Shown here one piece after another: positions 1 through 64,000 of a DNA stretch of 64,000 bases. Within the stretch, counting starts at the first letter, position 1; each line of letters begins with the position of its first letter. The DNA is from an uncultured Anaerolineaceae bacterium (lineage in GTDB: Bacteria > Chloroflexota > Anaerolineae > Anaerolineales > Anaerolineaceae). The notes beneath the pieces are model-generated. The model was not told the DNA's origin, did not search any database, and saw nothing but the letters and a program-made list of their open reading frames with translations. The DNA lies in assembly GCA_927443345.1 (NCBI GenBank), contig CAKMKJ010000018.1:1-64000 (forward strand), in the 5' to 3' direction. Made by a program: the position numbers and the translations under genes.

Positions 1-45
1 TTCCGAAAGTTCTTCTGCAAAGGTATAATCATTTTGGTGAGTCAT
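1..45 (-). CDS. Partial gene, possible IS256-type transposase N-terminus
   Basis: Fifteen codons read from an ATG at 45 to the window edge, giving MTHQNDYTFAEELSE. A strong AGGAG ribosome-binding site lies just upstream on the minus strand (about 51-56), so this is a real gene start. The peptide resembles the opening of mutator/IS256-family transposases, which often begin M-T-x-x-D-Y-T. Fifteen residues are too few to be sure, and the terminal inverted repeat expected for such an element was not identified in the following 300 bases. Confidence 0.4.
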   Translation of the reverse strand, partial: MTHQNDYTFAEELSE

Positions 46-370
46 TTTGTTCTCCTTTTTTGGTTTAGTCACCTTAAGGATACTTCTGACTCACCGCTTT
101 TGTTAAGGTTCAGCATTTTACAGAAAGAATGTTACATCAACGAAATGCCGTTTCTAAAATATCTACTTAAATTAATTATATATGAAATTTATAGTATTAA
201 TCGCTTGTAATTGAGATAATTTAAAAATATTTGGCAAACTCATGAGAACTGATAACATATTAGCGTTTCTTTGTTTGTGAACTGTGATTCATCCCACTTG
301 AACAAATAGGAATAATTAAACCACGGCATAATAATTGCCAACATTAACCCTGAAGTATGGAAGGTACAAC

Positions 371-2620
371 ATGAAAAAAACAGCCTGGCGCATTCTTTCT
401 GCATTTTTGGTTATTTCTTTGTCAATGAGCTTTCTCACCGCATGCGGAGACTTAAGTGATTATGATGATGAAAATGTCGGATCATACGATTCTCAAGATG
501 AGGGATCAAATCCTTCCTCAAATATAAACAGCCAGGGAGAACCTGGCACCTGGTTGGTAATGCTTTACCAGGATGCTGATGATGAAACTCTCGAAAGGGA
601 TATCTTCCTTGATTTAAATGAGGCAGAAATTGTCGGTTCCAGTGATATGGTGACTATCGTATCTCAAATAGATCGATTTGATGGCGGATTTGATGGCGAT
701 GGCGATTGGACGAGTACTAAAAGATTCCTGGTCTTGCAAGACAATGACCTTGAAACCATAGGTTCTGAAGAATTAGCTGATCTGGATGAAATGGATATGA
801 GCGATCCCCAGACCCTTGAAGATTTCGTCACTTGGGCGATTTCGACCTATCCCGCAGATCATTATGCCTTGATTATGTCTGATCACGGCATGGGCTGGTT
901 GGGCGGTTGGACGGATTCTAATCCAAATAGTGGAGAGATGAGTCTGTCTGAAATTGACAGTGCACTTTATAACATTGTCACTAAAACTGGGATTGGACAA
1001 TTAGACTTTTTTGGTTTTGATGCCTGTTTAATGGCGCAACTTGAAGCTTTTAGCATGTTGGCTCCGTATGCGCAATATGCCGTCGCCTCAGAAGAGACTG
1101 AGCCTGCAATTGGTTGGGCTTATGCTTCATTTTTGGGGTCATTGGTTGAGAATCCAGCGATGAGCGGTGCTGATTTGGCCAAAGCTGTTGTGGATTCATA
1201 CATCAGTGAAGATTACCGTATAGCTAATGATGATGCGCGTGTCTCTTATATTGAAGAAAATTACGAATATAGTGGTGATATTCCTGCTCAGCAAGTGGCA
1301 GCAGATATGAGTGTAGATATAACGCTGTCAGCAATTGATCTTTCACAAATCGCTGCTCTGAATGAAGCCATGAACCAACTGGCGATGGCGCTCACATATG
1401 TAGATCAAAGCGGTGTGGCTGCGGCACGTGCCTATGCTCAATCTTATACCAGTGTGTTTGATAAGGATCTTCCAGATTCGTTCTATGATCTTGGAAATTT
1501 TGTTGAACTGTTAATGGATGAAACAGGAGATGCTGATGTTGTGGCTGCGGGTCAACAGGTGCTCAATGTTCTGCAGCAAGCTGTGCTGGCTGAAAAGCAC
1601 GGTGAACAAAAACCGGGTTCCACGGGTATTTCTTTCTACTTTCCCAACTCGAAATTGTATACAATGACCACGGATGAAGAATGGCTAAGTTATACCTCAA
1701 CTGCAGATCGTTTTGCAGCTGCTTCACTCTGGGATGATTTCTTGGTCTTTCATTACATGGGAAAAGAGATCAACGCTGAAGCTGCAGATCTCATGGTTCT
1801 TGATCCAATTAGCGGCTCTTCAAATCAAGATTTCAGCGACGCCATTGCAGCTTCTGCACCCGAAACCGGTGCTACGGTTGAAGCACCTGGCAGCGGTGAT
1901 ATCACTGTTGGTGAAGTGACCTCATCCACTTATGAACTGGCAGCGGATGAAACTACTACCATTTCAGCAGAAGTTAGTGGAACCAACATTGGCTATATTT
2001 ATTACTACGTCAGTTACTATTCTGAAGTAGATGAATCTTTCCTGATGGCAGATATGGAATTCCTCTATTCTGATACTTCAAAAGAGATCGGCGGCACGAT
2101 TTATCCCGATTGGGGAGACGACACTTCTTTCACAGCTTCAACCGAATGGTCCCCCACGGTTTATTATTTGAATGATGGTGTCGATGAGGCGTTCATTTAC
2201 CTAGAACCGGAAGTCTATGGTGCAACTTATGAAGAAGATGTTTATACGCTTTATGGTTTGTATGCTCCCGGCGGAGATGAAAGCAAGCAACAAGAAGCCA
2301 TGATCAAATTTGATGGCTATTTTGAAATGAAAAGTTTCTGGGTGTTTACCGGTGAAGACGGCACAGGCGCTCCACGTGAGGCTACTTTTAAAGAGGGTGA
2401 CACATTCACCGTCTACCAGTTATGGCAGGATTACATTGCTGACACCGAGGAGTGGGAGTTTAATTATTACCTCGGAGATGTCTTAACTTATTACGGAGAA
2501 CCTTTCACTGTGGTCGCTTATGAAGCTTTTTCTGGTATATATGAAGTGGGTATCAGAGTACAAGACTATGATGGAAATTATACTGAGTCATTTATCAATA
2601 TTACCGTCCCTGAATACTAA
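371..2620 (+). CDS. Clostripain-like (peptidase C11) lipoprotein
   Basis: A secreted, membrane-anchored cysteine peptidase of the C11/clostripain family, 749 residues from the ATG at 371. That start is preferred over an in-frame one at 335 because it gives a clean signal peptide (MKK, hydrophobic core, lipobox L-T-A-C near residue 25) and has GGAAGG just upstream. The catalytic dyad is visible: His172 in SDHGMGW and Cys219 in FGFDACLMA. After the protease domain (about residues 60-480) comes a C-terminal beta-rich domain (about 515-749) with no recognised catalytic motif. The next gene encodes a relative of this C-terminal domain. The family cleaves after basic residues, but the substrate here cannot be told. 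Confidence 0.85.
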   Translation: MKKTAWRILSAFLVISLSMSFLTACGDLSDYDDENVGSYDSQDEGSNPSSNINSQGEPGTWLVMLYQDADDETLERDIFLDLNEAEIVGSSDMVTIVSQIDRFDGGFDGDGDWTSTKRFLVLQDNDLETIGSEELADLDEMDMSDPQTLEDFVTWAISTYPADHYALIMSDHGMGWLGGWTDSNPNSGEMSLSEIDSALYNIVTKTGIGQLDFFGFDACLMAQLEAFSMLAPYAQYAVASEETEPAIGWAYASFLGSLVENPAMSGADLAKAVVDSYISEDYRIANDDARVSYIEENYEYSGDIPAQQVAADMSVDITLSAIDLSQIAALNEAMNQLAMALTYVDQSGVAAARAYAQSYTSVFDKDLPDSFYDLGNFVELLMDETGDADVVAAGQQVLNVLQQAVLAEKHGEQKPGSTGISFYFPNSKLYTMTTDEEWLSYTSTADRFAAASLWDDFLVFHYMGKEINAEAADLMVLDPISGSSNQDFSDAIAASAPETGATVEAPGSGDITVGEVTSSTYELAADETTTISAEVSGTNIGYIYYYVSYYSEVDESFLMADMEFLYSDTSKEIGGTIYPDWGDDTSFTASTEWSPTVYYLNDGVDEAFIYLEPEVYGATYEEDVYTLYGLYAPGGDESKQQEAMIKFDGYFEMKSFWVFTGEDGTGAPREATFKEGDTFTVYQLWQDYIADTEEWEFNYYLGDVLTYYGEPFTVVAYEAFSGIYEVGIRVQDYDGNYTESFINITVPEY

Positions 2621-2652
2621 ACACTGAAGTGACATTGAGAAAGGTTTGCAGG

Positions 2653-3474
2653 ATGGCAAAGAGGATAACGTTAGTGTGTTTTGGCAAGAAACTGGAAATT
2701 ACTCCATTGGAAAGCAATGTGGATAGCGGGACTTCAACCAAGGAATTTGTTGGTTCTGCACCTGGCCTTGGTGCTTATGAAGTAACTGAACCAGTGTTGT
2801 CTCATAATTCAATAACTCAAGGAAAGTCAGTTTCATGCAAGACAACGGTCAAAGGGAAAAATATAGGTCAAATTGCTTTTGAGTTATTGCTAGAAGTAAA
2901 TGGATTCAAAATTGGACCCATGCAACAAGATTTTGTTCACGCACCTAAAAACCGTGAGATAAAGGGAGTCGTTCATCCACACTGGGAAGGGGTAAATGAT
3001 ATTGAGTTCGAGTTTACTCCCGAAGTAAGATTGCTTTACTGCGGTGAAGGATATACATTAGCCTGCATGAAACCAAAAAGTTATGGTGTTGAGGCTGATG
3101 CTCAGATATGGAGCCTGGAGGGAGTTTATCAGCGAGGCGGTGGTGAACCATTTCGTGCAAAATTAGAATTTGATAACCGGGGTGCCCTGGTGCGAAAAAC
3201 CGGATACTCTCCGGCGTCTGTGGGAGGGGTAGTTGCTCCGTTTGAACTGTTGATTGAAGATGGCGACACCTTTGAACCCTTTGTTACTTTGATCGATAAA
3301 AATGGTGAGATTAGTACCGGGTTGGTTAATCCGATCATGTTGGGGGGCGGCAACCAGCTTCATTGGAAACAAAATGATGTTTGCCTGGGTGAATACCATG
3401 TCAGTATACTGGTCGAAGATTTTGATGGACAAAAGACACGAGTATCCACCCCCATAACCATAACAGAAGCATAA
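2653..3474 (+). CDS. Stand-alone copy of the C11 protease C-terminal domain
   Basis: A 273-residue protein of unknown function. By eye it aligns along most of its length with the last 230 residues of the upstream clostripain-like lipoprotein: G-x-N-I-G, a P-x-W segment, an LxGxY segment, GDTF, and a closing YxVxIxVxDxDG stretch occur in the same order. It has no signal peptide, so it should stay in the cytoplasm unlike its parent. The ATG at 2653 is preferred to the GTG at 2629 because GAGAAAGG lies at a workable distance. The gene begins 32 bases after the protease stop, so the two are probably co-transcribed. It may bind the protease domain or its substrate, but this is inference. Confidence 0.6.
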   Translation: MAKRITLVCFGKKLEITPLESNVDSGTSTKEFVGSAPGLGAYEVTEPVLSHNSITQGKSVSCKTTVKGKNIGQIAFELLLEVNGFKIGPMQQDFVHAPKNREIKGVVHPHWEGVNDIEFEFTPEVRLLYCGEGYTLACMKPKSYGVEADAQIWSLEGVYQRGGGEPFRAKLEFDNRGALVRKTGYSPASVGGVVAPFELLIEDGDTFEPFVTLIDKNGEISTGLVNPIMLGGGNQLHWKQNDVCLGEYHVSILVEDFDGQKTRVSTPITITEA

Positions 3475-3484
3475 TAATCACTTG

Positions 3485-3527
3485 AAAAACAATACTGCCC
3501 TTCTATTGAGAGGGGCAGTATTGTTTT
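3485..3527 (+). terminator. Rho-independent terminator
   Basis: Inverted repeat with arms around ACAATACTGCCC and GGGCAGTATTGT, followed by a T-run on the plus strand and by an A-run upstream that gives a T-run on the minus strand. It lies between the convergent C11-domain gene and catalase gene and can serve both. Confidence 0.85.
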
Positions 3528-3553
3528 TAAAACTTTCGTTGTGTTAAAGAAGT

Positions 3554-5011
3554 TTACTGAACATCACTTAAAGAAATTCCTAAGGCTTTGGCGACACCAG
3601 CACCGTACGCAGGGTCTGCTTTCAAACAATTGCCGATATGGCGTACCTTAATTTCTTTGGGGGCATCGCCCATGGCGCGAGCGGTGTTTTCAAAGAGGAC
3701 TTGCTGCTGTTCCGGGTTCATTAAGTTAAAGAGCATCCCGGGTTGGGTGTAGTAATCGCTGTCATCCTCGCGGAAATTCCAGTGGTCGGCTGCACCTTCT
3801 AGCGCCAGCGGGGGTTCTGAAAAATCAGGCTGTTCTTGCCATTCACCGTAACTATTAGGTTCGTATCCCAATGTTGCACCGAAGTTGCCATCCACGCGCA
3901 TTTGTCCATCACGGTGAAAACTGTTGGTTTCAATATGAGGCTTGTTGACAGGGATGGAGTGATGGTTTACGCCGAGTCGGTAGCGCTGTGCATCACCGTA
4001 TGAAAACAGACGGCCTTGAAGCATTTTATCAGGAGAAAAGCCTATGCCAGGGACGATATTTGCCGGGTTAAAAGCAGCTTGTTCCACATCAGCGAAATAG
4101 TTATCCGGGTTGCGATTCAATTCCATAACGCCAACTTCGATCAATGGGAAGTCTTTTTTATACCAGACTTTGGTTAGGTCAAAGGGGTTGAAAGGCATGG
4201 CGGCTGCCTGTGCTTCGGTCATCACCTGAATGAAAAGGTTCCAGCGGGGAAAATCCTTGCGGTCTATGGCTTCAAGCAAATCTTGTTGATGGCTTTCACG
4301 GTTCTTCCCAACCAGGGCTTCTGCTTCAGCATCGGTCAGGTTCTTAATCCCTTGCTGGCAAACCAAGTGAAACTTAACCCAGTGGCGTTCATTTTTTGCA
4401 TTGATCATGCTGAAGGTGTGGCTGCCAAAGCCGTGCATGTTGCGGTAGCTGGTAGGAATGCCACGTTCGCTCATGGTGATGGTTACCTGATGCAGTGCCT
4501 CTGGCAGGGAGGTCCAGAAATCCCAATTATTTTTTGCGCTGCGCATATTTGTATGCGGATCGCGTTTGACAGCATGGTTTAGATCAGGGAATTTCATCGG
4601 GTCGCGTAAAAAGAACACAGGGGTGTTGTTGCCCACTAAATCCCAATTGCCTTCTTCAGTGTAAAACTTGACAGCAAATCCGCGGATATCACGTTCTGCA
4701 TCCGCTGCGCCGCGTTCTCCGGCGACTGTGGAAAAGCGGGCAAACAAATCGGTTTTCTTGCCAATCTCAGAAAAGATTTTAGCTTTGGTGTAGCGTGTGA
4801 TGTCGTGGGTGACGGTAAAGGTGCCAAACGCCCCCGACCCCTTGGCGTGCATACGACGCTCAGGGATGACCTCACGATCAAAATGAGCTAATTTTTCAAG
4901 ATACCAGACATCTTGTAGAAGCTGGGGCCCGCGTTTGCCGGCTGTCATCACATTTTGATTGTCCGGAACTGGTGCACCGGCAACAGTGGTTAATTTCTTA
5001 TCTTTTTTCAT
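3554..5011 (-). CDS. katA: Monofunctional haem catalase
   Basis: Decomposes hydrogen peroxide to water and oxygen in the cytoplasm. At 485 residues it matches small-subunit (clade 3) catalases. The signature [18 protein letters not shown] with the distal catalytic His is near the N-terminus, [13 protein letters not shown] follows, and the proximal haem-ligand region [14 protein letters not shown] carries the Tyr. AAGGATAAGGA stands before the ATG at 5011. The gene lies directly downstream of a Fur/PerR-type regulator on the same strand, the usual arrangement for a peroxide-inducible catalase. Confidence 0.96.
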
Positions 5012-5019
5012 ATTCCTTA

Positions 5020-5084
5020 TCCTTTCTTAGATAAATATAGTTCCTTATAGAGAATTATTATCAATAACTCCAAAATTTTTTGTC
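5020..5084 (-). promoter_or_regulatory. AT-rich katA leader with possible PerR-like site
   Basis: The gap between the regulator and katA contains GAGAATTATTATCAATA (5050-5066), and TAGATAAATA occurs both here (near 5028) and upstream of the regulator (5541-5550). ATCAATA also occurs in both gaps. This loosely recalls a Per box (TTATAATNATTATAA), but the match is imperfect. It is offered as a possible shared operator only. Confidence 0.3.
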
Positions 5085-5534
5085 TTAGTCTTGGCAGTTT
5101 TGACAGACACCATAAAATAATAATTGTGATTGTGCAACCTGAAATTTGTATTTTTCCTGAATCTCGTGATTGATTGCGTTGAGAAAACTTACGTCGTCGC
5201 CATCCAAAATCGCTCCGCATTTACTACAGATTAGATGGGGGTGGGGATAAGGCTTATTGCCATCATAATGGCTGTCATTGTGAAGGTCAATTTCAAAGAC
5301 TTGCCCGTCTTCTTTCAAGATTAGCAATGTTTTATAGATGGTCGCCAAACTAATGGTAGGGAATGGCTCTCGCAGTTTTTCATATAGCTGGGTCGCATTG
5401 GGATGGCCCTCAGATACCGACATGATGCGCAGCAGCGCTAGCCGGTGTGAGGTCATGCGACAGCCGCGGTCTCGCAGCTTATTCAGCATGGTTTGATAAC
5501 GAAATTCAGGATCAAGTAGCGTATTGATAATCAT
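5085..5534 (-). CDS. Fur-family regulator, PerR-like
   Basis: A 149-residue metal-dependent repressor. The winged-helix region contains RGCRMTSHRLALL and the Fur-family sequence SLATIYKTL. Two CxxC pairs (CSKCG and CQNC) form the structural zinc site, and the HxH-rich stretch YPHPHLIC belongs to the regulatory metal site. Position next to catalase suggests peroxide sensing (PerR) rather than iron sensing. The ATG at 5534 almost touches its GGAGA, so the Met at 5489 is an alternative start. The upstream region (5541-5570) shares short motifs with the katA leader, which would fit autoregulation. Confidence 0.85.
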   Translation of the reverse strand: MIINTLLDPEFRYQTMLNKLRDRGCRMTSHRLALLRIMSVSEGHPNATQLYEKLREPFPTISLATIYKTLLILKEDGQVFEIDLHNDSHYDGNKPYPHPHLICSKCGAILDGDDVSFLNAINHEIQEKYKFQVAQSQLLFYGVCQNCQD

Positions 5535-5749
5535 TCTCCGTAGATAAATACTATCAATATTATATCAATTTCTGAAATAAATACAAGTAGCGAAAATGAA
5601 AATAAAAACCCCTGGAAAAAATATCCAAATATATTTTGCCTAACCCCTTGACAGCTAACCTTCTAATGGTATTATATAGTCACACTATATATATCAGAAC
5701 TATACAAAGACGCGCTATATAAAGTATGGCGATATAGAAAGGTTGAACC

Positions 5750-6073
5750 ATGAATCTAAACAAACTGCTGCCGCTTACAGAAACCACTTATTATATCCTG
5801 CTGGCATTATGCGAGCCATTACATGGATACGGCATCATCCTGCGCGTGAAAGCTCTGAGTGCAGAATCTGTAGATATTGCGCCAGGCACGCTTTATGGGG
5901 CGCTTGAAAACCTGAGCAAACAAAGCCTTATTGCGCTGGTCGCGGAAGATGCTGAAAAAAGGCGCAAGATCTATGCCCTTACAGATCTTGGCAGGCAAGT
6001 ATTAGGAATGGAATATTCAAGAATGAAACGGTTGGTTGAAATCAGCCAACCCATAATAGGAGGAGCAATCTAA
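5750..6073 (+). CDS. PadR-family transcriptional regulator
   Basis: A 107-residue winged-helix regulator. TTYYILLALCEPLHGYGI followed by APGTLYGALENL and the wing segment RRKIYALTDLGRQVL are diagnostic for the PadR family. The upstream 80 bases contain several ATATA-rich repeats (5680-5735, for example CACTATATATAT and GCTATATAAAG), typical of a self-regulated PadR operator. The ATG has GAAAGG upstream. The stop codon overlaps the start of the next gene by one base, so the two are translationally coupled and probably act together. Confidence 0.9.
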   Translation: MNLNKLLPLTETTYYILLALCEPLHGYGIILRVKALSAESVDIAPGTLYGALENLSKQSLIALVAEDAEKRRKIYALTDLGRQVLGMEYSRMKRLVEISQPIIGGAI

Positions 6074-6693
6074 TGGCTGCACAAATTTCTCAAATTAAGA
6101 TTTTTGTTCGTTTTGAAAAAGAGGAAGCCTGGCTTGAGAGCATGTCCGCTTCAGGCTGGCATTTGGTCAGTGCCAATTATGGCATCTATAGATTTGCTGG
6201 TGGGCAGCCTGAAAAACGTGTCTACAAAATTGATTGCCGAAACATAACCAAACAAGCTGATCTTGTCGACTACATCTCACTCTTTTTCGACAGCGGTTGG
6301 ACAAGCATCAACCCGAAGAAAAATGTAGGCAATTATTATTTTTATTCTTTGGCAGACCAGCCCGGCAAGGATATTTTTTCAGATAAAGCTTCACGCGCAG
6401 GACGCTATCTGAGATATGCCCAATTGACAGGGATGTCATTGATTCCCATGATCCCGCTTTACGGTGCATTATTTGCCACAGGTGTCTTTAAAATTGGAAA
6501 CTGGGGATACCTCACCCCGGGATTGTGGCAAATGACTGGAGCTGAGTTTATTAGACATTTCTTGTTTGAAACGCCGTTTGTGGTGTTGAGAGCGATGGGC
6601 TGGATGTTGCCGCTTTTAATTGCTTTTGCTTGTTTGATCTTCATCTACCGTTACTATCGTGTTTATCGGCAGGAACTTGAAAGAAAAGTGTAA
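6073..6693 (+). CDS. DUF2812 membrane protein, PadR partner
   Basis: A 206-residue protein with an N-terminal DUF2812 domain (motifs FVRFEKEEAWLESMSASGWHL and an FFDSGW segment, about residues 8-95). Two predicted membrane segments follow, around residues 118-140 and 172-194. PadR/DUF2812 gene pairs are common in Gram-positive and related bacteria and may sense membrane stress, but the function is not established. AGGAGG at 6059-6064 lies inside the end of the PadR gene. Confidence 0.8.
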   Translation: MAAQISQIKIFVRFEKEEAWLESMSASGWHLVSANYGIYRFAGGQPEKRVYKIDCRNITKQADLVDYISLFFDSGWTSINPKKNVGNYYFYSLADQPGKDIFSDKASRAGRYLRYAQLTGMSLIPMIPLYGALFATGVFKIGNWGYLTPGLWQMTGAEFIRHFLFETPFVVLRAMGWMLPLLIAFACLIFIYRYYRVYRQELERKV

Positions 6694-6767
6694 TTCTAAA
6701 TCACATTTTCGTTGATCAGCTTATGAGTAGGTATTATAAAAAAAGCGAAATAAATTGAAGCATCCAT

Positions 6768-6856
6768 ACGCGCCGCCTGGTTTTACACCTGGTAATTATT
6801 GCCAAACTAAAGGTCATTGAGTATAGGGTTACACGAAATGACACCAAGCGGCGCGT
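6768..6856. repeat. Long-spaced GC-rich inverted repeat
   Basis: ACGCGCCGCCTGGT (6768-6781) and ACCAAGCGGCGCGT (6843-6856) are complementary at 13 of 14 positions across a 61-base spacer. The repeat lies between two convergent genes. It has no T-run, so it is not an ordinary terminator. It may be a relic of a short mobile element. Confidence 0.5.
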
Positions 6857-6865
6857 TTCAAACGG

Positions 6866-7693
6866 CTAAGATTCTATGAAGGCCAATAAATCTACATTTA
6901 GTTTGTCATTATGGGTATACGCGATGCCATGCGGTGCTCCGTCGTACACTAGAAGAACTGCATTTTTGACCAGCTTAACAGATTGAAGAGCAGAAGCCGC
7001 AATGGGTACAATCTGGTCGTCGTCGCCGTGAATGATTAGTGTTGGCACATCTATTTTTTTTAGATCTTCAGTGAAATCAGTTTCAGAGAAAGCTTTGATG
7101 CAATCCAGCGTATTCTTGTGGCCGGCTTGCATCCCTTGAAGCCAGAATGAATCCATCATACCTTGTGATACTTTTGAATCTGCTCGATTTGCGCCAAAGA
7201 ACGGACCGCTGGCGAGATCTTTATACAATTGTGAACGGTCAAGAAGCGATTTGGCTCTTAGTTCGTCGAAAACTTCTATAGGCAGCCCTGCCGGGTTGGA
7301 TTTTGTTTTTACCATTATGGGAGGAACTGCAGAAATTAATGCCAATTTGCTTACCCGTTTTGAACCATGGCGTCCAATATATCGTGTAATTTCTCCACCT
7401 CCGGCAGAAAAACCGACTAGGACGGCTCGTTTCAAGTCGAGAAGATCCATTAAATCAGCCAGGTCATCAGCATAATTGTCCATATCATTACCAATCCAAG
7501 GTTGACCTGAGCGGCCATGTCCTCGGCGATCATGTGCAATACAGCGGTACCCACTGGATGCAAGGAAAACCATTTGTGATTCCCAACTATCAGAGTTAAG
7601 CGGCCAGCCGTGACTAAACACAATTGGTTTACCTATGCCCCAATCTTTATAATAAATTCTGGTTCCATCCTTTGAGGTCATCGCGTTAACCAT
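6866..7693 (-). CDS. Alpha/beta hydrolase, cofactor-free haloperoxidase-like
   Basis: A 275-residue cytoplasmic hydrolase of the non-haem chloroperoxidase/esterase branch. The family signature [13 protein letters not shown] supplies the oxyanion region. The nucleophile Ser is in GFSAGGGE, where relatives usually have GHSTGG. The acid Asp is in HGDDDQIVP and the His in DGAPHGI. Members hydrolyse esters and can show perhydrolase activity in vitro. AGGAG precedes the ATG at 7693. The gene lies in a block rich in peroxide and superoxide defence, but its substrate is unknown. Confidence 0.85.
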
Positions 7694-7735
7694 TTTTCTC
7701 CTAGCTCAGTAATTGATGAAGTATCTACAGTACGT

Positions 7736-7774
7736 TTGGCAACCAGACATTTGTTGAACTTGTCTGGTTGCCAA
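7736..7774 (-). terminator. Strong hairpin after sod
   Basis: TTGGCAACCAGACA and TGTCTGGTTGCCAA form a perfect 14-bp stem with an 11-base loop. It lies downstream of the superoxide dismutase gene and upstream of the hydrolase gene. There is no clear T-run, so it may protect or process the transcript rather than terminate it. Confidence 0.6.
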
Positions 7775-7822
7775 TTCAACCGGTAATGACATCAACCAAC
7801 TACAAATAATTGTTAAAGTTCG

Positions 7823-8464
7823 TTAACTGAGATTTTGATAAGCAAAATCCCAATTAATCAAATTGTCTAGTAGCGCATTAACATATTCCACGCGTCGGTT
7901 CTGATAATCCAGGTAGTATGCGTGTTCCCACACATCAATGGTGAGCAATGGTTTCATTTTGGTGGTTAATGGAGACTCGGCATTGATGGTGTTAATTACT
8001 TTTAATTTTCCACCATCAATGACCAACCAAGCCCAACCACTTCCAAACTGTGTAAGAGCGGCTTCGGCAAGCGCTTTTTTACACTCGGATTGACTACCAA
8101 ACGATGCGTCGATCAAAGTTTTTAACTCTGTAGGGAGAGAACCCCCACCTTTTTCTTGAAGACTTTTCCAATAGAAGGTGTGATTCCATACTTGAGAAGC
8201 ATTATTGAAAATCGCTTTTTTTTCTTTCTGATCGTGTGTAGCAGTAATAATCTTTTCAAGTGACAGGTCTGAATATTCTGTGCCTGCAATCAGTTTGATT
8301 AAGTTATCACCATAACTCTTGTGGTGTTTGCCATAATGAAAGGATATGGTTTTTGCAGAAATAGTTGGCTCAAGTGCATTTTCTGAGTATGGCAAAGTTG
8401 GTAAAACGATTGGCGAGTTTGCTCTCAGAAGTTTAGAAGGATTGTTAATGTCGCTATTTGTCAT
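7823..8464 (-). CDS. Fe/Mn superoxide dismutase
   Basis: Converts superoxide to oxygen and hydrogen peroxide. The 213-residue protein has the family layout: [13 protein letters not shown] at the N-terminus, first metal-binding His in FHYGKHH, second His in WNHTFYW, and Asp and His in [15 protein letters not shown]. Fe or Mn preference cannot be decided by eye. Its ATG overlaps the stop of the upstream ferritin-like gene (ATGA), indicating translational coupling and a joint role in handling iron and reactive oxygen. Confidence 0.95.
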
Positions 8465-8787
8465 TTTTTCTCCGTAGATTTTTTCGTTTTTATTTTTAGA
8501 ATTTCTGCTTCTACTTCTTTTGCGCCGGCAGCGTAAAATTTTTCTTCGTCGGGTGCTATTTCTCTCAGCAATCTGAGAAACTCACCAACATGCACAAGTT
8601 CTTCATCGGCAATTTCTCTCAGAACCTTTTCGGCAAGCTTATTTTCAATGGATTCAGCAAGCTGAACGTAAATTTGAGCAGCTTCGAATTCTGACGCAAC
8701 TGAGAACCTGATCGCTCTAATAAGTTCTTCAGTGGTTAATTTTCGATTGTTTGCATTCCCTGAAAAGGGAGAACTAAACTCAGGCAT
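8461..8787 (-). CDS. Encapsulated-ferritin-like (rubrerythrin-fold) protein
   Basis: A 108-residue four-helix-type iron-binding protein. The opening [10 protein letters not shown], the E-x-E-A-A-Q-I-Y helix and the [10 protein letters not shown] helix, carrying Glu and His ligands, resemble encapsulated ferritins, which oxidise Fe(II). In relatives an encapsulin shell gene usually lies adjacent and the ferritin ends with a cargo-loading peptide. Here no encapsulin gene is present in the window, and the C-terminus is a Lys-rich tail ([11 protein letters not shown]) without such a peptide. It is instead coupled by an ATGA overlap to superoxide dismutase. Confidence 0.75.
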
Positions 8788-8958
8788 AATCTCTTCTTTC
8801 TTTGTAAAAAATTATAGGTAAAGCAAAGCGTTCTACCTTGATAAGATTTTTTGTGTGACACCTTAGAAAGAGCACATAACCATCGTATTTGAAAAGGGCT
8901 ATCTATGTCCTAAAAAAAAACTCAAAAATTCGTATCATTTTGTCATAATTAAATAAAA

Positions 8959-8985
8959 ACACCTCCATGATTTAAGTGGAGGTGT
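8959..8985 (-). terminator. Terminator of the aldo/keto reductase gene
   Basis: Stem ACACCTCCA / TGGAGGTGT with a short loop. On the minus strand it is followed by TTTTTATTT. It lies 30 bases downstream of the aldo/keto reductase stop. Confidence 0.85.
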
Positions 8986-9015
8986 AAGAGCAGATGATTA
9001 ACATATTGAAAAGTA

Positions 9016-9999
9016 TTACCAGAGGTGGTGAACCCCTTCTTTGATGTAACGATCGTAAACAGCTAAAACTTTTTGCATGGTTTCAGCGGATAAAGCGGGC
9101 AGGTCTGCGGCGCTGAAGTTCTCGCCCGCCTGGGATGGACGTTTGGCCCCCGGGATGGCGCAGGTAACGGCATCAAACATCAGAATCCAACGCAGAGCAA
9201 ACTGCACCAGGCTCATACCAGGCGGACACATCTTCTTCAATTCTTCGACGGCCTCAAGACCGAGATTGTAATCGACGCCAGAAAAAGTTTCGCCGCGGTC
9301 AAAAGCCTCACCATGGCGGTTGAAGGCGCGGTGATCGTCCGCTGAAAAATGTGTTTCTGCTTTCATCTTGCCGGTCAGCATGCCGCTGGCTAGAGGCACG
9401 CGCGCCAGGATACCGACTTTACGTTTGAGTACCTGTTCAAAGAGCAATTCAGCCGGGCGTAAGCGGAACATATTGAAAATGATCTGCACGGTTTGCACGT
9501 TCTGAAATTCAATGGCCTTTAGTGCTTCTTCCACTTTTTCGACACTGACGCCATAATTGCGAATCTTGCCTGCTATGGTGAGGTCATCCAATATACCGAA
9601 GACTTCGGGCTGATAATATACTTCGGTTGGCGGGCAATGCAGTTGAAGCAGGTCTAATGAATCAGTATTGAGATTCTTCAGGCTGCGCTCTACAAACGCA
9701 GTCAAGTTTGCGCGGTTGTAGCCCTCTGTGGTATGAGGGTTTAGACGTCTGCCAGCTTTGGTGGCGATGTAAATTGTTTCACGTGATTCTTTCTTCAATT
9801 TGGCGAGCAGTCGCTCACTCAATCCGTCGCCGTAAACATCTGCCGTATCAAAAAAATTGACACCCAGTTCAATGGATCGGTGCAAAGCGGCCAATGATTC
9901 CGCTTCATCCACGGGACCCCATGTGCCACCAATTGCCCAGGCGCCAAAACTCAGCGAGGAGACTTTAAAGCCGGTTCTTCCCAAATCACGGTACTGCAT
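9016..9999 (-). CDS. Aldo/keto reductase
   Basis: A 327-residue NAD(P)H-dependent oxidoreductase of the AKR superfamily (TIM barrel). The N-terminal signature LGRTGFKVSSLSFGAWAIGG, catalytic Asp and Tyr in FFDTADVYGDG, Lys in IATKAGRR and His in LLQLHCPP are visible. The cofactor-binding C-terminus is intact (GAKRPSQAGEN). AAAGGAG precedes the ATG. The substrate cannot be deduced. It is transcribed alone. Confidence 0.9.
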   Translation of the reverse strand: MQYRDLGRTGFKVSSLSFGAWAIGGTWGPVDEAESLAALHRSIELGVNFFDTADVYGDGLSERLLAKLKKESRETIYIATKAGRRLNPHTTEGYNRANLTAFVERSLKNLNTDSLDLLQLHCPPTEVYYQPEVFGILDDLTIAGKIRNYGVSVEKVEEALKAIEFQNVQTVQIIFNMFRLRPAELLFEQVLKRKVGILARVPLASGMLTGKMKAETHFSADDHRAFNRHGEAFDRGETFSGVDYNLGLEAVEELKKMCPPGMSLVQFALRWILMFDAVTCAIPGAKRPSQAGENFSAADLPALSAETMQKVLAVYDRYIKEGVHHLW

Positions 10000-10294
10000 G
10001 ATTAACTCCTTTTACATTATTCAACTATTTTGCCATATTTTGGAAAAGGGCATATTTGGAATGGTAAATTGGTGAAGTTCTTATAATTTCGACTATTATT
10101 TTTAGAGCCATATCATAGACTCATTATCATCAAAAAAACAAGGCTCTACTTTCATCTTGAATACCACGCAGCTTGATGCATTGGTTCGATGCTTAAGGCT
10201 GCGGATGACGTTCTTTCGAAGGCGTTATCTCCCACGAATTTGCTCCGAGGACAGCCTGAACAAACCCGAAAATGCATATAATATTATTGAAGAT
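10000..10294. other. Intergenic region with a GC-rich patch
   Basis: After an AT-rich aldo/keto reductase promoter, bases 10140-10275 become distinctly GC-richer without a convincing reading frame. No tRNA or other RNA family was recognised. It may be a gene remnant. Confidence 0.3.
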
Positions 10295-10696
10295 TCAAAT
10301 ACTTTCTAACCATTGAAAAGCGTCAGCAATATCAGTGAAAAATCTGACTTCAACGCCTTGAGCACCATACTCTTTGACAAGTTTATCAGTAATTATTTGG
10401 CCAAGAATGTTTTTGTTTTGTACGATAGCCCAATATTTCCATCCAGCTTCAATCGTTTTTGGAAACCAGACTTCAATACCCCAACGCAGTTCTTCTGGTC
10501 CAGCTAATGCATTGCCCTGGTCATCAGAAAGCCATTTTTGAGCGGAATGATCTTTTAACGTTTGAGTTCCTAATAAGAAAAAATCTCTGTAATCTTGGCC
10601 ATAAATATTTCTGTGAAATTTATGGTGGATAATCTTACTTTCGGGGTGATACCACATCGTTGCAAACGGGCTTTCAAAAACAATCTGAGCACTCAT
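10295..10696 (-). CDS. SpoIIAA/STAS-like small protein
   Basis: A 133-residue cytoplasmic protein with no signal peptide. It has alternating strand and helix segments and ends EVRFFTDIADAFQWLESI, a closing pattern common in SpoIIAA-like (STAS-fold) proteins of unclear role. GAGGAG precedes the ATG. The middle part is rich in Trp. The gene seems monocistronic. Function unknown; the fold assignment is tentative. Confidence 0.6.
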   Translation of the reverse strand: MSAQIVFESPFATMWYHPESKIIHHKFHRNIYGQDYRDFFLLGTQTLKDHSAQKWLSDDQGNALAGPEELRWGIEVWFPKTIEAGWKYWAIVQNKNILGQIITDKLVKEYGAQGVEVRFFTDIADAFQWLESI

Positions 10697-10817
10697 CTAC
10701 CACTCCTCGTTAATAAACAACCAATAAGAATTTCCGAATTACATTTTGGTTCGATGATAGGTTTATGTTCTTTCATTCTATCCGAGTTTATATACCTTTA
10801 TCAACCCTATAAATAGG

Positions 10818-10854
10818 ATAAGCTTCTACGTCTAATGAAAGAGCAGAAGCTTAT
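10818..10854. terminator. Hairpin downstream of GH4 gene
   Basis: ATAAGCTTCT and AGAAGCTTAT pair perfectly over 10 bp with a 17-base loop. It lies just beyond the stop of the minus-strand GH4 gene. The T-run is weak on both strands. Confidence 0.5.
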
Positions 10855-10884
10855 TTTGAGTTTCGGTAAGTTATCAGCCTTGGT

Positions 10885-12231
10885 TTACTTCAAATATGCC
10901 AGCCATTTGGCTTGATAATCCAGCATGGCGTCAAGCATTTCTTCAATACCCTCATATTGGCTGACGTTCGGATCGACCAGAAGCGCTTGAAGCGCCAGGT
11001 CTTTAGATTTCTTGAGAATGGCTTCGGCAGTCAAATCATGCACTGCTACCTGGTTCATTAATAATCCGGCGAATCCCTTGGGTAAATGCCCCATCGAGAT
11101 GCCGTGGATGCCGTCCTTGTCAATAATCGCAGGTACTTCCACCACGATCCAGTCGGGAAGGTCAGCGATCAGACCGTTATTCGGTAGGTTGACCGCTTCT
11201 TCCATGTAACCTGAATCAGTGATGATGCCTTCCATGATGGGCACCACACGCTCCTTGAGTTTTAATTCAAGGCGGGGCTCAATGGTTGACAGATAATCCT
11301 TATAGAAGCTATAGAAGTCAAGTATCCCCTTGTGATCCACTGCATCATGAGCCCACTGGATGTATTCGCCGAAGTGGCTGTCGCTGGTGATGGGGAAGAG
11401 ATGGAATTTTTCAAGGATGACCTTGAAAAGACGATGTTCAGACCAGGCCTCGGTCTCTAGCTTCATTAGCTCTTCGATCGCTTCGGGAATAGCGCCAGTC
11501 TCTTTGGCATATTTATAGACAGCTTCCATCTTGGGCATGTTCTCGAAGAGGTATGGGGCTTTTGCCAGAATATCGGCATAGGCATCTGCACCATTTTCTT
11601 TATATTTGGCTGAAAGAACAACGCTGAAATGATTCAAGCCTGCGGCTTTCAGATCCAGTGCTTCGTAAGGAACGCCAAGGATGGGTGGCAGGAATTTGGG
11701 CAGGGAGGCAATTTCATGGCATAGGCCAATGAACTTCAAATCAGGAAAAGCCCGATGAACGGTGGTGCAAATGCGGCTCATGGGGTTGGAGTAATTGAAG
11801 ATGGTCGCCTGCGGACAGATTTTCTGGGCATCAGCACAGATTTCGAGGATCGGAGGAATGATTCGCATGGCGTGGAACAATCCGCCGGGACCGCCGTTTT
11901 CGCCGTAGACCTGTTTGATGCCAAACTGCTGCGGGATGCGCCAATCTTCTTCCCAGAGCTTGAAGCGGTCTCCAACTTCGATGGAGATGATCAAAAAGTC
12001 CGCGCCAGCAAAGGCCTCTGCCCGATTGGTTGTGGAAGTGATGGTAAAGGGCAGTTTGTGCTCTTCGACGAACTGGACAGCGGTTTCTTGAACTTTTGCA
12101 AGTGTGAGGGGATTAATGTCGTGTAACACGATGGTGCTGTTTTGCAACACCTGGCTTTGCAAGATATCGCCAATGGTTCCGTAACCGAACTGGGCGCTGC
12201 CGGCCCCGATTAAAACGATGCGTTTTGCCAT
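10885..12231 (-). CDS. GH4 family glycosidase, alpha-galactosidase-like
   Basis: A 448-residue NAD- and metal-dependent glycosidase of family GH4 acting in the cytoplasm. The Rossmann motif IVLIGAGSAQFG, the NAD-region sequence GENGGPGGLFHAMRIIPP, the metal site FNYSNPMSRIC and GLCHE, and GLNHF are seen in order. The ATG at 12231 is chosen over an upstream in-frame Met at 12276 because AGGAG stands 8 bases before it and the Rossmann fold begins at once. The family includes alpha-galactosidases, alpha-glucosidases and alpha-glucuronidases; MelA-like activity is the best guess. A second GH4 gene lies at 42980. Confidence 0.85.
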   Translation of the reverse strand: MAKRIVLIGAGSAQFGYGTIGDILQSQVLQNSTIVLHDINPLTLAKVQETAVQFVEEHKLPFTITSTTNRAEAFAGADFLIISIEVGDRFKLWEEDWRIPQQFGIKQVYGENGGPGGLFHAMRIIPPILEICADAQKICPQATIFNYSNPMSRICTTVHRAFPDLKFIGLCHEIASLPKFLPPILGVPYEALDLKAAGLNHFSVVLSAKYKENGADAYADILAKAPYLFENMPKMEAVYKYAKETGAIPEAIEELMKLETEAWSEHRLFKVILEKFHLFPITSDSHFGEYIQWAHDAVDHKGILDFYSFYKDYLSTIEPRLELKLKERVVPIMEGIITDSGYMEEAVNLPNNGLIADLPDWIVVEVPAIIDKDGIHGISMGHLPKGFAGLLMNQVAVHDLTAEAILKKSKDLALQALLVDPNVSQYEGIEEMLDAMLDYQAKWLAYLK

Positions 12232-12339
12232 GAGATGCTCCTGATCAAATGAATAGTTCAAAATGCTACAGTTCAAAACAATTAAACCACGATTTATGAA
12301 AGTTGTTTATGAAAACAAAGAGTAAACAAGTTGATTGGA

Positions 12340-12354
12340 TATAATTGAGGTATG
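12340..12354 (+). promoter_or_regulatory. -10 element six bases before the UbiA start codon
   Basis: A perfect TATAAT at 12340-12345 is followed by six bases and then the ATG at 12352. Transcription from it would begin at or next to the start codon, giving a leaderless message. GAGG in the six bases could also act as a short ribosome-binding site if an upstream promoter exists. Confidence 0.5.
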
Positions 12355-13206
12355 TCAAGTTTAAAAATCAGGGGAATCATTCGTTTATTTCGTCCCGACT
12401 TGTCGCTGGCTGCGGGGATCTGTGTCGTAGCCGGTCAGATATTGGCGATTGGCAAATTTCCTCCAATGCTGACTGCAACAACCGGTTTTCTGACAGCTTT
12501 CTTTATTTCGGCTGCGGCTATCATCCTGAATGATTTTTTTGATTACGAAGTGGATTTGGTCAATGCACCTGAAAGACCGCTGCCCTCCGGATTGGTGAGC
12601 AAACGCGAGGCGATTTGGTTGACTGCGGTGACTTCACTGCTTGGTTTGGCTTGTGCCATGTATTTTGGGTCGGTAGTATTGGCATTGGCGTTCGTGCTGT
12701 GGGTGATCGGTGTGTTGTACAATTGGCGTTTTAAGCAATCAGGTCTGCCGGGCAACCTGATGGTATGCCTCTCAGTGGCGAGCACTTTTTTATTGGGTGG
12801 TATCTCCGCCGGCGATTTCTGGAATGGGATCATCTGGGTGTTTGCAGGTATGGCTTTCTTTATAGACCTGGGCGAAGAAATAGCCGGCGATGCCATGGAT
12901 TTGGAAGGTGATCGCAAGCGCGGATCGCGATCCATTGCGATCAAGAGGGGCAGGCGATTTGCAATCACGATGAGTGTGATTTGTTGGATGGTTGTCATTC
13001 TGCTTGGCTTGATTCCGCTGATCATGGGTTGGTTTGGATGGAGCTATCTGCTATTTATAGGCATCACTGATTTGCTGTTGGTTGTATTCTCAATTAGATT
13101 GTTGAAATCGAAGACCCCTGGCGAAGGCCGAAATGCCATGCGCGGTGTGTATATCGGTGCAACATTAGCTGTCGTGGCTTTTATGCTGGGACAGTTGATT
13201 AAATAA
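12352..13206 (+). CDS. UbiA-family prenyltransferase, DGGGP-synthase-like
   Basis: A 284-residue integral membrane prenyltransferase with about eight membrane segments. Both Asp-rich motifs are intact: NDFFDYEVD (about residues 64-72) and the second one in GDAMDLEGDRKRGSRS. The D-x-E-G-D form and RPLPSG segment resemble archaeal digeranylgeranylglyceryl phosphate synthases and their bacterial relatives rather than UbiA or MenA proper. With a mevalonate block 8 kb away, an isoprenoid-lipid role is plausible. It may instead prenylate a quinone or other acceptor. Confidence 0.8.
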   Translation: MSSLKIRGIIRLFRPDLSLAAGICVVAGQILAIGKFPPMLTATTGFLTAFFISAAAIILNDFFDYEVDLVNAPERPLPSGLVSKREAIWLTAVTSLLGLACAMYFGSVVLALAFVLWVIGVLYNWRFKQSGLPGNLMVCLSVASTFLLGGISAGDFWNGIIWVFAGMAFFIDLGEEIAGDAMDLEGDRKRGSRSIAIKRGRRFAITMSVICWMVVILLGLIPLIMGWFGWSYLLFIGITDLLLVVFSIRLLKSKTPGEGRNAMRGVYIGATLAVVAFMLGQLIK

Positions 13207-13226
13207 TCTATTCAGATTTTTTGCTA

Positions 13227-13898
13227 TTATCCAATAACCTGAAGCATATCCACTTTTGCGGTTGGCGTAACAAGCAGCACGAGGTCGCGAATATCGGTTA
13301 GGTGCTTTTCGACATCTGATGGATCAATACCCTCAGGAGCATAGACATTGAAGAGCACATTTTTGGTTTTGGGGGTTATCTGGGTGCGTTGATCAGGGCC
13401 ATAAATAATGGCTGAAAGAATGCCCTGGGTATCTGCAATGTACAGGTCTCCGCTTTTGAGCTGCTGATCCAAGCCGCGCATGACGGTGTAGTGCTCATCC
13501 CCTGTGGAGACGTTGATGGTTAATGCCCCTTCAACCTGGTCAAGGTCGTGGCCAGCGGTGAGCAAGCCGTTCTTGAGTTCGGCGATAAACATGGATTCAA
13601 CCAGGCTTGAGACGCTGGGGACGGATTTATCTTTATAGATGATTGATTTTAGCTGACCCAAGACATGATAAGTTTTGTCAAAGCGTTTGTAATAGGCGGT
13701 GTAAGCGGGCAGCGGAGAGGTCTCTTCGAGGACCTGTATCTCTTTATCCGCAAAGCGTGAACGCAAGTCGGCTTCCAATTCGCGCTTGCGTGCTTCCAAA
13801 GCGGGGTGAGCAGTAATATTTTCAACACTACAAATAACAAGGATGCCAACGTGCGCAGAGGGATAGACTGAACTAAAGGATTGGTTTACGGTAACCAT
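13227..13898 (-). CDS. B3/B4 domain protein
   Basis: A 223-residue cytoplasmic protein matching the B3/B4 domain of phenylalanyl-tRNA synthetase beta chains, which also occurs alone and may edit mischarged tRNA. Markers are the central YHVLGQLKSIIYKDKSVPSVSSLVESMF and MRGLDQQLKSGDLYIAD segments. The ATG at 13898 has GGGAGGG upstream; an earlier in-frame TTG at 13910 overlaps that site and is unlikely. It follows the acetyltransferase gene by 17 bases on the same strand and is probably co-transcribed. Confidence 0.8.
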   Translation of the reverse strand: MVTVNQSFSSVYPSAHVGILVICSVENITAHPALEARKRELEADLRSRFADKEIQVLEETSPLPAYTAYYKRFDKTYHVLGQLKSIIYKDKSVPSVSSLVESMFIAELKNGLLTAGHDLDQVEGALTINVSTGDEHYTVMRGLDQQLKSGDLYIADTQGILSAIIYGPDQRTQITPKTKNVLFNVYAPEGIDPSDVEKHLTDIRDLVLLVTPTAKVDMLQVIG

Positions 13899-13915
13899 TT
13901 TCCCTCCCAAATTGA

Positions 13916-14365
13916 TTAAAGCTTTTTCTGTAAAATTAACCCGTCCTCGCCGCCCTCATAATATGCCTTCCAGATATCTATTTGCTGATAACCGCGGCCG
14001 AAATACAGGGTTTGAGCACTAAGATTTGAACGCCGCACAGTCAGCTTGACAACAGGCATCTGCATTTTTTGTTCGCATTGATCAAGCAGGGCAGAGGCGA
14101 TGCCCAGGCGTTCGTACTGCGGAAGCACGCCCAGTGTGGTGATCCACCCCACGTTTTCGAATCGGTGGGCATCACCACCCACAAAACCGATCATCTTCTC
14201 TCCGACGACTGCTTTAATTTTGACCAGATTCGGCATAATCAGAACGCCAATCAGTTCTAGTAAGGGCCAGGCATCCAAAGGGAAGCAAGCTTTTTCGATG
14301 GCTCGAAGTTGGTTGAGGTCGCTGAGACCTGAGGGTAAGAGTTGATAAGAAGGTGTTTGAGTCAT
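13916..14365 (-). CDS. GNAT-family N-acetyltransferase
   Basis: A 149-residue acetyl-CoA-dependent acetyltransferase similar in layout to RimI. The acetyl-CoA-binding motif A region is TTLGVLPQYERLGIASALL (classical Q/R-x-x-G-x-A), followed by LTVRRSNLSAQTLYFGRGYQ and a C-terminal YYEGGEDGLILQK, as in RimI-like enzymes that acetylate protein N-termini. No clear ribosome-binding site precedes the ATG. A -10-like TATACT lies in the upstream hairpin. Confidence 0.85.
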   Translation of the reverse strand: MTQTPSYQLLPSGLSDLNQLRAIEKACFPLDAWPLLELIGVLIMPNLVKIKAVVGEKMIGFVGGDAHRFENVGWITTLGVLPQYERLGIASALLDQCEQKMQMPVVKLTVRRSNLSAQTLYFGRGYQQIDIWKAYYEGGEDGLILQKKL

Positions 14366-14377
14366 GTGTGGATAAAA

Positions 14378-14410
14378 CTGTGGGTTGAGTATATTCCACT
14401 CAACCCACAG
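14378..14410 (-). terminator. Terminator of the NfeD-slipin operon
   Basis: CTGTGGGTTGAGT and ACTCAACCCACAG form a perfect 13-bp stem with a 7-base loop, followed on the minus strand by TTTTAT. The loop and inner stem also contain TATACT, which could serve as the -10 box of the acetyltransferase gene, so the element may have two roles. Confidence 0.75.
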
Positions 14411-14437
14411 AGCCTATGAATTAGCGAATTTGGTTTA

Positions 14438-15337
14438 TTAAGCTTTTCCCTTGTTCACAAAATCACTAAGCAAACTGGTGAATTCCATCGGGAAGATGTA
14501 CTTCGTGGATGGACTGGCGGCCATGCTCTTCAAGGTTTCAAAGTACTGAAGGGTCATGGTTTTTTGATCAATATCCTTGGCGGCAGCGAAGATGGCTTCA
14601 AGGGCTTTCTGGTAACCTTCTGCACGCAGCAGTTGAGCTGATTTTTCACCCTCAGCGCGTAAGATGGCAGCTTGTTTTTCACCTTCAGCCTTCAAGATGT
14701 TGGATTGTTTATCACCTTGAGCGACGTTGATGGCTGCTTCGCGTGTACCGGTTGATTCGGTGACCACGGCGCGGCGGGTACGTTCTGCGGTTAATTGGCG
14801 GTTCATTGAATCCTGAACATCCCTTGGAGGAACGATTTCACGGATTTCAACATTGGTCACTTTGACACCCCAGCGCTCGGTGACTTCATCCAGACGGGCA
14901 CGGAGCGCAGTATTGATTTTTTCACGCTCTGACAGCACACCATCTAGCAAGATTCCGCCGATGACGGAACGCAGGGTGGTGGTGGCGATACCCTGGGCAG
15001 CCAGTTCAAAGTTCTGAACCTGCAGCACTGATTGCACGGGATCGAAGACCTTGTAATACCACAAGAAGTCAATTGACAATGGTGCATTATCTTGTGTAAT
15101 GGATTGTTGCGTGGGAATTTCACGCACCTGTTCACGCAGATCAACCGTTACAGGGCGATCGACAAATGGGATCAAAAGGATCAACCCAGGGCCTTTGGTT
15201 CCGATGCAGCGACCCAAGCGGAAGACCACGATACGGCGGTATTCCGGGACAATCTTAATGGCCGAGACCAAAAAGACGATCACTATAAAAGCAATTGCGC
15301 CAACCAGACAAATCAAGGTGATGTTTGCACTATCCAT
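14438..15337 (-). CDS. Slipin (SPFH/band 7 family)
   Basis: A 299-residue membrane scaffold protein. An N-terminal membrane segment (about residues 7-29) leads into KIVPEYRRIVVFRLGR, the start of the SPFH domain. A helical coiled-coil stretch rich in A-E-G-E-K-Q-A repeats (about residues 200-250) mediates oligomerisation. Such proteins organise membrane microdomains. The upstream NfeD-like gene ends 33 bases away on the same strand; the pair is a well-known partnership. AGGAGG precedes the ATG. Confidence 0.92.
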   Translation of the reverse strand: MDSANITLICLVGAIAFIVIVFLVSAIKIVPEYRRIVVFRLGRCIGTKGPGLILLIPFVDRPVTVDLREQVREIPTQQSITQDNAPLSIDFLWYYKVFDPVQSVLQVQNFELAAQGIATTTLRSVIGGILLDGVLSEREKINTALRARLDEVTERWGVKVTNVEIREIVPPRDVQDSMNRQLTAERTRRAVVTESTGTREAAINVAQGDKQSNILKAEGEKQAAILRAEGEKSAQLLRAEGYQKALEAIFAAAKDIDQKTMTLQYFETLKSMAASPSTKYIFPMEFTSLLSDFVNKGKA

Positions 15338-15370
15338 TCCAATCCTCCTTTAAGGTTTTAGTTCTAAAAA

Positions 15371-15961
15371 CTAGACAGGTTCGACCAGTAGTACCAAACC
15401 TTCTCGTTTAATAACTTTTACTTGTGAACCGTTACGAATCTTTTTTTCGCTTCTGGCAGACCATTCTTCTCCGCCGACATAAACAGTTCCATCCATGGCA
15501 ATGTCGGTGCGTGATTCGCCAATCATACCGATGAGGCGAGCAAGATCTTGATTGGGACGCGTTTTCATGGCATCAATTGTTTTGCGGCCTACAAACCACA
15601 AGAAGATGGTGGCGAGTGGGCTTACGATACTTGCCAGGAGAGGGCTAATGGCTGGCGCGCCGGAATCCAATTTAAAGAGAAAGATTGAGCCGACGATGAG
15701 AGACAAGATCGCAGGGATCAACCAATACCACTGCTTGAATTTTCGCAGGGCCAAGAAAAATGGAACCACTCCAACGACCAACAGGATCAATGCCCAGGTA
15801 TTCACTGGCAGGCTGTAAATAGAATAGCCAGCCAGTAAAATGGCTAGCAAAGCTCCTATTTCAACAAAACCGGTACCCGGAGTGAGGAGTGCTAATACCC
15901 CCAAAACAAAACCCACAACGAGTACCAAGTAGGCAACATTGGGGTCCAAGAAGATGTTCAT
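15371..15961 (-). CDS. Short NfeD-like membrane protein
   Basis: A 196-residue protein with four or so membrane segments in the first 130 residues and a soluble OB-fold domain at the end (from about residue 140: GMIGESRTDIAMDGTVYVGGEEWSARS). It lacks the N-terminal serine-protease domain of long NfeD proteins. It partners with the slipin encoded directly downstream, and the OB domain is thought to contact SPFH proteins. AAAGGAAAAA precedes the ATG. Confidence 0.88.
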   Translation of the reverse strand: MNIFLDPNVAYLVLVVGFVLGVLALLTPGTGFVEIGALLAILLAGYSIYSLPVNTWALILLVVGVVPFFLALRKFKQWYWLIPAILSLIVGSIFLFKLDSGAPAISPLLASIVSPLATIFLWFVGRKTIDAMKTRPNQDLARLIGMIGESRTDIAMDGTVYVGGEEWSARSEKKIRNGSQVKVIKREGLVLLVEPV

Positions 15962-16049
15962 TTTTTCCTTTCTTTGTCACCGAATGAGAGACATCATAAT
16001 TATACACTAAAGAAAATATGAAAATTATTAGAAGATTGCATAATTCATG

Positions 16050-16064
16050 TAGAATTAGGTGATG
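16050..16064 (+). promoter_or_regulatory. -10 element six bases before a start codon
   Basis: TAGAAT (16050-16055), preceded by TG as in extended -10 boxes, is separated by six bases from the ATG at 16062. The spacing equals that upstream of the UbiA gene and of the metallopeptidase at 19572, suggesting leaderless transcription. Confidence 0.4.
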
Positions 16065-16817
16065 GCTACCTGGATTGCGCACCTGCGGATTGCTGAAAAT
16101 ATTTTTCGAGAAATCTCCCAATTGGATGAGGTTTCTTTCTTATATGGCAACCTGGCTCCGGACTCAGGCTTTCCAAATGAAGACTGGACCCTCTATGATC
16201 CGCCCAAGCTGGTAACTCACTTCCTTGATGAAGGTAAGGGGGAGGACGATATTAAAGATCTGATTTTCTATCGTCAGTTTGTGCAAGGGATGGACATCAG
16301 TAAACAAAACCCGGATTATAGTTTCAGGTTGGGATATTACGTCCACTTGCTGACTGATCAGTTGTGGTGGAAAAAAATCGGTATCATCATGGAATCAATC
16401 AACCAGGAGTTGTTTTTGACCTACTCACGCGGTGAGGCTATTGGGCTTTTAAAAACGGATTGGTACGATCTGGATCACAAATATTTGCGCGATCATCCCG
16501 GTTGTAAGATATGGAACACGTTTTTTGAGTCAGACATCCCTCAAATATCACTTCCATTTATGCCGCAAAATACGTTTGAGATTCAAATGAAATATATAAA
16601 GGAATATTACACCACTTCTGATTCAGACCGGGTGCTTGATCGCAGATACCCATACCTCAATGAAAAAATTCTCAATCTGTTTATCGGTGAAACCTCAAGT
16701 GCAATTATTCGCATCATTCACTTGCTTGAGAACCATACCCAATTAGAATCCTCAAGTTCTCTCTCGCTCCTTTCGCCTGGAGAATATGCTTCTTATTACC
16801 CTCCTCTTGGAGACTAA
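16062..16817 (+). CDS. Zinc-dependent phospholipase C-like protein
   Basis: A 251-residue cytoplasmic protein that begins MATWIAHLRIAENI, a typical opening of a bacterial family annotated as zinc-dependent phospholipase C-like hydrolases. Candidate metal ligands are His8, the Asp of NLAPDSG, and the His/Asp of YYVHLLTDQLWW. The start is the ATG at 16062; a GTG three bases upstream is possible. Substrate and biological role are unknown. Confidence 0.6.
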   Translation: MATWIAHLRIAENIFREISQLDEVSFLYGNLAPDSGFPNEDWTLYDPPKLVTHFLDEGKGEDDIKDLIFYRQFVQGMDISKQNPDYSFRLGYYVHLLTDQLWWKKIGIIMESINQELFLTYSRGEAIGLLKTDWYDLDHKYLRDHPGCKIWNTFFESDIPQISLPFMPQNTFEIQMKYIKEYYTTSDSDRVLDRRYPYLNEKILNLFIGETSSAIIRIIHLLENHTQLESSSSLSLLSPGEYASYYPPLGD

Positions 16818-16835
16818 AGATAAGGTGCCGCTGAT

Positions 16836-17540
16836 ATGAAAACTGTTGACGCAATGTTGAACGCCATCCATGCAGAGACGCTGCTTGATGTCGCTACCGG
16901 CCGAGGAGATTTTTTGCTATCGTTGCAGCAACAACTTGGGTCTTTTGGCAGCGGTATTGGCATCGATAACAAGCCCTCTGATGAATGGAAATCAGACAAG
17001 TTTACCGATTTGCCGATCACCTTCATGCAGATGGATGCATCTCAACTGGAGTTCGAAGATGCCTCATTCGACCTGGTATCGATTTCAAATTCGCTACATC
17101 ATATGCCGGACCCGTGTAAGACGTTGGCTGAAATGGTGCGCGTCTTGAAGCCAGGCGGCTACTTCATCTTATATGAAATGTACACCGACAACCAGACTCC
17201 AGAGCAGCAGACCCATACGCTTTTGCATCAGTGGTGGGGCAAGGTGGATAGCACCTCAGGCATCTGCCACCGTTCGCCCTACACGCGGGATGAGTTGATC
17301 AAACTGATTGAATGCTCCACACTGGATAACTGGCAGCTATTGGATGACCTTGACCTTTCAGGAGATGCATTTGACCCTGAAATGCTCAACATCCTCAATA
17401 AAAATATTGACAATTACCTGGCAAAGACCAAAGAGGCTGACTTGATTAATGAAGCCGTCAGCTTACGTCAGCGCCTGCAAACTATCGGATTCCAATCTGC
17501 GACGGAGCTATTTGCGCTCGGTGAAAAAAGGAGCAGTTGA
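16836..17540 (+). CDS. Class I SAM-dependent methyltransferase
   Basis: A 234-residue methyltransferase of the Methyltransf_11 type. The SAM-binding glycine-rich motif I is LLDVATGRGDFLLSL (near residue 16), an acidic residue after the second strand is in GIDNKPS, motif II includes MQMDASQLEF, and VSISNSLHHMPDPCKTLAEMVRVLKPGGYF is the characteristic post-motif stretch. The acceptor is unknown. It follows the preceding gene by 18 bases and may share its transcript. Confidence 0.88.
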   Translation: MKTVDAMLNAIHAETLLDVATGRGDFLLSLQQQLGSFGSGIGIDNKPSDEWKSDKFTDLPITFMQMDASQLEFEDASFDLVSISNSLHHMPDPCKTLAEMVRVLKPGGYFILYEMYTDNQTPEQQTHTLLHQWWGKVDSTSGICHRSPYTRDELIKLIECSTLDNWQLLDDLDLSGDAFDPEMLNILNKNIDNYLAKTKEADLINEAVSLRQRLQTIGFQSATELFALGEKRSS

Positions 17541-17607
17541 ATCCAGAAATGGTTTAATCTAAGAAAGATAGTGTTGATTTTGTGCGGTTAGGCGAAAGGG
17601 ATTTCTT

Positions 17608-18291
17608 ATGACTACAGAAGTGATCTGGTATGGACACGCTGCCATCGGCATCAAGACCGCCGGAAAATTTATCCTGGTTGATCCATTTTTTACCGGGAAT
17701 CCACAAGCAAGCGCCAAAGCAGAAGATCTGTCACCGGACTACATTCTGGTGACGCATGGTCACGGCGACCATCTGGGTGACACATTGGCCATCGCCAAGC
17801 GCACTGGCGCCATGGTGATCAGTAACACTGAAATTGCGCAGTGGCTGACAAAAAAAGAAATCAAGACCCACGGTCAGCAGGTGATGGGCGGGTTTCAACA
17901 CCCCTTTGGTTATCTGAAATTAACCCTGGCTCTGCACGGCTCCGTTTTACCAGATGGTGCCTTTGGCGGAAACCCGGTTGGGCTGCTGCTGACCACTACT
18001 GACCACAAGAAAATTTATCTGGCCGGAGATACCGGTTTGTTTGGCGATATGAAGCTGATCGGAGAAGAAGGCATTGATCTGGCCATGCTGCCAATTGGCG
18101 GTAACTATACGATGGACCCGGATGACGCCTTGCGGGCGGTGAAGTTGATCAAACCCAAACTTGTGATACCCATCCATTATGACACCTTCGAAGTGATCAA
18201 GCAGGATCCGAATTTGTGGGCTGAGCGGGTGAAAGCTGAGACACAATCTGAAGTTCGTGTGATGAAACCGGGCGACACAATCACTCTCTAA
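17608..18291 (+). CDS. UPF0173 metal-dependent hydrolase (beta-lactamase fold)
   Basis: A 227-residue metallo-beta-lactamase-fold hydrolase of the UPF0173 group. The first metal motif is THGHGDHLGD (near residue 50), further ligands are in the LAGDTGLFGDMK stretch (Asp) and in IPIHYDTF (His). The GG-N-Y-T-M-D-P-D-D-A sequence is typical of this subgroup. AAGGGA precedes the ATG. The substrate is unknown and the gene seems to stand alone. Confidence 0.88.
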   Translation: MTTEVIWYGHAAIGIKTAGKFILVDPFFTGNPQASAKAEDLSPDYILVTHGHGDHLGDTLAIAKRTGAMVISNTEIAQWLTKKEIKTHGQQVMGGFQHPFGYLKLTLALHGSVLPDGAFGGNPVGLLLTTTDHKKIYLAGDTGLFGDMKLIGEEGIDLAMLPIGGNYTMDPDDALRAVKLIKPKLVIPIHYDTFEVIKQDPNLWAERVKAETQSEVRVMKPGDTITL

Positions 18292-18329
18292 TTTTTAAAA
18301 CACTCAATATTAATAACTCTGGCATTATT

Positions 18330-18376
18330 CATGCAACTAACAATACGCTAATAATTATTGCGGAGGTAGTTGCATG
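18330..18376 (+). promoter_or_regulatory. Inverted repeat enclosing the RBS of the Mrr-type gene
   Basis: CATGCAACTA (18330-18339) and TAGTTGCATG (18367-18376) are perfect 10-bp complements. The second arm contains the start codon at 18374, and the GGAGG ribosome-binding site lies in the loop directly before it. In RNA this would bury the start codon; in DNA it could be an operator. Confidence 0.5.
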
Positions 18377-19465
18377 AATACATTCCTGGAATTGTTGATC
18401 ACTGTCGGCCGCTTTGCGGTCGGATTTTGGCCATTGATGTTTTTGGCCGTTTTGTTTGGTGTATTTAAACGAAGGAAGGGCTTTGGCGCCGTCCTTCGCA
18501 CTTCTGTGAATGCACTCATGCTGGCCTGGGCATTTTTTGCCTTGTTGAACCTGGCTTTCTATTTCTTTAGATTAGACACCTTCCATCTGCTTCCTGTAGA
18601 AGTCAACATGAAGTACTTCCTCAGCGTAGGCTTGATCTTGCTGCCGTTTGAAGTCGCCATTGTGCTCGAACAACGTCATAGGCGGATTAATGCCGAGACA
18701 CTTGAGGAACTTAAAGCGCTTTCACCCTCTGATTTTGAGAAACTCGTTGCAGAGACTTACCGCGCCCAGGGACACAAGGTTGATATTGTTGGTAGCACTG
18801 GCGACCACGGCATTGACTTGGTGGTTAAAAACCGCAAGGGTGAAACCTGGATTGTGCAATGCAAGAAATACCGCGGCAAAGTGGGCGAACCAGTGATCCG
18901 TGATTTCTACGGCGCACTACGCGCCTCAGACGCGGATGCTGGCGCAGTGATCACCACCGGTTTGATCACCTCGCAGGCACGTTTATGGGCGGATGGCAAA
19001 CCAATCTTCTTGTATGACGGCGACGAATTTTTGGATGTGATGAGAACCACGCGCATCCGCAAATCACTGCCGGTTGGAACGATCAAGAAACCCACACCAG
19101 CACCTTCGGCTGCGTCAATGAGCATGCCCATGATGCAAACCGCTTTTGCTTCTGCGACGATTGCCTCTGCGCCTGTGGTAGCTGCACCCGCTTATGAATA
19201 CACTCCTGTCAATGTGACCCCAGCACCTGAATCCGTCACCGCTTATGCGGCTCCTACGGCTGTTTCAATGGATAACCCCGTTGCATATGACGAGTACCCT
19301 CCCCAGGATAAACGTCCGTTTATGAATATGGATCCCGCGCCGGTCTGCCCGGCTTGCGGCATTCCCATGATTTTGCACTCCGAAAAACGGTTATTGTTCA
19401 AACCCAAAGAAGAATATATTTGCCAGAACGCACCCTCCTGCACTGAGACGATGCCGCTGGATTAG
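18374..19465 (+). CDS. Membrane-anchored Mrr-type endonuclease-domain protein
   Basis: A 363-residue protein. Three or so membrane segments (residues 5-95) precede an Mrr-type restriction-endonuclease domain (about 113-225). Within it the catalytic D-x(n)-Q-x-K pattern is seen as GDHGIDLVVKNRKGETWIVQCKKY. An Ala/Pro-rich linker (about 240-305) leads to a C-terminal zinc ribbon (CPACG, then C-Q-N-A-P-S-C). Mrr-type domains cleave modified or foreign DNA, but membrane-tethered forms are poorly understood. A strong GGAGG precedes the ATG. Confidence 0.8.
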   Translation: MNTFLELLITVGRFAVGFWPLMFLAVLFGVFKRRKGFGAVLRTSVNALMLAWAFFALLNLAFYFFRLDTFHLLPVEVNMKYFLSVGLILLPFEVAIVLEQRHRRINAETLEELKALSPSDFEKLVAETYRAQGHKVDIVGSTGDHGIDLVVKNRKGETWIVQCKKYRGKVGEPVIRDFYGALRASDADAGAVITTGLITSQARLWADGKPIFLYDGDEFLDVMRTTRIRKSLPVGTIKKPTPAPSAASMSMPMMQTAFASATIASAPVVAAPAYEYTPVNVTPAPESVTAYAAPTAVSMDNPVAYDEYPPQDKRPFMNMDPAPVCPACGIPMILHSEKRLLFKPKEEYICQNAPSCTETMPLD

Positions 19466-19488
19466 ATATAACTAAGTCCCCGAACTCC

Positions 19489-19526
19489 AACCTTGACAAG
19501 GTACTTTTGACCTTGTCAAGGTTTTT
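19489..19526. terminator. Bidirectional terminator
   Basis: AACCTTGACAAGGT (19489-19502) and ACCTTGTCAAGGTT (19510-19523) pair over 14 bp with a 7-base loop, followed by TTTTT on the plus strand. It ends the Mrr-type gene and faces the convergent metallopeptidase gene. Confidence 0.85.
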
Positions 19527-19571
19527 ATGTGACTGAGTTTAAAAAAAGAATAGGGAATCTTTTTAAATACC

Positions 19572-20171
19572 TTAACCATTTCGAAAAAGGCTGTGGATGA
19601 ATTGGCCGCGAGGGGTGTCGTGAAAATTGGTGTAACCGTTGGTTTCATAGGCAAATCCGCGTTTGGATGCCCTGCGCCGGGCTTCTTCTGAAAAAAGGTA
19701 GGCAGTCACCGATTCGGCAAAATCCTCTTTAGCATTGAAGTTTTTATCCACACCGCAGGGGGCAGGCGGCGAACCGACATGATACCAAAACAGTTTTCGT
19801 TCTCGAAATCTAAAATGCAGCCAGCGGCAAAAAAAGCCGCTGTGAGTTTCTTTTCGCATGATATCAGAGATCAGCCAATCGTTTGCCGCATCCCAGGCAT
19901 GTGCGAGTTCGTGAACGACCGTCCACTCGGTGATGTACCTGGGATTTAAGACTACCGACCCTTTTGAGGTTAATCCCAGTTGTTTGATCTCTTTGAATTC
20001 GTAGTTTACCGCGCCGACCCAATCAAAAGGTAAAACCGGTGGTACAAAAGCTTGTTGAAGTTTTAGAATGGCACCACATAGCATTTCATCCGCGGCAGGC
20101 TGTCGGGTGCCCTTAATACTCAATTGTGGGTAAAAATCATAATTCTTTGCAAGATCATGGGCTGCGCTCAT
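19572..20171 (-). CDS. HExxH zinc metallopeptidase-like protein
   Basis: A 199-residue protein from the ATG at 20171 (an in-frame ATG at 20186 is less likely because a TATAAT box lies between the two). The zinc-binding motif is VVHELAHAWD, and the downstream Glu in AKEDFAESVTAYLFSEEAR is a candidate third ligand. No signal peptide is visible, so it should act in the cytoplasm. The family is not one I can name. The substrate is unknown. Confidence 0.7.
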   Translation of the reverse strand: MSAAHDLAKNYDFYPQLSIKGTRQPAADEMLCGAILKLQQAFVPPVLPFDWVGAVNYEFKEIKQLGLTSKGSVVLNPRYITEWTVVHELAHAWDAANDWLISDIMRKETHSGFFCRWLHFRFRERKLFWYHVGSPPAPCGVDKNFNAKEDFAESVTAYLFSEEARRRASKRGFAYETNGYTNFHDTPRGQFIHSLFRNG

Positions 20172-20183
20172 GCCTAAATTATA
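20169..20183 (-). promoter_or_regulatory. -10 element six bases before the metallopeptidase start
   Basis: On the minus strand TATAAT (20183-20178) is followed by six bases and the ATG at 20171. A TTGCAA sits 16 bases upstream of the -10 box. The geometry predicts a leaderless transcript. Confidence 0.5.
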
Positions 20184-20226
20184 CAATCCTTTGAACCTGT
20201 TGCAATCTTGATAGGTTTTGCGAGGT

Positions 20227-20255
20227 TTGCCTGATTAAGATTGCATTGTTATTAA
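20227..20255 (+). promoter_or_regulatory. Candidate promoter of the mevalonate block
   Basis: TTGCCT (20227-20232), a 17-base spacer and TATTAA (20250-20255), followed by GTGGAG and the HMG-CoA reductase ATG at 20268. Confidence 0.45.
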
Positions 20256-20267
20256 AGTGGAGCATTT

Positions 20268-21560
20268 ATGTCTGATGTGTTGAATAATAAATTCTATGAA
20301 CTCAACCTGCCTGACCGGTTAGCCCAACTCAGTCGCGAAAGCGGCGTGCCGCTGGATGAACTGAAAGTGATGAGCGGCGACGGCGGGTTAACCGCGGACC
20401 AGGCAGATCACATGGTCGAAAATGCGGTGGGCGTGTTTGGCCTGCCTTTAGGTGTTGCCCGAAACTTTATTGTCAATGGCCGTGAGGTTTTGGTGCCCAT
20501 GGCTGTGGAAGAACCTTCGGTCATCGCCGGGGCATCATTCATGGCTAAACTTGCGCGGCAGGGAGGCGGATTCAAGGCGGTGGCCTCCGCACCTGAAATG
20601 ATCGGGCAGTTGCAGGTGTTGGATGTGACCAACCTTGATGAAGCTCGCCGCAAGTTGGAAGAACACCGCGCGGAACTGCTGGAAATGGCCAGCGCGGTTG
20701 ACCCGGTGCTGGTGCGTTTTGGCGGCGGTGCGCGAGACTTGCAAGTACGTTTGATTGAAGATTCTGCCATCGGGCCTTTTTTGGTGGTGCATCTGATTCT
20801 GGATGTGCGGGATGCCATGGGCGCTAATGCCATCAACACCGCGTTGGAGCGCATTGCTCCTCGGGTGGCAGAAATCAGCGGTGGCAGGGTGCATTTGCGC
20901 ATCCTTTCCAATCTGGCTGACCGCAGACTGGCTCGTGCCACCTGCACCGTTCCGCTTGAGGCGTTGGCATTTGAAGGCTACACTGCCGAGAAAGTACGCG
21001 ACGGCATCCTTGAGGCTTGGGCTTTTGCCGAGGCGGACCCATACCGCGCGGCGACGCACAACAAGGGAATTATGAACGGCGTGGATGCTGTGGTGCTTGC
21101 CACCGGCAACGACTGGCGCGCCGTGGAAGCCGGGGCGCATGCCTACGCTGCTCGCAGCGGAAGATACACCAGCCTCTCCGTATGGTCTAAAGATGTTCAG
21201 GGCAACTTGTGCGGATTGCTTGAAATGCCAATGGCGGTTGGCATCGTCGGAGGCGCAACCCGCGTGCATCCTGCGGCACAAGCCGGGCTTAAGTTAATGA
21301 AGGTCACCACCGGCGCTGAACTGGCGGAGATCATTGTCTCTGTTGGTCTGGCGCAGAACCTGGCTGCGCTACGTGCGCTAGCCACAGAGGGTATTCAACG
21401 CGGACACATGAACCTGCATGCCAGGCAAATAGCGGCAGCAGCCGGCGCCCAGGGCGATCAAATAGAAAAATTGGCACAGCAACTGGTGCTTGAAAAAACC
21501 ATCCGGGCAGAACGCGCGGAGCAAATTCTCAAAGAGTGGAGAAAAAAAGCTGATGACTGA
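20268..21560 (+). CDS. Hydroxymethylglutaryl-CoA reductase, class II
   Basis: Interconverts HMG-CoA and mevalonate with a nicotinamide cofactor. The 430-residue protein shows the class II pattern: [12 protein letters not shown], catalytic Glu in VEEPSVIAG (residue 82), the dinucleotide motif DAMGAN, Lys266 in [10 protein letters not shown], Asp282 in ATGNDW, and catalytic His380 in RGHMNLHAR. All catalytic residues are present. Class II enzymes were first known for mevalonate catabolism, but the adjacent HMG-CoA synthase suggests a biosynthetic role here. The gene overlaps the next by 8 bases. Confidence 0.95.
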
Positions 21561-22635
21561 TAAAGCTTCTGCAAAGGCTGATCAACTATTATTACGCACA
21601 GACCGCAAGACCGGCATCGTCGGTTACGGTGCTTACGTTCCGCGTTACCGGCTGCCGGGCACAGAAGTCGCCCGCGTTTGGACGGGCGGCGGCAGCGGCA
21701 CAGTAAAGGAAAAATCTGTGGCCGGGCTCGATGAAGACGTGATCACCATGTCGATTGAAGCGGCACGCAACGCCATGCTGCGGGCAGGGATTGACCCCTG
21801 CGAACTGCGAGCGGTTTGGGTGGGGTCTGAATCGCATCCTTATGCAGTGAAACCTTCAGGCACCGTTGTCGCAGAAGCCATCGGCGCGTCGCACAACATC
21901 CAGTCAGGCGATTGGGAATTTGCCTGCAAGGCCGGGTCTGAAGCCATGGTGGCTGCCACTGCGTTGGTGGGATCAGGCATGGGCAAGTATGCACTGGCCA
22001 TCGGCATGGATACCGCGCAGGGCAAGCCGGGAGATGCGCTGGAATATACGGCTTCCAGCGGCGGCGCGGCTTTTGTAATCGGACCTGCAGAAGAGTCCGT
22101 GGCGAAGATTGAGGCTTCCTATTCTTACGTTTCTGATACGCCTGATTTCTGGCGGCGGCCTGAGCAGAAATATCCAGAGCATGGACAGCGCTTTACCGGT
22201 GAACCGGCGTATTTCAAACACATTGAAACTGCAGGGCGTACAATGCTTGAACAATTGGGAAGGACAGCAGCCGATTACGCTTACGCAGTCTTTCACCAGC
22301 CCAACCCCAAATTCCCAATGAAAGCCGGTGTCGACCTCGGTTTTACCCCCGAGCAGATCAAACCCGGCTTGCTGGCGCCAGTGATTGGCAATACTTACGC
22401 GGGTGCCTCTCTGATCGGCTTGACAGCCGTACTGGATATCGCAAAAGCGGGTGACAAGATCCTGATGGTTTCATATGGTTCTGGCGCCGGGTCTGATGCA
22501 TTCTCAATCGAGGTGACCGATAAGATTACCGAGCGTCGAACTTTGGCGCCCTCCACCGCAGACTACATCGCTAGGCGTACGCAGATTGACTATGCCGTCT
22601 ACACGCGCTTGCGCGACAAGATTAACATGGGTTAG
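21553..22635 (+). CDS. Hydroxymethylglutaryl-CoA synthase, archaeal type
   Basis: Condenses acetyl-CoA with acetoacetyl-CoA. The 360-residue thiolase-fold protein carries the acyl-accepting Cys125 in [12 protein letters not shown], His248 in [12 protein letters not shown], and an acidic residue in GLDEDVITM. The short length and sequence style match archaeal HMG-CoA synthases. The ATG at 21553 lies inside the last codons of HMG-CoA reductase; a longer frame from 21490 is only the overlap. In archaea this enzyme works in a complex with a thiolase and a DUF35 protein, both encoded next. Confidence 0.93.
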
Positions 22636-22641
22636 GCAGAG

Positions 22642-23811
22642 ATGATTCCAGACGTGGTTATCGCAGGGATCGGACAGATCCCGGTAGGAGAACATTACGA
22701 GCTGAGCCTGCGCCAAATGGGTGTGCGAGCGCTAAGGGCTGCCATTAAAGACAGCGGCGGGATGAAACCCCAGGCGCTGTATATTGGCAATATGCTGTCC
22801 TCCATGGTTTCACATCAGGCAAATTTAGGGGCGCTGTTCACCGATTATGCCAATTTGGGTGGGATTGAATCTTATACCACCGAAGCCTCCGGCGCATCTG
22901 GTGCAGCAGCGCTGCGGCTGGGCTATTTGGCCATCCTCTCAGGCTATGTGGATACAGTAGCTGTGCTGGGTGTGGAAAAGTGGACCGACATGGCGCACAG
23001 TGAATCCGAGACGGCGGCGGCGTTGGGACTGGATTTCGATTATGAGTTCATGCAGGGCATGACAGAAACCGGTCAGGCAGGCTTACTGATGCAGCGCTAT
23101 TTATATGAACACAACTTACCCGCGGATGCATTGGGCGGTTTTGCAGTGCAGGCGCATGCCAACGGAGTTAACAATCCAAATGCCTTTTTCAGAAAGGCGA
23201 TCTCACTTGACACTTACTGTAAATCTGGCATGACCAACCCACCGTTGAATATGTTTGACGCCGCCCCTTATGCGGATGGTGCGGCTGCCGTGATTTTGAC
23301 CCGGCGCGACCTGCTGCCCAAAGACCATCCGCAGCCGGTGGTGCGCATTCTGGGTTCTTCCATCGCCACAGATACGCTGGCGCTGCACGATCGCAAAGAT
23401 CCACTGGCTTTTTTTGCTGCCAAAGAAGCGGTGCAGAATGCATGCGCCCAGGCTGGCATCATGCCGATATACACCGACGTGCTTGAACTGGATGATTCCT
23501 ATTCCATTTATGCCGCGCTGACCCTCGAAGCCTGCGGATATGCAGACCCCGGAGAAGCGCCGGCATTGGCGCGTGATGGAGGTCTCGCCCCAACGGCAAT
23601 TCGCCCCGCCATGACCATGGGCGGATGCAAGGCGCGCGGCAACGCCATTGGCGCCAAGGGCGTCTACCAGGCGATTGAAGCGGCTATGCAGTTACGCGGC
23701 ACCTGCGGCGCGAATCAGGTACGCGATGCGCGGCTGGCGGTGACCCTGGCCCTTGGTGGGCCGGCTTCCACGGCGGTGGCGCATGTGTTTGATCGGGTAG
23801 AAACCCGATAA
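22642..23811 (+). CDS. Thiolase-family protein lacking catalytic residues
   Basis: A 389-residue thiolase-fold protein in the place where archaeal clusters encode acetoacetyl-CoA thiolase. Its overall similarity is clear (GVEKW, PLNMFDAAPYADGAAA, MGGCKARG). However, the nucleophilic Cys expected in an EAACASG-like motif is Gly84 (EASGASG), the His of the HDAF-like motif is Asp284 (ELDDSYS), and the His of GHP is Asn334 (RGNAIGAKG). The final GG-x-G motif is also altered (LGGPAS). It therefore should not catalyse ordinary thiolysis or condensation and may be structural. The frame is intact. Confidence 0.88.
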   Translation: MIPDVVIAGIGQIPVGEHYELSLRQMGVRALRAAIKDSGGMKPQALYIGNMLSSMVSHQANLGALFTDYANLGGIESYTTEASGASGAAALRLGYLAILSGYVDTVAVLGVEKWTDMAHSESETAAALGLDFDYEFMQGMTETGQAGLLMQRYLYEHNLPADALGGFAVQAHANGVNNPNAFFRKAISLDTYCKSGMTNPPLNMFDAAPYADGAAAVILTRRDLLPKDHPQPVVRILGSSIATDTLALHDRKDPLAFFAAKEAVQNACAQAGIMPIYTDVLELDDSYSIYAALTLEACGYADPGEAPALARDGGLAPTAIRPAMTMGGCKARGNAIGAKGVYQAIEAAMQLRGTCGANQVRDARLAVTLALGGPASTAVAHVFDRVETR

Positions 23812-23973
23812 TCGAGAATCGTGACCTGTGAATCGTAAGTTCAGCGGTTTTACGGTTTACGAATAACGGTTATCGGTTCACGGAACTTCCCACGGGAAGT
23901 TGATAGCATTTGATAGCATAACGCGCATAAGATTGATCTACAGTAACACAATGAATAACAACGGAGACTAAAA
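23812..23973 (+). other. Spacer with short repeats and a palindrome
   Basis: The gap before the DUF35 gene interrupts an otherwise tight operon. It contains repeated ACGGTT/CGGTTT words (23855-23880), a perfect 18-base palindrome with arms AACTTCCC/GGGAAGTT at 23884-23901, and GATAGCATTT/GATAGCATAA in tandem. It looks like a small repeat insertion. Confidence 0.45.
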
Positions 23974-24396
23974 ATGGAAATTCCACGCCACTGGCGCTTA
24001 AAACAACAAAGATATGCCCTGATGGGCGAAGTTTGTCCGCACTGCGAAGCCAAGATATTTCCTCCGCGGGATGTGTGCCCCGAATGCGGCGGAGAAGCCA
24101 AGACCCAATTTGCTTTCAGCGGCAAAGGCAAGATTTATTCATACACCGTGATGCGCGATGCGCCTGCCGGGTTTGAACATAATTCGCCTTATACGGTTGC
24201 AGTGGTGGCTCTCGATGAAGGCCCCATGGTGACGGCGCAGTTGACTGACCTGGGTGAGGAACCGGTGGCCATCGGCATGCCGGTGGAGATGGTGACCCGC
24301 AAGATCCGCGAAGACGGCGAGCGCAAGGGGATGATTGTGTACGGTTATAAGTTCCGACCAATTGGATTTGGACAGCGCTCGCTTGAGACGCAATAA
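23974..24396 (+). CDS. DUF35 Zn-ribbon/OB-fold protein
   Basis: A 140-residue protein with an N-terminal rubredoxin-like zinc ribbon (CPHC and CPEC) and an OB-fold. In archaea DUF35 proteins bridge thiolase and HMG-CoA synthase and hold the CoA substrate. The order of genes fits the same complex. The C-terminal tail (after YGYKFRP) lies at the edge of the mobile element and may have been altered by integration. CGGAGA precedes the ATG. The recombinase reading frame of the element enters this gene in antisense. Confidence 0.9.
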   Translation: MEIPRHWRLKQQRYALMGEVCPHCEAKIFPPRDVCPECGGEAKTQFAFSGKGKIYSYTVMRDAPAGFEHNSPYTVAVVALDEGPMVTAQLTDLGEEPVAIGMPVEMVTRKIREDGERKGMIVYGYKFRPIGFGQRSLETQ

Positions 24397-25966
24397 TTCT
24401 TAGAAGGTCCATTGCTATTGTGATCTCAATTTGCCGATCTTTGCTAATAACAATCTTCTCAACTAACACCCTGACCAACCTTTGTTTCATTTCAAACTTC
24501 TGACTCCGCTCCTCTTCATTGAGAGGAGCGATTTTTAACCATTCAAGACCTGCAGAAAGGTCAGTTAAGTAATTTCGTGTTATTGCTTCCCAATCTTTCA
24601 ATCGATCAATATTCTCTAGGGCATCACTATTGTTGAGTTTCTTCTTGATGTCCAATTCTTGAATATTCAAGGCACTTAATTGGTATTCCATGTCTTCATC
24701 CGATATTCGATTTTTTCGTGCTTGGGTTATTACCCATTGGCGTTCCATGGTTATTGAATCAAGAGTTTGTTGTAACTTCTCGGTATCTTCTGCTTGTGTA
24801 TCAATCTTCTTTTCCATTGACTTAATATATCTTTGCGCGCTACCGATAAGAATATTGGGGTCTTCAAGAACAGCAATTACTTTGTTCCACACATATTCAT
24901 CAAGTTTGTGATGACCTATGGACTTAGGACAATCTGGATGCCGCATATCAGGATGTTTTTCTGGACAGTAATAATTTCCACCGACAGGTGATTTTCGAGG
25001 AACAATTTCACCCTTGCTATTCTTTCTGTAAAACGGGTGATACGTAACTCCTCTCCATCTTTTACCACACGCACAAGTCACCAGACCACTGCAAAGGTAA
25101 TCAATTTTTACGTGATGAATTGGAAGTTTCTTGTTCAATTGTCTTAGAACTATGAACCTCTCGTAAATATCTTTATCTAAAATTGCAGGAACAGCAATAT
25201 TAAATGACTCACCATCACGAGAAAATGTTTTTACTCCATGTGAATATTCTTTAGCAGCTTTCAAGATCGATTGGATACTCGTAATTGCCCAGTGGATTCT
25301 CCTTGGTGTACTGGATCCCTTCTGTGGAGCATCGTTTTCAATTAGGCGTCGGCGAATTTCTAAAAGTGGTGTCTTTTGTAAGTACCATTCAAAGATTTGT
25401 TTAACCCACTTAGCTTCTTCTTCAACCACTTCAATAATCTCACCATTACGTTTATAACCATAACGATCCTGACCTGTATTGGCTTTTCCTGCTTTAAGAC
25501 GGGCTTTTACTCCCATGGACATTCTTTCACGCATACCATCCAATTCCATTTGCCCAACCCATGCCTTGACTGGTGCCATTCGCTGGTCAAAATGCTCTTT
25601 TGCTAAAAGAACATTTAACTTGTTTTCTTGAATGACATCTAAAACCTGAATCATTGATTTCAACCCTCTGTAGAGTCTATCCTCTCTCCAGGCTATGATT
25701 GTGTCAAACACACCTTTCCCAGCATCATTCAATAATTTTTGAAGCTCAGGTCGATCTAGTCTCGTTCCTGAAGGTTCAACTAAGCGGTTCCCAGTTCGAT
25801 ATTTTTGTGTGTCTCGGTATATTCCAATAACAGTGAGGTCATTTTCCTGTGCTACTTTCAAACAGTCCCTTTCTTGTTCTTCTGGGCTTGATTTCTCAGC
25901 TTGGTGTTCAGACGAAACTCGAATATAAATTGCAGCAGTCTTTGATTTCTTTAATCGCGGATCCAT
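24116..25966 (-). CDS. Large serine recombinase
   Basis: Site-specific recombinase that likely integrates and excises the element. The resolvase domain begins AAIYIRVSSEHQ with nucleophile Ser18. The Recombinase domain (about 165-275) and a zinc-ribbon domain (CACGKRW to CPEKHPDMRHPDCP) follow, then a coiled coil (about 375-450). The open frame is 616 codons, but the last 80 or so are antisense to the DUF35 gene and become Pro/Arg/Ser-rich nonsense-like sequence. The native protein probably ended near residue 535. AAGGAGG precedes the ATG at 25966. Confidence 0.9.
   Translation of the reverse strand: MDPRLKKSKTAAIYIRVSSEHQAEKSSPEEQERDCLKVAQENDLTVIGIYRDTQKYRTGNRLVEPSGTRLDRPELQKLLNDAGKGVFDTIIAWREDRLYRGLKSMIQVLDVIQENKLNVLLAKEHFDQRMAPVKAWVGQMELDGMRERMSMGVKARLKAGKANTGQDRYGYKRNGEIIEVVEEEAKWVKQIFEWYLQKTPLLEIRRRLIENDAPQKGSSTPRRIHWAITSIQSILKAAKEYSHGVKTFSRDGESFNIAVPAILDKDIYERFIVLRQLNKKLPIHHVKIDYLCSGLVTCACGKRWRGVTYHPFYRKNSKGEIVPRKSPVGGNYYCPEKHPDMRHPDCPKSIGHHKLDEYVWNKVIAVLEDPNILIGSAQRYIKSMEKKIDTQAEDTEKLQQTLDSITMERQWVITQARKNRISDEDMEYQLSALNIQELDIKKKLNNSDALENIDRLKDWEAITRNYLTDLSAGLEWLKIAPLNEEERSQKFEMKQRLVRVLVEKIVISKDRQIEITIAMDLLRIIASQASAVQIQLVGTYNRTQSSPCARRLRGSCGSPSPPACRWPPVPHPGQSTAPSPWGLHREPPLQPYKANYVQTRQAHRASRCMNKSCLCR
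24350..24420. other. Probable left attachment junction of the mobile element
   Basis: The 3' end of the DUF35 gene meets the recombinase gene here in opposite orientation with no spacer. The recombinase frame stays open across the boundary. The exact crossover is not identifiable because serine integrases need only a two-base core and no matching long repeat was found at the right side. Confidence 0.5.
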
Positions 25967-26025
25967 TAATTAACCTCCTTATTATCATAAAACCGGTTTG
26001 ATTTACCAGCACTGATTGTTTATGT

Positions 26026-26211
26026 TTATGGATACCCCTTTTCATTCTTGATTACTGAATCAAGCTGGCTTTCACCTTTACCAAGATTGTTTGTTGTTGA
26101 CATTTTCCTTGCGACTAACCCAGCAAGGTCATCAAAAATACTAAATAGCGCATCTGCCTGGATTGCTGAACCTGTTGTAACGTCAAAATTGAAAAACTCT
26201 ATTGTTGCCAT
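26026..26211 (-). CDS. Small protein between rep and recombinase
   Basis: A 61-residue protein of unknown function starting 15 bases after the rep stop, with AAGGGAC before its ATG. The composition (acidic with hydrophobic stretches, no Cys) gives no motif. Position just upstream of the recombinase gene would fit an accessory factor for recombination, but there is no sequence support. Confidence 0.5.
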   Translation of the reverse strand: MATIEFFNFDVTTGSAIQADALFSIFDDLAGLVARKMSTTNNLGKGESQLDSVIKNEKGYP

Positions 26212-26226
26212 TTCTTGTCCCTTCTG

Positions 26227-27291
26227 TCAGACTTTGACTTTAGTAAAACTGGCACTCAAATTCTCTGTTTCTGGTATTACTGCACTTAAATCCCGAAAAT
26301 TTGGAAAAACATCGGACGTCTGCATCTCTATCAGTGGTTTCAATATCATCCCTATAGGCATGATCGCAGGGACAACTCCAGCCTCAAGTATTTGCTTTCG
26401 TCTGGCGTACAAAGTGCTTTTTTCGATCCCCAACTTCTTGCAGGAGTCTTTAACATTATTAGTGGTTGAATTTGTGTTTACTTCTAAGGTGTCTTTGAGA
26501 CGTCGGGCAGTGCGAATATCAAAGTGCTTCAGTAGCTGTTGATATGCAGAATCAATATCTCCTAGTAATCCTCTATCTAGACCTAGCTCCTGCAAATCCT
26601 TGAATAGTACTTCTTGTAATAAAAGGTTGGTTACCTCACCGATGGTGATGTTTTGTTTACCAAATGCTCTTTCTATAGTATTGGTGCTGCTGAAGGAAGA
26701 TTCTTGTCGTAATATTCCTTCCATTTCTCTAGCGCTGGACTCGAGTCCTTTATTGTAAAATTTGACCTCAGCCTTATAGGATTTAATATAGAAACGAACT
26801 CCATTGGGCGATCCGTTCACATCATTATTGGTGTAAACTGCTCTAACCCGATTGGAATACCAAAGTTGTCCAATGCCATAGATGTAATCATTAATGTGAC
26901 TTCCTAGGTCGTAATGGCAGCAGATATCGATCCGAGAAATAATGCCTTCATAAATATCAAAGGTCTCCGGAATCCCTGGGAAGGTTTTGATGATTTTGTT
27001 GAGCAGATTCAAAGCAGTTTTGTAATTTGGAATCAAGTAAGAGTTTGACAAGTGAATAAGTTTTGGAACCGAAGAGATTTCAATAGTTAAAAGTGGATTG
27101 TCGGCATAGTCAGAAGGACGATATTTTAGTATGACGGTGGCTGTTCCAATGATCCTCTTTATTTTGTACGACTCGTTCAGTTTTCTTTCTGACTTTGAGT
27201 TGTTCCATTCAGTGGAAAATTTTAGCCAATCATCTCCTAACTTTTTTGGATCAAGTTGAATATGGTATTTCAGGTGAAGAGTGTCGAGCAT
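26227..27291 (-). CDS. Replication initiator, filamentous-phage gene II/X-like
   Basis: A 354-residue protein likely to nick DNA and start rolling-circle replication. By eye it shares the layout of phage f1/M13 gpII: an opening DTLHLKY (gpII: DMLVLRL), an acidic-to-SVPKL stretch (gpII: EIKASPAKVL), ISRID at 118-122 (identical in gpII), and FYNKGLE around Tyr179 where gpII has AYLKHVE with its nicking Tyr197. A C-terminal helix-turn-helix-like segment (SCKKLGIEKSTLYARRK, about 283-299) is added. AGGAGA precedes the ATG. A repeated 13-base motif and a palindrome lie within the gene. Confidence 0.7.
   Translation of the reverse strand: MLDTLHLKYHIQLDPKKLGDDWLKFSTEWNNSKSERKLNESYKIKRIIGTATVILKYRPSDYADNPLLTIEISSVPKLIHLSNSYLIPNYKTALNLLNKIIKTFPGIPETFDIYEGIISRIDICCHYDLGSHINDYIYGIGQLWYSNRVRAVYTNNDVNGSPNGVRFYIKSYKAEVKFYNKGLESSAREMEGILRQESSFSSTNTIERAFGKQNITIGEVTNLLLQEVLFKDLQELGLDRGLLGDIDSAYQQLLKHFDIRTARRLKDTLEVNTNSTTNNVKDSCKKLGIEKSTLYARRKQILEAGVVPAIMPIGMILKPLIEMQTSDVFPNFRDLSAVIPETENLSASFTKVKV
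26727..26748. repeat. 13-base motif beside a 12-bp palindrome inside rep
   Basis: CTCTAGCGCTGGA (26727-26739) overlaps the perfect palindrome GGACTCGAGTCC (26737-26748). Exact copies of the 13-mer occur at 33670-33682 and 33784-33796 in the opposite orientation. The location in the codons just after the presumed catalytic Tyr suggests a Rep-recognition or nick site. Confidence 0.55.
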
Positions 27292-27373
27292 CCAAATCTC
27301 CTATAAAAAATCTAACCTCAAGTCGTAAAGTTCAGATATTTGTTGAATTGCATTTTGTTCATCGATATAAAAA

Positions 27374-27401
27374 TAGTCTTGGATTATTAAGTCCAAGACT
27401 A
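27374..27401 (-). terminator. Hairpin before rep
   Basis: TAGTCTTGGA / TCCAAGACTA form a perfect 10-bp stem with an 8-base loop, followed on the minus strand by TTTTTATA. It lies between the upstream 285-codon gene and rep. Confidence 0.85.
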
Positions 27402-27426
27402 CTTTACATTTTTTTGTTGGCAAAAA

Positions 27427-28284
27427 CTATGGGAAAAATTGATCTAAATCCCCCAGGGTTGCAGGTAAGGGATTGAAATATCTCGGATTACTTAATTGGC
27501 GAAGTAACATCAAAGCAGTTAGTATTTGCCATTTTTCAACGTACCGGGAATACTTTTTTTTGTCTAATGGATATGACTTATAAAGTAAATTTATGATAAA
27601 AGACCGTGATTCATACAGTTCAAAAAAATGAAGGAGATCTAAGCTTTTCCCACTAAGCTTTATTTCTTTATTGCTAATTACTTTTGAAAAGCTTCGCACG
27701 TATTCCCTAACTTTATCTTGTTCAAAGGGTCCAAAATCCGGTTTCCAGGGAAGTTTTCCTTGATGTAATTCGGTTTCAGCTTTTTCTTTCCAAGAAACTA
27801 TTTCTTCTTCTACAAAGCCAAATGCAAATAAAAAATTATGAAAATATAATAGAAAACGATCGGGATCAATTATTCGATACTCTTGGACTACTTGTAAACC
27901 AATACTCATGATAACCATCAATTCTAAATTAAGAAATTTGGCTAATTCCCCATAGCCTAAACCATGAACTTTGTGCAACTCATAAACGAATTGACGATAA
28001 TCAAATGCATAGCCTGTAGAACTGCCTTGCATCGAAGCTAAATCATCCCGAACCTTTTCTATTTTCTTCCAATCTTGAATAATGTCTTTTTTAGTTGTAT
28101 TGGGGGTAATAAAAATTATCGAGTAACACTCCAAAATATTAATTTTCGGTGTTACACATCCCGAAATATAAACATGACCTAAGTTTGAAATCTTAGTGAT
28201 ATGTGCATTCCAAGTATCATCTTCCTTTGGTACTTCATATGAATCAGGTATATCTCTGCCAGGAATTGATTTCTTAAAAAACAC
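27427..28284 (-). CDS. Element protein of unknown function
   Basis: A 285-residue cytoplasmic protein starting with GTG at 28284 behind AGAGG. I do not recognise a family. The N-terminal 80 residues look strand-rich; the rest is predominantly helical with aromatic residues (LLYFHNFLFAFGFVEEEIVSWKEKAE). No Cys/His cluster, nucleotide-binding or nuclease motif is visible. Its place directly before rep suggests a role in replication or maintenance. Confidence 0.6.
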   Translation of the reverse strand: MFFKKSIPGRDIPDSYEVPKEDDTWNAHITKISNLGHVYISGCVTPKINILECYSIIFITPNTTKKDIIQDWKKIEKVRDDLASMQGSSTGYAFDYRQFVYELHKVHGLGYGELAKFLNLELMVIMSIGLQVVQEYRIIDPDRFLLYFHNFLFAFGFVEEEIVSWKEKAETELHQGKLPWKPDFGPFEQDKVREYVRSFSKVISNKEIKLSGKSLDLLHFFELYESRSFIINLLYKSYPLDKKKYSRYVEKWQILTALMLLRQLSNPRYFNPLPATLGDLDQFFP

Positions 28285-28390
28285 TATTAACCTCTCTTAA
28301 AAAGAAGAATTTAAAAGCAAGCATTATTAGAAGATTATAGAGCAAATGCTAACTTCTCGTTTTTATACAATTTTATAAACCTCAATTGGT

Positions 28391-29179
28391 TTAAAGATCA
28401 ACTTTACTTATGATCTCTCTAGCCACTTCATGAATCCTGGTCAATGAATTTGTAAAATCTCCACTTTTTAGTCCTTGCAGCGCTAAGTAATTAGGGCTTT
28501 TCAAATCTTCAATGCCAAAATACTTTGACACAACAAACGCTACGGATTCTGCCTCCAACTCTTTGATCGAACGATCAGATAAACAATTACCATCCTGGTG
28601 CATCAACTCATGGGCAAGCTCATGGATCAGGGTCTTGGTTCCAGCGCAAGAGTCAATTTCAATCAAACCACCCTTACTGACGCCTTGAACTTCTCCGGGA
28701 AGATCTTTGAAGATAACTTCAATGCTTTTGCTTTTTGCAAATGCTATCAATTTATTCCTCAAATTCTCGTTCTGTTCAGGTGACTTCCAATCCGGAGTCG
28801 GTGGCAAAGGATCGCCAGCAGTTTGCGAAACATCGAAGACATGAACAATCCGAAAACCACTTATTACCTTTGGAGAGTCTTCTTTATCAGGATTCTCTTT
28901 ATAAACCATGGGTGCAAAAATCGGGATGCCGCGTTCCCCCTTTTTAACGAATCGGTTCATTTTCTTCCAGGTTTGGAAGCCAGCAACGTTAGTCGCATCA
29001 GGTTTTGTAAGCATGATCAACAGCACATTGTTTGGGCTGTATTTGTGGAACTTTGAAGCAAACACAAGATACTTTTGCATGGCTTCTGACCGTCTTGCTT
29101 CATCGGTCTCTAACGCTAAAGTCTCAAGGTAGCCAGTAATCTTCTTTTGTAAGTCATGAGCATTAGTTTGTGTTTCCAT
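28391..29179 (-). CDS. ArdC-like antirestriction protein
   Basis: A 262-residue protein. The N-terminal half resembles the ssDNA-binding ArdC domain (YSPNNVLLIMLTKPDATNVAGFQTWKKMNRFVKKGERGIPIFAP), the second half is a metallopeptidase-type domain with HELAHELMH and a distal Glu in ELEAESVAFVV. ArdC proteins shield incoming DNA from host restriction. The ATG at 29179 has GGAGG six bases upstream. The upstream in-frame ATG at 29191 overlaps that site and is rejected. Confidence 0.88.
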   Translation of the reverse strand: METQTNAHDLQKKITGYLETLALETDEARRSEAMQKYLVFASKFHKYSPNNVLLIMLTKPDATNVAGFQTWKKMNRFVKKGERGIPIFAPMVYKENPDKEDSPKVISGFRIVHVFDVSQTAGDPLPPTPDWKSPEQNENLRNKLIAFAKSKSIEVIFKDLPGEVQGVSKGGLIEIDSCAGTKTLIHELAHELMHQDGNCLSDRSIKELEAESVAFVVSKYFGIEDLKSPNYLALQGLKSGDFTNSLTRIHEVAREIISKVDL

Positions 29180-29198
29180 CTTATCCTCCATATAGAAA

Positions 29199-29234
29199 AA
29201 GCCAGAGAAGGCTAATTGAAACCCTCTCTGGCTT
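29199..29234 (-). terminator. Hairpin before the ardC-like gene
   Basis: AAGCCAGAGA / TCTCTGGCTT pair over 10 bp, followed on the minus strand by TTTTTCTAT and immediately by the GGAGG of the next gene. Confidence 0.85.
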
Positions 29235-29251
29235 GGATTAGGGTACTACTT

Positions 29252-29608
29252 TCAGATGTACATGCCGAAAGGCAACTCACCATCTTTGATCATGTCTGCG
29301 ACCTTCTTAGCTGTCTGAATGGCAATTTCATTTCTTGGATCGGTGTGTTCCTGTTCTGCGAGACCGCAAATGATCCCGAAGGCAAAACAGATCACCAATC
29401 GCTGCATTGTTCGATGAGTGAACCGCAGATCAAGACCAACTTTCTTCCCTTCCGGGAACCCCTTGCCTCCAAGGTTCAAAAATTCGTCTAGAAGCTTGGT
29501 GAAATTAATTAGGCTCATGGACATAGCAATGGTATAGGTGCTGATCGATTCATTAGTACTGGAGGTTGAGTTCAATTGTTTCAATTGAATTTCGGTGTCT
29601 GAAGTCAT
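29252..29608 (-). CDS. Element protein of unknown function
   Basis: A 118-residue protein. Its ATG overlaps the TAA of the HIRAN gene by one base, so it is translationally coupled to it. A hydrophobic helix-like stretch (VICFAFGIICGLAEQE) lies near the middle, but there is no signal peptide. The N-terminus is rich in Ser/Thr. No family recognised. Confidence 0.6.
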   Translation of the reverse strand: MTSDTEIQLKQLNSTSSTNESISTYTIAMSMSLINFTKLLDEFLNLGGKGFPEGKKVGLDLRFTHRTMQRLVICFAFGIICGLAEQEHTDPRNEIAIQTAKKVADMIKDGELPFGMYI

Positions 29609-30039
29609 TAGTCCTCCCAGTCAAATTGATGTTTCGTGTGTCTTCGTTGGGTATCAGTCAACTTTGGAATCTTAAATGAGATTACTAACCCAAGTGCGAA
29701 GTCGTCAAAACTTCCACCAGTTAAAAGAGTCACTTTTACTTTAACTGGTCGGTCGCATTTATCAAAATATGGAGCAAGGTTACATGCAAGGTACTTGTTC
29801 AGGTAGCCAAGTTGTTCCCCATTGTTCCTTGTCACCATGATCGCATTAGCGTCAAAGGGGTTGATTGTTTCTCTTTCAAGCCAGATCCGATCTCCCATTT
29901 GGACTTTAGCTACCACCTCCTGGCGATCCGCGAAGGTCAAACCCACGACCCGAGTTGTGATAACTCTGCCATGAATCTTGGATTCGGGAGTTACGACGAG
30001 CTTGGGTTGAACAGTTAGACTTACAGATTGATTAGCCAT
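29608..30039 (-). CDS. Stand-alone HIRAN-domain protein
   Basis: A 143-residue protein that is essentially a HIRAN domain (about residues 25-95: VVGLTFADRQEVVAKVQMGD, then NPFDANAIMVTRNNGEQLGYLNK). HIRAN domains bind single-stranded 3' DNA ends and are usually fused to helicases or nucleases; alone they occur mainly in mobile elements. A DNA-end or replication-fork-binding role is inferred. AAGGAGA precedes the ATG. Confidence 0.85.
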   Translation of the reverse strand: MANQSVSLTVQPKLVVTPESKIHGRVITTRVVGLTFADRQEVVAKVQMGDRIWLERETINPFDANAIMVTRNNGEQLGYLNKYLACNLAPYFDKCDRPVKVKVTLLTGGSFDDFALGLVISFKIPKLTDTQRRHTKHQFDWED

Positions 30040-30063
30040 TGCATCTCTCCTTTTTAAACAGAA

Positions 30064-30091
30064 AAAGGGCAGCCATGATTGACTGCCCTTT
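30064..30091 (-). terminator. Hairpin before the HIRAN gene
   Basis: AAAGGGCAG / CTGCCCTTT, 9 bp, continuing on the minus strand as TTTTTCTGTTT and then the ribosome-binding site of the HIRAN gene. Confidence 0.85.
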
Positions 30092-30099
30092 GGTTATGC

Positions 30100-30279
30100 C
30101 TATTGTTCCAGGCATTTAATGATCAGTACTCCAACTTGTGGATTGGTTATTACTACATGTCTTTCTGGAATCAAACCTGCAGTAACAAGCCATTTACCTT
30201 CAAGCCGGATCTGTGCTTTGAGATTCTTCTTGCGATGCTCACCAACCGATACAATTTTCAAGACTCTTTTCATGGTCAT
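30100..30279 (-). CDS. SymE-like protein
   Basis: A 59-residue protein resembling SymE-type toxins of AbrB-like fold: a basic N-terminus, then LKAQIRLEGKWLVTAGLIPERHVVI, which matches the xxLxGxWLxxAGF core of that family, and a closing VLIIKCLE strand. Its ATG overlaps the TGA of the upstream gene (ATGA). SymE of E. coli is an SOS-induced toxin; here the function is unproven and an antisense RNA antitoxin was not identified. Confidence 0.7.
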   Translation of the reverse strand: MTMKRVLKIVSVGEHRKKNLKAQIRLEGKWLVTAGLIPERHVVITNPQVGVLIIKCLEQ

Positions 30280-30626
30280 CGTCCGTTGCACCAGTGACCA
30301 TCCTGTGTCTTATGGGCATACCAGCTTCGATTGTTTTTCTGGTAAAGGCGCATTTCACAATGATGCCTTCGACATATGGATTCGCCTTTGACATCCTCAT
30401 CTTGAGACTGAGCATTTGAGTTGTTACGGACAACCGGAGAGCATTGAGTTTCTTTCAGTCGCTCAATGACCAATTGTCCTTTTCGCATCACTTCCGTGCC
30501 TGACGCTGCTTCAAGTGATAATTGACACACGAAGCCACTTGGGTCAACGTACTTTACTGTCCAGACTGCGCTTGTGTCGAGATCGGGAACATATTGCTCG
30601 GGAATTAGATGTGAATTTTCTGACAT
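30276..30626 (-). CDS. Small Zn-finger protein
   Basis: A 116-residue protein. The C-terminal 35 residues hold a Cys/His cluster (C-R-R-H-H-C, then a Tyr-Ala-His and a final W-C-N-G) resembling the treble-clef fingers found in many phage and plasmid proteins that bind single-stranded DNA. The N-terminal half is a short strand-rich region. It is coupled to the SymE-like gene downstream. AAAGGA precedes the ATG at 30626. Confidence 0.65.
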   Translation of the reverse strand: MSENSHLIPEQYVPDLDTSAVWTVKYVDPSGFVCQLSLEAASGTEVMRKGQLVIERLKETQCSPVVRNNSNAQSQDEDVKGESICRRHHCEMRLYQKNNRSWYAHKTQDGHWCNGR

Positions 30627-30650
30627 AGATATCCTTTCTTAAAACAAAAA

Positions 30651-30679
30651 GAGCGTTCTCCACTTGCAGAAGAACGCTC
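30651..30679 (-). terminator. Hairpin before the Zn-finger gene at 30626
   Basis: GAGCGTTCT / AGAACGCTC, a perfect 9-bp stem, followed on the minus strand by TTTTTGTTTT. Confidence 0.88.
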
Positions 30680-30692
30680 AAGATTGAATTGA

Positions 30693-30992
30693 TTAGATCA
30701 ATGATTCAGAACAGTCATCACAGACTGAACGAATGTCATCCCAAACCTCACCATTAGAAAAATGGAATCCACCTATTGTGGAAATGTGTTGATGATGACA
30801 CTTCGACTCCTCAAGCAACCGTACAAACTCAGGCAGCTCAACCCATTTACCTTCCGTGCCTGAACCTTCACAAGAGGGGCAAGGACGATGCCTGATGTAT
30901 GAATTACCTCTGGAATCGAGGTCTGCTCCAATAGGCAAATAGGCTTCACCATCACAACGCTGACACTTGGTTAGCACACGAACCTTAACCAT
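30693..30992 (-). CDS. DnaJ-type Zn-finger protein
   Basis: A 99-residue protein with two CxxC pairs in the first half (CQRCDG and CPSCEGSG), as in the Cys-rich repeats of DnaJ, plus a later C/H cluster (CHHQH, CDDC). It probably binds zinc and could bind nucleic acid or protein. The ATG at 30992 is selected because GGAGG stands seven bases upstream; a longer frame from 31028 would run across the hairpin and that ribosome-binding site. Confidence 0.7.
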   Translation of the reverse strand: MVKVRVLTKCQRCDGEAYLPIGADLDSRGNSYIRHRPCPSCEGSGTEGKWVELPEFVRLLEESKCHHQHISTIGGFHFSNGEVWDDIRSVCDDCSESLI

Positions 30993-31022
30993 ATAAACAT
31001 CCTCCTTCTGGTTTAAGACAAA

Positions 31023-31049
31023 ATTCAAGCCTATAAACCGGGCTTGAAT
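31023..31049 (-). terminator. Hairpin before the DnaJ-type Zn-finger gene
   Basis: ATTCAAGCC / GGCTTGAAT, a perfect 9-bp stem with a 9-base loop, followed on the minus strand by TTTTGTCTT and the next ribosome-binding site. Confidence 0.85.
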
Positions 31050-31067
31050 CGGTCTCCTGGAGCAGAT

Positions 31068-31268
31068 CTAATGCCTTGTTGTGTATGTATTCCAAGGCTG
31101 ATAATCTGTTTGGATGTTATCAAATTGAAGGTGGTTTCGATTTGCTGGAACATCCACTTGATTATTTGGTGAGTCATTGTCCATGATACAAGACCCCGGA
31201 TCCAGGCACACAACATGAAACTTATCCTGACAAGCTCGACATAACCATGATGGTTTTCTTTCCGGCAT
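31068..31268 (-). CDS. Small Cys-containing element protein
   Basis: A 66-residue protein chosen over a longer overlapping frame (31031-31285) because AGGAGGG lies just before its ATG and because a Cys/His pattern (CRACQDKFHVVC) is visible near the N-terminus. The rest is polar and Asn/Asp-rich. Function unknown; probably zinc-binding. Confidence 0.6.
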   Translation of the reverse strand: MPERKPSWLCRACQDKFHVVCLDPGSCIMDNDSPNNQVDVPANRNHLQFDNIQTDYQPWNTYTTRH

Positions 31269-31296
31269 AAACCCTCCTTAAACAAAAAGGACCCAA

Positions 31297-31312
31297 TCTC
31301 TAAGTTTAGAGA
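31297..31312 (-). terminator. Hairpin before the 66-codon gene
   Basis: TCTCTAA / TTAGAGA, 7 bp with a two-base loop, followed after a short GC stretch by TTTTTGTTT and AGGAGGG on the minus strand. Confidence 0.7.
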
Positions 31313-31345
31313 CCAGGCAACGATAACAAAGTTTTATTTTATTTA

Positions 31346-31432
31346 TTACTTATTTCGTGAATTGGAAATCTTGTCGACGATTGCGGCAATAAGAAATGCC
31401 ACAAACACAAATACAAGGACGATCGCATCCAT
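31346..31432 (-). CDS. 28-residue single-span membrane peptide
   Basis: A tiny gene with a near-perfect ribosome-binding site (AGGAGGTGA) five bases before the ATG at 31432. The product is MDAIVLVFVFVAFLIAAI followed by a basic tail VDKISNSRNK. A single membrane helix and a positively charged cytoplasmic end are evident. The length and build resemble small membrane toxins, KdpF-like peptides, or minor coat proteins of filamentous phages (pVII, pIX), but no family can be assigned. Confidence 0.65.
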   Translation of the reverse strand: MDAIVLVFVFVAFLIAAIVDKISNSRNK

Positions 31433-31463
31433 ATATCTCACCTCCTTTCCGTATAACAAAAAT

Positions 31464-31484
31464 CCCGACCAAGGTTCCGTCGGG
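31464..31484 (-). terminator. Hairpin before the 28-codon gene
   Basis: CCCGAC / GTCGGG with a 9-base loop, followed on the minus strand by ATTTTTGTT and then the AGGAGGTGA ribosome-binding site. Confidence 0.8.
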
Positions 31485-31833
31485 TTGATATGATTGCTGA
31501 TCAAGCAGTGACCAGCTATGCAGTTTTTTGATCCCCTATGTTCACTCCTAGTTACTTTTACTAACTATATAGTCCTCAAAAACTCAGGATGATAATTTAT
31601 TCTATTTTGTATTTTCGAGTTGATTGTTTGGTTTGATTAACTACTGAATCCAATATGTAGTATATATTAAATTTTTCATGACAATGATGGGATAGTAATT
31701 TGCTCTTTATCGTATAAAAATATATTTGTTGGACTAAAAATAGAAATCTTCACTTTTGTTTACAGAAAACAATTATTGGTTAAAAAAATTCAAGTTTAAA
31801 AGCAATTAAATTACTTCTTTCAATATGTAAGAA
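31485..31833. other. AT-rich noncoding region upstream of the small-gene array
   Basis: About 350 very AT-rich bases without a supported gene. It contains the inverted repeat TAGTTA/TAACTA (31549-31567) and several TATAAT-like words, and probably holds the promoter of the minus-strand small-gene array. Confidence 0.5.
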
Positions 31834-31867
31834 AACAAGCCAGTCTATAATTTTAGATTGGCTTGTT
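31834..31867 (-). terminator. Terminator after the 165-codon gene
   Basis: AACAAGCCAGTCTA / TAGATTGGCTTGTT pair over 14 bp with one G-U, followed on the minus strand by TTTTCTT. Confidence 0.88.
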
Positions 31868-31897
31868 ATTAATAATTATCTAGAAGGATTAACCGGT

Positions 31898-32395
31898 TCA
31901 GTTTTTCTTATTAAACTCAATGTATTCCTCTCCAAGATATTCAAAAGCTAGATGCCAATCACCACCTTTAGTACATAATGCACTATATTCCGAAGGTTTT
32001 AGATCAAACTTTTCTTGAAAATAATTTGCAAAATATCTTTCCCGATCTGAAACTTCATTATCCATTAGTCCTACACATGTGATTTCTATTAATAATTTTT
32101 CTTGCTTTTCTCGATCATCTTTAATAAAACTTAAAATTCGATCTAAAACAGGCTCAAGAGAGTCATCTAAAGTATTATTGTTTAATTTCTCCCAGAACAA
32201 TTTATTTGAATAATCAATTTCTTCTACAGAAAATCCCCATTGTAATAAAAAAAGTTTTATTACAGCATCAACAATGTCACCCTTTATATCTGATTTCGTT
32301 TCATTATCAGGTATTTCCATATTTCGCATAAAATGAAAATAATCAACTCCAAATAGTATTTTTCCGTTTGGTTTTACAGCAGTGTTTTCACTCAT
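31898..32395 (-). CDS. Possible TerB-like partner of the AAA+ ATPase
   Basis: A 165-residue, mostly helical acidic protein. The stretch EITCVGLMDNEVSDRERYFANYF recalls the TerB-type motif in which a helix ends in D-x-E-V-S-xx-E, but the match is partial. Its ATG lies inside the last codons of the AAA+ gene (8-base overlap), so the two products are made together and likely interact. Function unknown. Confidence 0.6.
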   Translation of the reverse strand: MSENTAVKPNGKILFGVDYFHFMRNMEIPDNETKSDIKGDIVDAVIKLFLLQWGFSVEEIDYSNKLFWEKLNNNTLDDSLEPVLDRILSFIKDDREKQEKLLIEITCVGLMDNEVSDRERYFANYFQEKFDLKPSEYSALCTKGGDWHLAFEYLGEEYIEFNKKN

Positions 32396-33476
32396 TTTTC
32401 TTCTCTCCCTTATTAGTAATTGAGGTTTGAATTACCTTTGTGTCCGATTGAGTCACAAAGGGAATATCACTTGGTAGGATTACTCGCAATTCTTCGGAAG
32501 TTGGATCATTGATAGTGGTTCCAATTCTGAGAGCTTGATTCTTGATTACAGATTCAAACAAATTGCGTACATAACGAGCATTACCGAAAGATTTATCCCT
32601 TATTGCATAGTTGTAATCAATAGCGGTAAATACGTATTCCAATGCTTCTTCTGTTGGAGAATAATTTTCTTTGACACATAACCGTTTGAAAATCTCAGCC
32701 ATTTCTTGTGGGACATAATCGTCGAAATGAATATATGTGCTAAACCGACTTTTTAGACCCTCATTTGATGACAAAAATTTCCCCATAGGTTCAGGGTAAC
32801 CAGCAACGATTACCACAAAATCATCCCGGTGGTCTTCCATTCTTTTTAATAAGGTAGAAATTGCTTCCTCCCCATAGTCCCACGGAGAATCTTCACCTTT
32901 TGATAGGGAATATGCTTCATCAATAAAAAGTATTCCCCCTAAAGCGTCTTTGATTTTTTCATCAGTTTTTATTGCTGTCTGTCCGACATAACCACCAATT
33001 AGACCTGAGCGATCAGTTTCTACGAGATGCCCTTTTGAAAGGAGTCCCATGGCTGCAAGCATCTGACCATATAGACGTGCGATTGTTGTCTTTCCTGTCC
33101 CAGGACTTCCATAAAACACACTATGCAGAGATGGCTTTGTAATTGAAATTTTCTTTTGTCGTCTTAATTCCTGCACTCTGACAAATTGTAAAAGTGCTTT
33201 TATCTCACCTTTAACCGTATCTAATCCAACCAGATTATCCAACTCAATAATGAGTTCATTTATTGACTTAGTTTCTATTTTTACTTCGGATTTAACAGAA
33301 ATATCTGATTTTGTTACTTGGTTTTGGTTTTGTACAACCTCCTCTTTTTGAGGTGATTGTTGAACTAGTGTTGAATAGATATCATATGGATCATTTGTAA
33401 TTGTTGGTTTTATTTCATCTTTTTTGATTTCATTTGAATCGTCAGAATCCCCATAACCTTTAAATTTATCCATCAT
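32388..33476 (-). CDS. CbbX/SpoVK-type AAA+ ATPase
   Basis: A 362-residue ATPase from the ATG at 33476, chosen because GAGGAGGG precedes it; an upstream in-frame start at 33524 is poorer. A polar, Gln-rich N-terminal tail (1-70) precedes the AAA+ core: LVGLDTVKGEIKALL, Walker A GSPGTGKT (123-130), Walker B ILFIDEA (182-188), and an arginine-finger region GLKSRF. The pattern matches the CbbX/SpoVK/EccA group, whose members remodel protein complexes. It is not of the Zot type used in filamentous-phage assembly. Confidence 0.88.
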   Translation of the reverse strand: MMDKFKGYGDSDDSNEIKKDEIKPTITNDPYDIYSTLVQQSPQKEEVVQNQNQVTKSDISVKSEVKIETKSINELIIELDNLVGLDTVKGEIKALLQFVRVQELRRQKKISITKPSLHSVFYGSPGTGKTTIARLYGQMLAAMGLLSKGHLVETDRSGLIGGYVGQTAIKTDEKIKDALGGILFIDEAYSLSKGEDSPWDYGEEAISTLLKRMEDHRDDFVVIVAGYPEPMGKFLSSNEGLKSRFSTYIHFDDYVPQEMAEIFKRLCVKENYSPTEEALEYVFTAIDYNYAIRDKSFGNARYVRNLFESVIKNQALRIGTTINDPTSEELRVILPSDIPFVTQSDTKVIQTSITNKGEKKNE

Positions 33477-33669
33477 GCTAATTCCCTCCTCGCATTTATC
33501 AATAATATAAAAAGTATATTTCAATAAAAAATTGATGTCAAATGAATCTGATACTATTCTTTTCTTAAACTTTATTTTCGTCTATCGCTAGAGAAAATGA
33601 ACTTAATTGTCTTGAATTTTGTACTTCTATATTTATGATTGTCAAGATGTATTAGCCAGTTTCTAGCTC

Positions 33670-33682
33670 TCCAGCGCTAGAG
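33670..33682 (-). repeat. 13-base motif, copy 2
   Basis: Exact reverse copy of CTCTAGCGCTGGA, upstream of the AAA+ gene. Confidence 0.75.
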
Positions 33683-33783
33683 TCGATCTATTTTTCCGTT
33701 TATTCCCGAATTATCCCTAATAATCAACATTGTTAAAAAGTGATATCTTTTTTTGTATTGGTATTCACATTTTCAATTCTTTA

Positions 33784-33796
33784 TCCAGCGCTAGAG
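33784..33796 (-). repeat. 13-base motif, copy 3
   Basis: Exact reverse copy of CTCTAGCGCTGGA, 114 bases from copy 2 and just downstream of the stop of the 118-codon gene. Confidence 0.75.
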
Positions 33797-33809
33797 TTGA
33801 ATTTCGTCA

Positions 33810-34166
33810 CTATTCATCTTTTATGTCGAATCTCAATTGATTGTTTGCCTCTTCATCAATTACTATTCCTGCCCACTTTTTGTTAAATGCCTTGAAATCG
33901 CCAGTTCCAATCATCTCGAAGATGATAGGAGGTAGAGCCTCTGTTTTTAAGAAACTTTCAAGCTTATGGATATATACGTCTTCAAAGGTAAGAATTATTG
34001 TTGGTAATAGTTCAGACCAAATTTTCTGAGGTTGTATAAATAGAAATCCATTGTTTAAAAGGGTGGGTTTCTGTTCCCAATAAATTTCAGCTTCCACTCC
34101 ATCAATTAACAAATGAAGAGAACAATGACCCTTATAAGAGGTAGCATGAATTTTTGTATAACGCAT
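33810..34166 (-). CDS. Small partner of the putative nuclease
   Basis: A 118-residue cytoplasmic protein of unknown function that starts 25 bases after the stop of the PD-(D/E)XK nuclease gene, with AGGA before its ATG. It is strand-rich at the N-terminus and contains several aromatic residues, but no motif is recognised. The tight pairing suggests an immunity, specificity or regulatory subunit. Confidence 0.6.
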   Translation of the reverse strand: MRYTKIHATSYKGHCSLHLLIDGVEAEIYWEQKPTLLNNGFLFIQPQKIWSELLPTIILTFEDVYIHKLESFLKTEALPPIIFEMIGTGDFKAFNKKWAGIVIDEEANNQLRFDIKDE

Positions 34167-34191
34167 TTTTCCTGGGAGAACCTTGCTGATT

Positions 34192-35058
34192 CTACAAATA
34201 TCTTTCAGTTATATATCTGATGTATTCTGGATGTTCATTACGGTAATCTCTTGCAAGCAAGACGATCAATTCTTGATAGGTCATGGAATGAATGTGGATA
34301 CCGTCTTTCTTGGCAATGGCAATAAAGTTTTCGATATCGGCTCTATGGTCAGTACCATCCTTGCCCAGAGCGTCATACCAAAGGTACATCAATTTAAAAT
34401 CTTTCTTCCCAGAAACCGCCTTCAATCCTAATATGTGTTTGATCAATTGAGCTGCATGAAGATGGTGGTATCGATTATCCATTGGGTTGATCTCCAATGC
34501 CAATTCATGTAGAGATGGTAATTCGGTCCAAATATCCGGATTATTAAGATACTTGTCTTTCAAACCATCATGTTTTTCAGAGGAATATGCTTCAGAAAAT
34601 TTACACTCAATTGCGAACCGATTGAAGGGTGAACCCTCCTTGCAATGAAAGACTACATCAATATTAGGTGGAATAATAAAATTAGTATTTATGATGTATT
34701 TGTCTTCAAAATCAATATTCGTTGTATATTCACTTCCTTTATTACAGAAACCACATGCTGCTGCAATCGCGTTGGTCAAACCTCGTCTCTGCCAATACTG
34801 GAAAATATTCACACCAATTGCTGACGAAGAATGTACCGCCTGCATTTTTGCTGGATTATCCAAAGATCCTGTGATCTCGTTTCCGTTTCCCTGGCGAAAT
34901 TGATTCTGAGTTCGTTCTTCAAGTGGTTCAAATAAGTTATCGTTAAGGACTGTAGTATAAGCTTTGCGTCCTTTATCACCTTTGCTTCCGATAAGTTGAA
35001 TGTTTTTGTTCGTAGCCCATTGGATTTGTTTTGAAACGATATACTCATAGCCACCCAT
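34192..35058 (-). CDS. PD-(D/E)XK nuclease, PGN_0703-like
   Basis: A 288-residue protein resembling the PGN_0703 family of putative restriction endonucleases. The nuclease core is seen as an Asp in PPNIDVVFHC followed by FAIECKFSEAYSS (Glu-x-Lys), with the preceding HSSSAIGVN segment also typical. C-terminal parts contain LMYLWYDALG and a final helix. AGGGAGA precedes the ATG at 35058. No methyltransferase gene accompanies it. It may be a defence nuclease carried by the element. Confidence 0.72.
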   Translation of the reverse strand: MGGYEYIVSKQIQWATNKNIQLIGSKGDKGRKAYTTVLNDNLFEPLEERTQNQFRQGNGNEITGSLDNPAKMQAVHSSSAIGVNIFQYWQRRGLTNAIAAACGFCNKGSEYTTNIDFEDKYIINTNFIIPPNIDVVFHCKEGSPFNRFAIECKFSEAYSSEKHDGLKDKYLNNPDIWTELPSLHELALEINPMDNRYHHLHAAQLIKHILGLKAVSGKKDFKLMYLWYDALGKDGTDHRADIENFIAIAKKDGIHIHSMTYQELIVLLARDYRNEHPEYIRYITERYL

Positions 35059-35506
35059 GGTTGTCTCCCTTGAATAATGAGGATTGATGCTTAACAGTAT
35101 AGCAATTTATCCATCAACAGGAGACTCTAGCGCTAGAAGGATAATAGATTGAAAGGTTTGGAAAAAACTTGAACATTCATAACCGGGATATAGGGAAGAA
35201 GGACTCATACAAATTTATTTTATGTACCAAGTTTAGGGATTATCATAGCCAAAGAGAGGCAACCAACCATTGGCTTCCGTTTAATCCAACGCTCAGCGTC
35301 GAGTGAGTAAAGATCCCGAATCCGTGCCATTTGTGCGGAGGGTTCTGCAATTCACCTAACCTGAAGAACGCTGGTCGCGAAGCACCCTGTAAAGGTTCTT
35401 GCTGGTCCGACATGCAGCAGTAGTTGATCGATATTTATTTAGTAATCCTTTTTACGTGGGTTCGTCAAGGCATTTTGACACTTCTTTCCTAAACCTACAT
35501 ACTGTC
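35059..35506. other. Right edge of the element and a GC-rich island
   Basis: Bases 35125-35139 carry a near-palindromic variant of the repeated motif (CTCTAGCGCTAGA). From about 35250 to 35420 the sequence is noticeably GC-richer than both sides and contains possible pairing segments (AAGAAC/GTTCTT). A 36-codon frame (minus strand, beginning near 35334) and a second overlapping frame stay open here. The pattern is more like a structured RNA or a gene relic than a protein gene. I could not match it to SRP RNA, tmRNA, RNase P or 6S RNA. Confidence 0.35.
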
Positions 35507-35536
35507 TTGTGGTTAATCAAAAATCAAGTGTATAAT
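35507..35536 (+). promoter_or_regulatory. Promoter of the sugar-sensing regulator
   Basis: TTGTGG (35507-35512), 18-base spacer, perfect TATAAT (35531-35536). Transcription would begin near 35543, which rules out the TTG at 35541 as the start codon and favours the ATG at 35586. Confidence 0.65.
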
Positions 35537-35585
35537 TTTTTTGAATGATCCTTTTTCTATTCATCCCATTCACGAATGGTACCTG

Positions 35586-38500
35586 ATGTCTTCCCGTCCT
35601 CGCATTGGAGTTTGGCTTATCCCAACTGACCCTTACTGGGTACAAGTTAATGAGGCTGTCCATAAGCATGCGCAGCAACTTGACTTAGATTTGATTCCCC
35701 TGGAATCAACAATAGAATTCATTGGGGTATCAGACTCTAATCAAAATAAACTTGTGGAGGATATTCTTTCTTTCAGGCTGTCTGCACTGATTACAATGTA
35801 CATACCAGAGCAAACATTATTCCGCTTACTTAATGCCGGACTGCCAATCATTCAATTAACTGAGACAGAGATCAATCATCCTAACCTGGTTTCTTTAAGT
35901 GGCAATTACACTTGCGCTTCACTTGCCGGGCAGTTTGTAGCTGAACGCCTGAATGGCAAAGGTAGAATATTGGTAATTGGTGGTTTATGGGAGAAAGATG
36001 GAGAGAGGGGCGTAAGCCGGATCAATGCGATCCACAATGTTGTGAAGGACGATCCAGGACTGAGATTGCAACACATTCCTGCGCCTTGGACTTTCGAACA
36101 AGCTTATCCAGTGATAGAAAATGCCTTAAGGACTGACCCTGGCCCTATAGACGCAATCATTGGAATTTCAGATGCACTTGCTCTGGTTGCTAGAAATGCT
36201 GGAAACGCGCTGGGACTGAACCTATCTAAAACAATAATTGTTGGGATTAATGGAGATCCATTGGCATTGGCTGCTGTGGCTGAAGGCAGTATGACTGCCA
36301 CCATAGAATCAGACCCCGCCAATCTTGGAAGTGAAGCAGTAAATGTAGCATTTAAACGAGCCCTTGGACAACCATTTGGAACAACTTTGAATACTCACCC
36401 AGTATTAGTAACCACCGAGAATGTAAGTGAACTTGTTCTTAAAAAATTAATTTCCATCTCAGATATTCCTACCCGTCTGGTAGGGTTAAATCGCGAATCT
36501 GAACTACTACGAATGAAGCAACTGGAAACAGTTATTAGTGTCAACCAGCAGGTTGGCGGGTTGCTTGACAGGCCAAAACTGCTCCAAAAAGTAGCTGAAC
36601 TCATTCGTAAAAGCTATGGCTATAATCAGGTGAGTGTCTACCGCTGGCTTGATCATGGGCAGATTATACATCGGGAGTATCCACAGCTAGGATTTGGTGA
36701 TGAGAGTGAAATTGTGATCGAACAAACGGGGATGATAGGAAAGGCAATGCTAAAGGGTGAGTCCATTTTCATTCCCGATACCCGCAATAGTTTACATTAC
36801 GATTACGACCCAGCTTACCCACAGACTCGTTCGCGTGCAATCTTGCCTATTCGTTACAATCAAAAGGTGGTTGGTGCATTGGATTTGCATAGTTTTCACT
36901 TAGTCCAGCATTTGCGCCATGAACTTCTTGGCCTGCAATTACTTGCCGACCAGATAGGGATTGCCGAGGAAAACGCCAATCTTTATGAGAAGGCAGTTGC
37001 TGCTCAAGCTATCGCCGAAAAAGCAGATCAACTGAAAACGCGTCTATTGGCCAATGTCAGTCATGAACTGCGTGCGCCTATCAACCTGATTCTGGGTTAC
37101 AGTCAACTTGCGCTGAAAGAGCCCAACATCTTGCCAATCAACTTGCGCTGCGACCTTGCGCAGATTTACCAAAGCGGAGAGCACTTGGTGCGGTTGATTA
37201 ACGACTTGCTTGATATGTCGCGCCTTGAAATTGGTGCTCTCGATTTATACCCCAAACTGATTGAGCCGCGTCCATTCTTAGAAAACGTTTTCAAAAACAT
37301 GTTCGATAACAATCATCGGGATTCGGTATCGTGGCGGCTTGATCTGCCAGAAAGTCTTCCCCTAATTCAGGCTGATGAGGTGCGTCTTCGTCAGATATTA
37401 ATAAACCTGCTCAGTAATGCCAGTAAGTTTACTTTAGATGGAGAAATTGTTCTCGGTGCAGAAGTGGAACCCCCTCACCTGCATTTATGGGTAGCCGACT
37501 CAGGGGCAGGCATTCCACCAGATGATCAAGAGAAAATTTTCGAACCCTTTTTTAGAGCTGAGCAAATACAACATCATCGCGAGGGCATTGGTTTAGGACT
37601 GAGCATCACCCGTCGTTTGGTAGCTTTGCATAGCGGTTCAATGTCTTTGGAAAGCAAGCAGGGACAGGGCTCCACCTTTCACATTTACCTGCCCTTACCA
37701 GGTTTTTCCGGACCAAGTATGCCTGCTTCGCCTGATTCTGACTCCGCTATTGAAGCCGTTTTATTACTCATTTCCCATTCTCCAAACCCGAGCGCTAACA
37801 TTCTGCTATTGAGCCAGCGCCAAGGTTTGCGCATAGAAAGGGTCACTTCCTTCACCGAAGTGAGCAACCAACTACGACCAAAAGTATTGGCTTGGGATCT
37901 AGCAGCCGCACACCCCAATGACTGGGAATTAATTGCCCAATTACGTCGTTTTCCGCATCTCTGCCGTTTACCATTTGTTATTTATAACCAGCACTCTGAA
38001 TCAACGGGTATCACGAATGTGCTCCTTAAGCCAGTGCCTCAGACTACTCTGATGGAAATGCTCGATAGCATGCGCCCTATTGGCGATAAAAACCCGATCC
38101 TGGTTGTTGATGACGATCCAATGGTGCGCGAGATGCTTCAGCGGTTGCTTACTGAGGCATTTCCTGGCGTGCCAATCCACTCAGCGGCCGATGGGCAATT
38201 AGCACTTGAGATGCGTGACTCCTTCATCCCCAGCCTGGTGGTACTCGATTTGATGATGCCACGCATGGATGGTTTCACGCTTTTGGAGATGATGCGCAAA
38301 GATTTGCGATGGCAATCAGTACCGGTACTGGTCATGAGCGGAAAACTGCTTACTCAAGAGGATGTAAGTCGTCTTGACTATGCTCATGTGGTTTTCCATA
38401 GCAAAGAGATGCTCAACCCAGATGAGACTATCGCTGTATTTCAGAAGATATTAGGTGAAAGTGGCTTTTTGCCGCAATCGACCAGCATACTCGTTAAAAG

Positions 38501-38795
38501 TGCCCTCACTTACATCCACCAAAACTATGCAAAACAACTCAGCCGTAAAAATATTGCTAGCGCTGTATCCGTCAGCGAACGGTATCTGAGTGAAATTTTC
38601 AAGCAGGAGATGGGGATTTCTCCATGGGATGTGCTCAACCGCTTCCGCATTCAACGCGCTTGCGAACTTCTTAAAGCCAGTGATGCAAGCATCACAGAAA
38701 TTGCCCTCAACGTGGGTTTCACCGACTCCTCGTATTTTGGTCGCGTTTTCAGCAAGCAAATAGGTGTATCGCCCAAAGCTTACCGCCAAAAGTAA
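35586..38795 (+). CDS. LacI-like sensor / histidine kinase / receiver / AraC regulator
   Basis: A 1069-residue one-polypeptide signalling protein with no membrane segment. Order of domains: a LacI/periplasmic-binding-type sugar-sensing domain (about 1-300), GAF (about 325-470), HisKA with the phospho-accepting His in LLANVSHELRAP (about 500), HATPase (NLLSNASK, DSGAGIPPDD, GLGLSITRR), a degenerate receiver-like segment (about 720-820), a receiver with Asp in VVLDLMMPRMDG, and an AraC-type double HTH at the end. It probably senses a sugar in the cytoplasm and activates the three promoters carrying 21-bp direct repeats. The ATG lacks a clear ribosome-binding site. Confidence 0.88.
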   Translation: MSSRPRIGVWLIPTDPYWVQVNEAVHKHAQQLDLDLIPLESTIEFIGVSDSNQNKLVEDILSFRLSALITMYIPEQTLFRLLNAGLPIIQLTETEINHPNLVSLSGNYTCASLAGQFVAERLNGKGRILVIGGLWEKDGERGVSRINAIHNVVKDDPGLRLQHIPAPWTFEQAYPVIENALRTDPGPIDAIIGISDALALVARNAGNALGLNLSKTIIVGINGDPLALAAVAEGSMTATIESDPANLGSEAVNVAFKRALGQPFGTTLNTHPVLVTTENVSELVLKKLISISDIPTRLVGLNRESELLRMKQLETVISVNQQVGGLLDRPKLLQKVAELIRKSYGYNQVSVYRWLDHGQIIHREYPQLGFGDESEIVIEQTGMIGKAMLKGESIFIPDTRNSLHYDYDPAYPQTRSRAILPIRYNQKVVGALDLHSFHLVQHLRHELLGLQLLADQIGIAEENANLYEKAVAAQAIAEKADQLKTRLLANVSHELRAPINLILGYSQLALKEPNILPINLRCDLAQIYQSGEHLVRLINDLLDMSRLEIGALDLYPKLIEPRPFLENVFKNMFDNNHRDSVSWRLDLPESLPLIQADEVRLRQILINLLSNASKFTLDGEIVLGAEVEPPHLHLWVADSGAGIPPDDQEKIFEPFFRAEQIQHHREGIGLGLSITRRLVALHSGSMSLESKQGQGSTFHIYLPLPGFSGPSMPASPDSDSAIEAVLLLISHSPNPSANILLLSQRQGLRIERVTSFTEVSNQLRPKVLAWDLAAAHPNDWELIAQLRRFPHLCRLPFVIYNQHSESTGITNVLLKPVPQTTLMEMLDSMRPIGDKNPILVVDDDPMVREMLQRLLTEAFPGVPIHSAADGQLALEMRDSFIPSLVVLDLMMPRMDGFTLLEMMRKDLRWQSVPVLVMSGKLLTQEDVSRLDYAHVVFHSKEMLNPDETIAVFQKILGESGFLPQSTSILVKSALTYIHQNYAKQLSRKNIASAVSVSERYLSEIFKQEMGISPWDVLNRFRIQRACELLKASDASITEIALNVGFTDSSYFGRVFSKQIGVSPKAYRQK

Positions 38796-38804
38796 TCAAC
38801 GTCC

Positions 38805-38862
38805 TTTTATCCTAGAGAGTTGCCGTTTTATCCGAGACAGGCCACTCTTTTTGTATTATTTT
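38805..38862 (+). promoter_or_regulatory. Regulon promoter A (21-bp direct repeats)
   Basis: TTTTATCCTAGAGAG (38805-38819) and TTTTATCCGAGACAG (38826-38840) are direct repeats starting 21 bp apart. A -10-like TATTTT begins 16 bases after the second box, and an alternative TATTAT lies three bases earlier. The layout matches promoters B and C. It lies directly behind the regulator gene and drives the GH36-lipoprotein-GH4 genes. Confidence 0.75.
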
Positions 38863-39051
38863 AAGAGCATATTATTCAAGGAATTGATTTTTTATCATAT
38901 TGCGTATTTTTACTTTAGCAGCGTGGGAGGAAAATGTTTTTTATAGGTAATAACAAATTATGCACTGCTTATCATTAACGTAATTATCAATATCATTCAC
39001 ATATATATAAAAAACCATCACAATTAAAACCATAAATACAAGAAAGACTAT

Positions 39052-41109
39052 ATGACAAGTTATTCCATCCAATCCAAAATCCTCATACTCGATGGGCAAC
39101 CCTTACTGACGGATGTTTGTAGTAACATCACTGCTTTGAATGACCCGCGCGGCATTGGTCTGTTTCTGCATTTTGACGCTGGAAAACATGCCGCAAGACA
39201 TGTTTTCCAGCTGGGGAACTTGACGAATACCAGCCGTATTTTATGCCATTATCGTAATAAACCATACTGGATGGTTCCCGCCGTGGTCACAAACGGCGGG
39301 GAAGTTCCGGTCGAAACGCAATTTTTGCTTGCCGAACTATCTTCCAACCGTTATGCCGTGTTGGTACCTTTATTGGATGACGGGTTTCGGATGTCTTTAC
39401 AAGGTGCGGGTAAGCAAATGCTGGAAGTCATCGCTGAATCGGGTGATCCGGCAGTGACAACAAGTGCTGTGAATGGATTGTTTATTGCTGTAGGAGATGA
39501 TCCTTTTTCATTAATTGAGCAAGGTGCGCAAAGCGTATCTAAATGGTTGCAAACTGGGCGTTTACGCCGCGACAAGGTACTTCCTGCCTTCATTGATCAG
39601 TTTGGCTGGTGCACCTGGGATGCATTTTATGGTGATGTTTCTCACGAGAAAATCCGACAGGGGTTGGAAAGCTTTGCAGCTGGGGGTGTAAGTCCAAATT
39701 TGTTTATTTTGGATTCCGGTTGGCAATCGGTAAATTGTGATACTCCTAATAAGCTGCGTTTGGTTTCTTTCCAGGCAAACGAAAAATTCCCCGATGGACT
39801 TGCAAAAACCGTCGCAATGGCAAAAGGTGATTTTGGGATACAAACCTTTCTGGTTTGGCATGCGATGCTTGGTTCTACAAGTGGAGTCGATGCTGAACGA
39901 TTCCCTGATTATAAAATTCGTCATATTGCCTGGCAGTACTCGCCCGGAATACTGCTGTCAAGCCCAAACAATAATGAAGTGTTGGGCAACGGGGCAGATG
40001 TGATTCCGCCTGACTCTATTCACTTGTTTTACAATGATTATCATCGGAAACTACATCTGGACGGAGTGGATGGGGTAAAGACGGATTTTCAAACTACCCT
40101 GGAGGCTCTCGGTGCGACATTGGGTGGGCGGGTAGAATTGATGCGTCGCTATCACGAAGCGCTGGAAGGTTCAACGCAAACACATTTTCAAGGGAATCTC
40201 ATCAACAGCATGTCCTGTTCGAACGACATGCTATACAGCTCCTTGAGCTCACCCGTCACACGCACCTCCGATGATTTCTATCCTGCAAATCCCGAAAGCC
40301 ATAGTATGCATCTGTACGCCAATTCGCATGTCAGCCTATGGTTTGGCGAATTTATCCACCCAGATTGGGACATGTTCCAATCTGCACATGAACTGGGTGC
40401 TTTCCATGCGGCGGGCCGCGCTTTAAGCGGCGGACCGCTTTATGTTTCAGATACACCCGAGGCACACGATTTCGCCTTGTTACGCAAACTAGTGTTGCCA
40501 AACGGTCAGATTTTGCGTGCCAAATTACCTGGCCGCCCCACTAAAGATTGCCTTTTTAGTGATCCTACCCGTGAGGATGTGTCACTTAAGATATTTAACC
40601 GAAACGAAATTACTGGTGTTGTTGGATTATTCAATTGCCGCTCTGGTGCACAGGCGCTTACCCTACACGCATCGATGCGGCCAGCGGATGTTGTCGGATT
40701 AAAAGGAGAGCAGTTTGCCGTGTATGCCCATACCTTGAGAGAGGTGAGGGTATTGGAACGAGAAGCTGTTTGGACAATTGTGCTGGACCCAATGAACTTC
40801 GAGATTTTTACAATCACGCCAATAGAGCAAGGTATCGCTCCGCTCGGAATAATTGACATGTTCAATAGTGGAGGAGCAGTGATTAAAGCCAGTTTTAACC
40901 AGCACGGCGAATACGAAATGCTTGCGCACAATGGCAGGAAAATCTCTGTGTGGTGCGCACAACCTCCCAAACAAGTATGGTTGGATGAACAACCCGCCAA
41001 CTATGAATATCAAGATAATAACAGGTTACTTACCATCCAAACTGACCAGGCTAGCCCGACCATCAGAGTGCGGATCATACTTGCAGATAAAGAGTCAAAT
41101 AAAGAATAG
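39052..41109 (+). CDS. GH36 family, raffinose-synthase/Sip1-like alpha-galactosidase
   Basis: A 685-residue cytoplasmic enzyme acting on alpha-galactosides. It belongs to the branch of GH36 that includes raffinose synthase and Sip1-like proteins: IDQFGWCTWDAFY, LFILDSGWQSV, the probable nucleophile Asp in GVDGVKTDFQ, and the acid/base region TRTSDDFYPANPESH. A C-terminal beta domain (from about 560) completes it. The absence of a signal peptide implies that the substrate is imported first. It begins a three-gene cluster. Confidence 0.88.
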   Translation: MTSYSIQSKILILDGQPLLTDVCSNITALNDPRGIGLFLHFDAGKHAARHVFQLGNLTNTSRILCHYRNKPYWMVPAVVTNGGEVPVETQFLLAELSSNRYAVLVPLLDDGFRMSLQGAGKQMLEVIAESGDPAVTTSAVNGLFIAVGDDPFSLIEQGAQSVSKWLQTGRLRRDKVLPAFIDQFGWCTWDAFYGDVSHEKIRQGLESFAAGGVSPNLFILDSGWQSVNCDTPNKLRLVSFQANEKFPDGLAKTVAMAKGDFGIQTFLVWHAMLGSTSGVDAERFPDYKIRHIAWQYSPGILLSSPNNNEVLGNGADVIPPDSIHLFYNDYHRKLHLDGVDGVKTDFQTTLEALGATLGGRVELMRRYHEALEGSTQTHFQGNLINSMSCSNDMLYSSLSSPVTRTSDDFYPANPESHSMHLYANSHVSLWFGEFIHPDWDMFQSAHELGAFHAAGRALSGGPLYVSDTPEAHDFALLRKLVLPNGQILRAKLPGRPTKDCLFSDPTREDVSLKIFNRNEITGVVGLFNCRSGAQALTLHASMRPADVVGLKGEQFAVYAHTLREVRVLEREAVWTIVLDPMNFEIFTITPIEQGIAPLGIIDMFNSGGAVIKASFNQHGEYEMLAHNGRKISVWCAQPPKQVWLDEQPANYEYQDNNRLLTIQTDQASPTIRVRIILADKESNKE

Positions 41110-41163
41110 ATCAGTTGCAAATTTGCACATGATCGAAAAATGTTAAAGCAAGGGAGCAAATAA

Positions 41164-42858
41164 ATGAAAATTTTATCCAGATATCTTTCAGTATTCCTAA
41201 TCTTCACCATATTCATGACAGCCTGTAGCCCGCTGGTGTCGGCCACTCCTACCCAAACAATAAAACCGGACAGTACTGAAACGTTTGCCAACACCGAAGT
41301 ACCGGCAGGTAATGATGAAAATATTCGTTTTCCTACAAGCCGGGATCCAATTTACTGGCCTTTTGCTGTAGACAGCATCTGGAATATGCCGATCCACAAC
41401 AATGCGGTCTATGTTGATGCGGGGATCAGTGCCCACATGCCCCTCGATGCAGGTCCAACCACGGATTGGGAACCCCTGATACTGTCGCCCAATGCGCCGC
41501 TTAAGGACCTGGTTGAAAATAATGCTGGCTGGGATGGAAATCCGCGTTGCGAAGCACTGACTGGCGTTACTCTTTTAACCGGGGTGCCTGTGCCGGACAA
41601 CTTTTTCAATGAGGACTCAGGCGGAGGGAATACTCCAAACAATTCTGGCGCGATCCTGATGCCGGATGGCCTGACGGTCTACGAAACGCAGCCACTGCAG
41701 GTCTGTAGCCCCAACGGTATTGTCACCAGCCAATACATATGGCCAGCCACGAATATCAGAAGCGGAGACGGGATTGAAGGTTCACACGGGGGCAGCGGTC
41801 TATCTGCCCTGGGCGGTAGCCTCCGAGTTGGCGACCTGATGCCTGGTTCTGTCATCCACCACGCACTAAAAATGAATTTTTACGCTCTCTATAATTATGC
41901 CTACAACGATGATGGAACGCCTGGTTATCGCTGGCCTGCGCAACAGGCAGATGGGTATGCCAGCCCAGAAACATATGGGGGTAAGATAGCAGCATTCGAA
42001 CAGGGATCTTTGCTGGCACTTAAGCCCGATTTCGATTTCAACAGTCTGCAAACCGAGCCCGCAAAGATCCTCGCCCATGCCGCTCAGGATTATGGCATTT
42101 ACGCTGTAGATGATACTGCATGGGATGTCTTTGCGCTGAACGTAGAGGCTGGCTCACTAGGTAATGCTGAGGAACAGTTCTCTGCAACTTATGGCTATGG
42201 CCTGAGTGACGGCCCATTAATGAATTGTAAGGACACAAGCGAGGCTTGCAAGTGGTCGCAAGACATGTGGACTATTCTCAGTCACTTGAACGTGATCGAC
42301 AATAACACCGCAGAAACTATTGGCGGCGGTGCCAACAGCGACACTACCAACCGCCGCGCTCCCATGGCTCCGCCCTTTATTCCAATTGTTCCAACAGTTA
42401 CTCCGACCTTTGGCCCATCGCCAACTCCCAGACCGACTTCCACAGCAAGCCCCACCTCGCTGCCAACTGCCACGTCTGAGCCTGGTTGGACCATCGTGGA
42501 TGACGCCGCTCCAGACGTCTGGACCTATACCGGCTCATTTGGAGATAACGTCGTTCGTAATTCCAACAATCTTGGAGGTACACAGAGTGATCCCTGGCAG
42601 GATGGTGATTATGCCGAGATTACTTTTACCGGCACACAGGTCAATATCTATGGCGTGAAATTCCCCGGCGCTGTTACAGCGGACATCTATATTGACGACA
42701 TGGAGACGCCCATTGCAACTGGAGTTAATTGGGACAATCCCACAACTGTTTACCGGTCTCTGATCTGGATTTCGCCGGTTTTATCATCCGGCAAACACAC
42801 CCTCCGAATTGTCTGTCGGGGTGATTGGATCTCGTTTGACTATATCAGCTACAAGTGA
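41164..42858 (+). CDS. Secreted lipoprotein with C-terminal beta-sandwich module
   Basis: A 564-residue exported protein. The signal peptide ends in a lipobox (FMTACS, Cys about residue 19). The main domain (about 55-405) is rich in Trp, Gly and Asn and I cannot assign it to a named family, although segments such as DSIWNMPI and YGIYAVDDTAWD look conserved. A Pro/Thr/Ser linker (about 410-440) leads to a C-terminal module of about 120 residues with a carbohydrate-binding-like beta-sandwich pattern (NIYGVKFPGAVTADIYID). It probably binds or cleaves a polysaccharide outside the cell. Confidence 0.75.
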   Translation: MKILSRYLSVFLIFTIFMTACSPLVSATPTQTIKPDSTETFANTEVPAGNDENIRFPTSRDPIYWPFAVDSIWNMPIHNNAVYVDAGISAHMPLDAGPTTDWEPLILSPNAPLKDLVENNAGWDGNPRCEALTGVTLLTGVPVPDNFFNEDSGGGNTPNNSGAILMPDGLTVYETQPLQVCSPNGIVTSQYIWPATNIRSGDGIEGSHGGSGLSALGGSLRVGDLMPGSVIHHALKMNFYALYNYAYNDDGTPGYRWPAQQADGYASPETYGGKIAAFEQGSLLALKPDFDFNSLQTEPAKILAHAAQDYGIYAVDDTAWDVFALNVEAGSLGNAEEQFSATYGYGLSDGPLMNCKDTSEACKWSQDMWTILSHLNVIDNNTAETIGGGANSDTTNRRAPMAPPFIPIVPTVTPTFGPSPTPRPTSTASPTSLPTATSEPGWTIVDDAAPDVWTYTGSFGDNVVRNSNNLGGTQSDPWQDGDYAEITFTGTQVNIYGVKFPGAVTADIYIDDMETPIATGVNWDNPTTVYRSLIWISPVLSSGKHTLRIVCRGDWISFDYISYK

Positions 42859-42979
42859 GCCCGTTTCGTAAGTCTCTATATTGCTCCGTATAGCATAGCT
42901 GTGCAGGAAGCGGGTTAATCCCAGACAAACTGATTAACAAGCGAATTAGTCAATTTAGTACCTTGGAAGGAACAACGCG

Positions 42980-44311
42980 ATGACAAAAATCACTTTCATC
43001 GGCGCGGGCAGTCTGGAGTTTACCTTCGAACTTGTACGCGATATTCTTAGTTTCCCATTACTTGAAGATGCCACAATTTCGTTGATGGACATCAATGCTG
43101 ACCGTCTTGAATCATCCAAACAGGCGGTTGAAAAGTTGATCGATACTGGTAGCCGCCCAGCCAGAGTGGTAGCGACGCTGGATCGCGTGGAAGCGCTAAA
43201 AGATGCCGACGTGGTTATGACCACAATCCTGGCAGGTAGCACCGAAGTATGGCGCCATGATATCGAAATTCCGCAAAAATTTGGGGTAGACATCAATGTC
43301 GGTGATACGCGTGGACCCGCGGGAATATTCCGTTTTCTACGTACACTTCCACCTATGTTGGATATTGTACGCGATATGGAGAAATATTGTCCTAATGCCT
43401 TATTGCTCAACTACACCAATCCCATGGCCATGCTGTGCGCCGCGCTCCAAAGACTAACATTTATACCGGTCACTGGTCTGTGCCATTCAGTTCAGGGCAC
43501 GGCGGCGATGTTGGCCGGTTGGATTGGTGCACCACTCAATGAAATTGATTATCTTTGTGCAGGCATCAATCATCAAGCTTGGTACCTTGAATATAAATGG
43601 AACGGAAAAGATGCCTATCCCTTGATTCATAAGGCGATCACCGAACGGACTGAAGTTTATAATGAGGAAATCGTTCGTAATGAGATGTACCTTGCATTAG
43701 GCAAATATGTTACTGAATCAAGTGGGCACAACTCGGAATATAACTGGTGGTTCCGAAAACGCCCAGATCTAATCAAAAAATATTGTCAAAATGGAACGGG
43801 ATGGAATCCAGGCGAACATGGTTTCATTTTGAACTTTTATCAAGATGCCGAAGTTACATGGAAAGAGACTGTTAAGAAACGCTTGGATGAACCATTGACT
43901 TCAGAAGATCTACAACGTGGACCTGAATATGCCGCGTATATCATCAACGCATTACGCGGTGGCGATATGTTCAAGTTTAATGGCAATGTACCCAACACTA
44001 ATTTGATTACGAACTTACCTCACGGAGCTTGTGTGGAAGTACCCGTTCTTGTGGATAGGACTGGCTTGCATCCTTTTTATGTTGGCGCACTCCCTCCTGA
44101 GTGTGCCATGTTGACACAACTCAGCTCGGGTATTGAAGAAATGGCAATTACTGCTTCTCTCACAGGCGACCCGATGATGATCTACCGAGCCATTTGCTAC
44201 GATCCGCTGACTGCGGCCGTTTTATCCTTGGCGGAAATCAAGCAGATGACCAATGAATTATTTGCACAGCATAAAGATTACCTGCCGCAGTTCAAGTTTC
44301 ATCAGGTATAA
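42980..44311 (+). CDS. GH4 family alpha-galactosidase-like enzyme
   Basis: A 443-residue NAD- and Mn-dependent glycosidase of the MelA type. Rossmann motif [11 protein letters not shown], then [20 protein letters not shown], the metal ligands in LNYTNPMAM and GLCHSVQG (Cys and His), and [13 protein letters not shown], all as in alpha-galactosidases. GGAAGGA precedes the ATG. With the GH36 gene and the lipoprotein it forms the alpha-galactoside operon. Confidence 0.9.
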
Positions 44312-44577
44312 CTCGAAATACTGTAAGTACCTTTTATTCCTGAGTAATGATAGCAATAGGTTGACGTCAATTTGAGGCAGACACACTCAAGAAGCGTTGT
44401 TTTCTTCATCGTTGAAAAGGGCAAAGTAGAAACGCTCCTGGGGTCAATCTCGCAGCCAGTAAAAGGTGTCTATTCGCTTCCAAATTTGTCTATCATATCT
44501 GCCAATTTACTTCATATCCCAAAGGCAATATCGTAGCGATATAAGACAATTTAGACTTCACTTGTGGAATATAGATT

Positions 44578-45600
44578 ATTTCATATTTGAAAATAACAAA
44601 GGATAAAAATGTCAAACGCATGGATGTTTTGAGCCAGCTCGCCGGGCGAATTCACAGTTCTTAGACGCGTCAATGTTTCCGTGCCCACGTTGAAAAGATA
44701 CAAGTAGCCAGACGGTACAATGTAGTATAACTGCCTGCTGTTGTGAATTTTTGCCATGGCTGTCACAAAATCATTGTCATCAAAGATAAACAGGCATTGT
44801 TCAAGGGGCAGAGTTGAGTATCCCCCGGTATTTACAACCAGACGCAACATGGGGGAATCGGCAAAAGAAGTGTAGACGCGCTTGTAACTGGCAGGATGAT
44901 TATTATGCCGGGCTATGTTGCGACCCAAAAGCCGTGCAGCATCAGGATTGGTAAAGATGAAGGGTTTTTGGGTGACGAGAACATAAATTACAATCTGACC
45001 GATGGGATTCCAAAAACCGATTACCTGATTATTTTTTCGGGGATAATATCGATTGCTACAGAACCCTAGTTAGAGATCAAAACGCCGTCCGGGTCGCTGG
45101 CGCTTAAGTCGCGTCAGATATCGGTGGCTTCATGGAATTCAAAAAAGTTACATCCGCTTATTTTGGGATAAATTGCGATAATATCATGAAAGCCCTGTGT
45201 TTCCATATACATTTTGGGTTCATTTCGATGATGCGGGTATGTCCTTTGGGTACTTCCTCTCCCGGTTTTTGTTTGTCTACTGGCTGTTGCTTCGAAGGGT
45301 GGTGAGAAATTTCTGCTCCCCGGTAGCCGGATGAAAGCGCACTACGGCCACATCCTGAACTCCAGCGGCTTGGCTGCCGATACCAATATAGATGCTACCA
45401 ACTTGGTCCACACCGACTGCATTCCAGAACCAAGCTTCTTCGAAGTGCGGCTTGTTAGGGTAGAGGATTTTGAAGGAAATTATTTGAAAGTTGCCAAGTT
45501 TTCCACTGTAGGCTCGGTGGTGGACACGGCAACAGCCGGGGTTTGTGGTTGTGAAACTGACGGCGTCGAGTAGGCCGACAAGAATAAAATGAACAATATG
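44578..45600 (-). pseudogene. Decayed beta-propeller-like gene
   Basis: Minus-strand coding fragments can be read but are broken by stops and frameshifts. Readable pieces include a 115-codon stretch (44581-44928, with FIFDDNDFVTAMAKIH and YYIVPSGYLYLFN) and, near 45290-45540, AVGVDQVGSIYIGIGSQ. The repeated W/Y-G-x-LY-x-F pattern suggests a beta-propeller protein. It lies downstream of the transporter operon and may once have been part of it. Confidence 0.6.
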
Positions 45601-45666
45601 ACTAGATAACTAAATCTTCGTAAAGTTGGGTTCCAGTTTTAAAGTGTGTTGCGAAGTTTAATCAAC

Positions 45667-45882
45667 TTAAAGGATGCGGAGTTCTTCAAGAGTAACACGA
45701 TGCTGTATCCAGCGATATTTTTTGCGCAAGTCCATGTACATGCCAGCAATATGATCTGCTGTGCCATGGTAAGAGCAGCGGATGCAGTAGTACTCATCGC
45801 CGTCTTTTAGCAGGGTCACATCATTTTCACGTGCAAAACATACTGGGCAGCGCATTACTTTGCGGAGTTTAATTTCAGCCAT
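45667..45882 (-). CDS. Small zinc-ribbon protein
   Basis: A 71-residue protein with two CxxC knuckles (MRCPVCFAREND and YYCIRCSYHG) forming a zinc ribbon, followed by a helical tail. Its 5' end overlaps the preceding gene by 28 bases in another frame. It is the last intact gene of the transporter operon. Role unknown; possibly regulatory. Confidence 0.75.
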   Translation of the reverse strand: MAEIKLRKVMRCPVCFARENDVTLLKDGDEYYCIRCSYHGTADHIAGMYMDLRKKYRWIQHRVTLEELRIL

Positions 45883-47609
45883 GTAGAAGTTTCCTTTCCC
45901 AGACTCAGGTTGTAATCAAGTACCAGGGTGTAATAGGGGGAAAATAATAATCCTTCGAGCACATAACCGCTTTGTGCAGGCGTTATGGCTTCGAGCGCCA
46001 TCGAACTAGTAATTTGCGGAATGACCGCTGTTACTGTTTGGGCGTGGTCGCTGCATAGTTTGCGGCGGCCGTAAGCATACTCCAGCCTCTGGGGTTGATC
46101 GCCATCCACAGAAAGGGTGATACCGCGCATATCTTGCGGATATTCAGTAACACCGTAACAGCCTTTGAGGTATTCCTGCGCTGTCAGGGTGGCGGATGGA
46201 TCAGAGACGTTCAGTAATCGGCGAGTAATTTGAATCGCACCACCGCCCGTAAAGAGGTATTCCGTCTCGACGGAGATTTCCAGCCCGTCCGAAAAAGACA
46301 TTTTCGCAGGGGTGAGTATCAGCTGTGTGCCAGTTTCATCACGTTTTACATTGGAAACGCGAGTTTTGCAGGTGCATAGATCCAGCGTTTCGTCCTTGTG
46401 TGTGACCAACAGTGTGGTGCGGGCGCCATCGATAAAATGATGGGCTGCGCCAGTGCGATAAATGGATTGGATGAGGTAGGGATATGAACCAACCATCAAA
46501 TCCTTTTGGTCGGAGCCAGTTGCTACAGGCGTTTTACCAATGTATGGGCGCAAGTCACCGATCGAGCCGCCCTGGTTGGTATCTACCAGCACACGCATGG
46601 TTGGATCGAGATACCAGAAGTAATGCTTTTTGGAACCATAGAGCACTTCTTTGGCAAGATAGACTTCAGGTGTGGCGATAGGCCAGTTCTGGCGGTACCA
46701 ATCGGCAAACTCACTCATATACATATCGGTTAGATTACCCTGCTTTTGCAGTTTGGCCAGGTATTCAAGCAAGTCACGATATAGTTTTTGCGAAACTTCA
46801 TTGGGGTCCTGGATGGTGGGATGCCCTGCCAGCCAGCCAGCCGAAACAAAAACGTTGTAATAACTGAAGCCATGGTTGAATTCTTCTTGAAAGCGATACA
46901 AGTCGCACAGGTTGTAATCGTAAGGATGGTCGTAGCCTATATTGGCGAGACCGCGCTGAGCATTGGCGGGGTGGCTGGCAAAGAAATCATTGCGACCTTC
47001 GTATGAAAGAGATAGATCACGCGATAGGTGGGGTACCCCGATAATGCCGGTCCAATCAGCTTCATTCTCGGCAGGTCGCAGGGTGTGGGTCTTAGCCGGG
47101 TACCATGGTCCCCAGGGCATACCTTCATTAAAAAGATACCAAGAATTGTTGCATCCATGAAAGACCTTGACACCTTCTTCAAAACATCCCGCCACCGCAA
47201 TTTTGACTGATGGGCAAATTTCATGCAGTATCTTCTGGCAGGTGGAATCCAGGTGATAGGATGCCACCGACTGCGGATCATGCCCGAAGGTCCTGCGGAA
47301 ATAGTCTACGCCTAGTTGGATGATGAAGCGTTTTTCTTCATTATTATACAGCCAGAGAAATTCCGATGGCCCGCCGATTTTTTCGCGGAACTCGGGGGAG
47401 TCGTAACCAAGGGAAAGCGAGAGGCCAATTTCATCGCCGTATTGTTCATGAAAATTCTTGACATCGGCGACAATCGCCGGGTCCTGCATGGCGTCGATCT
47501 GTACCATGAGGGTCACTTTGAGACCCAGTTCATGAGCATATCTTTGCTGCAGTAGGATAAGGGGATACTCGTTTCCGGGGAAGACTCGATGAATCAGGTT
47601 GAGATGCAT
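45855..47609 (-). CDS. Putative carbohydrate-active enzyme of unknown family
   Basis: A 584-residue cytoplasmic protein encoded behind sugar permeases. The first 300 residues look like a (beta/alpha)-barrel related to polysaccharide-deacetylase/GH57-like folds (opening LNLIHRVFPGNEYPLILLQQRYAHELGLKVTLMVQID, later YYNVFVSAGWLAGHP); the last 200 are beta-rich. No catalytic motif can be named with confidence. Context suggests that it acts on the imported oligosaccharide. Confidence 0.6.
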   Translation of the reverse strand: MHLNLIHRVFPGNEYPLILLQQRYAHELGLKVTLMVQIDAMQDPAIVADVKNFHEQYGDEIGLSLSLGYDSPEFREKIGGPSEFLWLYNNEEKRFIIQLGVDYFRRTFGHDPQSVASYHLDSTCQKILHEICPSVKIAVAGCFEEGVKVFHGCNNSWYLFNEGMPWGPWYPAKTHTLRPAENEADWTGIIGVPHLSRDLSLSYEGRNDFFASHPANAQRGLANIGYDHPYDYNLCDLYRFQEEFNHGFSYYNVFVSAGWLAGHPTIQDPNEVSQKLYRDLLEYLAKLQKQGNLTDMYMSEFADWYRQNWPIATPEVYLAKEVLYGSKKHYFWYLDPTMRVLVDTNQGGSIGDLRPYIGKTPVATGSDQKDLMVGSYPYLIQSIYRTGAAHHFIDGARTTLLVTHKDETLDLCTCKTRVSNVKRDETGTQLILTPAKMSFSDGLEISVETEYLFTGGGAIQITRRLLNVSDPSATLTAQEYLKGCYGVTEYPQDMRGITLSVDGDQPQRLEYAYGRRKLCSDHAQTVTAVIPQITSSMALEAITPAQSGYVLEGLLFSPYYTLVLDYNLSLGKETSTWLKLNSAK

Positions 47610-47675
47610 GATAGGTACGGCCTTTATATTTTTTATGAAAGCTGTCGTTGAATGAGGAATTTAGCAGCCAAGGAT

Positions 47676-48524
47676 TTACCCTTTCATACCAGTGGTAAGG
47701 ATACCTTGAACAATCTGTTTTTGCATGATCAAGTAAAGTATAACCAACGGCAATGCATAAACCACAATTCCTGCAAACGTTTGTGTAAGAAATGGACGTC
47801 CCATAGGATTCTTAAAAGCCGTTGCAAGCAGCATAGCAAGAGTTTCATTTTTATCTGTCAAGAAAAGGGCTTGACTGAACCAATCACCCCACACTGAGGA
47901 GAAAGAAAAAAGAAATGTAATAGCTAATGGAGCGGCAGAATTTGGTAAATAAATTCGAAGAAAAGTGCTAAATGGGTTAGCACCATCAATTTCTGCAGCA
48001 TCATCCAACTCCTTGGGAAAGCTGGTATAAAACTGGCGAAAAAGAATTATCATGTAAGCCGAACCACCTAATCCCCATAAAAGCCAAAGTAGACGGTTAT
48101 CAATCAACCCTATTTTTGAATACAAGACAAATTGAGGAATGATTGTGATGCTATATGGGATCAACATCGTAGCAAATAACAGAGAGAGGAAAAAACTACG
48201 CCCGGGAGCATTAATACGGGCAAAAGCATAACCACCAAATGCGCTAATAATTACATTCGGAACCGCAAAAATAATTGAGAGGGTAAATGAATTAATTGCG
48301 GCTTTAACAATTCCTATGCGTGGGTCAATCCATAATTGGATATAGTTGTTCCATTGGAGAGTTTTTGGAAGCCAAATAATTGGCCAACGAGTTAACTCTG
48401 TTTCAAGTTTAAGTGAACTGATGATTAACCAAACCACAGGAAAAATAAAAATAATTGCAAACACCAATGTCACTAAGAAGGTCAATGGATGGCTTGTATT
48501 ACGCCGGAATTTGTTGGTTTTCAT
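47676..48524 (-). CDS. Carbohydrate ABC transporter permease (MalG type)
   Basis: A 282-residue inner-membrane protein with six membrane segments. The ATPase-contact EAA loop is recognisable as ELDDAAEIDGANPFSTFLRIYLP. It pairs with the permease encoded directly before it; stop and start codons abut (TAGATG) with AGGAG upstream. Belongs to the CUT1 group that imports oligosaccharides. Confidence 0.93.
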   Translation of the reverse strand: MKTNKFRRNTSHPLTFLVTLVFAIIFIFPVVWLIISSLKLETELTRWPIIWLPKTLQWNNYIQLWIDPRIGIVKAAINSFTLSIIFAVPNVIISAFGGYAFARINAPGRSFFLSLLFATMLIPYSITIIPQFVLYSKIGLIDNRLLWLLWGLGGSAYMIILFRQFYTSFPKELDDAAEIDGANPFSTFLRIYLPNSAAPLAITFLFSFSSVWGDWFSQALFLTDKNETLAMLLATAFKNPMGRPFLTQTFAGIVVYALPLVILYLIMQKQIVQGILTTGMKG

Positions 48525-49529
48525 CTATTTATCTCCTGGTTTGCTATCTGGATCAACTTCGTAATATACCCACTTTTTACTCATTCTGATAAGGAAAAAT
48601 GTTAGTATTAAAATGAAAACAAACATAATCCATAGCAAGGCGCTGCCATAACCAAAACGTAAACGGTTAAAAGATTCTTGATAAACATGAACCATAAATA
48701 AATAATTATCACGCACAGGTATGGTGCTAATCGACATGCTACCACTTCCACCAGCTCCAGGAGTCAATAAAATTGGAGTGACAAGAGTCTGCAACCCACC
48801 AATGATCGCAAGCACACTTTGATACATAATTAACGGAGAAATCATAGGCATAGTAATGTTCCGAAATATTTGGAGACCATTTGCACCATCCACAGCGGCT
48901 GCATCGCGCAATTCAGAAGGTATGCCCTGTATCCCTGCCATGTAGATGATCATAGCACCTCCAAGACTTCCCCATGCTGTAAAAATGATGAGTGATAAAA
49001 AGGCTTGTTTCGTAAGCCATGGAATATGTATGCCAGGGACAATTAAGTCCAAAATGGCATTTAGAACTCCAACATTGTTATCCAGCAGGGAGCGAAAAAC
49101 CCATATTGAGGCAACCAAAGGCAACATCGCAGGTAAATAAAACAAAACTCGAAAAACAGTCCTCCCACGAATATTTCCAGTGAGTAAGCTAGCAATGCTG
49201 AGTGAAAGCGCTGTGCTAATGAAGACGCTGAGTAGAGTAAAAACTATTGTGCGATTTAGGGCTAACCATGCGTCGCCACTGCTAAAAAAATCACGAAAAA
49301 CTTCAGTATAGTTTTCCAATCCAATAAATTTGAGGGAATTGAAGTTTCCACCAGTAAAATTCGAAAAAGACATTAACAAACCAACAATAACCGGTGCAAG
49401 AATAAAAGCCAAAAATCCGAAAATCCAGGGAGCAATAAAAAGATAAAACCATCTGGTTTTTCTCCAATTCCGCTTACCCATTCTGAAAAATTTAATTTTC
49501 TTTTCGGATGTAACAAGATTGTTAATCAT
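48525..49529 (-). CDS. Carbohydrate ABC transporter permease (MalF type)
   Basis: A 334-residue CUT1 permease with six to seven membrane segments. The EAA motif is SELRDAAAVDGANGLQIFRNITMP. The N-terminal basic stretch (RKTRWFYLFIAPW) is typical. AGGAG precedes the ATG. No ATP-binding subunit gene is found in the operon, so an MsmK-like ATPase encoded elsewhere is presumably shared. Confidence 0.93.
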   Translation of the reverse strand: MINNLVTSEKKIKFFRMGKRNWRKTRWFYLFIAPWIFGFLAFILAPVIVGLLMSFSNFTGGNFNSLKFIGLENYTEVFRDFFSSGDAWLALNRTIVFTLLSVFISTALSLSIASLLTGNIRGRTVFRVLFYLPAMLPLVASIWVFRSLLDNNVGVLNAILDLIVPGIHIPWLTKQAFLSLIIFTAWGSLGGAMIIYMAGIQGIPSELRDAAAVDGANGLQIFRNITMPMISPLIMYQSVLAIIGGLQTLVTPILLTPGAGGSGSMSISTIPVRDNYLFMVHVYQESFNRLRFGYGSALLWIMFVFILILTFFLIRMSKKWVYYEVDPDSKPGDK

Positions 49530-49555
49530 TAAAACTCCTATTTCGACCGCACATT

Positions 49556-49592
49556 ACTTCCCTGCCACTGGATGTAGCGGTGGCAGGGAAGT
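49556..49592 (-). terminator. Hairpin between binding-protein and permease genes
   Basis: ACTTCCCTGCCAC / GTGGCAGGGAAGT form a perfect 13-bp stem with an 11-base loop. It lacks a T-run. Such structures often stabilise the upstream message so that binding protein is made in excess of permease. Confidence 0.7.
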
Positions 49593-49609
49593 AAATACTA
49601 GAACACTTG

Positions 49610-50977
49610 TTACTTCTGTGCTATACCATCATCAATAGCTTTGTTGACTTCGGTATCCAGATTGGAAATAGCTTCCTCAATGGAGATTTCACCATTGATA
49701 TACTGTTCCACCTGGGTGTACCAAATATTATTAAAAGTTTGGGTAGAAAAATAAGGATTGATCCGACGTGCGGTTGTATCGACATTTTCGAGTTCCCAAT
49801 TTACGGTATCCAACCACTGTTGTTGCCATTCAGTAGGAGCTTCCATGTAGACAAACTGAGACTTGAGAGAGGGCACACCCCATCCAGATGTAGCACGATC
49901 GATAGCGGGCTGGCCGGCCATGTAATATTCAAACAATTTCCAGGCTTCATCCGGATGTTGCGTGGTAGCTGAAATCATCCAGCCTGCACCACCAGCACTG
50001 GTATTGAAAACTTTTTCGCCACCCCAGCTTAATGCGGGGTACATGACAAAATCGCTCGGTTTTTCAACGCCTTCATCAGCAGAACCAGCATATTCAGCGT
50101 TACACCAGTAACCCATGACGATTGAAGCAGCCGCGCCACTCTGGAGGTCAGGTACACCCCAGTCAGGTGAAGGATTGAGAGGTCCAAAAGTATAACCATC
50201 CTTTGCCATATTTGCAGCCCATGTCAGATATTCGACGACAACCGGGTTGTCTTTAATGATGGCTTGGGAGAAATCTTCAGAGTACAGGTCTCCGCCGCTT
50301 TCTCTCGCAACATTTTGAACATCAACATCACTACCGAAGCCCTCAGAGCCTGCGGTTACCAAGCGGGAACCGTCCCAAACCGTCATCAATTTTGCCCATT
50401 CACCTGCTTGTTTGTAAGTAATGATGGAATTCAGTGGTGGCAGCTGGATGCCTGCTTTTTCAGCCATCCTCTTGTTAATGATGAAAGCTGAATCGGGAGA
50501 CCAATCTTTTAACATGCCATATCTGACATCATTATAGACGAAATATGAGTTTGCCGGCACCAAATCGTCCACTTTAAGTACAGTACTGTTGTTGAAGTAA
50601 GAGCTCAAATCCATGAGCCAACCACGCTGTACAAACAGTGGCACATCGGAACCACTAGCGCGGATAATATCAGGGGCAGTGCCGGCGGCAACCAAAGCTG
50701 CCAGTTTGGTTTGATCTGGATCAATGCGTTCAATAGTGATAGTGGGGTTTAATGCCGTATAAGCGGCTATTTGTTCGTTTGTGAATTCCTCTTCCCATGC
50801 CGCCACAACCAAAGTAATGGGCTTGGCTGATGTTGCGTCAACAGGCTCAGATGTTGCGTCAGCAGGCTCAGATGTTGTGTCTACAGACGCTGGTGTCGGA
50901 GTAGGTGTAGCACAACCTGATAGAACCAGTGTTAACAATACAAGAACGGTTAGTGCTTGTAACAGTTTTGCTTTCAT
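49610..50977 (-). CDS. Sugar ABC transporter substrate-binding lipoprotein
   Basis: A 455-residue extracytoplasmic binding protein (family 1, CUT1). The signal peptide ends in LVLSGC, followed by a Thr/Pro/Ser tether. The mature domain has the expected ERIDPDQTKLAALVAAGTAPDI and late PALSWGGEKVFNTSAGGAGWMIS segments. Three 21-base tandem repeats code for part of the tether. GAGGAG precedes the ATG. Preceded by a receiver-like gene in the same operon. Confidence 0.93.
   Translation of the reverse strand: MKAKLLQALTVLVLLTLVLSGCATPTPTPASVDTTSEPADATSEPVDATSAKPITLVVAAWEEEFTNEQIAAYTALNPTITIERIDPDQTKLAALVAAGTAPDIIRASGSDVPLFVQRGWLMDLSSYFNNSTVLKVDDLVPANSYFVYNDVRYGMLKDWSPDSAFIINKRMAEKAGIQLPPLNSIITYKQAGEWAKLMTVWDGSRLVTAGSEGFGSDVDVQNVARESGGDLYSEDFSQAIIKDNPVVVEYLTWAANMAKDGYTFGPLNPSPDWGVPDLQSGAAASIVMGYWCNAEYAGSADEGVEKPSDFVMYPALSWGGEKVFNTSAGGAGWMISATTQHPDEAWKLFEYYMAGQPAIDRATSGWGVPSLKSQFVYMEAPTEWQQQWLDTVNWELENVDTTARRINPYFSTQTFNNIWYTQVEQYINGEISIEEAISNLDTEVNKAIDDGIAQK
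50829..50891 (-). repeat. Three 21-base tandem repeats in the lipoprotein tether
   Basis: Three consecutive 21-base units, each beginning GATGTTG on the plus strand, encode repeated TSEPxDA-like heptapeptides after the lipobox. Copies 1 and 2 differ at a single base; copy 3 is more diverged. Confidence 0.85.
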
Positions 50978-51038
50978 TTTCTTCTCCTCTTTACTTATTT
51001 TGGTTGTTTCGATAGAAAACAGGTTGGAATGGAATAAT

Positions 51039-51428
51039 TTAATTTGCTTGAATTACCTCCTTCATGGGTGTGAACTGCAATACATCCCGAATCAAGAGCG
51101 ATAGTACAGTTGGAAGTACTGGTTTCACCAAACAAGCTGCCATTTCGATTTTTAAATCTTCATCAGATATTTCCCGGGTACTGGATAGAATCAAAGGGAT
51201 GTTATAAGTCTGTGTAATTGATTTAATCCAGTTTAGTAACTCCAACTTGTCAAAACCAATGCCCTCTGGTTCCAGTACAATCACATTTATGTCATGGAGA
51301 CTGAGAATCTGTTGGGCTTCTTTTACATTTACACAAGAATAGACATCAAATACGGGCTCAAGCTCACGCTGATACATTTCACAGGTGGCGATATCTTTTT
51401 CAATAATTACTACACATGGACGTTTCAC
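51039..51428 (-). CDS. Receiver-like protein with Asp-to-Glu change
   Basis: A 129-residue response-regulator receiver domain without an output domain, starting with GTG at 51428. The alpha/beta layout is clear (VVIIEKDIATCEMYQREL, LLILSS-like strand, ACLVKP with the conserved Lys). The phospho-acceptor Asp expected after the third strand is Glu53 (VIVLEPEG), which may mimic phosphorylation. As the first gene of the transporter operon it may modulate the large hybrid regulator. Confidence 0.75.
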   Translation of the reverse strand: MKRPCVVIIEKDIATCEMYQRELEPVFDVYSCVNVKEAQQILSLHDINVIVLEPEGIGFDKLELLNWIKSITQTYNIPLILSSTREISDEDLKIEMAACLVKPVLPTVLSLLIRDVLQFTPMKEVIQAN

Positions 51429-51482
51429 AGAAATAATTTATCCTATAAGTTTTGCTTTTTGCTTATAACACACTACAATAAC

Positions 51483-51540
51483 TTTATAATCTAAAAAATA
51501 CTTCCTGTCTCGGACAAAAAGGCGACCCTTTCGCACAATT
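51483..51540 (-). promoter_or_regulatory. Regulon promoter B (21-bp direct repeats)
   Basis: On the minus strand, box 1 (51540-51526) is AATTGTGCGAAAGGG and box 2 (51519-51505) is TTTTGTCCGAGACAG, starting 21 bp apart. A -10 box TATAAA (51488-51483) follows after exactly 16 bases. It drives the receiver/ABC-transporter operon. Box 2 differs from that of promoter A by one base. Confidence 0.75.
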
Positions 51541-51828
51541 GGAAGGTTCAATCTGGGGTAGCTGGATGAGCCTCTTTATTTGCAAAGTTAGCTTTGATAT
51601 CTACTAATGCATTGGTAGTTCAATCTACCGTACCCGATTGGGTGGCGTTTTGCACGCTCGACAATGATCAATTCGTCAATACAAAACCTGGTTAACATAG
51701 AGCAATTATGTTCGCCGGGGAGCAGATAATTTATTCTTGCATTGGCTTAACAAAAACGAGACAATTGAGAAAATAACAACAATTAACCATAGAAAAACAT
51801 CCAGGTGAATTAATCGCTTCAATCATCC
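51541..51828. other. Divergent intergenic region
   Basis: Nearly 300 bases between the two divergent regulon promoters with no supported gene or RNA. It may hold additional regulator sites, but none as clear as those listed. Confidence 0.4.
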
Positions 51829-51886
51829 TATTGTCCGAAAAAACCACCTTTTTTTCTGGGACAAACATCTCTTGTTCGTTTATAAA
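51829..51886 (+). promoter_or_regulatory. Regulon promoter C (21-bp direct repeats)
   Basis: TATTGTCCGAAAAAA (51829-51843) and TTTTTTCTGGGACAA (51850-51864) start 21 bp apart, each matching the box TTTTRTCCGAGACAG at 11 or so of 15 positions. TATAAA (51881-51886) follows after exactly 16 bases, as in promoter B. It drives the ADP-ribosylglycohydrolase gene. Confidence 0.7.
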
Positions 51887-52029
51887 AGATAAGAGGGCTC
51901 CATCAATGCCTGTGGAAGTGAAAGACCTTTTGGAAAATCAAGGAAAGTAAAAAAACGATTTGTATTTTTGATTCTTCAATAGGAAGACCGCGCCCTTTAT
52001 GAGAACTAACTTAAAAGGAATGATATTCT

Positions 52030-54168
52030 ATGACAATCCAACCCGATTATCTTGAACGTGTCTATGCTGGAGTTCTTGGTAAAGTAATTGGCGTCTATCT
52101 TGGAAGACCCTTCGAAGGTTGGGATCATCAAGGGATCATAAAAGAATTTGGCGAAGTATGGTATTACGTTCATGAGAAATGTCGTGTACCGCTGATCGTC
52201 TCTGATGATGATATATCTGGTACCTTTACTTTTATCCGCGCATTGCCTGATTTCGGTAATTCAAAAGATATTACCCCAGCCCAGATTGGTCAGACCTGGC
52301 TGAATTATCTGATAGAGCACCGTACCATTCTGTGGTGGGGCGGATTGGGGAACTCAACCGAGCATACCGCTTACCTGCGCCTTAAACAAGGCATCCCTGC
52401 TCCGATTTCTGGCACAATTGCCACCAACGGTAAGGTCGTTGCTGAACAAATCGGCGCTCAAATATTCATTGATGGTTGGGCAATGGTAGCACCAGGCGAT
52501 CCGGCATTTGCAGCGGATTTGGCTAAGCGAGCTGCTTCGGTAAGCCACGATGGTGAGGCAGTTTATGCTGCTCAAGTACTTGCGGCAATGGAATCTTATG
52601 CTTTTTTAGAACCAGACATTGATAAATTAATTGACTGCGGTGTATCTTTCATCCCCAAAGATTCAGTCATTTACAAAATGATTTCAGATTTGCGTGAATG
52701 GCGCTCGACTTATAGCGATTGGTACGATGGCTTGCGCCAAATACAAGCCAAATATGGTTACGACAAATACGGTGGTAACTGCCACATTGTACCTAACCAT
52801 GCGCTGATCCAACTTGGGCTACTATATGGCGATGGCTCATTTGAAAAATCGCTAATGATCACCAATACGTCAGGGTGGGATACTGATTGCAATGCTGGTA
52901 ATATCGGTTGTCTGATGGGTATTCGCAACGGTCTGGCTGGATTTGAACCCGGCATGGATTTCCGTGGGCCAGTTGCAGACAGGCTTTACCTGCCCACGGC
53001 TGAAGGTTCTCATGTGATTAGTGATGCGCTGATAGAAAGTTACTCGATTGCCAATATTGGACGGGCATTACAGGGTTTGCCGGCTGTTTTGCCCAAAAAT
53101 GGCTCACGTTTTCATTTTGACCTACCCGGCGCAGTGCAGGGTTTTCAGGTCGAGAAATTAGTGGAAGGGAGAAGCCCTGCACAGATTTACAGTGCCGTTG
53201 GACATAGCCAAACCGGCAGCCGCAGCCTGGGTATTTCCTTCGCTCACACAGGTCCAGGTCAAGAGGCGCGGGTTGCTACGCCTACTTTCTTGCCGCAAGA
53301 TGCGATCAACATGAGTGGTTACGCATTGGCAGGATGCCCCACGCTGTATCCAGGTCAAACGGTAACCGCTTCACTGGAAGCAGATGTCGCAAATGCGGGT
53401 CCGGCAACTGTCCACCTTTATCTACGTCATTACGGACAAAAGGATATCCTCAAACGAGTTTATGGCCCATCTGTTTTGTTGGAGCCAGGTGAACGGACTT
53501 CTGATTTGAGTTGGCGCATTCCCGAAACAGGTAGCTTTCCCATCGCTGAGATTGGTCTGGAGATTGCTTCACCACAGAGACTCCCCGGTAACATCTATTT
53601 GGACTACCTGACCTGGTCGGGTGTACCGGATACAAGTTTTTCTCGTCCAGCGGAACTTGGATCCTCGTGGGATAACCCTGGAAAAGCCTGGCGCACCTCC
53701 TGGATCAGCAGCGCAAGCGACTTCGTGGATATTCGTGAAGGATTCCGCGTAATTCAGAATCAAGGCACAGGGCTATTAATTCAGGGTGGAGACTGGCAGG
53801 ATTATCGCGTGGAGTCGGTGATCACGCCACATTTGGTTTTAGCAGCTGGTTTAGCAGTGCGTGTGCAAGGTTTAAGCCGCTACTATGCACTAAAAGTAAT
53901 AGAAGGCCAAAAAATCCAAATGGTCAAAACCTGGTATGACCATGAAGTAATCTTGGGTGAGGCAGATTTCAAATGGGAATTTGGCCAGGCAGTTGAAATG
54001 GCTCTGGAAGTTGAAGGCCAGTGCATCAGAGGTTATGTAGATGGTACGATGCTCTTTTCCAGTGTTGATAATGATAACCCACTATTATCTGGTGGTGTCG
54101 CACTGCTGGTCACTGAAGGCCGCTTGTCTACTGAGAAAGTTCGCGTGGGACCGCTTTTGCGAAAATAA
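52030..54168 (+). CDS. ADP-ribosylglycohydrolase-family protein with C-terminal beta modules
   Basis: A 712-residue cytoplasmic protein. The N-terminal half (about 1-340) is an ADP-ribosylglycohydrolase fold with both metal-binding motifs: SDDDISGTF and NTSGWDTDCNAGNIG. The C-terminal half is made of beta-rich modules (a segment with TVHLYLRHYGQ, then a concanavalin-like part ending VRVGPLLRK). Such proteins occur in sugar operons next to ribokinase and probably release ribose from a riboside. AAAGGA precedes the ATG. Confidence 0.82.
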   Translation: MTIQPDYLERVYAGVLGKVIGVYLGRPFEGWDHQGIIKEFGEVWYYVHEKCRVPLIVSDDDISGTFTFIRALPDFGNSKDITPAQIGQTWLNYLIEHRTILWWGGLGNSTEHTAYLRLKQGIPAPISGTIATNGKVVAEQIGAQIFIDGWAMVAPGDPAFAADLAKRAASVSHDGEAVYAAQVLAAMESYAFLEPDIDKLIDCGVSFIPKDSVIYKMISDLREWRSTYSDWYDGLRQIQAKYGYDKYGGNCHIVPNHALIQLGLLYGDGSFEKSLMITNTSGWDTDCNAGNIGCLMGIRNGLAGFEPGMDFRGPVADRLYLPTAEGSHVISDALIESYSIANIGRALQGLPAVLPKNGSRFHFDLPGAVQGFQVEKLVEGRSPAQIYSAVGHSQTGSRSLGISFAHTGPGQEARVATPTFLPQDAINMSGYALAGCPTLYPGQTVTASLEADVANAGPATVHLYLRHYGQKDILKRVYGPSVLLEPGERTSDLSWRIPETGSFPIAEIGLEIASPQRLPGNIYLDYLTWSGVPDTSFSRPAELGSSWDNPGKAWRTSWISSASDFVDIREGFRVIQNQGTGLLIQGGDWQDYRVESVITPHLVLAAGLAVRVQGLSRYYALKVIEGQKIQMVKTWYDHEVILGEADFKWEFGQAVEMALEVEGQCIRGYVDGTMLFSSVDNDNPLLSGGVALLVTEGRLSTEKVRVGPLLRK

Positions 54169-54202
54169 AAAACGGTATCTTTTACAATCACAGGAGTAAG
54201 GA

Positions 54203-55114
54203 ATGACCGGAAATGTTCTCATTGTCGGCAGTCTAAATATGGACTTGATTGTGAACACAATGCACCATCCTGTAATTGGCGAAACAGTTTTGGGTGGAAA
54301 ATTTTCCACCGCACCTGGGGGTAAGGGCGCAAACCAGGCAATTTCAGCAGCACGTATGGGGGCTAAAGTAACCTTGATTGGTCGCGTAGGGTGTGATGGG
54401 TTTGGAGAGGAACTTCGAGCTGCTGCTATCAAAGATGGAATTGACACCACTTATATCACAATCGATGAACTATCTGCCACAGGGATTGCGTTAATTACTG
54501 TGGATTCAGAAGGACGCAATACCATTGTTGTAGCATCAGGGGCAAATTCAAATCTTACACCCGATCAATTGTATAGAGAAGAAGATGCTTTTGCTGCAGC
54601 TGATGTATTTGTAACCCAACTGGAAAACCCACTTGAAACCATCAATGAAGCGATAAAAATGGCAGTAAAACACAACCTGGTTGTGATTCTAAATCCTGCC
54701 CCGGCTCGCCCACTGAGCACGGAACTGTTATCACAAGTTGATTACCTGATTCCCAATGAAATCGAGGCAATGCAAATCACCGGTGAAACTTCAATTGCTT
54801 CTGCAATAGATAAGTTACTCCAGATGGGAGTTCGCAACCTGATCATCACCCTGGGAGAACAAGGAGTCCTGATTGCGACTGCGCGTGGACAGGAGAAACT
54901 GCCTGCTTACCATGTGAAGGCGGTAGATACGGTTGCCGCGGGGGATGCTTTTGTGGGCACATTTGCCTCAGGTTTGGCTGATAATTTGAGCGTAGTATCT
55001 GCCGTGCGACTGGGAATTGCAGCCGCTGGTATTTCAGTTACCAGACCCGGTGCACAGCCTTCTTTGCCAACACTGACAGAAGTAAAAGAATTCATTAATG
55101 CCCAGAAAGCATGA
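54203..55114 (+). CDS. rbsK: Ribokinase (PfkB family)
   Basis: A 303-residue sugar kinase that would phosphorylate ribose. N-terminal signature APGGKGANQAISAARMG, and catalytic C-terminal motif DTVAAGDAFVGTFASGLA with the base Asp. The GSLNMDLIV opening is typical of ribokinases. AGGAG precedes the ATG. Coupling with the upstream glycohydrolase suggests ribose-5-phosphate formation from a riboside. The stop overlaps the start of a broken cupin-like gene. Confidence 0.9.
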   Translation: MTGNVLIVGSLNMDLIVNTMHHPVIGETVLGGKFSTAPGGKGANQAISAARMGAKVTLIGRVGCDGFGEELRAAAIKDGIDTTYITIDELSATGIALITVDSEGRNTIVVASGANSNLTPDQLYREEDAFAAADVFVTQLENPLETINEAIKMAVKHNLVVILNPAPARPLSTELLSQVDYLIPNEIEAMQITGETSIASAIDKLLQMGVRNLIITLGEQGVLIATARGQEKLPAYHVKAVDTVAAGDAFVGTFASGLADNLSVVSAVRLGIAAAGISVTRPGAQPSLPTLTEVKEFINAQKA

Positions 55115-55510
55115 TATATAAAACGAGAAAAGTAAATGGTAAAGCCATAAACAATCCAATGATCTCGCCAGCTAGTGCTGCTCAAATTGTTGAGGCGCAA
55201 TGGGGTCAAATTATCTTGGATGTGGGGGTTCTACAGAAGAAGTCTGAAGGGCTAACTGTTGGCAAATGAGAGATCAGACCGGGTTTTAGTAACCCAAAAT
55301 ACATTTATCCCTACTGCGAAGAGGTTTTGGTGGTGTTGCAAAGAAAAATTTCTCACACAACCTTCGCTTGGAACGAAGTGTTCATTAAAACAGACGATGC
55401 CATTACCGTACCAAAGAGATTTTTGCACGAGGCGTGCACCAATGGAAGCAAAGAAGAGGTGTTATAAATTGCTTTATCCTCAGCCAACGGGAAGTGTAAA
55501 GTGAATGACA
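55111..55510 (+). pseudogene. Broken cupin-like gene
   Basis: An ATG overlapping the ribokinase stop opens a 52-codon frame that ends in TGA. After a frame change, coding resumes with a cupin-like stretch (EEVLVVLQRKISHTT, then DDAITVPKRFLHEA), again ending in a stop. Both parts fit one cupin-fold protein that has decayed by at least one frameshift and one stop. Confidence 0.55.
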
Positions 55511-55550
55511 AACTAGTTCTCTTAACCATGTTGAATAATTTGACCGGGGT

Positions 55551-55775
55551 GTGACAGTTGAAGAATCCTTTGACCAACATCTTACGTTGAACCTGCGTGT
55601 ATTAGACTTTGATAACAACCTGGTTGTATATTCTGTGGAGTATCTGGCTTTTACCGAAGAGCAGCAATTCTGTAGAGTGACTGACCTGCGAGGGCTGAAA
55701 ATCTACACACTCTTCAAAGTTGGAATTTGCGGGAAAATCGACCAAGGCAAGTGGTTTTTCAGGACATTATCTTAG
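55551..55775 (+). pseudogene. Fragment of unknown gene
   Basis: A 74-codon open stretch (with LNLRVLDFDNNLVVYSVEYLAF) without a start context or recognisable family. It lies between the broken cupin gene and the truncated DUF4380 gene and is likely a remnant. Confidence 0.35.
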
Positions 55776-55872
55776 AAAAAAATTTGAGATAATTTACAAA
55801 AAAACAATTAAGACAGATTCACAGACTAGGCGTTGGTGTCTCATTTTGTCTTAAGATTGGAAAGTTGGGAAA

Positions 55873-56592
55873 TTGAGAATAATTCTTATTTTATATTTCG
55901 AATTTATCAACTATTCTTTAATATCGAAATTAGGGCCACTTAAACGTCGAACACACCCCGTAGAGATCCTCGCCATCCCCAACGGACTTTCTGTCACCCA
56001 ACCTACCGAACCAGATACCGGCATCCAAAAATCCTTGCGTATCGAACTGTCGGGAGACCAGCCAAAAGTCACCATCACCCACATGCTGACCAATTACAAT
56101 GCCTGGGCGGTGGAATGCGCGCCCTGGGCGATCACACAATTCAAAACGGGCGGCGTTGCTATCCTACCACTCAATCGTGCTGACACAGGCTTATTGCCGA
56201 ACGGTTCCCTGGCGATCTGGTCATACACAGATATGTCCAGCCCGTGCCTTCGTTGGGGGCGGGAACACATCTGGCTTCACGCACAAATGACCTCATCCTT
56301 CAAGATTGGTTTTCCCAATCCCCGCGGTTGGCTTACATACACCTTGAATGGCACTTTATTTGTCAAACGCGCTGTTTATCAAGCAGGTTCTGAGTATTAT
56401 GACTTCGGCAGTTCCAGCGAATGTTACTGCTGTGATTCATTCTTCGAACTTGAAACCCTGGCTCCCATCACTAGACTCCAGCCAGGTGCACCCGTATCGC
56501 ATATTGAAACCTGGGAACTCTACAAAACCAGCATATCCACTCAAAACGAACAAGACATTCGCGTGTTGATACAAGACCTGAACCTGGAATAA
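55873..56592 (+). pseudogene. N-terminally truncated DUF4380 gene
   Basis: The 239-codon frame matches DUF4380 proteins (ILAIPNGLSVTQPTEPDTGIQKSL-like and NYNAWAVECAPWAITQF segments) only from about residue 28 onward. The family's N-terminal 70 or so residues are replaced by a short hydrophobic stretch lacking similarity. The remaining frame is undamaged. It directly precedes the arabinose operon, so the truncated product may still be made. The family's function is unknown, though a carbohydrate-binding fold is likely. Confidence 0.55.
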
Positions 56593-56617
56593 CGACTACA
56601 ACATACAGGAGATGAAC

Positions 56618-58216
56618 ATGAAGAAAGATGGCATTGAAAAAGCAATCGCCAACGGAAAAACCGCACTCGGTATCGAATTCGGCTCAACGCGCATCAAGGT
56701 GGTGTTGATTGGCGAGGATCATACGCCGATTGCCTCGGGAAGCCATGAGTGGGAAAATCGTTACGAAAACGGTATGTGGACTTACAGCATGGAGATAGTC
56801 TGGGCCGGGTTACAGGAAAGTTACCGCAACCTGGCTGCCGATGTACAAACCCGGTACAACACCCCGCTCCAAAAAATAGGGGGGATGGGTTTTAGCGGGA
56901 TGATGCATGGCTACATGGCCTTTGACAAAAACGGCAACCAGCTTGTCCCGTTCCGCACATGGCGGAACACCATGACGGAAGAGGCTGCAGAACAACTAAC
57001 GGAGTTGTTCCAATTTAACATTCCCCAACGCTGGAGCATCGCCCATCTCTACCAGGCAATTTTGAACAAAGAGCCACACGTCAAAGCAATTGCTCATCTC
57101 ACCACACTGGCGGGCTACGTCCACTGGATGCTGACCGGGCAGAGGGTAATTGGAGTGGGTGAAGCTTCGGGGATGTTCCCGATTGACAGCAATACCAACG
57201 ACTTCGATCGATGTATGCTCAGACAGTTCAATGAACTTCTCAAAGCGGAAACCATTTCGTGGACACTGCACGATATTTTACCAAAAGTTCTCGTGGCGGG
57301 GGAGTCTGCGGGTGTGTTGACCGAAGAAGGCGCAAAACTGCTCGACCCCGATGGACAACTGAGGGCGGGGATCCCACTCTGTCCGCCTGAGGGGGATGCA
57401 GGCACGGGGATGGTGGCGACCAACAGCGTCGCAGTCCGCACCGGCAACGTCTCCGCCGGGACATCCGTCTTTGCCATGATCGTTCTGGAAAAAGCACTAT
57501 CGAAGGTGTACCCCGAGATTGACATGGTCACCACGCCGACCGGCAAACCGGTGGCGATGGTGCACTCGAACAACTGCACATCTGACCTGAACGACTGGAT
57601 CGGTCTGTTTGAAGAATTTACCCGCGCACTGGGCGTAGATATCCCCCAGTCGCGCCTGTTTGAAATGCTCTACCAGCAGGCGATCAAAGGTGACCCCGAT
57701 GCGGGTGGGCTGCTAGCCTACAACTATGTTTCGGGCGAGCACATCACCCACATGGAACGGGGATGCCCACTTTTTGTGCGCACGCCTGAAAATCGCTTCA
57801 CACTAGCAAATTTTATGCGAGTGAATCTGTTCTCGTCGCTGGGCGCGTTGAAAATCGGAATGGACATTCTTTTCGAGCAGGAGCAGGTAAAGATCGACCA
57901 GGTTCTTGGTCATGGGGGTTTCTTCAAAACGAAGGATGTGGGGCAAAAGATCATGGCAGCAGCGATGAATGTTCCCGTTTCGGTGATGGAGACGGCCGGG
58001 GAAGGTGGCGCGTGGGGCATTGCCCTGCTGGCGGCGTACATGCTTCGCAAGGGAAACTATCCGCTGGAAGCCTATCTCACCAAAAAAGTCTTTACCGGTG
58101 AAAACAGCACCACCATCGCTCCCGACTCGGCTGATGTCGATGGTTTTTCCACATTCATGGATTGGTACAAAAAGGGACTTGTCATCGAAAGAGCTGCCGT
58201 GGATGCGCTGAAGTAG
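56618..58216 (+). CDS. FGGY-family kinase, probable ribulokinase
   Basis: A 532-residue sugar kinase. N-terminal phosphate motif [16 protein letters not shown], substrate-region [15 protein letters not shown], and C-terminal adenosine-site motif [25 protein letters not shown] with [14 protein letters not shown]. It is not a typical AraB in sequence style but stands in the ribulokinase position, before araD and araA. The ATG at 56618 is preferred to that at 56612 because AGGAG abuts the latter. Confidence 0.85.
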
Positions 58217-58250
58217 AGGATTGACAATAAGGAAGTGAGGAAGAACGGAC

Positions 58251-59213
58251 ATGCAAACGTATCGCTTAGGTATTTCTGATATTGATACTTCTCGCATCGG
58301 ATATGGCTGCATGAATATCTGGGGCTCTTGGGACGATACATCGCTTAATGATGACGACCGTGCCAGGGCGTTGAAGTCGCTGCAGGTGGCGCAGGACCGT
58401 GGCATTAATTTTTTTGACCATGCCGATATTTATTGTCAGGGAAAATCGGAAGAAGTCTTTGCAGAATTATGGAAACGATCACCAAACCTGCGCGCACGCA
58501 TTTTCATACAAACCAAATGTGGCATTCGCTTTGCGCCGCCTTTACATCGCTTCGATTTTTCTTTTGACCATATTATCACCTCTGTGGAACAGAGTCTACA
58601 ACGTCTGCGGTCCGATTACATTGATGTGCTTCTTCTACTCCGCCCCGACCCGCTTGTGGACCCTGAAGAAGTGGCGCGCGCCTTTGATACCTTGCACAAC
58701 GCAGGCAAGGTACGCTGGTTTGGGGTAAGTAATCATACGGCAGCACAAATGGAATTTCTGCAAAAGTGCCTTGATCAACCTATTGTTGTCAATCAGGTGG
58801 AGTTTAATCTTATTCACACCCACATCCTTGATGAAGGTATTTTATTCAACCAGGACAATCCGCGGCTTACGCGAAATGAAGCTGTGATCGAGTATTGCCG
58901 CTTGCACAACATCACTCTTCAGGCATGGGCACCGCTGGCGACGGGTAGACTTTCTGGCAAGCCTCACAATAATGATGATATCCACATAAAAAAAACTGCA
59001 GAACTGGTTGCACAGATGGCGGTGGAAAAGGGTGTTCAACCCGAAGCAATTCTGATCGCGTGGAGCTCGCGTCATCCAGCGAATATCCAACCTTTACCGG
59101 GCACGACCAAAGCTGAACGCATTCATGCTGCATGTGAAGCAGAACATATCAACCTGACTCGTGAAGAATGGTATGGCTTGTCCCTTGCAGGTCGCAGCGA
59201 AGCCCTGCCATAG
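58251..59213 (+). CDS. Aldo/keto reductase of the arabinose operon
   Basis: A 320-residue NAD(P)H-dependent oxidoreductase of the YdhF-like AKR branch. Catalytic Asp and Tyr are in FFDHADIYCQGKSE, Lys in IQTKCGIR. The residue after DVLLLLRPDP is Arg where many AKRs have His. Cofactor segment PGTTKAERI near the end. GAGGAAG precedes the ATG. It could reduce a pentose or related aldehyde. Confidence 0.88.
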   Translation: MQTYRLGISDIDTSRIGYGCMNIWGSWDDTSLNDDDRARALKSLQVAQDRGINFFDHADIYCQGKSEEVFAELWKRSPNLRARIFIQTKCGIRFAPPLHRFDFSFDHIITSVEQSLQRLRSDYIDVLLLLRPDPLVDPEEVARAFDTLHNAGKVRWFGVSNHTAAQMEFLQKCLDQPIVVNQVEFNLIHTHILDEGILFNQDNPRLTRNEAVIEYCRLHNITLQAWAPLATGRLSGKPHNNDDIHIKKTAELVAQMAVEKGVQPEAILIAWSSRHPANIQPLPGTTKAERIHAACEAEHINLTREEWYGLSLAGRSEALP

Positions 59214-59254
59214 AATTCTCGGGTGTATTAAACCACCGATGATTGGAGATAAAA

Positions 59255-59896
59255 ATGCTAGAAAAATTAAAAGAACAACTGGTGCAATTGCACCTTGAGC
59301 TGCCAAAAAACAATCTGGTGATGTGGACGGGGGGCAACATCAGTGCCCGCGATCCAGAAACCGGGTTGGTGGCCATCAAGGCCAGCGGGATCCGCTATGA
59401 GGAGATGGGTCCGGAACATATCGTGGTAGTGGATAAGGACGGGAAAGTAGTTGAAGGTAATTTCAGGCCGTCGTCGGACATGTTCAGCCACCTGTATATC
59501 TACAAACACCGCCCGGATGTGGGCGGCGTGGTGCATACCCACTCGCGTTATGCTACGGCTTTTGCAGCGGTTGGCAAGCCCATTCCATGTGTGTTGACAG
59601 CGATTGCCGATGAGTTTGGCGGACCGATCCCCTGCGCCGGATTTGCGCTAATCGGTGATGAAGCGATCGGGAAAGTCGTGATTGAGAGCATTGGTAAGTC
59701 CCCGGCGGTGCTGCTCAAGAATCATGGTGTGTTTACCATCGGTAGAAATGCACGGGCTGCGGTCAAGGCGGCAGTGATGACCGAAGACGCCGCCGCCACA
59801 GTCTGGCTGGCGCTGCAGATCGGCACGCCGGATGATATTCCTCAGAAAGATGTGGATAAGTTACACAACCGCTACACGCGTGTATACGGACAGTAA
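59255..59896 (+). CDS. araD: L-ribulose-5-phosphate 4-epimerase
   Basis: Converts L-ribulose 5-phosphate to D-xylulose 5-phosphate. The 213-residue class II aldolase-fold protein has the phosphate-binding TGGNISARD, KASG and the zinc ligands in VVHTHSRYATAFA, plus LLKNHGVFTIG. The ATG at 59255 follows GGAGAT; an upstream in-frame TTG overlaps that site. Related fuculose-phosphate aldolases are similar, but neighbouring araA settles the role. Confidence 0.9.
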   Translation: MLEKLKEQLVQLHLELPKNNLVMWTGGNISARDPETGLVAIKASGIRYEEMGPEHIVVVDKDGKVVEGNFRPSSDMFSHLYIYKHRPDVGGVVHTHSRYATAFAAVGKPIPCVLTAIADEFGGPIPCAGFALIGDEAIGKVVIESIGKSPAVLLKNHGVFTIGRNARAAVKAAVMTEDAAATVWLALQIGTPDDIPQKDVDKLHNRYTRVYGQ

Positions 59897-59928
59897 TCCA
59901 AAATCGCAATAATTAAAGAGGAGCTACC

Positions 59929-61440
59929 ATGATCGATCTTAAGCAGTACGAAGTCTGGTTCGTGACCGGAAGTCAGCACCTGTATGGCCCGAAGACACTC
60001 GAGCAGGTTGCCGAACACTCGAAAGAGATTGCGGCGGCTCTGAGTGCGTCTAAACACTTTCCTATACAGGTGGTTTTCAAACCCGTGTTGACCACGCCTA
60101 ACGCGATTAGCGAGTTATGCCTTGAAGCCAATTCTGCGAAGAACTGCATCGGTCTCATCACCTGGATGCACACTTTTTCGCCCGCCAAAATGTGGATCGC
60201 GGGTTTGACCATGCTCAAGAAACCGTTTGTGCATTTGCATACGCAATACAACCGTGAAATCCCCTGGGATGAGATCGACATGGATTTTATGAACCTAAAC
60301 CAGGCAGCGCATGGCGACCGCGAGTTCGGTTTCATCGGCTCACGGCTACGGCTGGAGCGGAAAGTCGTAGTCGGCTACTGGCAGGATGACGAAGTTCAGC
60401 GCGAATTGGGCGTTTGGGCGCGCGCAGCTTCCGCATGGGCTGACTGGCAGGGCGCAAAAGTGGCCCGCTTTGGTGACAACATGCGCGATGTCGCTGTCAC
60501 CGAAGGCGATAAAGTTCAGGCGCAGATTCAATTCGGGTATGATGTCTACGGTTACGGTGTAGGTGACCTTGTCAGAGCAGTCAACGATACCAGCAACGCA
60601 GAAACCAACCAGATGATGCAGGCTTATCTCGACGAGTACGATGTCGCTGCGGTGTTGCGCCTTGGCGGCGAACGCAACCCATCACTGAGAGAAGGTGCAC
60701 GGATCGAAGTCGGCATGCGTAACTTCCTCGCGTCGGGTAATTTCAAGGCTTTCACTACTACCTTTGAGGATCTGCACGGCCTGGCGCAATTGCCCGGACT
60801 AGCCGTCCAGCGCCTGATGCGTGATGGCTACGGCTTCGGCGCGGAAGGCGACTGGAAGACCTCAGCCCTTGTCCGCGCCATGAAGGTTATGGCTGCCGGA
60901 TTACCAGGCGGCGTTTCGTTTATGGAAGATTACACCTACCATTTCAGTGCCAATGGAGACAAAGTGCTTGGCGCGCATATGCTTGAAATCTGCGAATCGA
61001 TCGCAAAACCCGGTGCCAAGCCCAAATTGGATATCCTGCCACTTTCGATCGGCGGGAAGGCTGACCCGTTGCGCCTAATCTTTGATGCCAATACTGGTCC
61101 TGCAATCGGAGCATCCATTATGGATATGGGTCAGCGCTTCCGGATGGTGGCAAATATTGTTGATGTTGTCCCAACCGATCAGCCGCTTCCCAAGCTGCCT
61201 GTGGCACGCGCCTTATGGCTGCCCCGCCCTAACCTGAAAACTGCTGCCGCGGCCTGGATCTACGCCGGCGGCGCGCATCATACTAGTTTCAGTTATGCAG
61301 TCACAGCTGAACATTTACATGATTTTGCGGAGATGGCAGGAATTGAATTCATTTTGATTGACGAAAAAACTCGTGTTCATGAATTTGTTGAAAAACTTCG
61401 TTGGAATGACCTTTACTATCATTTATTTAAAGGGATATAG
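59929..61440 (+). CDS. araA: L-arabinose isomerase
   Basis: Converts L-arabinose to L-ribulose. At 503 residues it has the normal length. The opening [14 protein letters not shown] is diagnostic. Metal and substrate residues lie in GEGDW-like [34 protein letters not shown] and [16 protein letters not shown] precedes the ATG. Together with the FGGY kinase and AraD it completes the arabinose-to-xylulose-5-phosphate route. Confidence 0.97.
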
Positions 61441-61640
61441 CTCATGTGGACCTTTTTCAATGTTAGAGGATCAGCGTTACTAAGTGAAAAGGTCACTCGA
61501 TTTATCGTTCAAAAAACATCTCATACAATCGATGCATTTAATACGGTTAATTATTCGGATTCAATGAGAGTAAGTATATTTATTTCCTTGAATTTTTTTT
61601 AGCGACAAATAGTTTGGATCGTTTCAAAGGATGGATGAAG

Positions 61641-62546
61641 ATGTCAACTCCTGAAGGTCACTTGGTTGTGATCAAAGATATTGCCAAGTTGTGCAACGTC
61701 TCACCCCAAACTGTCTCTAGGGTGCTCAACCAGCGGAATGATGTTTCACCAGAAACTCGTAGTCGGATCGAACGCGTTATTGCTGAAACAGGATACCAAC
61801 CTTCGATCCTTGCACGAAGTCTCGCTAATCGTCGTAAATTTAAAAGTGGAGCAGATGTTGAATGGGAGAATAATGTCGATTTGACAATCACTCGACATTC
61901 AAAGCTGCAAATTTTACCGAACAGTATGTGGGTAATGACTGGAGATTCAATCACTGCTTGTCAGCGTGATCTGAATAATTCAGCCGATTTGGGCAAAGGA
62001 TATGTTAGTTTTATAGACGGATTACTCACTGCTCGTTACCCTTTCCACCACATAAGAGTGCTCAATCAGGGTGTTCCGGGTAACACAGTCCGCGAATTGC
62101 AGTCACGCTGGCAAACGGACGTAATAAACCTAAACCCGGATTGGCTCTCTGTTTGTATTGGCATTAACGATGTTTGGCAGCAATTCGATGGCAATCACGA
62201 AGGACAGTCTCTTGCTACGCTAACAGAGTATGAGCATACCCTCGATAAGTTGCTGACAATTACCAGACCCAAACTCAAAGGACTAGTTTTAATGACACCT
62301 TACTTTATCCAGCCACGCGGTGAACCCATGCGGACGATGATGGATGCTTACAGCGCAGCAGTGCAGTGTCTCGCTCAAAAATATCAGGCAATTTTTGTGG
62401 ATACCCAGGCGTTCTTTGACAGCGCTGTGGAGCATGTCTCTGTTGAAACCCTAACCTGGGATCGCGTTCATCTGACCATCCCTGGTCATATGATTCTTGC
62501 GCGGGCTGTCTTGCAGTCCGTTTGTTTTGAGTGGAGCGAAATATGA
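61641..62546 (+). CDS. LacI-type HTH fused to an SGNH hydrolase
   Basis: A 301-residue chimera. Residues 10-65 are a full LacI DNA-binding domain (IKDIAKLCNVSPQTVSRVLN, ETGYQPSILARSL). After a 20-residue linker without a sugar-binding domain, residues 88-300 form an SGNH/GDSL hydrolase with all four blocks: GDSI with Ser103, GNT with Gly147-Asn148, GIND with Asn176, and DRVH with Asp274 and His277. The frame is intact throughout. Related SGNH proteins deacetylate plant polysaccharides. It may be a DNA-binding esterase or the result of a deletion joining two genes. Confidence 0.85.
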   Translation: MSTPEGHLVVIKDIAKLCNVSPQTVSRVLNQRNDVSPETRSRIERVIAETGYQPSILARSLANRRKFKSGADVEWENNVDLTITRHSKLQILPNSMWVMTGDSITACQRDLNNSADLGKGYVSFIDGLLTARYPFHHIRVLNQGVPGNTVRELQSRWQTDVINLNPDWLSVCIGINDVWQQFDGNHEGQSLATLTEYEHTLDKLLTITRPKLKGLVLMTPYFIQPRGEPMRTMMDAYSAAVQCLAQKYQAIFVDTQAFFDSAVEHVSVETLTWDRVHLTIPGHMILARAVLQSVCFEWSEI

Positions 62547-63304
62547 ACATTTCATAATTCCTTTGGCCGGATGGCAAGCGCATTTCCCTAACATCTTGCT
62601 GGGATGATGGTACGATCCTTGACAGGCAACTTATCGGAATTTTCAACCGTTACGGGCTGAAAGCTTCCTTCAACCTATGCAGCGGCAAATTTGGCCTAGA
62701 TGCACAACAAAGCGGCTGGAAGGAATTTGTTCGCGACGATGAGGTTGCGGCATTGTACAAAGGGCACGAAGTCTGCTCGCACACCGTGGACCATCCTCGC
62801 GTGTGGAGCGTGCCTCTTGATCAATTGCGGTGGGAAATCCTCGAAGACCGTCGACAACTCGAAGAGTTGGTTGGCTACCCCGTGCGCAGTTTTGCCATCC
62901 CCTACAACTGGCCGACGGGTCAGGATTGGTGCCGCGAATTCGTGCATGGTTGCGGTTTCAAATACATGCGTAACTCTCCCTCCGTGCCGCAATTCGAACA
63001 TCCATCCGACTTTATGGACTGGCATCCCACCGCACATTGCAGTTCAGATTTGCCTGCCCTGTGGGTATCCATGCTCCAGCGGAACTATGACCAACCGGGT
63101 CAACTGTTTTATGTTCACAGGCATAGTTACGAGTTCGAAGATGATTGGGGGTGAGAAGTCATCGAGTCGTTTGCCAAACTTGCCAGTGAGACTACCGACG
63201 TCCATCATGCCACCAAAGGTAAAATCTACGATTACATCACCGCCTGGCACATTATGGGTTGGTCAGTGGATTGCACTGAGACATTGAGGTTTCATAGTTG
63301 CTGA
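62543..63304 (+). pseudogene. Broken polysaccharide deacetylase gene
   Basis: Reads MNIS, then a TAA (62555-62557), then continues in the same frame with WPDGKRISLTSCWDDGT (metal-binding Asp pair) and CSHTVDHPRVW (His ligands) of the NodB/CE4 fold. A second in-frame TGA occurs at 63152-63154, followed by more family-like sequence (VIESFAKLAS) before truncation near 63300. Two stops and a truncated end mark it as inactive. Confidence 0.8.
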
Positions 63305-63675
63305 TAACGATTACTTCACCTTGTTTTACCTTTTTAAATTTTTCAATGGCTTTCAGGGTTTCAGTAGTTGTACCTGACCGACTTACCGCGATACGCAAGT
63401 AATGGGTTCCTACATTTAAAACCGTCGAAGTGTTGAGCAATAATTCACTTCCAGGAACCGCTCTGGCAGTTTTACCGGTTAACGTTTGAAATAATGCCGC
63501 TCCTGCCAGGGAGAGATAATAAGTTGATCCACAACTTGTAAAAAATGACTTGATCGTATTGATCGGTTAACTTCTTTAATTCAACTGCTTTTGAATTTGT
63601 GACAGCTAATGCGTTTTGCTATGCATTGGTTTGTGTGACAATCTCGTTATAGGTTACATTTTTCTGATTTGACAT
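63270..63675 (-). pseudogene. Broken SIS-domain sugar isomerase gene
   Basis: Starts at an ATG at 63675 with AGGAG upstream (MSNQKNVTYNEIVTQTNA), then has a TAG at codon 19 and a frameshift near 63545. The SIS signature SRSGTTTETLKAI is readable in another frame at about 63390. The C-terminal two thirds are missing and the frame ends against the deacetylase remnant at about 63295. Probably an AgaS/GlmS-like phosphosugar isomerase. Confidence 0.75.
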
Positions 63676-64000
63676 TTCTTTTCTCCTCATTAAGTACTCT
63701 GTCAGCATTGGAGAAGTAAATCTTTTTCAATACTTGATCGGGCAAACTCAAACCATTAACTTGCCAGCGGCCTTGATCTGGGATCTCGGATGTGCCGTAG
63801 TTAAAATATTCATCATCTGTCTCAAGGAATCGATAACAGGTACGGTATGCGTCAAGATCGGGACTCATATCCGTGCCGAATAATATTCGATCCTGATACT
63901 TGATAAAGAATTCCTTGGCTGTAAAAGGCTGTCGACCTAACTCACCGATTCGACCAGAAATATCAATAAAATAGTTTGGGCAGAGATCAAGCATCTCGCC
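63647..64000 (-). CDS. Amidohydrolase C-terminus (partial)
   Basis: The C-terminal 117 or so codons of an amidohydrolase (Amidohydro_2 type) that continues beyond the window. The late-barrel motif RILFGTDMSPDLDAY carries the metal-binding Asp, and the closing LKKIYFSNADRVLNE is typical of the family. Its end overlaps the start of the SIS pseudogene by 28 bases, so the two genes were once coupled. Confidence 0.82.
   Translation of the reverse strand, partial: GEMLDLCPNYFIDISGRIGELGRQPFTAKEFFIKYQDRILFGTDMSPDLDAYRTCYRFLETDDEYFNYGTSEIPDQGRWQVNGLSLPDQVLKKIYFSNADRVLNEEKRNVKSEKCNL

Follow-up and report, generated by a model that had tools for sequence, protein, structure and literature searches.

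Genetic composition of the mevalonate locus

The window analyzed here, a stretch of 64,000 nucleotides from the genome of an uncultured Anaerolineaceae bacterium, carries an operon of four genes in the order HMGR-HMGS-ThlA-DUF35. The third gene (22642-23811, + strand), here named thlA, encodes a protein of 389 amino acids, starts with ATG and contains no internal stops. The four-gene arrangement was kept in most of the genomes read within the order Anaerolineales. Thus, both the undamaged frame and the conserved operon setting claimed in a preliminary description of this locus were recovered. The main features are:

20268-21560, + strand: class II HMG-CoA reductase (HMGR), first gene of the operon, overlapping the next gene (TIGR00532, 384 bits with a cut-off of 260; PF00368)
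21553-22635, + strand: archaeal-type HMG-CoA synthase (HMGS) with intact Glu93, Cys125 and His248 (TIGR00748, 517.6 bits; 6esq chain I, 407.9 bits)
22642-23811, + strand: ThlA, thiolase-fold pseudoenzyme of 389 amino acids, starting 6 bp past the HMGS stop (PF22691 and PF00108)
22891-22893, + strand: Gly84 codon, at the catalytic Cys site
23077-23079, + strand: codon of Ala146, which is Asn in every active homologue compared and Ala in 62 of the 64 dead copies of the order
23491-23493, + strand: Asp284 codon, at the first catalytic His site
23641-23643, + strand: Asn334 codon, at the second catalytic His site
23749-23766, + strand: last Gly-rich motif, A370-L-G-G-P-A where active homologues have NIGGSG
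23974-24396, + strand: DUF35 protein, zinc ribbon and OB fold, with intact Cys21/24/35/38 (PF01796, PF12172; 115 bits to 6esq chain E)
28391-29191, - strand: ArdC-like anti-restriction N-domain
32388-33524, - strand: AAA ATPase
34192-35058, - strand: restriction-endonuclease-like protein REase-ARP

HMGS and DUF35 aligned nearly end to end with their counterparts in the archaeal thiolase/HMGS/DUF35 complex (PDB 6ESQ, Methanothermococcus), and the genes for the three subunit types adjoin each other here as well as in relatives. In this operon the Glu/Cys/His of HMGS and the four zinc-binding Cys of DUF35 are all present. DUF35 is encoded by a single copy in the whole genome. ThlA stayed below the curated NCBIfam thiolase cut-offs, scoring 318.6 bits with PRK06064 (420 required) and 253.5 bits with AcCoTHIOL_METTL, the methanogen acetyl-CoA acetyltransferase model (600 required).

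A large serine recombinase gene (24116-25966, - strand) overlaps the DUF35 gene at its 3' end in antisense. Where it abuts, the last ~10 residues of DUF35 past YKFRP were unlike those of relatives. Additionally, short stretches repeating the 3' end of DUF35 were located 1-5 kb downstream in the relatives L032, L033, L038, L039, L043 and L044, resembling stacked att remnants. The DUF35 3' end (region 23974-25966) looks like an integration site, and the minus-strand genes at 28391-35058 are likely cargo of the serine-recombinase element.

Loss of the catalytic residues

In the following, residue triplets such as CHH or GDN give the residues at the Cys position, the first His position and the second His position. 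In ThlA the Cys position is occupied by Gly84 within TEAS[G]ASG (archaeal counterpart EAA[C]ASG), the first His position by Asp284 within LEL[D]DSYS (EV[H]DAF) and the second by Asn334 within KARG[N]AIG (KARG[H]PVG). At the last motif ThlA has ALGGPAS, as compared to N[IV]GG[ST]G in archaeal-type thiolases. The alignments of ThlA to PDB 7yvy and 6esq were gap-free near all three catalytic sites and bear out the three substitutions and the altered Gly-rich motif as initially proposed.

A displacement of the catalytic residues was considered and rejected. Among the 64 dead (Cys-less) homologues of the order there was no conserved Cys column, the best one being position 268 with 53%, and the surroundings of the old catalytic sites held no conserved His. 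The comparison with archaeal thiolases that had been suggested as a check thus found the residues gone and no displaced substitutes. ThlA shares the fold of archaeal-type acetoacetyl-CoA thiolases but lacks their nucleophilic Cys, both catalytic His and the curated score. The thiolase fold without nucleophilic Cys is shared with the thiolase-like proteins TLP and SLP, from which ThlA differs in its genetic setting. Judged from these alignments, ThlA is confirmed as a pseudo-thiolase without recognisable thiolase catalytic residues.

Distribution and age of the loss

Members of the thiolase family were found in 100 of 101 genomes, comprising the genome studied here and its relatives. In every genome read of the order, the ThlA-type gene following HMGS lacked the Cys. 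Since each ThlA-clade homologue in this operon slot is without Cys and the solo paralogues of the same genomes are CHH, the loss lies far beyond chance. The triplets found in the slot within the order include GDN, GCN, GSN, GYN, GHN, GHF, EWF, ESF, DHH and QHN. The Cys was absent in 64 of 64 full-length operon copies of the ThlA clade sampled in the order and in 77 of 80 named loci of relatives, samples picked by similarity to a dead query in which dead copies are over-represented, so that taxonomically drawn sets give the fairer base. Cultured relatives with dead copies are Leptolinea tardivitalis (GCN), Longilinea arvoryzae (EWF) and Thermanaerothrix daxensis (DDN).

In the 64 dead copies of the order the Cys position was occupied by Gly (48), Glu (9), Asp (3), Gln (2), Ser (1) or Asn (1). 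The first His position showed His (19), Asp (18), Ser (9), Tyr (6), Trp (4), Cys (4), Phe (3) or Thr (1), and the second one Asn (45), Phe (13), Tyr (2), His (2), Asp (1) or Glu (1). With the Cys missing throughout, the second His in nearly all copies and the first His in most, this pattern suggests that the catalytic Cys went first among the three residues.

Outside the order but within the class, CHH copies or dead ones (DHN, DHH, AHH) occupied the slot. Furthermore, all seven operons read from families that we take to be Chloroflexia, computationally classified as the same phylum but another class, were dead (GTD, GSD, GHN). The loss is therefore conserved in Anaerolineae, which the preliminary description had left to be checked, and extends beyond the class.

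In a tree of 55 rows calculated without the catalytic columns, 26 dead rows grouped together (bootstrap/SH-aLRT 95/92), and the DHH and AHH copies were placed among active ones. The best 55-row tree implied two independent losses of the Cys and the best 103-row tree three, and a single dead clade was compatible with the data (AU p 0.41). All that can be said from these trees is that there were probably one or two ancient losses of the Cys, plus one Cys-less solo copy. The latter (L152:5928-7079) is a family member of the type THH, with Thr for Cys and both His kept, located away from any HMGS gene. No relative of ThlA was found in one scan of viral contigs.

Selection, conservation and predicted fold

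The dN/dS of thlA against five congeners was 0.06-0.10; in the same comparisons HMGR showed 0.06-0.09 and HMGS 0.03-0.06. ThlA is thus under purifying selection comparable to that of HMGR. The predicted structure of ThlA (AF2 model, pLDDT 96.4) matched 6esq_A best, with Z 62.2 and rmsd 1.4 over 384 residues at 32% identity. With this low dN/dS and an intact predicted fold, ThlA is not a decaying copy. A recent pseudogene or an assembly error was likewise rejected, based on the dN/dS and on the dead copies present in isolates of the three cultured species named above.

In total, 27 positions were conserved in active operonic and solo homologues and lost in the dead ones, among them 84, 284, 334, 370, 371, 374, 375, 142, 146 and 114. 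The recognisable ones are active-site positions (84, 284, 334, 370, 375) and their sequence neighbours, to which a few others are added. Approximately 100 other positions were still at least 90% conserved. Dead and active copies alike (85 aligned) share a set of invariant residues, among them Q59, K113, E135, G139, D206, D212, D285, E296 and Q359.

Partner subunits

None of the 129 scorable dead-thiolase operons, nor of 18 active ones, had lost the Glu/Cys/His of HMGS. Catalysis in 6ESQ involves the equivalents of Glu82 and Cys114, and CoA is bound at an interface common to all three subunits (PMC6392133). The CoA site common to thiolase and HMGS is reported to keep the intermediate from being released (PMC12329534).

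The four zinc Cys of DUF35 were kept in most dead operons (80 counted). DUF35 of the Chloroflexia has lost the ribbon Cys and kept the OB part. Altogether, DUF35 proteins beside a dead thiolase that lack the four zinc-ribbon Cys and have a conserved OB part were observed at L154-L160, L134 and L234, representing Chloroflexia and some Anaerolineae. The DUF35 copies of family f33 gave only a partial or poor alignment at the zinc ribbon. In the operons L054, L055 and L058 the DUF35 gene was absent from the flanks fetched.

Other thiolases and the isoprenoid pathway

A second protein of the ThlA family, here named ThlB, is encoded elsewhere in the genome (G000:C25:97962-99110). It shares 42% identity with ThlA, has an intact CHH triplet and exceeds the PRK06064 cut-off (450.4 bits). 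Additionally, G000:C39 encodes a canonical thiolase of PcaF/acetyl-CoA acyltransferase type, so that the proposed search for another thiolase gave two. Other thiolases were present in every dead-operon genome tested. ThlB has lost 3 of the positions conserved in active operonic copies as compared to 27 in the dead copies, and might therefore dock on the partners of ThlA as well. When interface residues kept in ThlA and lost in ThlB were looked for, only three positions emerged.

DXP reductoisomerase (DXR), an enzyme of the MEP pathway, had no match in the genome (98.8% complete), and 61 relatives yielded three weak partial matches. Genes for mevalonate kinase and isopentenyl phosphate kinase adjoin each other, and the genome also encodes a diphosphomevalonate decarboxylase-like protein. 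Such a set corresponds to the alternative mevalonate route of Chloroflexi (PMC3857490). Given the absence of DXR and the presence of these downstream enzymes, the operon is probably the only entry to isoprenoids in this genome.

Natural variants of the operon

In genome G064 (L063:2769-5673) the genes HMGS, ThlA (GHE), DUF35 and ThlB (CHH) form one operon. Family f2 (G061, G075, G088, G100) carries HMGR-HMGS-DUF35-ThlB (CHH), and the one f2 copy placed on the 55-row tree fell within the ThlB clade (100/99). In G061, G075 and G088 no canonical thiolase scored over the Pfam cut-off, with an active CHH thiolase present in the operon. G086 and G092 (L245, L246) have HMGR-HMGS-DUF35 without a thiolase gene in between and ThlB at another site. 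The Chloroflexia carry the dead copy and canonical thiolases, with the CHH paralogue absent. HMGS genomes of the class without a clear thiolase match were mostly explained by contig ends or frameshifts, G219 apart.

The Chloroflexia together with G086 and G092 indicate that the dead subunit is independent of ThlB and can be lost where ThlB exists. Furthermore, G086 and G092 and the active paralogue in the f2 operons indicate that it is replaceable and not universally essential. Within the genomes covered, which are limited by contig ends, the variants fit a need for a thiolase-fold partner, active or not, beside DUF35 and HMGS. A partial duplication was observed at L050:5693-6145, where a short ORF upstream of thlA copies its first ~28 residues and continues into unrelated sequence.

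Putative role of ThlA

We consider it reasonably probable that ThlA is an ancient non-catalytic structural or CoA-docking subunit of a putative HMGS complex and that acetoacetyl-CoA is made by another thiolase. ThlA would sit with DUF35 and HMGS, completing the putative complex, and would probably complete the CoA site that the three subunits share at their interface. It may thereby help HMGS to work through docking of CoA or acetoacetyl-CoA. The latter would be supplied here by ThlB and/or the canonical thiolase, and in Chloroflexia by canonical thiolases. We favour this role because the catalytic residues are gone, fold, selection, operon and partners are kept and alternative thiolases are present. 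The three-subunit CoA interface of 6ESQ and the precedent of PhlA in complex assembly lend further support (PMC6392133). On the other side stand the replaceable nature of the dead subunit (G086 and G092 without the gene, f2 with an active paralogue), the operons L054, L055 and L058 with no DUF35 gene in the fetched flanks, several dead lineages with DUF35 lacking the zinc-ribbon Cys, and the possible docking of ThlB on the same partners. Among the three options named in the preliminary description, a structural and perhaps CoA-docking subunit with acetoacetyl-CoA from elsewhere fits best, as other thiolases are present. However, to regard a purely structural scaffold as settled goes too far, since some lineages lack the gene.

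The coexistence of thlA and thlB in the Anaerolineales genomes with both loci read could also mean that ThlA is a non-catalytic partner of ThlB, which it tunes or anchors at HMGS in a mixed tetramer or by exchange on the DUF35 docking site. The two proteins flank DUF35 in G064, ThlB is kept in genomes without ThlA and retains nearly all positions conserved in active operonic copies, and only one DUF35 is available in the genome. However, the dead operons of Chloroflexia and some Anaerolineae have no CHH paralogue and ThlB is mostly distant from the operon, and we regard such a partnership as rather unlikely. A different reaction in a remodelled pocket, for instance aldol cleavage, decarboxylation or thioester hydrolysis, was the third option of the preliminary description and has been weakened. 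It has a precedent in the Cys-less, DUF35-bound thiolase-fold aldolases Ltp2 and Sal (PMC12329534), and the consistent pocket change of Asn146 to Ala in 62 of 64 copies and the invariant D285 would agree with it. However, at least six different residues occur at each former catalytic position, which argues against one conserved new chemistry. Neither a conserved Cys nor a new catalytic set was found among the 64 dead homologues, and no dead homologue carries the YD[HC]F motif of the aldolases, leaving this reading improbable.

That ThlA is a remnant with little or no function, slowly being lost, would agree with its deletion in G086 and G092, its replacement in family f2 and the graded loss of the two His. 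We hold this to be very improbable, since a functionless copy would not persist through so deep a clade; the dN/dS, the mostly intact frames across the order and the Chloroflexia and the conserved core and predicted fold speak against it as well. Most improbable of all is an acetoacetyl-CoA thiolase that still works by an unrecognised mechanism. Only the operon position and the family membership point that way, against the missing nucleophile and oxyanion-hole residues, for which there is no conserved substitute, and the availability of other thiolases.

The archaeal complex is the standard case in which an unfavourable thiolase step is pulled by direct handover of acetoacetyl-CoA to HMGS. As a tentative scenario, in much of Chloroflexota an ancient active-site loss might have turned such a channelling complex into an uncoupled HMGS. 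The pseudo-thiolase would then be a docking or gating site for acetoacetyl-CoA from elsewhere, and an active paralogue could take its place on the same DUF35. A large bacterial group mostly without DXR keeps the assembly genes with a dead thiolase site, and the lasting value of this subunit may be structural rather than catalytic. The natural variants (active copy, dead copy, both or none) make this question directly testable. Furthermore, the genes resemble acetyl-CoA acetyltransferases and are an annotation trap: they risk being chosen for pathway engineering though they should not work as such.

Comparison with known systems

Within the literature searched, nothing was found that combines Anaerolineae with a thiolase and either mevalonate or HMG-CoA, and the pathway literature on Chloroflexi covered was silent on it. 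A thiolase that is dead throughout a lineage and sits in a mevalonate operon thus appears to be undescribed there. Thiolase-fold proteins without Cys are already known, namely MsTLP1, SLP, Ltp2 and Sal.

The closest solved relative of ThlA by sequence is the Pyrococcus furiosus thiolase PFC_04095 (PDB 7YVY; 275 bits, ~41% identity), which retains the Cys/His/His that ThlA does not. The archaeal complex (6ESQ) has the three gene types and the fold in common with the ThlA operon. It differs in that its thiolase has kept Cys/His/His. Having lost these residues, the putative complex of the present study, if formed, should not be capable of making and channelling acetoacetyl-CoA.

MsTLP1 and the trypanosomal SLP have, like ThlA, a thiolase fold without catalytic Cys, and MsTLP1 lacks thiolase activity (PMC3406046). 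In the parts of these reports that were accessible, an association with HMG-CoA synthase is not mentioned and SLP is described without an associated DUF35. The aldolases Ltp2-ChsH2 (6OK1) and Sal-Shy (9MYR) combine a Cys-less thiolase fold with a DUF35 partner, as in the case of ThlA (PMC12329534), but carry YDHF or YDCY motifs that ThlA lacks. An aldolase of the Ltp2/Sal type was rejected, as YD[HC]F occurred in none of the Cys-less homologues and ThlA has DDSY at this site.

PhlACB (PpATase, PDB 5M3K) comprises thiolase-fold, HMGS-like and DUF35 subunits, one thiolase-superfamily subunit being without catalytic residues (PMC6392133), and the ThlA operon encodes a like set. Functionally, it is the nearest parallel. 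Its HMGS-like subunit, PhlA, is dead, having neither Cys nor Glu, and the assembly of PhlACB probably requires it (PMC6392133), whereas the thiolase-like PhlC has its Cys and is active. In the ThlA operon the pattern is reversed, and the two systems are mirror images of each other.
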